This document shows positions 1 to 23,817 of a stretch of 23,817 nucleotides of DNA, piece by piece. Source of the stretch: a virus. The first letter of the stretch is position 1, and every line of letters starts with the position of its first letter. A program made the position numbers and the translations under genes. Below the pieces are notes generated by a model. It did not search any database and was not told where the DNA came from. It worked only from the letters and a program-made list of their open reading frames with translations. The stretch is taken from positions 1 through 23,817 of the IMG/VR virus record IMGVR_UViG_3300042565_002849. The stretch is one strand, 5' to 3'.

Positions 1-563
1 ACTTCATCTACGACTACGCCGCGTTCAACGCCTGCTTGCGCGGCTACAAGGAAACGACAGCGGCGGAAGACCTGATCAACGTGACGTTCAACGGCATGAG
101 CCGCAGCCGGGCCATCTTCGGGCGCTTCGATGCCGGCGCGGCACCTCTGACCACTGGTGCTGTCCAATCGGTGATCCTCGCCACTGCCCCCTCCAGCGGC
201 GTCCGCCGTTACGCCGTGGTTCCGGTCGACAACGGCACCGCCATCGTGGTCACCGCCAACCAAACCGTTACCTACACCTCCGACGGCACGGCGGCCCTCA
301 CCCAGTTGGCCCTGGGCGCAGCCGATGGCAGCGGCTTCCGCCTCGAGCTGGCCTCCAGTGGCGTCCGCGTCCCGGCGGTGGTCACCCTGGCCGCCAACGT
401 GGTCACGATCAACCCGGTGGCCGACCTGGCCGCGGCGACCATCTACCGGCTGGTGGTGCGCGATGGGGCGATCACCCAGGCGGTCAACGCATCCCTGGTG
501 GCCGATGCCGCCGGCATCCGCCGGCCGCTGGCGGGCTTCTCCACCACCTTCCGCACCGCCTGA
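1..563 (+). CDS. Probable major tail (tube) protein with C-terminal Ig-like domain, 5' partial
   Basis: The reading frame is open from base 3 and has no start in the window, so this is the C-terminal part (about 186 residues) of a longer protein. The first ~45 visible residues (YDYAAFNACLRGYKETTA, then INVTFNGMSRSRAIFG) fit the end of a tail-tube fold. The remainder looks like a bacterial Ig-like domain of the Big_5/SbsA type: an opening ATAPSSG, alternating beta strands, a TVTYTSDGTAAL strand, then VVTINPVADLAAATIYRL and a closing FSTTFRTA. Such Ig domains are known to decorate tail-tube proteins of siphophages. The position just before the G/GT chaperones and the tape measure supports a tube role, because that is the lambda-like gene order, although an accessory block lies between. 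A strong terminator follows, common after a highly expressed structural gene. The tube assignment is inference from position and weak sequence features; the Ig-like domain is better supported. Confidence 0.6.
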   Translation, partial: FIYDYAAFNACLRGYKETTAAEDLINVTFNGMSRSRAIFGRFDAGAAPLTTGAVQSVILATAPSSGVRRYAVVPVDNGTAIVVTANQTVTYTSDGTAALTQLALGAADGSGFRLELASSGVRVPAVVTLAANVVTINPVADLAAATIYRLVVRDGAITQAVNASLVADAAGIRRPLAGFSTTFRTA

Positions 564-592
564 TCCTGATCAGGGCAACAGGAGCAACACCG

Positions 593-614
593 GGGGCCTG
601 CGGGGCCCCTTTTT
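593..614 (+). terminator. Intrinsic terminator after the tail-tube gene
   Basis: A perfect 6-bp stem GGGGCC (593-598) / GGCCCC (604-609) with loop TGCGG is followed directly by five T residues (610-614). It starts 30 bases after the stop of the upstream gene. A second, AT-rich hairpin (TTTTCGTG 611-618 / CACGAAAA 623-630) overlaps the T tract and could help stop transcription arriving from the opposite-strand gene that ends at 644. Confidence 0.8.
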
Positions 615-643
615 CGTGGCGTCACGAAAATGGGCGCCCCCTT

Positions 644-1009
644 TCATTGCATCACGATGGCCCTGTAGGAGTTGCCATCAAACACGCAATCTGCCGTTGC
701 CTCCTTGTAGCCGCCGAAGCCGTTTCGTGAACGGAACGATGTCCGTGCCACCCAGCCGCGTCCCGGCTTTGCATCCACGATCTGAGTGGCGATCCGTTGA
801 TAACTGTCGGGATCGGTCAACTGAGCCTGGATTGCCTTGTCGCAGTTGCTGGCGCCCATGTAGCGGGTGTCTCCAACCGTGGCATCAGTGCTTGTGCCTG
901 CGCTTCGAGTGCTTGGATCTAACCAAAGTATCAGCCCAATAAGTATTACGCCGAGTCCTGCCATTCCCAAAACTATTCCAAGGAGTATTTTCCAGGGGCG
1001 AGTAATCAT
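644..1009 (-). CDS. Small membrane-anchored protein of unknown function
   Basis: This minus-strand gene of 121 residues starts at the ATG read from 1009. In-frame ATGs at 1036 and 1045 would add 9 or 12 residues; no start has a clear ribosome binding site. Residues 8-30 form one strongly hydrophobic helix (ILLGIVLGMAGLGVILIG), preceded by two basic residues, so the protein is probably anchored in the membrane by its N-terminus. The soluble part has two cysteines (C56, C108) within a pattern seen in many small bacterial proteins: C-x-x-A-I then LTDPDSY, later FRSRNGFGGY and ADCVF. I cannot name the family. Base composition is visibly lower in GC than the flanking tail genes, and the gene lies against the direction of the tail operon. 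Both suggest a moron-type accessory gene, for which superinfection exclusion or host-surface modification are possibilities only. Confidence 0.6.
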   Translation of the reverse strand: MITRPWKILLGIVLGMAGLGVILIGLILWLDPSTRSAGTSTDATVGDTRYMGASNCDKAIQAQLTDPDSYQRIATQIVDAKPGRGWVARTSFRSRNGFGGYKEATADCVFDGNSYRAIVMQ

Positions 1010-1046
1010 GGGGATAGGTACAGCTAAGCCCGCCATGACTAGCACA

Positions 1047-1072
1047 CTGCAGCTTTCCGATGCGACCTGCAG
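1047..1072. repeat. Paired CTGCAGC sites, possible operator
   Basis: CTGCAGC occurs at 1047-1053 and again at 1067-1073, with starts 20 bases apart (about two helical turns); each contains the palindrome CTGCAG. They lie just upstream of the minus-strand membrane gene and could be a binding site, but CTGCAG is easily found by chance in GC-rich DNA. Confidence 0.2.
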
Positions 1073-1128
1073 CGGACCCTAGGTGGCGCCTCTGAACCCA
1101 GCCCCCGCCTCCCGTACTCTTGCACTGG

Positions 1129-1149
1129 GGGGAAGGGTCGGCCCTCCCC
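1129..1149. other. GC-rich hairpin in the intergenic region
   Basis: GGGG (1129-1132), a bulged A, AGGG (1134-1137), loop TCGG, CCCT (1142-1145) and CCCC (1146-1149) form a strong stem. There is no T tract on either side, so it is not a typical terminator. It lies in the 300-base non-coding stretch between the divergent genes starting at 1009 (minus) and 1310 (plus). Apart from this hairpin, the paired CTGCAGC sites and the TTGACA box, I see nothing in that stretch. Confidence 0.35.
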
Positions 1150-1223
1150 GCAAGGCTGGGCGCCGGGAGTGGTGTCGTCTGTCGCCACTCGGGCTCCGGC
1201 ATCGGAGGCCCTCCCCCCACCTC

Positions 1224-1252
1224 TTGACAAAAGACGAACTGTTGTACCGTAT
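1224..1252 (+). promoter_or_regulatory. Possible sigma70-type promoter for the KilA-N gene
   Basis: A perfect -35 hexamer TTGACA is at 1224-1229. The -10 is poor: CCGTAT (1247-1252) at 17-base spacing or TACCGT (1245-1250) at 15-base spacing. It is 58 bases upstream of the KilA-N start codon, on the correct strand, and downstream of the terminator that closes the previous gene, so an independent promoter is expected near here. Confidence 0.35.
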
Positions 1253-1298
1253 CTGCACCCGGCGGCGACGTTGGGCAACAGATCCGCCCGCTTTGAGC

Positions 1299-1303
1299 GG
1301 GAG
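1299..1303 (+). promoter_or_regulatory. Ribosome binding site fixing the KilA-N start
   Basis: GGGAG at 1299-1303 lies six bases before the ATG at 1310. The frame is open further upstream to a GTG at 1169, but that start has no comparable site and would translate the promoter region, so 1310 is chosen. Confidence 0.6.
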
Positions 1304-1309
1304 CCATTG

Positions 1310-2260
1310 ATGAACAGCAGCCTCACCCCCAAGGGGATGGAATCCCGCACCTGGAATGGTGTGGACATCCTGCGTCGGCCCCTCGACGGCTACGTGAACG
1401 CCACGGCCATGTGCAAGGCCTGCGGCAAGGAATTCTCCGACTACCGGCGCCTCGACCGCACAACCCAGTATTTGCAAGCCCTCTCGACGTCCCTGGGAAT
1501 TCCCAGGGACCTCCTGATCCAGTCGATCACCACGGGGCTGAATGAAATCAGGGGCACCTGGGTCCACCCCCGCATCGCGGTGGACCTGGCCCGGTGGCTG
1601 CACCCTAAGTTCGCCGTGATGATGGACGGCTGGTTCCTGGAGAGCTTCACGCCCAAGCTCGCCGCCGATCCCAACCCGGCCACGGCGGCCCTGCCCCCGC
1701 AGCAGCGGGAGCTGCTGGAGTACCAGGTCGGCGGCCCTGGCATCAACGTCCTCGGCGCCACCGCCTTCTCTGAGCCGCTGACCCAGATCCTCGACGCCTA
1801 CACCACCCAGACAGAAGCCGAGCAGGAGGCACTCCCCCAACCTAAACGCTGCCGTTCCCTGCGCTTCCCCCGCCCTGCCGCCAAACACTTCCTTGAATGG
1901 TTCGTTGCTGAGCACGGCCAGCTGGTGATCTCCCCAGCCCCTATCGGCATCCCTGTTGGTGCGGTGGCATGCCCTCCCCGGCCACCGGCCCCGCCGGCAC
2001 CCGCGCCGCAGCCCCCACGCAACGATCAGGCCTGGGCCATGCCCCAGCAGCGCTTCAATCCCGGCGACCTGATCACCGGCCCCGAGCTGGCTCACCTGCT
2101 GGGCATCGATTCGCACTCCCTCAACAAGTGGGCTGCTGCCAAGCCGATCGGAGCAGAACGCGACGGCTGGCGCCTCATCGGCCGCGGCAAGCTCTCCGCC
2201 GGAAAGCTGTGCAGCACCTATCCCCCGGGCTGTGCCAGCTGGCTGTTCATGAAGCTCTGA
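1310..2260 (+). CDS. KilA-N domain DNA-binding protein (antirepressor-like)
   Basis: This 316-residue protein has a KilA-N domain at about residues 15-115. Recognisable elements are WNGVDILRRPLDGYVNATAM, then LNEIRGTWVHPRIAVDLARW and LHPKFAVMMDGWF, the conserved core of that family. KilA-N domains occur in phage antirepressors and in DNA-binding proteins of large DNA viruses. A Pro/Ala-rich linker follows (about 221-238). The C-terminal segment (about 250-292, LITGPELAHLLGIDSHSLNKW) looks like a second helix-turn-helix of the kind that picks out a DNA site. The architecture therefore suggests a two-module DNA-binding regulator. Its position inside a tail operon, with its own ribosome binding site and possible promoter, is unusual, since such genes normally sit near the lysogeny/early region. 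Target and effect (repressor inactivation, late-gene control) are unknown. Confidence 0.8.
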   Translation: MNSSLTPKGMESRTWNGVDILRRPLDGYVNATAMCKACGKEFSDYRRLDRTTQYLQALSTSLGIPRDLLIQSITTGLNEIRGTWVHPRIAVDLARWLHPKFAVMMDGWFLESFTPKLAADPNPATAALPPQQRELLEYQVGGPGINVLGATAFSEPLTQILDAYTTQTEAEQEALPQPKRCRSLRFPRPAAKHFLEWFVAEHGQLVISPAPIGIPVGAVACPPRPPAPPAPAPQPPRNDQAWAMPQQRFNPGDLITGPELAHLLGIDSHSLNKWAAAKPIGAERDGWRLIGRGKLSAGKLCSTYPPGCASWLFMKL

Positions 2261-2366
2261 GCCGCACCCTCACCACGGCCCGGGCCCTGCGCCTGGGCCA
2301 CCCCATCCCCTTGCACGCTCCCCATGCCCGTTCTTCCCCTCTGGTCTTCCCCTCCCCCTGACGAGT

Positions 2367-2372
2367 GGGAGG
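2367..2372 (+). promoter_or_regulatory. Strong Shine-Dalgarno deciding the 2378 start
   Basis: GGGAGG at 2367-2372 lies five bases before the ATG at 2378. The in-frame ATG at 2324, 18 codons upstream, has no such site. Confidence 0.6.
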
Positions 2373-2377
2373 CCACT

Positions 2378-2644
2378 ATGCGCGCCGAGTTCGACGTGCT
2401 CCGCTCGACCATCTTGCGGGTGGGCCTGCTGGCTGCCGACAAGGTCTGCTCCAGAGAAGATCGGATCCGGCTTCAGTTGCTGGCCTACCAGGATCCCGAA
2501 GGCATCACCACGGCCAACCTGCCAGAGCTGCACGACCAGGTGCTGCAGCTCACCACACAGGTGGCCCACATCGCCCTGGCGGCTGTGAGCAAGGCCGCGG
2601 CGGCTCCGGATGATCCGCGCCGGCAGGGGGGAGCACAGACTTGA
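2378..2644 (+). CDS. Small hypothetical protein, 88 residues
   Basis: I do not recognise this protein. The start at 2378 is chosen for its GGGAGG ribosome binding site; starting at 2324 would give 106 residues. The predicted product (MRAEFDVLRSTILRVGLLAA..., then REDRIRLQLLAYQ, LPELHDQVLQLTTQVAHIALA) is mostly alpha-helical with heptad-like hydrophobic spacing, suggesting a helical bundle or short coiled coil. It has no membrane segment and no obvious catalytic motif. It lies between the KilA-N gene and the tail chaperones and may belong to the accessory block. Confidence 0.55.
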   Translation: MRAEFDVLRSTILRVGLLAADKVCSREDRIRLQLLAYQDPEGITTANLPELHDQVLQLTTQVAHIALAAVSKAAAAPDDPRRQGGAQT

Positions 2645-2691
2645 GGCACTACTGATCGCTAGCTGTGCATCACCGCCTGCTGTTGACCCCG

Positions 2692-2913
2692 ATGCAGAAC
2701 GTTGTGGCGATCGACTGCCGCGCCCCTGACGCGGGCGGCGAGGTGTCGGTGGGCATGCTGGTGATCGAAGCCGGCACCAGTGATACAGAGGTACTGGTGA
2801 CCCCACCAACAGGCGGTAATGAGTTCTGGATGACCCTCCCTGAGGCCGTCCTGAATCAAGGCCAGCGCTACGTTGGGTTCAAGATCCGTGCAGCCCTTCG
2901 GCCCGTTTCATGA
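2692..2913 (+). CDS. Small hypothetical protein translationally coupled to the tail chaperone
   Basis: A 73-residue protein from the ATG at 2692; a GTG at 2665 would add nine residues, and neither has a clear ribosome binding site. Its stop overlaps the start of the tail chaperone gene as ATGA (2910-2913), which suggests translational coupling to the tail operon rather than membership of the accessory block. The product appears beta-rich (VVAIDCRAP, EVSVGMLVIEAG, TEVLVTPP, RYVGFKIRAA) and small. No family recognised. By position it could be a tail-completion or chaperone-associated protein, but nothing in the sequence proves this. Confidence 0.5.
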   Translation: MQNVVAIDCRAPDAGGEVSVGMLVIEAGTSDTEVLVTPPTGGNEFWMTLPEAVLNQGQRYVGFKIRAALRPVS

Positions 2914-3527
2914 CCTTCAGCAGCCGCCTACTGGCGTCGTTCCGCACCGGTCACAAGATCATCGGCGGGAAGTTCCGCCTCGCGGTCTACGGCAAGGTGC
3001 TCCAGGGGGAAGCGGAGCTCCTCGAGCAGCACGATCGGGAGCGCTGCGTCAGCGTTGGCGCCTTCTACCAGCTGGCCGATGGCATCGCCAAGGAGACGGG
3101 GATGCCCCTGGAGGAGGTGGACAAGCTGATCCAGAACATGACCGCTGCGGTGGATCCAGGCAATCCTGATTCCGTCAAAGGCGCGCTGCAGAGCTTTGGC
3201 CTCCTTTCCGCCGATCAGGGCCGGCTGCACAACTTCCTCGCCAGCCAGACCCTGCTGGGTGATCAGAAGAAGGCCCAGGTCCACAGGGTGCTGGTCGGCC
3301 GCGGCGAGGGGATGGACCCCGAAAGCCTGGAGTGGGTGAAGCTGGGGCCAGATCTCTGGGGTGAGGAGGACACCGCTCAGCTGCCCACCGATCTGATCAA
3401 CGAGATCCAGCAGTTCCTGCTCGAAGAGAAAGCGGCGATGCTGGCAGCGGGAAAGCCTCCGGCACCGGCGAAGACGCCCCGTCGAGCGCCGAAGAGCTCA
3501 CCCGCAGCGAGCACCGCGACCGCATAG
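2910..3527 (+). CDS. Tail assembly chaperone, zero-frame product (lambda gpG analogue)
   Basis: A 205-residue, largely helical protein whose last ~25 residues are low-complexity Ala/Pro/Lys/Ser. It sits directly upstream of a second open frame in the -1 register, followed by the tape-measure gene. This is the hallmark layout of the G/GT tail assembly chaperones, which bind and keep the tape-measure protein soluble while the tube polymerises around it. The heptamer GGGAAAG lies at 3449-3455, in the correct phase (G GGA AAG) and at residue 182, just before the low-complexity tail. That tail is therefore what is translated when the ribosome does not slip. The start overlaps the previous gene by ATGA. 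Sequence similarity to a named G family is not claimed; the call rests on architecture, position and the slippery site. Confidence 0.75.
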   Translation: MTFSSRLLASFRTGHKIIGGKFRLAVYGKVLQGEAELLEQHDRERCVSVGAFYQLADGIAKETGMPLEEVDKLIQNMTAAVDPGNPDSVKGALQSFGLLSADQGRLHNFLASQTLLGDQKKAQVHRVLVGRGEGMDPESLEWVKLGPDLWGEEDTAQLPTDLINEIQQFLLEEKAAMLAAGKPPAPAKTPRRAPKSSPAASTATA

Positions 3528-3940
3528 AGGCCTACCTCAAGACACCGCCAACCGACTGGGATGAGATCCAGCTGGTGCTGACCAGCGGCCTGACCCAGGA
3601 CCCCCGCTGGCATGCCGAGCGGCTGCCGTTTCAACCGGTGGATGCCGTGCTGAAGGCCTATCACTGGGCCCTGAAGGAGAAGGCGAAACGCACCAACGAG
3701 ATGAGCACCACCATGGCCCGGCTGGCGGAGATGGTGGAAATCGCAGCCTTCCCAGGGCTAGGCAACAAGGCCCGGGGCCAGGACGCCTTCCTGCCCTTCA
3801 AGATCACCGAGGCCCCTGGCAAGAACGCCCGGATCACTGAGGAGACGGCCAAGGTGATCCGCTGGCTGATCAGCAACGGGCAGATGCCCCAGCGGGTGCT
3901 GGTGCTGGCCCTGGCGGAGCTGGAGCGCAGCGGGTTCTGA
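2910..3940 (+). CDS. Tail assembly chaperone frameshift fusion (lambda gpGT analogue), join 2910..3455,3455..3940
   Basis: Slipping back one base on GGGAAAG (3449-3455) continues translation in the -1 frame from 3455 to the TGA at 3938-3940, giving a 343-residue fusion: 182 residues of the G part plus 161 residues of a T part. The T frame has no stop between the slip site and 3938. It has no good start of its own: its first in-frame candidate is a GTG at 3575, without a ribosome binding site, and the well-formed sequence EELTRSEHRDRIEAYL lies upstream of it, so it must be reached by frameshifting. The T part is helical and charged (WALKEKAKRTNEMSTTMARL). In lambda the T domain links the chaperone complex to the tube protein. 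The tape-measure gene starts 43 bases later. Confidence 0.8.
3449..3455 (+). promoter_or_regulatory. -1 programmed ribosomal frameshift site GGGAAAG
   Basis: The heptamer G GGA AAG fits the X-XXY-YYZ rule in the zero frame of the gene starting at 2910 (codon boundary at 3450). It is the same heptamer described for the lambda G-GT frameshift. The -1 frame downstream is open to the stop at 3940. Confidence 0.8.
3466..3491 (+). other. Possible frameshift-stimulating stem-loop
   Basis: Ten bases after the slippery heptamer, CGGCG (3466-3470) pairs with CGCCG (3487-3491). An inner stem GACG (3473-3476) / CGTC (3480-3483) closes a CCC loop. The spacing is slightly longer than the usual 5-9 bases for bacterial -1 frameshift stimulators, and lambda itself needs no strong structure, so its role is uncertain. 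Confidence 0.4.
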
Positions 3941-3983
3941 TCATCACGGGCCCAGACTGACCCCAAGCAGTAATGAACAGGGT

Positions 3984-6900
3984 TTGACCCAGAGCGGCGG
4001 CGGCGGCGAGTACAGCCTTGGCACAGCCACGCTGACCCTGCGCGGCGACATGCAGCCGCTGGAGCGGGACCTGGCGCGCATGCGGCAGGTGATCGCCGAC
4101 ATGGAGCGGCGGGGGACGAACATCCCTGCCCCCAACATTCCGCCGCCATCGCCGGAGGCGCAGCGTGGCTACGAGGGGCTGCTCAAGACCCTGGAGCGGC
4201 TGCGCGGCGCTGCCCAGGGCGATGGGGAAGCGTTCAAGGCGTTGCAGGAGCAGCTCCGTGGTGCGGGCCAGGCGGCCGGCGCCGCTGGTGGTGCTGGTGG
4301 CTTTGGCGGTGCTGGCGACGCCTTGGGCGGCCTGCTGGGCATGGCCGGCAAGGCGATCCCGATGCTGGGCCAGCTGGGCCTGGCGGCCACCGGCATCCAG
4401 TCGATCTTCGGGGGGATGGCCGGGGCGATCAGCGCCGTGCTGGGGCCGTTGCAGCAGCTATCGGCAGAGGCCGGCCGGCTCAACAAACAAGTGGCGGAGG
4501 CTGGGATTTTCGCGGCGCAGTCGTTCGCGATCCTCGGTCCGGACGGGAAGTTGGTGGAGGGCACTGCCCGCCAGATGCAGATGGTGCGCGGCGCCATCCT
4601 CAAGGAATACAAGGGGATCCAGCAGGAGGTGGCCAACATCTCCGGCGCGACAGCTGGGGAGATCTACGAGGGGTTCAACATCGTCCTGAGCAACATCAGC
4701 AGCCTGGGCGCCAAAGGCACCACGGAGAACGCCGCCAAGTTGGCCACCAGGATTGCCGCCGGCATGAACACTCTTGGCGTGCCTGGCTACCAGCTGCGGG
4801 GTGAGGTGAATGCCCTGATGATGGGCAACATCGGGCCTGACGCGATGCTGGCCAAGAAGCTGGGCATCAGCGGGGATGACGTGCGCCAGCAGCAAGCGCA
4901 GGGCACCTACTACGACTTCCTGATGGGGAAGCTGCAGAAGCTCTACGAAGGGCAGAAAGTCCTGGCTCTCTCGCTGGCCAACGTGAAGAGCAACTTCGAC
5001 GACGTGAACCAGGCGATCTCTTCTGAGGCCGGGCAACCGCTGGAGCGGGACACGGCGACGATGATGCAGTCGATCCTGGTCACCTTCAAAAACCTGCAGC
5101 AGAGCTTCACCGGGTTCTTCAAGTCGATCGCGGAAGCGGTGGGGCCGGTGCTCAAGCTTTTCGGCCCGGTGGTGTCGATCCTGACCTCGATCGGTGCGGC
5201 GGCCTCCTCGGTCGGGCAGATCATCATGGATGTGGTCGGGACGGTCACGGCCGTGGTGGGCGGTGGCCTGATGCCAATCCTCACCGCAGTGGCGCGGACA
5301 GGTGAACTGATCGCTCGCGTGGTGGGGCTAGTGGCGGAGGCCATTGGAGCCGTAATCAACCCGATCAAGGCGCTTTTTAACGTGGGAGGCGACACGCAAA
5401 CCGCCGCGGTGTCGAGCTTCTTCGATCAAATGTTCACCGGCCTGGACAAGGTGAGCGGCGCCATCGATTCGTTCAATCAGAAATGGGCGGCGATGGTGCT
5501 CAACACAAACCTGGCGGCCGTGCGGGCAAACATGAAGCTGACCGGCAAGTCCGAGGAGGAGATCCAGGCAGCCGAAAACGACATGCGGGACCGCTACAAG
5601 CTCCAGAGCGGCCTCACGGAAGAGGTGCAGCTGCGCAGCCTCCAGGTGCCTGGTGCAACCCTGGATCGGATTGAGGCCAGAGACCAACGGCTCGGCGTTG
5701 GATCGGCACGAGCCCTGGCCATCTCCAAAGAATGGGCAGACATCAAGCAGAAGTCCTATCAGAACGAGATCAAGAGCCTGGAGCAGGGCCTCACCTTGAT
5801 GAACAAACAGCGGGAGGTGGCCGAGGCTATGAGCGCCGTGGCGGCTGCCCGGCGCGCCCTGCTGGCCCGCAGCTACGAGCTGGGGGTGCAGGTGGCGGCA
5901 TCCCCCGAGGCCAAGGCCGCGGCCGAAACTCGCCTGGCGGATGTGAAGCTCCGGCAGGAGAAGGAAGCGATCGCCGAGCGGCGGGGGATCCTCCAGACGG
6001 AGCGGGAGCTCCAGCAACGGCAGATGCTGATCCAGCAGACCCAGATCAAGATCCAGCAGGAGCAGCTCAAGATCCAGGTGGCTGAGGCCGAAGCGGAGCG
6101 GGAGCGGGTGCGAACGGATACCCAGGCATTTCTGAAAGCCAGGGGTAACACCTCTCCCCGCAGCCCGGAATGGATGGCCATGACCACTCAGCTCAACAAG
6201 CTGGCGGCGGAGCAGACCTTGAACAATGCCAAGGTGGCCGGGAGCAGAAAAGCCCTGGAGCTGGCTTTCCAGGCCGAGGGGCAGCTGGGCACCATCAACG
6301 GCCTGGAGGCCCAGCGCCTGGGCCTGCAGGAGCAGCAGCTCGACATTCAGGGCCAGTCGGCGCAGTACACCAGGGAGCAGCAGGCCCTGATGGCACAGAT
6401 CAGCGCCGCAGAGCAGAAGATCACCAACGAGCTCACCCGGGCCACCAACATCCAGAACGAGAAGAAGCAGAGGCTGGAAGCGCAAACCGAAGAGATCAAC
6501 CGCCAGCTCAAGCTCCAGGATCAGCAGGGCCGGCTGGAGAAGGCCAGGGCCGACCTGGCTGCCACCCGTGCCAAGGCCGAGGTGCAAGCGGCGCAGCGGC
6601 TCGAGGAGGTGCAGGCGGCCCAGGACCGGGCCCGCAATGGTGGCGGCACGGCGTCGGTGATCGAGGCCCAGATTGCGGCGGCCGCGGCCGGCGTGACGGA
6701 AATGCAGACGGCGGCCGAGGTGCAGAAGCGCCTCTATGACGCCCGTGAGCAGCAGATGCAGCGGGAGCACCAGCTGCAGGCCCGCCAGCTGGAGGTGCAA
6801 CAGATGCGGGAGAAGAGCGAGGTGCGGATTCAGGAGCTGCAGCTGCGAGGCCAGCAGGTTGCTCTGGCGATCGAGAAAGCCCGGCTGGTCGCCGATCTTG

Positions 6901-8684
6901 GCCGGCTGGGGCAAAGCAAGCAGCGGGATGCCCTGAGCCAGCAGGTGGCGGGGGCCAGCAGTGTACCGGCGCTGCCTGGAACGCCGACTGGGATGACGGC
7001 CAACATCTTGCCCGGAACCAAAGGCGGCCCGAACTGGAACGAGGGGGTGGGCTACGGCCGCGGCCGGTTGCATGCCGGGCAGGATCTGGGGACGGATCCC
7101 AACGATCCGGTGGCGGCGCGGATGAATGGAGTGATTGAGCAGGCCTACGCCAAGGGGTTTGGCAAGGCTGGCGGTGCTGTCGTGATCAAGTATCAGGACG
7201 GGTCCAAAGGCACCTATGGCCATGTGAATCCACTGGTTGCCCAGGGGCAGAGCGTGTCGGCTGGTCAGCTCATTGCGAGGGTGACACCAGACGGAAACAA
7301 CAGCCACTTGCATTACGAGCTGAGGAACGCTCAGGGCCAGCTGAACTTCAATCCAGGTGCAGCAATCCGTGCGGGCATGGCGGCGGGAGGACGCCCAGCG
7401 GCTGCCGCAGTGCCTGCGTCGGCAATCCGGGCGACCAACCTGGGCGGTGGAGGTGCTGCAGCTGGCGTGAGCGGCGGTCCGGTAACCAGCACCGCCAACC
7501 AAGAGCAGGGATTGCAGCAGGCACTGCAGGACAACACTCGGGTTCAAGGGGAAGTTGCCCAGGCCCTTAAGGACTTCGGGGAATACCAGAAGACGATCGG
7601 TAATGCTCAGTCGCTGGAGACAGAAAACCTCACCGAGCAGCAGCTGGCGGAGCGGGCCCAGTTCGAGTTTGAGCAGCGCAAGGCCCTCTTGACGGCCGAG
7701 GTGATGAAGACCTCCCAGGGCCAGCTGGGGCTGGCGGCTGGCGATGCGGTGAGCGGCAGCATCAGCGGCAGCCTGTCTGGCGCGATGCAGGCACTCTTAA
7801 ACGGTGGTGACGTGAAGCAGGCGGTGTCGGGCGCTCTGGCGCAGGCCGGCCAGGGGCTGATGCAGGCCACCATGGATGCCCTGCTGAACCCCCTGCTGGC
7901 AGAGCTGCAGAAAGGGATCTTCAAGACCGTCACCGGGGTGGATGTAGAAGCGCTGGCGTTGCAAAAGGCTGGAACCGATCTCACGGCCGCGGCTATCGAG
8001 CTGATGAGAGCCGGCACTGTTCTGGCCGGCAACGGCGGCACCGAGGCCGCGGCGATGAACTTCGCCTCCAACCCCTTCGCCTCCAACCCCTTCGCCATTG
8101 CGGGCAAGCTCCTTGGTGGTGTTGGGGGCTTTTCCGGTGCCATGAACCTGGACTTCGGCATCCCTGCCCTGACCGGAATCCCAGATTTCTCCAGCGCCTT
8201 CACCCCTGGCCTGGCCGGCGGTGGAACTATGAAGTACGGCCTCGACTACCTGGTGGGTGAAAAGGGCGCCGAGATCGTGCGGTTCAACAAAGACGGCGGC
8301 CGGGTCTACTCCAACCGTGCCCTCACCCAGGCCCTTGGCGTGCCGTTCCAGCGGGCACCAGGCGGTGGGGCTGCCGTGGCCGATGGTGACAGCCTTGGGG
8401 TGCCGTTCAAGGCGGCCGGCTTTGCTGGTGGGATCCCCTTCCTCAAGGCTGGCCCCGGTGGCGCCCCCGGCAGCACCGGCAGCCCCGGCGGATCGGCGGC
8501 CGCCATGCCTCGATCCGCCCCAATCCGCCTCAGCGTCGAAAGCCAGGTCATCAACGGCGTGGAGTACGCCACCATCGAGCAGCTGCGGGAGGCCTCGGCG
8601 GCGGCGGCCCAGGCCGGCCGGGATTCGGCCTACGACGGCATGCGCAACAACCCCTCCATTCAGCGCTCGCTGGGGATGCGCTGA
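3984..8684 (+). CDS. Tail tape-measure protein with embedded M23 endopeptidase domain
   Basis: This 1566-residue protein sets tail length and helps DNA enter the cell. It starts at TTG 3984; the next in-frame start, ATG 4050, would remove the conserved-looking LGTATLTLRGD segment. Features in order: N-terminal helical region; hydrophobic segments at about 114-154 and 389-458, as expected for a protein released into the cell envelope; very long Gln/Glu/Arg-rich coiled coil at about 590-990; an M23 (lysostaphin/LytM-type) zinc peptidase domain at about 1005-1120; and a Gly/Ala-rich C-terminus with the YLVGEKGAEIVRF element (about 1421-1433) typical of tape-measure ends. The M23 ligands are all visible: H1030 and D1034 (HAGQD), and H1108-x-H1110 (HLHYE), with YGHV between. 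The domain should cut peptidoglycan cross-bridges during DNA injection. By the usual rule of about 0.15 nm per residue the tail would be over 200 nm. The stop overlaps the next start (TGATG). Confidence 0.93.
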   Translation: MTQSGGGGEYSLGTATLTLRGDMQPLERDLARMRQVIADMERRGTNIPAPNIPPPSPEAQRGYEGLLKTLERLRGAAQGDGEAFKALQEQLRGAGQAAGAAGGAGGFGGAGDALGGLLGMAGKAIPMLGQLGLAATGIQSIFGGMAGAISAVLGPLQQLSAEAGRLNKQVAEAGIFAAQSFAILGPDGKLVEGTARQMQMVRGAILKEYKGIQQEVANISGATAGEIYEGFNIVLSNISSLGAKGTTENAAKLATRIAAGMNTLGVPGYQLRGEVNALMMGNIGPDAMLAKKLGISGDDVRQQQAQGTYYDFLMGKLQKLYEGQKVLALSLANVKSNFDDVNQAISSEAGQPLERDTATMMQSILVTFKNLQQSFTGFFKSIAEAVGPVLKLFGPVVSILTSIGAAASSVGQIIMDVVGTVTAVVGGGLMPILTAVARTGELIARVVGLVAEAIGAVINPIKALFNVGGDTQTAAVSSFFDQMFTGLDKVSGAIDSFNQKWAAMVLNTNLAAVRANMKLTGKSEEEIQAAENDMRDRYKLQSGLTEEVQLRSLQVPGATLDRIEARDQRLGVGSARALAISKEWADIKQKSYQNEIKSLEQGLTLMNKQREVAEAMSAVAAARRALLARSYELGVQVAASPEAKAAAETRLADVKLRQEKEAIAERRGILQTERELQQRQMLIQQTQIKIQQEQLKIQVAEAEAERERVRTDTQAFLKARGNTSPRSPEWMAMTTQLNKLAAEQTLNNAKVAGSRKALELAFQAEGQLGTINGLEAQRLGLQEQQLDIQGQSAQYTREQQALMAQISAAEQKITNELTRATNIQNEKKQRLEAQTEEINRQLKLQDQQGRLEKARADLAATRAKAEVQAAQRLEEVQAAQDRARNGGGTASVIEAQIAAAAAGVTEMQTAAEVQKRLYDAREQQMQREHQLQARQLEVQQMREKSEVRIQELQLRGQQVALAIEKARLVADLGRLGQSKQRDALSQQVAGASSVPALPGTPTGMTANILPGTKGGPNWNEGVGYGRGRLHAGQDLGTDPNDPVAARMNGVIEQAYAKGFGKAGGAVVIKYQDGSKGTYGHVNPLVAQGQSVSAGQLIARVTPDGNNSHLHYELRNAQGQLNFNPGAAIRAGMAAGGRPAAAAVPASAIRATNLGGGGAAAGVSGGPVTSTANQEQGLQQALQDNTRVQGEVAQALKDFGEYQKTIGNAQSLETENLTEQQLAERAQFEFEQRKALLTAEVMKTSQGQLGLAAGDAVSGSISGSLSGAMQALLNGGDVKQAVSGALAQAGQGLMQATMDALLNPLLAELQKGIFKTVTGVDVEALALQKAGTDLTAAAIELMRAGTVLAGNGGTEAAAMNFASNPFASNPFAIAGKLLGGVGGFSGAMNLDFGIPALTGIPDFSSAFTPGLAGGGTMKYGLDYLVGEKGAEIVRFNKDGGRVYSNRALTQALGVPFQRAPGGGAAVADGDSLGVPFKAAGFAGGIPFLKAGPGGAPGSTGSPGGSAAAMPRSAPIRLSVESQVINGVEYATIEQLREASAAAAQAGRDSAYDGMRNNPSIQRSLGMR
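8061..8096 (+). repeat. 15-bp tandem repeat inside the tape-measure gene
   Basis: TTCGCCTCCAACCCC is present twice in tandem (8061-8075, 8076-8090), followed by a partial TTCGCC, encoding FASNP-FASNP-FA. It is in frame, so slippage would change repeat number without a frameshift. It lies in the flexible region between the peptidase and the C-terminal motif. Confidence 0.85.
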
Positions 8685-9148
8685 TGATCGCCATCTGCGC
8701 CTACATCAGCTTCCAGGCCGCTGGTGTGCCGGTGCCTGGCTATGCCTGGCAGAACCTGTTCACCGGCCAGACCCGCACCTATGACGGCCGCTCCCACGTG
8801 TTTCAGGCCTTTCGGATTTCAGACTCGGCCGGTGCCCGCGGCGGTGACCGCTCCCAGGGCCGGCTGGCACTGAACCGCAACCAGCTGGCCCTGAACGTGC
8901 TAGCCGAGGCCCGTGCCAACCAGTGGAAGATCCGCGCCGATGTCGTCCTCTGCGATGTTGCCGCCGGCAGTGACGTGCGCCTGCTGTCGCGGCACCTATG
9001 GCGGCTGGGCCCGATCGAGCGGCGGGAGATCATCACCGTCACCCTCACCTCTCCCCTGGATGCGCTCCGCGGCGATGCGCCGCGCCGAAGGCTGACCGAG
9101 GCGCTGGTGGGGCAGGTGCCCGACACCGGCCAGATCTTCCTCACCTGA
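8684..9148 (+). CDS. Minor tail protein, L-like / distal tail component
   Basis: A 154-residue protein directly after the tape measure, overlapping it by one base and the next gene by one base (TGATG at both joints). The C-terminal part, ending IITVTLTSPLDALRG, then PRRRLTEALVG and PDTGQIFLT, resembles lambda gpL and DUF1833/DUF2163-type minor tail proteins, where a TLTSPLD-like strand is followed by a PRR element. The slot between tape measure and NlpC/P60 protein is where lambda-like phages and gene transfer agents carry the tail-tip ring or hub protein, so it probably forms part of the ring joining tube and tip. No cysteine cluster for an iron-sulfur site like that of lambda gpL is visible: one cysteine lies near the N-terminus and one at CDVAAG. 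Family assignment is tentative; the structural tail role is fairly sure from context. Confidence 0.65.
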   Translation: MIAICAYISFQAAGVPVPGYAWQNLFTGQTRTYDGRSHVFQAFRISDSAGARGGDRSQGRLALNRNQLALNVLAEARANQWKIRADVVLCDVAAGSDVRLLSRHLWRLGPIERREIITVTLTSPLDALRGDAPRRRLTEALVGQVPDTGQIFLT

Positions 9149-9588
9149 TGGCCATGCCGCACGCCAACCAGGCCGCACCCTGGATTCGCTATCTGGGGCT
9201 GCCCTACCGGTGGGGGGGGGATCCGGATCGCCATGGCGGCACCGACTGCCTGCGCCTCACCATGGCCGTGCTGGATCTCTACGACGCGCCCCGGCCGGCG
9301 CTGATCAAGCGCGAGTGGTATGAGGCCGCCGGCCGGGGCCGCTGGAAGCCGCTGCTCGAGGAGCTTGCCGCCGGCAGCAGCACAGTGCCCGGAGCTATGC
9401 CGCTGGATGTGGCGTTGCTGGCTGGCGGCGCCCCGATCGCCCTGGGGGTGTGCGTGGCTGGAGGGGTGCTCACCACTTGTCAGGGGCAGGGCGTGCACTG
9501 GCGGCCGCTGGCCGCCTGCCGCGTGCGCCGCTGGTTTCGCTTCCTGCCGTCAGCCGTCACCGTTCCCGCGCCCATCTTGATCCTGTGA
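9148..9588 (+). CDS. NlpC/P60-type tail protein, catalytic His apparently lost
   Basis: A 146-residue protein starting at ATG 9148, which overlaps the previous stop by one base. The N-terminus has the NlpC/P60 signature: YLGLPYRWGGDPD, then GGTDCLRLT, with the nucleophile at C34. Its size and place match lambda gpK's C-terminal half and the stand-alone P60 peptidase of gene transfer agents. The usual second catalytic element reads Pro-x-His-Leu/Val-Gly-Ile; here the matching stretch is APIALGVCV, with Ala98 at the histidine position. H117 in GVHW is the only later histidine and is not in the expected place. The protein may have become a structural plug, or use another residue; this needs a structural model. 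A G9 run (9212-9220) codes for the RWGGD loop. The stop overlaps the next start as GTGA. Confidence 0.75.
   Translation: MAMPHANQAAPWIRYLGLPYRWGGDPDRHGGTDCLRLTMAVLDLYDAPRPALIKREWYEAAGRGRWKPLLEELAAGSSTVPGAMPLDVALLAGGAPIALGVCVAGGVLTTCQGQGVHWRPLAACRVRRWFRFLPSAVTVPAPILIL
9212..9220 (+). repeat. G9 homopolymer in the NlpC/P60 gene
   Basis: Nine consecutive G residues encode part of W-G-G-D. Gain or loss of one base would cut the protein after about 25 residues, before the conserved cysteine. It could be slippage-prone in replication or a place for sequencing error. Confidence 0.9.
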
Positions 9589-12500
9589 CGCGACACCCCC
9601 GCCCCCTGCCAGGTGATGCCTACCTGGCGCAGCTGCTCGGCTGGAGCGAAGACCAGCTGCTGCACTACCAGCTGGAACGTCAGCAGGCCGCGGCATTCGA
9701 GCTAACGCGGAATCCACCGATCGCCACCTGCGAATCCGGCACCCTGGCTGCGGTCTCGCTGGCCGTCAGCATCCTGTCGGCCGGTTACACCATCGTTTCC
9801 GCCCTGCTGGCGCCCAAGGGGCAGCCCGGCCGGGTCATCAGCAGTCAGCAACAGGGCGAGACCATCGTTGATGGCGCTCGCTATTCCCCCCGGCCTGGCT
9901 TCGATTCGCTGCAGGAGGTAGCAAGGCTTGGCAGCCTGATTCCGATCACCTTTGCCAGGCGGGAGTACCTGCCGGCCCAGAACGGAAGGCCCGCGGGTTG
10001 GTACGGCGGCTGCCGCGTCGATCTTGGCCTGGTCTGGTCCCGGATGACCAGCCTGGGTGGTTCGCAGCTGTTCAGCGGGGTCTACGTGCTCGGCGAAGGG
10101 CCGATGGCGGAGATTGATCCGGCCGGTTTTGCGCTGGGCAACAACCTCTTGCTCTCCTACGACCTGGGCAGCGCTGAAGCCAATGAGGCCGCGGCTCGCG
10201 TCACCCTCTACAGCCGCCTGAACGGGGGACGGATTCGATCCAGCGACCGCATCGCCGGTCGCCTGGCGGCCAACGACATCGGCAATCTGGAAAACGCTGG
10301 TGCCGCTGATGTCTTTCAGGTGCGCAGCACCGGCGGCGTCATCCGTCCTGACGCCTGTGCAGCCTCCCGGCCCAGCAACTCCACGACCTGTGGCCTCTAC
10401 GCCACCATGGGCAATGGCCTGGGGTTGCGGACCAACCCACAGTTGCGCCCCACCAGGCAATTCGCGACAAAGCCTGAGGGCAGCAGTGGCGCTCAGAAGA
10501 TCGATCCGGCCGACGATCCGGTGGCACTGGGCGCCGTGTGGAAGGGCCGCCTGATGTGGGCGGGTCGTTGTGGCATCGTGGCGACATCAAATGGCAATAC
10601 AGATGGGAACATCAGTCTCAGCGCAGGCGATACGTTTGATTATCTGCTCTCTAACACCACGGATGCCAACACCAAACTACGGTTTGATAGCAACAACACC
10701 GACATTGGCAGTGGCGATGCCTTTCACGTCGAAACTGGCACCGATGTAGCCGCAACAATCAGTGGTCGTCAACGATCGATCGATGATGGCTTAGTGCTGG
10801 GTGAAATCTATAAATGTGGTAGTTGCTTGGCAGTATTGCAGCAACGCATTCCCGCGGACGAAACATTCTCGTCTGATGCTGACAACCAACCGGTCGGCAA
10901 TGGGCAACCGATCACAGCACGCTTTCGCGTCATAAGAGCTGGTGTTGTCACTAAATCATCAGGACAAGACATCAACCCATCCTCCACAGGAACAACGGCC
11001 TATCCCGCCCGAGTGGATGTGTCCAATGGCTGGAGCTGGACTTCATCCGTGGTTGACCCTGGGCCCCGCTATTCCAGCGGCACCAGCAGGGGGCATCTCC
11101 ATCGCTGCGCCGTGGCTGATTTCACGCTGAACAAGCCGGCCAGGGTGATCGAGATCGGTCTGCGCAGCACGGTGGGCATTCGAGGCAGCGGCTTTGCCAA
11201 CCTCAGGCAGGCGCCAACGCTGACCGAGATCAACCGCCTGGCCGGCGGTGAACGAGAAGGGCAGACGCTGGGGTCAGGGAGCAAGATCGGGATCGCTGTC
11301 TATCAGGGTGGCGCCAGAAGTTTCGTAGAAGAGCGCTACAGCTTCATCCGTATCAGCTACCGGCCCGAGGGTGCCGCCACATTTGTGGAGCTGCCCTCCA
11401 TCTACGGCGTGCGCGGGCTGACCCAGCAGGCGCAGTACAACAGCCTGCAGCTGGAGCTCCCTGCTGGCAGCCGTTGCGCACAGGTACGGCTCGAACCGCT
11501 TTCTGGCTGGGAGATCCGCTCGGGCACCGCTGCTGGTCAGCTGGTGGTGCTCGATAGCCGCACGGCCACCCTGCAGACCGTGGTGGATGGCACCTGCACC
11601 GTTCGCTATGCCGGCGAGGCACCCTTCACTAGAACGGCCGATCGCTTCGCTCTGAAGTCGATTGAGCCTGAACAGGATCTGGGCCTTGGCTGGACCGATG
11701 GCACGGCAATGACCGACCCTTGGGGGAAGGTGGCGGAGGCGTTTGTTTACGAGGAGATCCAGAGCACGGCCAGCCAACGGCCTGAGCACGAAATCGCCTA
11801 CATCAACATCATCCAGACCAACGCCACCACACCCACCTACGACGGCATTGCCGGGGTGGGCATGAACATCCGCTCAGCCCTGGAGCTTCAGAGCGTCAAC
11901 CAGCTGTCAGCGCAGGTGATTGGCGGCCACATTTGTTCCCGCTACATCGAGGCCAACGAAGGGCCGACCCATCTGCTGCCAGACATCTTCAGCCGGCTGG
12001 CGCTGAGCCCTGTCTTTGGCGCCGGGCAGGACGTGAGCGCCGAGCAGATCAATGCCGCCAGCTTCCTGGCGTCGGCGCAGTGGTGTTTCGACCGTCGCTA
12101 CTTCTTCGATGGCACCCTGCCTCAGCCGGAAAACCTGCGGCAGTGGGCGGCCGATCAGGCGGGGCTGCATCTGCTGGCCTTCTATGAGCTCAATGGACAG
12201 TTCTATTTCAAGCCGGCGCTGAGCTTCAATCCGGTGCCGATCGTGGACCTGTTCACCGCTGCAAACATCAAGGCGGGAACCTTCCAGAGCACCACCAGCG
12301 ACGACGACCAGCGCCGACCGATCCAGGTCAGCGGGCTGTACCGAGAAGAACGCAGCAACAACGACCTGCTCTCTCCCGGTGTGTTCTCGACCGTGCGGGA
12401 GATCACGATTCGTGAGGCCTCGGGCAGCGACAGCGATCCGGTGGAACAGCTGGACATGAAGGCCAGCTGCACCAACCGCTGGCATTTGATTGATGCGGCC

Positions 12501-12971
12501 AAGTATTTGATCCGCTGGAGACGGCTGGTGGGCGATCCGATCAGCTTCGAGACCACCTATGCCGGCATGCTGCGGCCCGTCGCGCCGGAGGATCACATCG
12601 CCGTGGCCTACGACGAAACGCTCGAAGACCTCTACAGCAACGGCGCCGTGATGCCCGATGGCACCCTGGTGGCCTCTGAGCCGCTGAGCGACGGCAGCTA
12701 TGAGGTGCTGGCCTGGGATGGCACCACCCCGCCGGGCCCCACGATCCAGTCGCTGGTGGTGACAGAAGGCGGCACCAGGGGCAACCTGCTGGGCTCCCAG
12801 TGGACCCGCACCGCCCCCCCCCAGGTGCGCACCTATCGGGTGATGCGCGTCAACCCCACCGATGACGGCCGCCAACGGATCGAGGCGGTGCTGATGCCCA
12901 CCGATGAGGATGGCCGCTTGCTGCTTTCCCTAGACTGGGATGAGCCCACCGCCTGGGTGATCCGCGGCTGA
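9585..12971 (+). CDS. J-like tail tip / host-specificity protein
   Basis: A 1128-residue protein starting at GTG 9585, which overlaps the previous stop (GTGA); the frame is open further upstream only as a shadow of that gene. A hydrophobic segment at about 54-76 (LAAVSLAVSILSAGYTIVSA) is typical of the N-terminus of J-type or I-J fused tip proteins. It is followed by GARYSPRPGFDSLQ and LGSLIPITFARREYL, resembling the start of the J hub region. The middle part (YDGIAGVGMNIRSALEL, VNQLSAQVIGGH, then LPDIFSRLALSP and QWCFDRRYFFDG) matches the hub region conserved in lambda J and GTA megatron proteins. J sits at the tail tip and contacts the receptor or carries fibres. No fibronectin III repeats are evident; host binding is probably left to the separate fibre at 15368. 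Residues ~326-470 are encoded by a markedly lower-GC segment. The stop overlaps the next start by one base. Confidence 0.85.
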   Translation: MTRHPRPLPGDAYLAQLLGWSEDQLLHYQLERQQAAAFELTRNPPIATCESGTLAAVSLAVSILSAGYTIVSALLAPKGQPGRVISSQQQGETIVDGARYSPRPGFDSLQEVARLGSLIPITFARREYLPAQNGRPAGWYGGCRVDLGLVWSRMTSLGGSQLFSGVYVLGEGPMAEIDPAGFALGNNLLLSYDLGSAEANEAAARVTLYSRLNGGRIRSSDRIAGRLAANDIGNLENAGAADVFQVRSTGGVIRPDACAASRPSNSTTCGLYATMGNGLGLRTNPQLRPTRQFATKPEGSSGAQKIDPADDPVALGAVWKGRLMWAGRCGIVATSNGNTDGNISLSAGDTFDYLLSNTTDANTKLRFDSNNTDIGSGDAFHVETGTDVAATISGRQRSIDDGLVLGEIYKCGSCLAVLQQRIPADETFSSDADNQPVGNGQPITARFRVIRAGVVTKSSGQDINPSSTGTTAYPARVDVSNGWSWTSSVVDPGPRYSSGTSRGHLHRCAVADFTLNKPARVIEIGLRSTVGIRGSGFANLRQAPTLTEINRLAGGEREGQTLGSGSKIGIAVYQGGARSFVEERYSFIRISYRPEGAATFVELPSIYGVRGLTQQAQYNSLQLELPAGSRCAQVRLEPLSGWEIRSGTAAGQLVVLDSRTATLQTVVDGTCTVRYAGEAPFTRTADRFALKSIEPEQDLGLGWTDGTAMTDPWGKVAEAFVYEEIQSTASQRPEHEIAYINIIQTNATTPTYDGIAGVGMNIRSALELQSVNQLSAQVIGGHICSRYIEANEGPTHLLPDIFSRLALSPVFGAGQDVSAEQINAASFLASAQWCFDRRYFFDGTLPQPENLRQWAADQAGLHLLAFYELNGQFYFKPALSFNPVPIVDLFTAANIKAGTFQSTTSDDDQRRPIQVSGLYREERSNNDLLSPGVFSTVREITIREASGSDSDPVEQLDMKASCTNRWHLIDAAKYLIRWRRLVGDPISFETTYAGMLRPVAPEDHIAVAYDETLEDLYSNGAVMPDGTLVASEPLSDGSYEVLAWDGTTPPGPTIQSLVVTEGGTRGNLLGSQWTRTAPPQVRTYRVMRVNPTDDGRQRIEAVLMPTDEDGRLLLSLDWDEPTAWVIRG
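10560..10990 (+). other. Low-GC segment inside the J-like gene
   Basis: Hand counts give 30 G/C of 60 bases at 10621-10680 against 43 of 60 at 10501-10560. The segment encodes a Ser/Thr/Asn/Asp-rich, probably beta-structured stretch (about residues 326-470; for example SNTTDANTKLRFDSNNTD). The reading frame is intact throughout. This is consistent with an inserted or exchanged surface domain. Confidence 0.6.
12814..12822 (+). repeat. C9 homopolymer near the end of the J-like gene
   Basis: Nine consecutive C residues encode A-P-P-Q at about residue 1077-1080. Slippage would remove roughly the last 50 residues. Confidence 0.9.
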
Positions 12972-13384
12972 TGGCGATGCTCCCCAACCCTTGCAATTTG
13001 ATGTCACTTCCTCCCCCGTCCCACCTTTTCACAGCTGGAAACATTCAGGACGGCAGCTTCCAAAACGACCGCGACAAAGGTGAGGGAATCTGGTTTACAA
13101 CCCCAGTCGTTGAAGGCCTCCGGCCTATCGGACTTGGATCACACATCCTTGTCGCTTACGAAGAAGGTCTGGTGGAATCTGTTGATTGCAAACCCCGGAG
13201 TTTTCAGGTGCGCTCGATTCTCACTTTCAACGGCATGCAACGGATCAACGCTCTCCCTGTCCCTGAGCCTGTGATAGGGGAGATCCGCTGGAAAGGCACT
13301 GTCGTGGCCAGGCTCAAGAGCATTGAGACCGCTCAGTTTTCTGAGCTGCCCAAACCTTGGCGGCGTCGACAGTTCGGGGACTGA
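12971..13384 (+). CDS. Shortened relative of the J C-terminal region (mini-J)
   Basis: A 137-residue protein overlapping the J stop by one base (TGATG). It aligns by eye, in order, with four separate pieces of the J C-terminus. These are LFTAGNIQDGSFQ (19-31) with J LFTAANIKAGTFQ (~889-901); FTTPVVEGLRP (42-52) with J FETTYAGMLRP (~988-998); HILVAYEEGL (58-67) with J HIAVAYDETL (~1004-1013); and RSFQVRSI...MQRINALPVP with J RTYRVMRV...RQRIEAVLMP. J residues of about 902-987 have no counterpart, so the small protein looks like a J-tail domain with an internal deletion. The DNA is lower in GC than J and clearly diverged, so it is not a fresh duplication. The last ~35 residues (IRWKGTVVARLKSIETAQF) have no J match. 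It probably binds at the tail tip, perhaps beside or instead of the J terminus; that is inference. Confidence 0.7.
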   Translation: MAMLPNPCNLMSLPPPSHLFTAGNIQDGSFQNDRDKGEGIWFTTPVVEGLRPIGLGSHILVAYEEGLVESVDCKPRSFQVRSILTFNGMQRINALPVPEPVIGEIRWKGTVVARLKSIETAQFSELPKPWRRRQFGD

Positions 13385-13803
13385 TGCCGATCCTCTTCCC
13401 GGCCATCGAGCCGACCAACTTCGCGTTCGTCATGCCCCGCCATCCGGTCACCAGCGCGGTGTCGGAAGCCGGCATCGAAGACCATCGGCTGTGGGGCACC
13501 GTCGCCGTTGGTGGAGCGCTCGAGCTGGAGTTCCGCAACATCAACACCGATCGAGCCACCGAGATTCTGACCACCTTCCGCCAGAGCTACTCCGGCGTGC
13601 TGCCCCTGACGCTGCCCGACATCCTTTTCGCCGGGGTGTCGTTAGGTCACAAGGCCTTCATCGAGTCGGTCACCACCGGCGCCGGCCTGCGCTGGTTCTG
13701 GCCCCTCGGACAAGGCGCCCCCACCCCGCGGACTTCTCACACCTACCGCCACCGCTGCACCCTGCCGGTGCAGCTGCAGGCCCGGCTGCAGAACAGCCCC
13801 TAG
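13384..13803 (+). CDS. Probable minor tail protein, M-like
   Basis: A 139-residue protein from ATG 13384, overlapping the previous stop by one base. The stretch ALELEFRNINTDRATEILTTFRQSYSGVLPLTLPD, followed later by LRWFWPLGQGAPTP and a closing YRHRCTLPVQLQARL, loosely follows the plan of the lambda gpM / DUF2460-like minor tail proteins: a strand, a helix that counts 'a..il.tF', then an aromatic Trp-Pro region and a final beta strand. The similarity is weak and the family is not certain. Its place among tip genes makes a structural tail role likely. The protein ends at TAG 13801-13803, after which there are 56 bases without an obvious signal before the next gene. Confidence 0.55.
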   Translation: MPILFPAIEPTNFAFVMPRHPVTSAVSEAGIEDHRLWGTVAVGGALELEFRNINTDRATEILTTFRQSYSGVLPLTLPDILFAGVSLGHKAFIESVTTGAGLRWFWPLGQGAPTPRTSHTYRHRCTLPVQLQARLQNSP

Positions 13804-13859
13804 AGCCTGGGCCGCTGCCCCTGCCTAGTCTCCTGATGTGGCCATGAGCTGAATCAGGG

Positions 13860-14258
13860 ATGGGCGTCCGGAATACAACCCAGAGCGACGTGTATTGGAA
13901 CGGCTCGCTGGTGGGCAAGATCACGGACGTCAGTGTCTCCGTCTCCCGCGACATCCTGCCCACCACCGGAGTGGGCCAGGTCGCCAGCACCAGCACCAAG
14001 GGGATGCGCGAATCGCAGATCAGCTGCACCCTGCTCTACGACCCGGACAACGCCCCAGCGGTGTCGATGGCGAACAGCATCTGGGACGACAGCGACGATG
14101 TCGACACCCTCCGCGTTGTCACCCGTCGGGGGTCGACCCGCGGCGACTTCACCATGGACGTACTCTCCGCCTCCCTGGGCACCCCGGTGCGGGTGCGGGA
14201 GCTGATCTCCTGCTCCCTCTCCCTCACCGTCAACGGCGATATGAGCGGCCGGTTCTGA
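13860..14258 (+). CDS. Tail-tube-like protein, small
   Basis: A 132-residue protein with mainly beta-strand character. VYWNGSLVGKITDVSVSVSRDI, then TTGVGQVASTSTKGMRESQ, ISCTLLYDPDNAP and a closing ELISCSLSLTVNGDM follow the plan of phage tail-tube proteins: a strand pair, a long loop, a 'YDP' turn, and a late strand ending in a '-TVNG' turn. The ATG at 13860 has AGGG immediately before it, too close to be ideal, but no better start exists. The protein is shorter than a normal main tube protein and lies after the tip gene rather than before the tape measure. It is therefore more likely a terminal ring or tip-associated tube homologue than the main tube subunit; alternatively it could be the tube itself. 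The next gene, three bases downstream, carries a similar domain. Confidence 0.5.
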   Translation: MGVRNTTQSDVYWNGSLVGKITDVSVSVSRDILPTTGVGQVASTSTKGMRESQISCTLLYDPDNAPAVSMANSIWDDSDDVDTLRVVTRRGSTRGDFTMDVLSASLGTPVRVRELISCSLSLTVNGDMSGRF

Positions 14259-14261
14259 GCC

Positions 14262-15344
14262 ATGGCGATCGACGGCGAGATCGGCACCCTCACCCTCAGC
14301 CGCAGCTGGCCGCGGCCGGTGGTGCTCACCGATGACCTACTCGATGCCCCCGGCAGCGTGGTGCGGCTGCGGCTGGAGGAGCCCTACTTTCTCAACGGCG
14401 ATCAGGTGCTCCTCACCGCCCCCTTGGGCGTGCCGTTCGATGTGCTTGGCACCGGTTACGCCAACTGTCCCGACGGCCACAGCTTCTGGGGGGATGCCGC
14501 CTCCAGCGGCCCGGCCACCCTGCACCGCATCGGCGCCGATCCGCCCTTCTGGGGCCCTGACGACAACGCAACGTTCTGGGAGCACTCCGGCACCGTCGGC
14601 CTGAGCCAGCAGGCCACGGTCTACATCCACCAGGATGCCCTGGAGCGCGCCACCTTCTACAGCCTTGAGGTGGGTGCGGTGAACGGCGGCGAGCTCAGCC
14701 GCCTGCCCCTTCGCCTGGTGGGATTCGATCGGCTCATCCTCAGCGTGGCGAGCGATCGCGCCGGCTATGCCGAGGCCCTGCTGGCCCTGGCCCTCACCAT
14801 CCCCCGCCCTGAGGGGGGTGAGGCGGCGTTGGAAGACATCGTGCCGGCCCTGCCGCCGGTGATCCGGGACGCGGGGGCCGCGGCGGATGAGCGGGGCTGG
14901 AAGCGGCAGGCGGATCTTTCCGGCTGGGAGGTGGAGACCGACACCACGGCCCTCGACCAAGGGGCGATCGGCGAGGCCTTCGGGGCGGTCCTCGCCGGCC
15001 AGGTGCGGGGCGCCGGGAGCTTCTCCGGAGAGCTCAGCAACACCTACGACCCTGGCGTCAGCCCCAGCTCGGCCATGCTCCGCCTCGACACGCTCACCAA
15101 GAAGGGGGCCACCGGCACCATCCGCCTGTTGGTGGCCGACGGGCCCCGGGGCCATTCCAACGGCCACGGTTTCATCCGGGAGGAGTGCCTCTTCTATGAG
15201 CTGGACATCCTCCTGACCAACGTGCGCCTCTCCACCCAGGCCGGCGAAACCAAGAAGATCCGTGGCCAGTTCGCTTCAATCGGCGACGTCCGCTTCGTCA
15301 TCGCTGATCGAACTCATCCATTGTCAGCAATGAGCCAGCCCTAA
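14262..15344 (+). CDS. Two-domain tail protein with C-terminal tube-like domain
   Basis: A 360-residue protein starting three bases after the previous stop. Residues 1-~190 are a beta-rich region (GTLTLSRSWPRPVVLTDDLL, VVRLRLEEPYFLNGDQVLL) of no recognised family, with hydrophobic LSVASDRAGYAEALLALAL near its end. Residues ~210-350 share the layout of the preceding small protein: ADLSGWEVETDTTALDQG, then VRGAGSFSGELSNTYDPGV with the same YDP turn, a helical SAMLRLDTL, then TIRLLVADG and LFYELDILLTNVRLS. I read this as a second tube-like domain, possibly a divergent paralogue. A likely role is a cap, ring or adaptor between tip and fibre. There are 23 bases to the fibre gene. Neither domain can be named with certainty. 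Confidence 0.5.
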   Translation: MAIDGEIGTLTLSRSWPRPVVLTDDLLDAPGSVVRLRLEEPYFLNGDQVLLTAPLGVPFDVLGTGYANCPDGHSFWGDAASSGPATLHRIGADPPFWGPDDNATFWEHSGTVGLSQQATVYIHQDALERATFYSLEVGAVNGGELSRLPLRLVGFDRLILSVASDRAGYAEALLALALTIPRPEGGEAALEDIVPALPPVIRDAGAAADERGWKRQADLSGWEVETDTTALDQGAIGEAFGAVLAGQVRGAGSFSGELSNTYDPGVSPSSAMLRLDTLTKKGATGTIRLLVADGPRGHSNGHGFIREECLFYELDILLTNVRLSTQAGETKKIRGQFASIGDVRFVIADRTHPLSAMSQP

Positions 15345-15367
15345 CCTGACGGCAGCAGCAGCAGCAC

Positions 15368-18300
15368 ATGGCCCGGATCAGTCTTGCGAATGCCCTTACC
15401 GGCATCCGTAACGCTTTCGGACCCGGCGGGCAGCTCCGCGCCAAGGACCAGCTGGCTGCGGTGGTGGATGCCCTGCTGCAGATGGCAGGCAACGCCAATA
15501 TCGCCCCGGGCAACACCGAGCCGGCCGATCCGCTCAACAGCCCGTTCACCATCTACGTCAACCCGTACACCGGTAGCGATCGCTTCGTTGGTGGTTCCTA
15601 CAACTGGTTCGAGGAGCCCGGCGGGGCCACCGATGAGGCCAAGATCGCCGCGAAGCTGAAGCGGTTGGAAAATCAGCGGCTCACCTGCGGCTACAGCATA
15701 AAGAGGCCCTTCCGCACCATCAACCGCGCAGCGATCGAGATCGTTGCGATGACCAGCAAGAGCTTCTTCACAATCAACTCAGAAGAGGCGAACGTCGACT
15801 GCCCATCGGTGGAGCTGAGCCCGGGCACGCACATTCTCTATAACGACCCTGGTAATTCCAGCTACGCCATCCCGGTGACGGAATGGCCGGCGGCCGGCTT
15901 CGATCCAACCCCCAACCACCTGATCGCCTTTAACCCCAACAGCGGCGGCATCGTGTTGCCCCGCTACGCCACGGCGAGCGCTCCCCTCAGCCTGCGGCAA
16001 ACCACCGTCCGCCCCTCCTACGTGCCGGCCGCGGCGGATGAGGCCGCCGACTACAGCAACCGGGTGGCAATTCTCAAGATCACATCAACCAGCTACGTCT
16101 ACGGGTTCACATTCCGGGATCAGTTCCGTGCCAGCAGCAGTCACCACCTGCTGGACTGCTTTCACAACGCGAGCCAGGCGGATCTGGATCAGCTGTACAC
16201 CAAGGTGCGCACCGCCATGGGCGGGGCCAACAACAGCGGCAACCTCTCCAATGCCCTGGCGGTCACCCGGCTGTCCGAATGGCAGACGGTGGGAGCGATC
16301 AGCGGCAACCCATCCGAGGCTTGGGACACGGTCAAGGGAGCGAGCCCGTACATCTACAACTGCTCCCTGCGCACCGAATGGGGCATGTCGGGCGTGTTCT
16401 GGGATGGTGCTCGCCTGGCTGGCCTCAAGAGCCTGGTGGCGGCGCAATTCACCGGCATCAGCCAGCAGCGTGACCTGAGCTGCTGGGAGATCTACCGCTC
16501 CGGCGCCTGGCGCGCCCCGGTCAACTACCAGGAGCTGATCGACAGCGAATCCGACGACGTGCGCATGAAGCCACGTCGGATGAGCCGCCACATCAGCCTG
16601 ATTAACGATGCCTTTGGCCAGCTGGTGTCGATCTTTGCCATCGGTGCAGGCCGCCACCACTTCGCCGACAGCGGCGCCCAGATGGAGTTCAGCAACTCCA
16701 CCAGCAACTTTGGCGGTTGCGTTGCGGTGGCCAAGGGTTACCAGAGCGCCAGCGTGGCCCTGGATAGCAATTGGAACCTGCGGCGCCTCAGGGTGGCCCG
16801 CAGTGTGGCCGATCAGACCGGCAACATCCGCCGCATCCCGCTGGGCCTTGTCTCGGCCATCTCCGGCAGCACCATCACCCTGCAGGAGCCCCTGGCCGTG
16901 GGGGCCGATCCGGGGGTGCCGGCAGTGCTGGCGGCTGGTGGTTACAGCCTGGCCGCGGGCACCCTGATCTGGATCGAAAACCCCAACGGCGTTGATTGGA
17001 GGGCCACCCTCCAAGCGAACGCCTGGAGCGGCGCCACACCCACCGCCATTGCCATCACGGCCGCCGCCGCCCAGGCCGGCACTGGTGAAGCGATCGGAAC
17101 TGATGGCGGTGTCTCGCTCGCCGTCGGCCGCCGGGTCTACGTTCGTCGGCTCATTGATACCCGCTCGACGGCGCAGCGGCGGGTGACGCTCAAGCTGGCC
17201 AACACCACCAGCGCAAGGGTGCCGCTGCGCAATTCGATCATCCAGACCCGTCCTGGCGTTACAGGCGGTGGCATCAGCCGTGCCCTAGCCCCTGGCGGCG
17301 CCGAGGTGCTGGCCGTCACCCAAACCAACGCCATCCCGGCGGAAGGCAGCGGTGTGGTGCTCTCGGCAGAGGTCACGCTCCGCCGTTGCTGCCCTGATGA
17401 GGTGTACACCGCCGGGGTCTTTTACCGCCAAGGCCAGACGGTGAAGTACGGATCCAAGCACTTCACAGCAAAGAGCACCTTCACATCCAGCGGCAGCGTC
17501 CCGAATGCTGACCTGTGGCAGCAGAGCTACGTCCAGCAGGAGAGCTCCTACAACGCCGAGGACCCCACCACGCTGGAAGGACCGGTTCTGATTTTTGATA
17601 CCGACACCGACGCTTCCAGCGATCAGACCGCTACCTGCGGGATCAACTGGAGCACCGTCTACACCGCCAGCGGCAGCGTGCGCGATCAACTGCGCAGCGC
17701 CACCGACTACCGGGGCGCCCTGGCGCTGCTGCTGGCGCTGGGCTTCACCAGCACCGCTGCTCATGCCGCCCTGGTGCCGCGCACCGAGGCCAGCCGTGAG
17801 CTGGATCCAGCAAACGCCACCCATTTCCCCACGGCACCCAGCGGTGGTGCTGCCAGCGAACGCGCCAACTGGGCACTGGAGTTCAGGCAGCCGTCGTTCA
17901 TTCAGCTGCTGGGTCAAAACCTCAACGGCGTGGGCTTCTGGAACTACTCCCGAGCCTTGCCTCGCGCTCGCCGCCAGATGAGTGCCCTCAACGAGTTCAA
18001 TGCCAACTTCGCCCCGGAGCAGGGCGGCCGGGTGGAGGTGAAGGGGATCAACAAGGATGGTTATGAGGTCACCAACCAGGGGCTGGTCAGCACCGACACC
18101 GGAGAGGTGGTGTCGGTCGAGGGAATCGGCGCCGAAGGCGATCAATCGCTGCCAACCCAATTCAATGACCTCGCGGTCGAGAACCTCACCATCACCGGCA
18201 CCCTGGACGTCAGCGGGGTGGTGGCCCTGGACGGTGGCGAGTCGTTAGCGATGCAGACCAACCGCTACGGCACCGGCGTGCTGGCTGATGCCGCCGCGCT

Positions 18301-19969
18301 GCGCAGTAGCAATACGATCGCTGGCGCCAATGATACTGAACTTAATGCCAGCCTTGACACCAGGCCGGAGCTTGTCACCCTGCCGGGGTTGAATTACTGG
18401 GCTAGGCAGGCCGGCGTCGTCACTCGCAGGACTGGGGTTGCAGTTCTCTACGTGGTCCCAGATAACGCCGTCAATGCCTCAACGTACAACTTCAACGGAG
18501 TCAACGCGACCCTCACCAGGGAGCCCAATCGAGCGGGCGCGGATCTGTTTGATAATCCTCCAACATCAAGGGCTAACGCTGTCTTATTCTCACGCGCCGC
18601 CGAATACGCAAACGCAATCTTTAGCACTGAAGAAACGGTTGAATACCGACTAGCCAATGGTCCCTATTGGACCAATGTTAGCTTTAATCACATCGCTAAC
18701 ATAGTTGGCGCCTTGAATGAGTTTCCAGAAGCCAATACAGTTGCAAACTGGACGACGGCAGCAACTAAGCCAACCACTGACGTTAAAGCCTTGCATGATG
18801 CAAATGCTCCGTTTAGGTGCCCGTGCTTTGCTTCTGTTATTGCGATTGGGCAATATACGACGAATGGCTGGTCCGGCTCTTCCTTCCCTACCAGGCTAAC
18901 ATTTAACCAGCCTGGATCAGTCCGAGGGGTTGGCTGGCTATCTACAGCTAGGACGCTGGCCGACACGGCTAACTATCCTGGCTCCATATACGGGCCGTTA
19001 GCTGGCTACCGGAGCAGCGGCATCACCTTTGCAGCTTTTGTGGACGCTTGTATCAATGGTTTAGTTCCCACTGGGCATGAGTTCGATACAATAGTAAGCA
19101 AAGAGTTTGTTGACGCAAGAAATGGACAAGTCAGCATTGCTGACACATTTATTGGTTCCCAGAGCCCAGGTAGAGCAACGAAAGGATTCGGGGATCCGTA
19201 CGCCTTGATTAAGATGAGCGGCTCTGGTGGCATAAATCTTTCTGGTATTTATTTAATCGGAAATGCTCGCCTAGCCTCAGGCGACCTTCCGCTTTCAACT
19301 GCGAAAGGGGTAACGATTCTCAGTTCGCTGGTGTACGGAACGCAGCATAGTCAGAACCTTATCGGAGGGTATGACTCGTATTTCGGATCAGCGCTTACAG
19401 CCACGATCACTTTTGCTGCGCGATACAGGACAAACCGCAGCGCATCTGGAGAGTGGCAGGCTAATTATGATACTAATTGCATCCACGTTTTGGACGACAA
19501 CGGAGAGTATGGCTTGATGGCAAACAGGGCGTCAGCTACGGCAAATAGGGGAGCTACAATGGAGGCGATTATTGGCGACTTTAACCCCGGCTCATCGTTA
19601 GATCTTGCCGGTTTTAGCCGAATTGTTGAAGAATACACCAGAGCAAACCAGTTCGCTGGCGTAGCTGGAGTCTTCGGCAACGCACCAGGAGAAACGAAGG
19701 GTCCATGGGGGCTCAGCCCAATTCCCAACGATGCCTTAGTGCTTCGCCCTGTGAGCTTGGATAACGCAGTATGGCGATCTGCGATTACTGGCGCAAAGGT
19801 AACCTCTGATGTTACCCTTGGCCCCACCCCTGGCGGTGCGCAAGAGTCCTACACGCTAACAAGCTCCAATGCTCACAACATCAGAGCACAAGCGTTCTTT
19901 AGGGGCGTCAACGTCAATAACAATGTAACCGTTGGCGGCACCCTTTACTCTAACCGCTTTTTCGTCTAA
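15368..19969 (+). CDS. Large chimeric tail fibre / structural protein
   Basis: A 1533-residue protein, the second largest here, starting at ATG 15368 without a clear ribosome binding site. Residues ~60-480 open with FTIYVNPYTGSDRFVGG and IKRPFRTINRAAIEIV, typical of beta-helix (pectate-lyase-like) virion proteins. They include PYIYNCSLRTEWGMSGVFWD and LKSLVAAQFTGISQQRD, which I recognise from memory as resembling conserved segments of large structural proteins of T4-like cyanophages; this was not verified by search. Residues ~960-1030 (TNRYGTGVLADAAALRSSNT, ELNASLDTRPELVTLPGL) resemble the repeats of fibre shafts. From about residue 975 on, GC content falls to about half, and the protein becomes rich in Asn, Ser, Thr and Ala; this is probably the exposed receptor-binding end. 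No chaperone-cleavage motif is recognised. The stop TAA overlaps the next ATG (TAATG). Confidence 0.8.
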   Translation: MARISLANALTGIRNAFGPGGQLRAKDQLAAVVDALLQMAGNANIAPGNTEPADPLNSPFTIYVNPYTGSDRFVGGSYNWFEEPGGATDEAKIAAKLKRLENQRLTCGYSIKRPFRTINRAAIEIVAMTSKSFFTINSEEANVDCPSVELSPGTHILYNDPGNSSYAIPVTEWPAAGFDPTPNHLIAFNPNSGGIVLPRYATASAPLSLRQTTVRPSYVPAAADEAADYSNRVAILKITSTSYVYGFTFRDQFRASSSHHLLDCFHNASQADLDQLYTKVRTAMGGANNSGNLSNALAVTRLSEWQTVGAISGNPSEAWDTVKGASPYIYNCSLRTEWGMSGVFWDGARLAGLKSLVAAQFTGISQQRDLSCWEIYRSGAWRAPVNYQELIDSESDDVRMKPRRMSRHISLINDAFGQLVSIFAIGAGRHHFADSGAQMEFSNSTSNFGGCVAVAKGYQSASVALDSNWNLRRLRVARSVADQTGNIRRIPLGLVSAISGSTITLQEPLAVGADPGVPAVLAAGGYSLAAGTLIWIENPNGVDWRATLQANAWSGATPTAIAITAAAAQAGTGEAIGTDGGVSLAVGRRVYVRRLIDTRSTAQRRVTLKLANTTSARVPLRNSIIQTRPGVTGGGISRALAPGGAEVLAVTQTNAIPAEGSGVVLSAEVTLRRCCPDEVYTAGVFYRQGQTVKYGSKHFTAKSTFTSSGSVPNADLWQQSYVQQESSYNAEDPTTLEGPVLIFDTDTDASSDQTATCGINWSTVYTASGSVRDQLRSATDYRGALALLLALGFTSTAAHAALVPRTEASRELDPANATHFPTAPSGGAASERANWALEFRQPSFIQLLGQNLNGVGFWNYSRALPRARRQMSALNEFNANFAPEQGGRVEVKGINKDGYEVTNQGLVSTDTGEVVSVEGIGAEGDQSLPTQFNDLAVENLTITGTLDVSGVVALDGGESLAMQTNRYGTGVLADAAALRSSNTIAGANDTELNASLDTRPELVTLPGLNYWARQAGVVTRRTGVAVLYVVPDNAVNASTYNFNGVNATLTREPNRAGADLFDNPPTSRANAVLFSRAAEYANAIFSTEETVEYRLANGPYWTNVSFNHIANIVGALNEFPEANTVANWTTAATKPTTDVKALHDANAPFRCPCFASVIAIGQYTTNGWSGSSFPTRLTFNQPGSVRGVGWLSTARTLADTANYPGSIYGPLAGYRSSGITFAAFVDACINGLVPTGHEFDTIVSKEFVDARNGQVSIADTFIGSQSPGRATKGFGDPYALIKMSGSGGINLSGIYLIGNARLASGDLPLSTAKGVTILSSLVYGTQHSQNLIGGYDSYFGSALTATITFAARYRTNRSASGEWQANYDTNCIHVLDDNGEYGLMANRASATANRGATMEAIIGDFNPGSSLDLAGFSRIVEEYTRANQFAGVAGVFGNAPGETKGPWGLSPIPNDALVLRPVSLDNAVWRSAITGAKVTSDVTLGPTPGGAQESYTLTSSNAHNIRAQAFFRGVNVNNNVTVGGTLYSNRFFV
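18300..19969 (+). other. Low-GC distal module of the fibre gene
   Basis: GC is about 50% (30 of 60 bases at 18541-18600), against visibly over 70% at 16861-16920 in the same gene. The shift is maintained to the stop codon while the frame stays open, and the downstream gene returns to higher GC. This suggests exchange of the receptor-binding end from another source. Confidence 0.65.
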
Positions 19970-20379
19970 TGATCTACCCCACCACCCCTCCCGCAGTCGG
20001 CCCCAATCAAGAGGCAATTCCCGCCTTGCCGGTCCGCGTTGACGGTCGGCTCACGCAACAATGGGAGATCATCGACAAGCCGGTTGATCCGGCAGTCCGC
20101 GTTCCCTATCAAATCCTGTACACGCTGCTGCTCACTTCTTCGGCCTACGCGGGCTTCCTAAGCCGAGCCAAGGCCCCTGAAGCGCCGCCTGCGATGGGGG
20201 TTGCGATGACCGAACTCTCAGACGCTTTGGCACAGGCCCGGTTTGGGACTCCGATCGTGCCCGCTTTGCAGGCGGCGTTAGCGTCAGTGCTCTCTGTAGG
20301 CGGATTCACCCCAACTGAGCTAGCCAGTATTCAGGCGATTCTTGTGACCGCTGGGCTGGATGCGGTCTTTGATCTGTGA
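19969..20379 (+). CDS. Small protein coupled to the fibre gene, possible fibre partner
   Basis: A 136-residue protein starting within the fibre stop (TAATG). I do not recognise its family. The N-terminal half is Pro-rich (TTPPAVGPNQEAIPALPVRVDGRL, then QQWEIIDKPVDPAVRVPYQ), the rest helical and Ala-rich (LSDALAQARFGTPIVPALQAALASVL, FTPTELASIQAIL). There is one moderately hydrophobic stretch (QILYTLLLTSSAYAGFL) but no clear membrane helix. A gene that is one-base coupled to a fibre gene is often a fibre assembly chaperone or attachment protein, and that is the favoured guess, without motif support. Confidence 0.5.
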   Translation: MIYPTTPPAVGPNQEAIPALPVRVDGRLTQQWEIIDKPVDPAVRVPYQILYTLLLTSSAYAGFLSRAKAPEAPPAMGVAMTELSDALAQARFGTPIVPALQAALASVLSVGGFTPTELASIQAILVTAGLDAVFDL

Positions 20380-20419
20380 CGGCCGGCCTAGCCTTTGGAT
20401 ACCCAGAACCAGAGGATCC

Positions 20420-20797
20420 GTGTTCTCCCTAGAGCAACTAGCACTCCTCGTTGGGGGCGCCATCCTGCAATGGATAGGAAGCATGGTTGCCGATCGCGCC
20501 AAAAAAGCGGACGACATCGACAAAAGCCTTGCGACGGAAGACACCAAATTGCGCGACAAGGTGGCAGAGCTTGACAAAACAAGTTCTACAGCCATCGCAA
20601 CGCTGGCCGCAGGCATGGAACACCTTGTCGTTGGAGTTGATGGTATTCGCAAAGACATGCGAGAGCATCGCGATGTTGTATTCATGCGCTTTGAGCGCAA
20701 TGAAAACGAAATTAAAGAGGTAAGGAATATGGTTTCACAGTCAGACCTTCGGCTTCAGGCTATTCAGCTACAGTTGAGTGAGGTAAAAGGGCAATGA
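20420..20797 (+). CDS. Membrane-anchored coiled-coil protein of the lysis region
   Basis: A 125-residue protein from GTG 20420; AGAGG (20411-20415) four bases upstream supports this start over the in-frame ATG at 20360, which lies inside the previous gene. The N-terminus has one hydrophobic segment (about residues 3-20, LEQLALLVGGAILQWIGSMV). The rest is a charged, heptad-like coiled coil (KADDIDKSLATEDTKLRDKVAEL, VVFMRFERNENEIKEVRNMV). This layout is shared by holin-associated or spanin-like phage proteins and also by adaptor proteins of unknown role. The coding DNA is lower in GC than the neighbours (31 of 60 at 20521-20580), so it may have been acquired separately. Its stop overlaps the next start as ATGA. 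Confidence 0.55.
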   Translation: MFSLEQLALLVGGAILQWIGSMVADRAKKADDIDKSLATEDTKLRDKVAELDKTSSTAIATLAAGMEHLVVGVDGIRKDMREHRDVVFMRFERNENEIKEVRNMVSQSDLRLQAIQLQLSEVKGQ

Positions 20798-21066
20798 GCA
20801 AGGTTTTCATCATCCCCACCGCCGTCTGGCTGGCCCTGGCGGGTCTGGCCTTTACCGTGCGCTGTGAGCTGTCCCCAACGCTTCCTGGTGGCTGGCCCAC
20901 GTGCTGGGTGATCGGCGGCAGCGTGGCCGGCGTGCCGTTTTTCAAAAGGATGGCGGAAAGATCCGGTTTCGTGGAGGGCTACAACACCTACAACCCGGCA
21001 TTGCGCCGTAAGGGGGAGGACTCAAATCCCACCCAGGCCATCACCGCCACCAACCCCATCCTCTAA
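20794..21066 (+). CDS. Putative holin, two membrane segments
   Basis: A 90-residue protein overlapping the previous gene by four bases (ATGA). It has a hydrophobic helix at about residues 4-22 (VFIIPTAVWLALAGLAFTV) and a second weaker one at about 33-50 (WPTCWVIGGSVAGVPFF), then a short charged tail (FFKRMAERSG, RRKGED). Small size, two membrane helices, a basic C-terminal end and a place two genes before an endolysin fit a class II-like holin, which forms membrane holes to release the endolysin. No family is recognised, so the call is inferred from topology and context; a structural membrane protein is an alternative. Confidence 0.5.
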   Translation: MSKVFIIPTAVWLALAGLAFTVRCELSPTLPGGWPTCWVIGGSVAGVPFFKRMAERSGFVEGYNTYNPALRRKGEDSNPTQAITATNPIL

Positions 21067-21079
21067 ACCATTGATCGGA

Positions 21080-21373
21080 ATGCTGCTTAAGCCATTGATC
21101 CCCTGGCTTCTGCGCCGGCTGCTCAGCCTGCTGCTGCACGCCCTGGGCCGTGATCTGTGCCGGCGACTGCCGCAGGTGTTTGCGCTGATCGACGAGCAGA
21201 TCATCCCCTCGATGCAGCGCGGCACCCGAGCCACCGACATGGTGTTTTTCACCTCGGTTCAGCGTGTTGTCCACCGGGATCCCAGCGACATGGAGCTGCG
21301 TGTTCTGCAGCTGCTGTTTGATCCATCCATTGCCGCTGAGCACCAGCAACCCACCACCACAGCAGACGAATGA
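21080..21373 (+). CDS. Small cationic amphipathic protein before the endolysin
   Basis: A 97-residue protein from the ATG at 21080; a TTG at 21071 would add three residues, and neither start has a good ribosome binding site. The N-terminal ~25 residues (MLLKPLIPWLLRRLLSLLLH) are hydrophobic but studded with Arg/Lys, as in an amphipathic or membrane-associating helix. The rest is soluble and helical (PQVFALIDEQIIPSMQRG, SVQRVVHRDPSDMELRVLQLL). Its stop overlaps the endolysin start by ATGA. It may help lysis (holin accessory or pinholin-like), but no family is recognised. Confidence 0.5.
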   Translation: MLLKPLIPWLLRRLLSLLLHALGRDLCRRLPQVFALIDEQIIPSMQRGTRATDMVFFTSVQRVVHRDPSDMELRVLQLLFDPSIAAEHQQPTTTADE

Positions 21374-22092
21374 CTCTCTCCCTCATGCGTTACGCCATCC
21401 ACACGGTGGCGGGCCATCCTGGCCATGAAGCCTTCTGGCGAGCTGTTGAAGCGATGCTCACGCCAGAGCAGCTTCAACGGCTCGGCGATGGGGGCGACAT
21501 CCGCAAAAGCACCTGGCTCAAAACCGCCACCAGGCCAGCAACCCAGGGCCCATGGGAGAGGGAGATCACGGCCTGCCGGCCTCTCCTGGATCTGATCTAC
21601 CGCCACGAAGCTGGCGGCTTTGCCAGCCCCTACGAGGCCTACAACCGTGGCAGCGCCGGCGACAGTCTCGGCAAGCCCTGGCCTGGCGGCCTCCAGAACC
21701 TCACCATCGGCCAGATCAAAACCCTGCAGCAAACCGGCAAGCTCTTTGCCGTCGGTGCCCCCCAGCTGATCCCTTCCACCCTGCTCGAGCAGCAAGCGCT
21801 GGCCGGTCTTTCTGATGCGGATCTGTTCAGTGCCGTGAACCAGGATCGGCTGACCACCGCCATCCTGCTGCGGGGCAAGCGACCCATGTTGGCCCGGTTC
21901 CTCCTCCAGGGCACCAACCAGGCCGCCGCGATTGACGACCTGGCCTTTGAGTGGGCCAGCCTGCCCAACAGCCAGGGCCAGGGCTGGTATGACGGCGACA
22001 AGGGCGGGAACAAGGCCCACGGCAGCCTGGCCGCTGTGATCGGCGCGCTGCAGGCCTCCAGAGCCCGGGTGCTGAGCCCAGCTAAGGCCTGA
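21370..22092 (+). CDS. Endolysin, muramidase / lysozyme-like
   Basis: A 240-residue protein whose start overlaps the previous stop (ATGA). Residues ~70-215 form a lysozyme-like glycosidase core: PLLDLIYRHEAGGFASPYEA with the likely catalytic Glu80, AYNRGSAGDSLG, LTIGQIKTLQ, then FAVGAPQLIPSTLLEQ. That spacing (catalytic E, 'YNRG', 'TIGEI..Q', 'FAvG.yQlIP.Tl') matches phage endolysins and lytic transglycosylase-like muramidases that cut the glycan strand of peptidoglycan. The N-terminal ~65 residues are a separate, poorly conserved helical part without a signal peptide, so export through a holin is expected. The gene ends at TGA 22090-22092, where it meets the convergent M15 gene with no spacer. 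Confidence 0.8.
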   Translation: MTLSLMRYAIHTVAGHPGHEAFWRAVEAMLTPEQLQRLGDGGDIRKSTWLKTATRPATQGPWEREITACRPLLDLIYRHEAGGFASPYEAYNRGSAGDSLGKPWPGGLQNLTIGQIKTLQQTGKLFAVGAPQLIPSTLLEQQALAGLSDADLFSAVNQDRLTTAILLRGKRPMLARFLLQGTNQAAAIDDLAFEWASLPNSQGQGWYDGDKGGNKAHGSLAAVIGALQASRARVLSPAKA

Positions 22093-22866
22093 TCAGTACC
22101 GCCAGACATCTGCGGGCCGGGCACCGGCACCGGGCACGAAGCGGCCGCCATTGCGGCGATCCAAGTGGATGAAGCCACGATCGCGGCCGTCACCAAAGCC
22201 ACCGGTCCAGCGCACGATCAGCCAGTCGTAGAGGGCCTGCAGAGGCAGGCCGATCGGGTAGATGTCGATCGCCATCCCGGTCACGTGGAAGCTATTGTGC
22301 ACACCGCCCACCTCCCTGTTGATCGGCTCCGGCCGGTAGAAGCTGGTCATCCCCAACGGGCGGCCCCAGGCCTGCCGGATCGATTGGAACTCTGCCGCCG
22401 TGCCCAGGATCCGGGGGATCACCGAGCTCTGGGCCGACGGTCGCCGCCGCCGATCAAACTGCAGCACCTCCCCCACCGTCAGGTTTGGCGTCACCAGAGC
22501 GTCGAAGTCGCTCCAGTCGATCATTCCCGGCTGCAGGAGCAGCGGTGCTGGAGGGGCCGCCGCCGGCGCCTTGGCCTGCAACCGCCTGAAGTGGGGGGCG
22601 TAGGCGTGCCACTGGCCGGCGCCATGGCCCAGCTCCACCAGCTCATGGGCCTGCCCTGGCAGCTCTGTGCTGGCAATCACCGGCATCTTGTGCCCCGCAG
22701 GCACCATGACCTTCTGCTCCTCAGGCAGATCGGCCGCAGCAGCCGTGCTTTTCTTCAGCCAGGTGTCCTGCACGGCCTGGAAGGTGAAGATCACCGGCTT
22801 CTGCGGTGTCTCGATCGCTTTGCCTTCAGGAGCGGCCGCGGCGGGCTTGGAGCTGGTTGGCGGCAT
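22093..22866 (-). CDS. M15-family zinc peptidase (D,D-/L,D-carboxypeptidase-like)
   Basis: A 257-residue minus-strand protein. Residues ~25-95 (FTFQAVQDTWLKKSTA, then VMVPAGHKMPVIA, WHAYAPHFR) look like an SH3-like or wall-associating module. After a Pro/Ala linker the catalytic domain (~125-245) reads NLTVGEVLQFDRR, ILGTAAEFQSIRQAWG, TSFYRPEPINREVGGVH, then FHVTGMAIDIYP and GFIHLDRR. The zinc ligands expected for M15_3 peptidases are present: H194, D201 (H-x6-D) and H234. The enzyme should cut the peptide stem of peptidoglycan, complementing the muramidase next door. No signal peptide is seen. The stop codon (TCA on the + strand, 22093-22095) abuts the endolysin stop, together spelling the palindrome TGATCA. 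It could be a second lysis enzyme or a virion-borne wall hydrolase. Confidence 0.85.
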   Translation of the reverse strand: MPPTSSKPAAAAPEGKAIETPQKPVIFTFQAVQDTWLKKSTAAAADLPEEQKVMVPAGHKMPVIASTELPGQAHELVELGHGAGQWHAYAPHFRRLQAKAPAAAPPAPLLLQPGMIDWSDFDALVTPNLTVGEVLQFDRRRRPSAQSSVIPRILGTAAEFQSIRQAWGRPLGMTSFYRPEPINREVGGVHNSFHVTGMAIDIYPIGLPLQALYDWLIVRWTGGFGDGRDRGFIHLDRRNGGRFVPGAGARPADVWRY

Positions 22867-22890
22867 TGCGAAGCGTGGATGAACCTGGCT

Positions 22891-23094
22891 TCAGTGTGGG
22901 CCTGCTTCCCGTGGCTCCCATACCCGTGGCTGATTGCTGAATGGCGGCAGCGATGCGCCACTGCCGTTGCCGGTGATTTCTTGCTCAACAGGCGCGGGCA
23001 TCGGCAAGCGCGGATACTGCCAGGATCCATCGGAGTTCTGGCGAACCGTTGAGCCCGCTGGGATGTCGGGGCTTAGGGGGGTGTGGGTGGTCAT
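22891..23094 (-). CDS. Small Pro-rich hypothetical protein
   Basis: A 67-residue minus-strand product starting at the ATG read from 23094, with GGAG nine bases upstream on that strand (part of TTTGGAGTC). The frame is open further upstream, but that part has no good start. Content: MTTHTPLSPDIPAGSTVRQ, NSDGSWQYPRLPMPAPVEQE, then a Gly/Ser/Pro-rich end. It lacks predicted secondary structure and any membrane helix. It sits 24 bases before the M15 start, on the same strand, so the two may be co-transcribed. No family is recognised; a small virion decoration or linker protein is possible. Confidence 0.45.
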   Translation of the reverse strand: MTTHTPLSPDIPAGSTVRQNSDGSWQYPRLPMPAPVEQEITGNGSGASLPPFSNQPRVWEPREAGPH

Positions 23095-23176
23095 CGGCGA
23101 AGACTCCAAATAAGTAGGCAGGTAGGGACTAGAAAAATCGCGTTCATCGCAACATCGGCCCAGGTGGTGTGTTCCG

Positions 23177-23817
23177 TCACGACTCCCCCACCGCCGCAGG
23201 ATCGGGCCGGCTGTAATCAAAGCGCCACCAGCAGACGCCAGTTCGTTGGTCTCTGTTGTGGATATTTTCACGGCAAGCGATGGGCCATCCGTTGCTGTTG
23301 AAAAAAATCACCGCCAGCTCATTCATGCCCATATCGAAATAGATGTGCTGCTTGCGGCACCAGCCGCTGCAGGGTGTGGTGGCCACCCGCTCAGGAATCG
23401 GCAGGGTGGTGGTGGCGTCGATGATCTGCCGGTCGTGCTGATCAACGATCAGCTGCAGCGACCCCGGCGGGAAGCGCCGGCCCTCTTCGGGGATGTAGAT
23501 GCCTGGAAAGGGTGCGTGGAGAGTGAAATCCCCATCATTGATCGTGATCTGCTGCAGGGCCTCCGGTTCATGTGGAGCACGCATCAGCAGCACCGAACTA
23601 CCGTTGTAAATCAGTCGCCGCTCCTGGCCCGCTTCGGAGGGATTTGAGTTCCTGACGGAGATCCACTCGATCCCGTTGAGCACGCCTTTCCCGACGCGAG
23701 GTCTGCCCATGCTGTTTCGATCCAACGGCGAACGGGTCAGCCAGGGTTTGAGGATGTGATGGTTGGGGTCCAGGGCCACACCAGCGAGTTGCAGCACCGG
23801 CGGGGTGTCCGCTGAAA
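23177..23817 (-). CDS. Hypothetical protein, 5' partial at window edge
   Basis: The minus-strand frame is open from the window edge (SADTPPVLQLAGVALDPNH...) to a TGA at 23177-23179, giving at least 212 residues; the start lies outside the window. The sequence is beta-rich (LIYNGSSVLLMRAP, QQITINDGDFTLHAPFPGIY, SLQLIVDQHDRQII) with a C-terminal aromatic segment (QHIYFDMGMNELAVIFFNSNGW, TGVCWWRFDYS). The rich mixture of W, F, Y and Cys looks like an extracellular or virion protein, but no family is recognised and no catalytic motif is seen. It is followed by 82 bases without a visible gene or terminator before the small Pro-rich gene. Confidence 0.6.
   Translation of the reverse strand, partial: SADTPPVLQLAGVALDPNHHILKPWLTRSPLDRNSMGRPRVGKGVLNGIEWISVRNSNPSEAGQERRLIYNGSSVLLMRAPHEPEALQQITINDGDFTLHAPFPGIYIPEEGRRFPPGSLQLIVDQHDRQIIDATTTLPIPERVATTPCSGWCRKQHIYFDMGMNELAVIFFNSNGWPIACRENIHNRDQRTGVCWWRFDYSRPDPAAVGES

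Follow-up and report, generated by a model that had tools for sequence, protein, structure and literature searches.

Evidence for a probable lambda G/GT-type -1 programmed ribosomal frameshift in a tail-chaperone-like gene pair of a metagenomic virus

The stretch of DNA analysed here (the window) is an entire linear virus record of 23,817 nucleotides (23.8 kb), a metagenomic virus contig with no larger genome behind it. It stems from a tailed virus with kinship to cyanobacterial phages. On its + strand, a 0-frame ORF of 205 amino acids at 2910-3527, which belongs to a 41-member family and was also modelled with AF2, is read by us as a G-like tail assembly chaperone gene. It is followed in the -1 frame by a T-like extension (3455-3940, +), which is likewise conserved in 41 sequences and for which frameshifting would be the only route of expression. 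Between them lies a slippery heptamer, G GGA AAG (3449-3455, +). The pair is located directly 5' of the gene for a tape measure protein of 1566 amino acids (3984-8684, +), the expected client of the chaperones, so that the T stop at 3940 is followed by the tape measure ORF from 3984 in the order G-T-tape measure. This assignment is based on phrog_58 (4.9e-4) and on tblastn matches to annotated tape measure proteins of Aphanizomenon, Planktothrix and Nodularia phages. A Peptidase_M23 domain (PF01551, 1.6e-16) occupies residues 1029-1120 of the same protein.

Several other genes of the window deserve mention. A KilA-N domain protein (PF04383, 1.4e-20) is encoded within the structural module at 1169-2260 (+), shortly 5' of G, and the relatives L003 and L014 have an ORF of comparable size at the corresponding place 5' of G. 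Positions 3-563 probably hold the final part of a further structural gene, with L003:2262-3272 (Big_5-like C-terminus) as its likely counterpart. The ORF at 13860-14258 (+) weakly matches major tail or tail tube proteins (phrog_10528, 1.7e-5; PF06199 below cut-off), and lies at an unusual place, 3' of the tape measure gene and the genes for the tail tip. Two endolysin-like genes, phrog_90-like and Peptidase_M15_3, lie back to back at 21370-22092 (+) and 22093-22866 (-).

Position 3449 is a third codon position of ORF 2910-3527, so that GGGAAAG at 3449-3455 reads G GGA AAG, which is the phase that the original prediction had given it. This heptamer is the only one of the XXXYYYZ type in the ORF, whatever the phase, and in its X XXY YYZ phase it falls inside the overlap of the two open frames. 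From 3365 onwards the -1 frame meets no stop codon until the one at 3938-3940. This corresponds to 163 codons counted from the slip, or to the 161 predicted before if counting begins after the slip site, and reading the frame through to 3940 yields the expected fusion of 343 residues. The accompanying claim that the -1 frame has no start of its own applies to the stretch before 3575, where its earliest ATG, GTG or TTG (a GTG, 42 codons in) is located, but not to the region beyond, in which further in-frame GTG and ATG codons are present.

Viewed in one sequence and by itself, the heptamer is only moderately unlikely to have arisen by chance. Of the synonymous codon shuffles, 6.6% had a phased heptamer of some kind in the overlap, and 2.3% had GGGAAAG specifically. 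Long open stretches are frequent in the GC-rich window, 35 of them being of at least 191 codons. Because the single-sequence statistics are moderate, the decision rests on the relatives, and it is by comparison with their sequences that we consider chance to be excluded.

Loci of relatives were retrieved by similarity to the G or the T protein and never by the motif. Both frames were readable in 66 loci, a number that includes near-duplicate contigs and does not represent independent events; L056, L060 and L076, which are cut off, and L023 are outside this count. Distinct junction sequences amount to 44, window included. The T frame is in the -1 frame of G, with a correctly phased slippery heptamer in the overlap, in each of the 66 assessable loci, while identity to the window drops to about 23% for G and about 25% for T. 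The length of the T frame past the slip is nearly invariant (155-166 codons). The heptamer itself is AAAAAAA in 45 relatives, GGGAAAG in 19 (20 with the window), GGGAAAA in one and AAAAAAG in one, and the T tree points to at least three changes of its letters with the slippery phase retained. Comparison of the heptamer in related genomes had been proposed as a check, a kept pair of frames without the heptamer being the adverse outcome; the letters vary, but none of the 66 loci lacks a phased slippery heptamer. Since the GGGAAAG group forms one fully supported clade on the T tree, GC content and ancestry are confounded, and we do not claim a causal link between GC content and the letters of the heptamer. 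Protein searches of bacterial and archaeal genome contigs and of plasmids returned no relative.

We accept the heptamer as a functional signal because it is conserved in 66 of 66 assessable relatives; judged by this conservation, the signal is real and of a well-known kind. The same survey bears on two other explanations. In a metagenomic virus contig, a frame break might stem from faulty assembly or from the decay of a pseudogene, with a single ORF as the true gene. This reading was rejected as refuted by the relatives and is extremely improbable, given that the same arrangement, with G stop and T frame intact, recurs in 66 other loci, one of them in the isolate genome of Synechococcus phage S-CBS4. 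Alternatively, the fusion could arise by transcriptional slippage instead of ribosomal frameshifting, for which the A AAA AAA of many relatives would offer a homopolymer where RNA polymerase could slip. However, the GGGAAAG site of the window contains no homopolymer longer than three, and the slippery phase is preserved across four different heptamers, which leaves transcriptional slippage with a negligible probability.

A third alternative is that the downstream frame is an independent, translationally coupled gene that starts within the overlap, at GTG 3575 or at a later GTG or ATG, and involves no frameshift. Phage genes often overlap and are often translationally coupled, and GTG 3575 and later in-frame starts do exist. 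The stretch 3530-3574, however, which is devoid of ATG, GTG and TTG, reads A(Y/F)LKT(P/A)PTDWDEIQL in all near relatives, and its variable columns are mostly third positions of the -1 frame (2, 1 and 5 by position; small numbers). The start at 3575 is missing from most near relatives; in the L005 clade it is replaced by ATC, and the first -1-frame start of that clade is found 65 codons past the slip. In some distant relatives (L064, L073, L094, L106-L111, L115 and L116) the first 80 codons contain no start. An independent gene would, moreover, leave the phased heptamer of all relatives without a reason to be kept, and we reject this explanation as very unlikely. Because the protein is conserved upstream of 3575 where start codons are absent, the -1 frame is in all probability translated from the slip and not from 3575. 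On the strength of these alignments, we count selection on the -1 frame as established, alongside the anatomy, phase and conservation of the site.

Frameshift sites of the -1 type usually, not obligatorily, have a downstream structure or an upstream Shine-Dalgarno-like element as stimulator. The original prediction placed a two-tier stem-loop ten bases after the heptamer. A two-tier fold beginning about 10 nt past the heptamer does appear as the centroid structure in the window, but its stability is no better than that of dinucleotide-shuffled sequence across windows of 40-80 nt (z -0.0 to -1.5; -0.29 for 80 nt, and -1.45, -0.86 and -0.03 for windows of 40-60 nt). The stem-loop at 3460-3491 (+; over the 40 nt that follow the heptamer, MFE -15.3 kcal/mol and z -1.45) is listed as a candidate stimulator, unproven here. 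Hairpins at this place are stronger in relatives than in the window. Near relatives share an 8-bp hairpin, CGGCGCCG-AAGA-CGGCGCCG, four bases after the heptamer, with 95.8% of cells paired and one pair changed on both sides, values as high being reached by 77 of 500 shuffles. In the hairpin of the S-CBS4-like subclade two pairs are changed on both sides, and 8 of 13 sequences break two pairs. Many lower-GC distant relatives (L092-L117) carry a Shine-Dalgarno-like AGGAGG about 10 nt 5' of the heptamer, at a dnaX-like spacing; the window clade lacks this element. Stimulators thus seem to vary between lineages, with none demonstrated for the window itself. An Rfam scan returned no RNA family.

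Searches of Pfam and PHROGs with the window's G and T gave no match above threshold. Pfam Phage_tail_T was hit by 18 of the 41 T-family members, as a weak signal below cut-off in distant relatives (best E 0.0027). The AF2 model of G (mean pLDDT 77.8) is ordered and mostly helical through residue 181; disorder sets in at residue 182, which corresponds to the slip codon; the model of T is poor (pLDDT 60.5). No match came from sequence searches of the PDB or from searching its folds with the G model. The sole BFVD fold match below 0.001 was an unnamed 264-aa protein with an rmsd of 21, and two BFVD proteins named tail assembly chaperone reached E values of only 0.21 and 0.34, which we do not treat as evidence. 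As for the names G and GT proposed earlier, position and mechanism fit tail chaperones, but hhalign comparison of profiles with lambda-type G and T revealed no relationship in sequence (probabilities 0.2% for G and 0.1% for T). A tail-chaperone role of the pair is suggested by its position, anatomy and mechanism.

Taken together, the universal phased heptamer, the conserved startless -1 frame and the position next to the tape measure gene support a frameshift that joins two tail-chaperone frames, and we conclude that -1 programmed ribosomal frameshifting of the type known from lambda G/GT very probably operates at this locus. That ribosomes slip here, the rate at which they do so and the chaperone role of the products are inferred. 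Most ribosomes would translate 2910-3527 into the short chaperone G. A minority would move back by one nucleotide at G GGA AAG, so that both tRNAs pair anew with GGG AAA, and would read on to 3940 to produce the 343-residue G-T fusion. On the lambda model, G may coat the tape measure protein encoded at 3984-8684, and the T extension may bring in the tail-tube subunit.

The novelty lies in the membership, since the tail-chaperone family found here is missing from Pfam and PHROGs above threshold, uses a known mechanism and has exchangeable slip heptamers. The concept of the frameshift remains unchanged; the known G/GT frameshift is extended to a protein family for which neither database holds a model above threshold. 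It is tempting to speculate that aquatic cyanophage-related viruses share an uncatalogued tail-chaperone family in which the frameshift is invariant and its parts are exchangeable. Heptamers (GGGAAAG in GC-rich, AAAAAAA in lower-GC members), hairpins and Shine-Dalgarno-like elements would turn over by lineage, and the G:GT ratio would presumably stay constant; we give this broader picture an even chance. The family offers natural swaps of heptamer and stimulator for measuring how phages control the G:GT ratio.

Among known systems, gp032 and gp033 of S-CBS4 (NC_016766) constitute a homologous pair (30% identity over T) that also lies 5' of the tape measure gene. At its junction the slippery sequence is a correctly phased A AAA AAA, as compared with GGGAAAG in the window, and the -1 frame is open from there through the junction. 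As predicted for default annotation, the public record of this cultured relative presents the second half of the fusion as a truncated separate gene: gp032 and gp033 are two hypothetical proteins, and gp033 begins well inside the T frame, about 84 codons past the slip. The open papers searched contained no report of frameshifting in the S-CBS4 tail genes, and the paper on P-SS2, a siphovirus of Prochlorococcus, is silent on frameshifting (PMC2784084). The haloarchaeal siphoviruses HCTV-1, -2 and -5 have g-t frameshifts in different hosts.

In the gpG/gpGT frameshift of phage lambda, the heptamer is G_GGA_AAG. Heptamer and phase are the same as in the window, T is made solely as a fusion, and the tape measure gene comes next. 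Differences include the size of G (205 amino acids in the window versus 140 in lambda), the absence of a detectable sequence relation between the G and T proteins of the two, and an extended GGGGGGAAAG in most near relatives of the window. G_GGA_AAG is described as very prone to shifting in E. coli, and frameshifting between G and T as widely conserved among long-tailed phages (PMC5009743). In lambda, G is the partner that binds the tape measure protein, and recruitment of the tube subunit falls to T (PMC5009743); the order of the AF2 model ending at the slip, together with the tape measure neighbour, is consistent with the same division of roles in the window.
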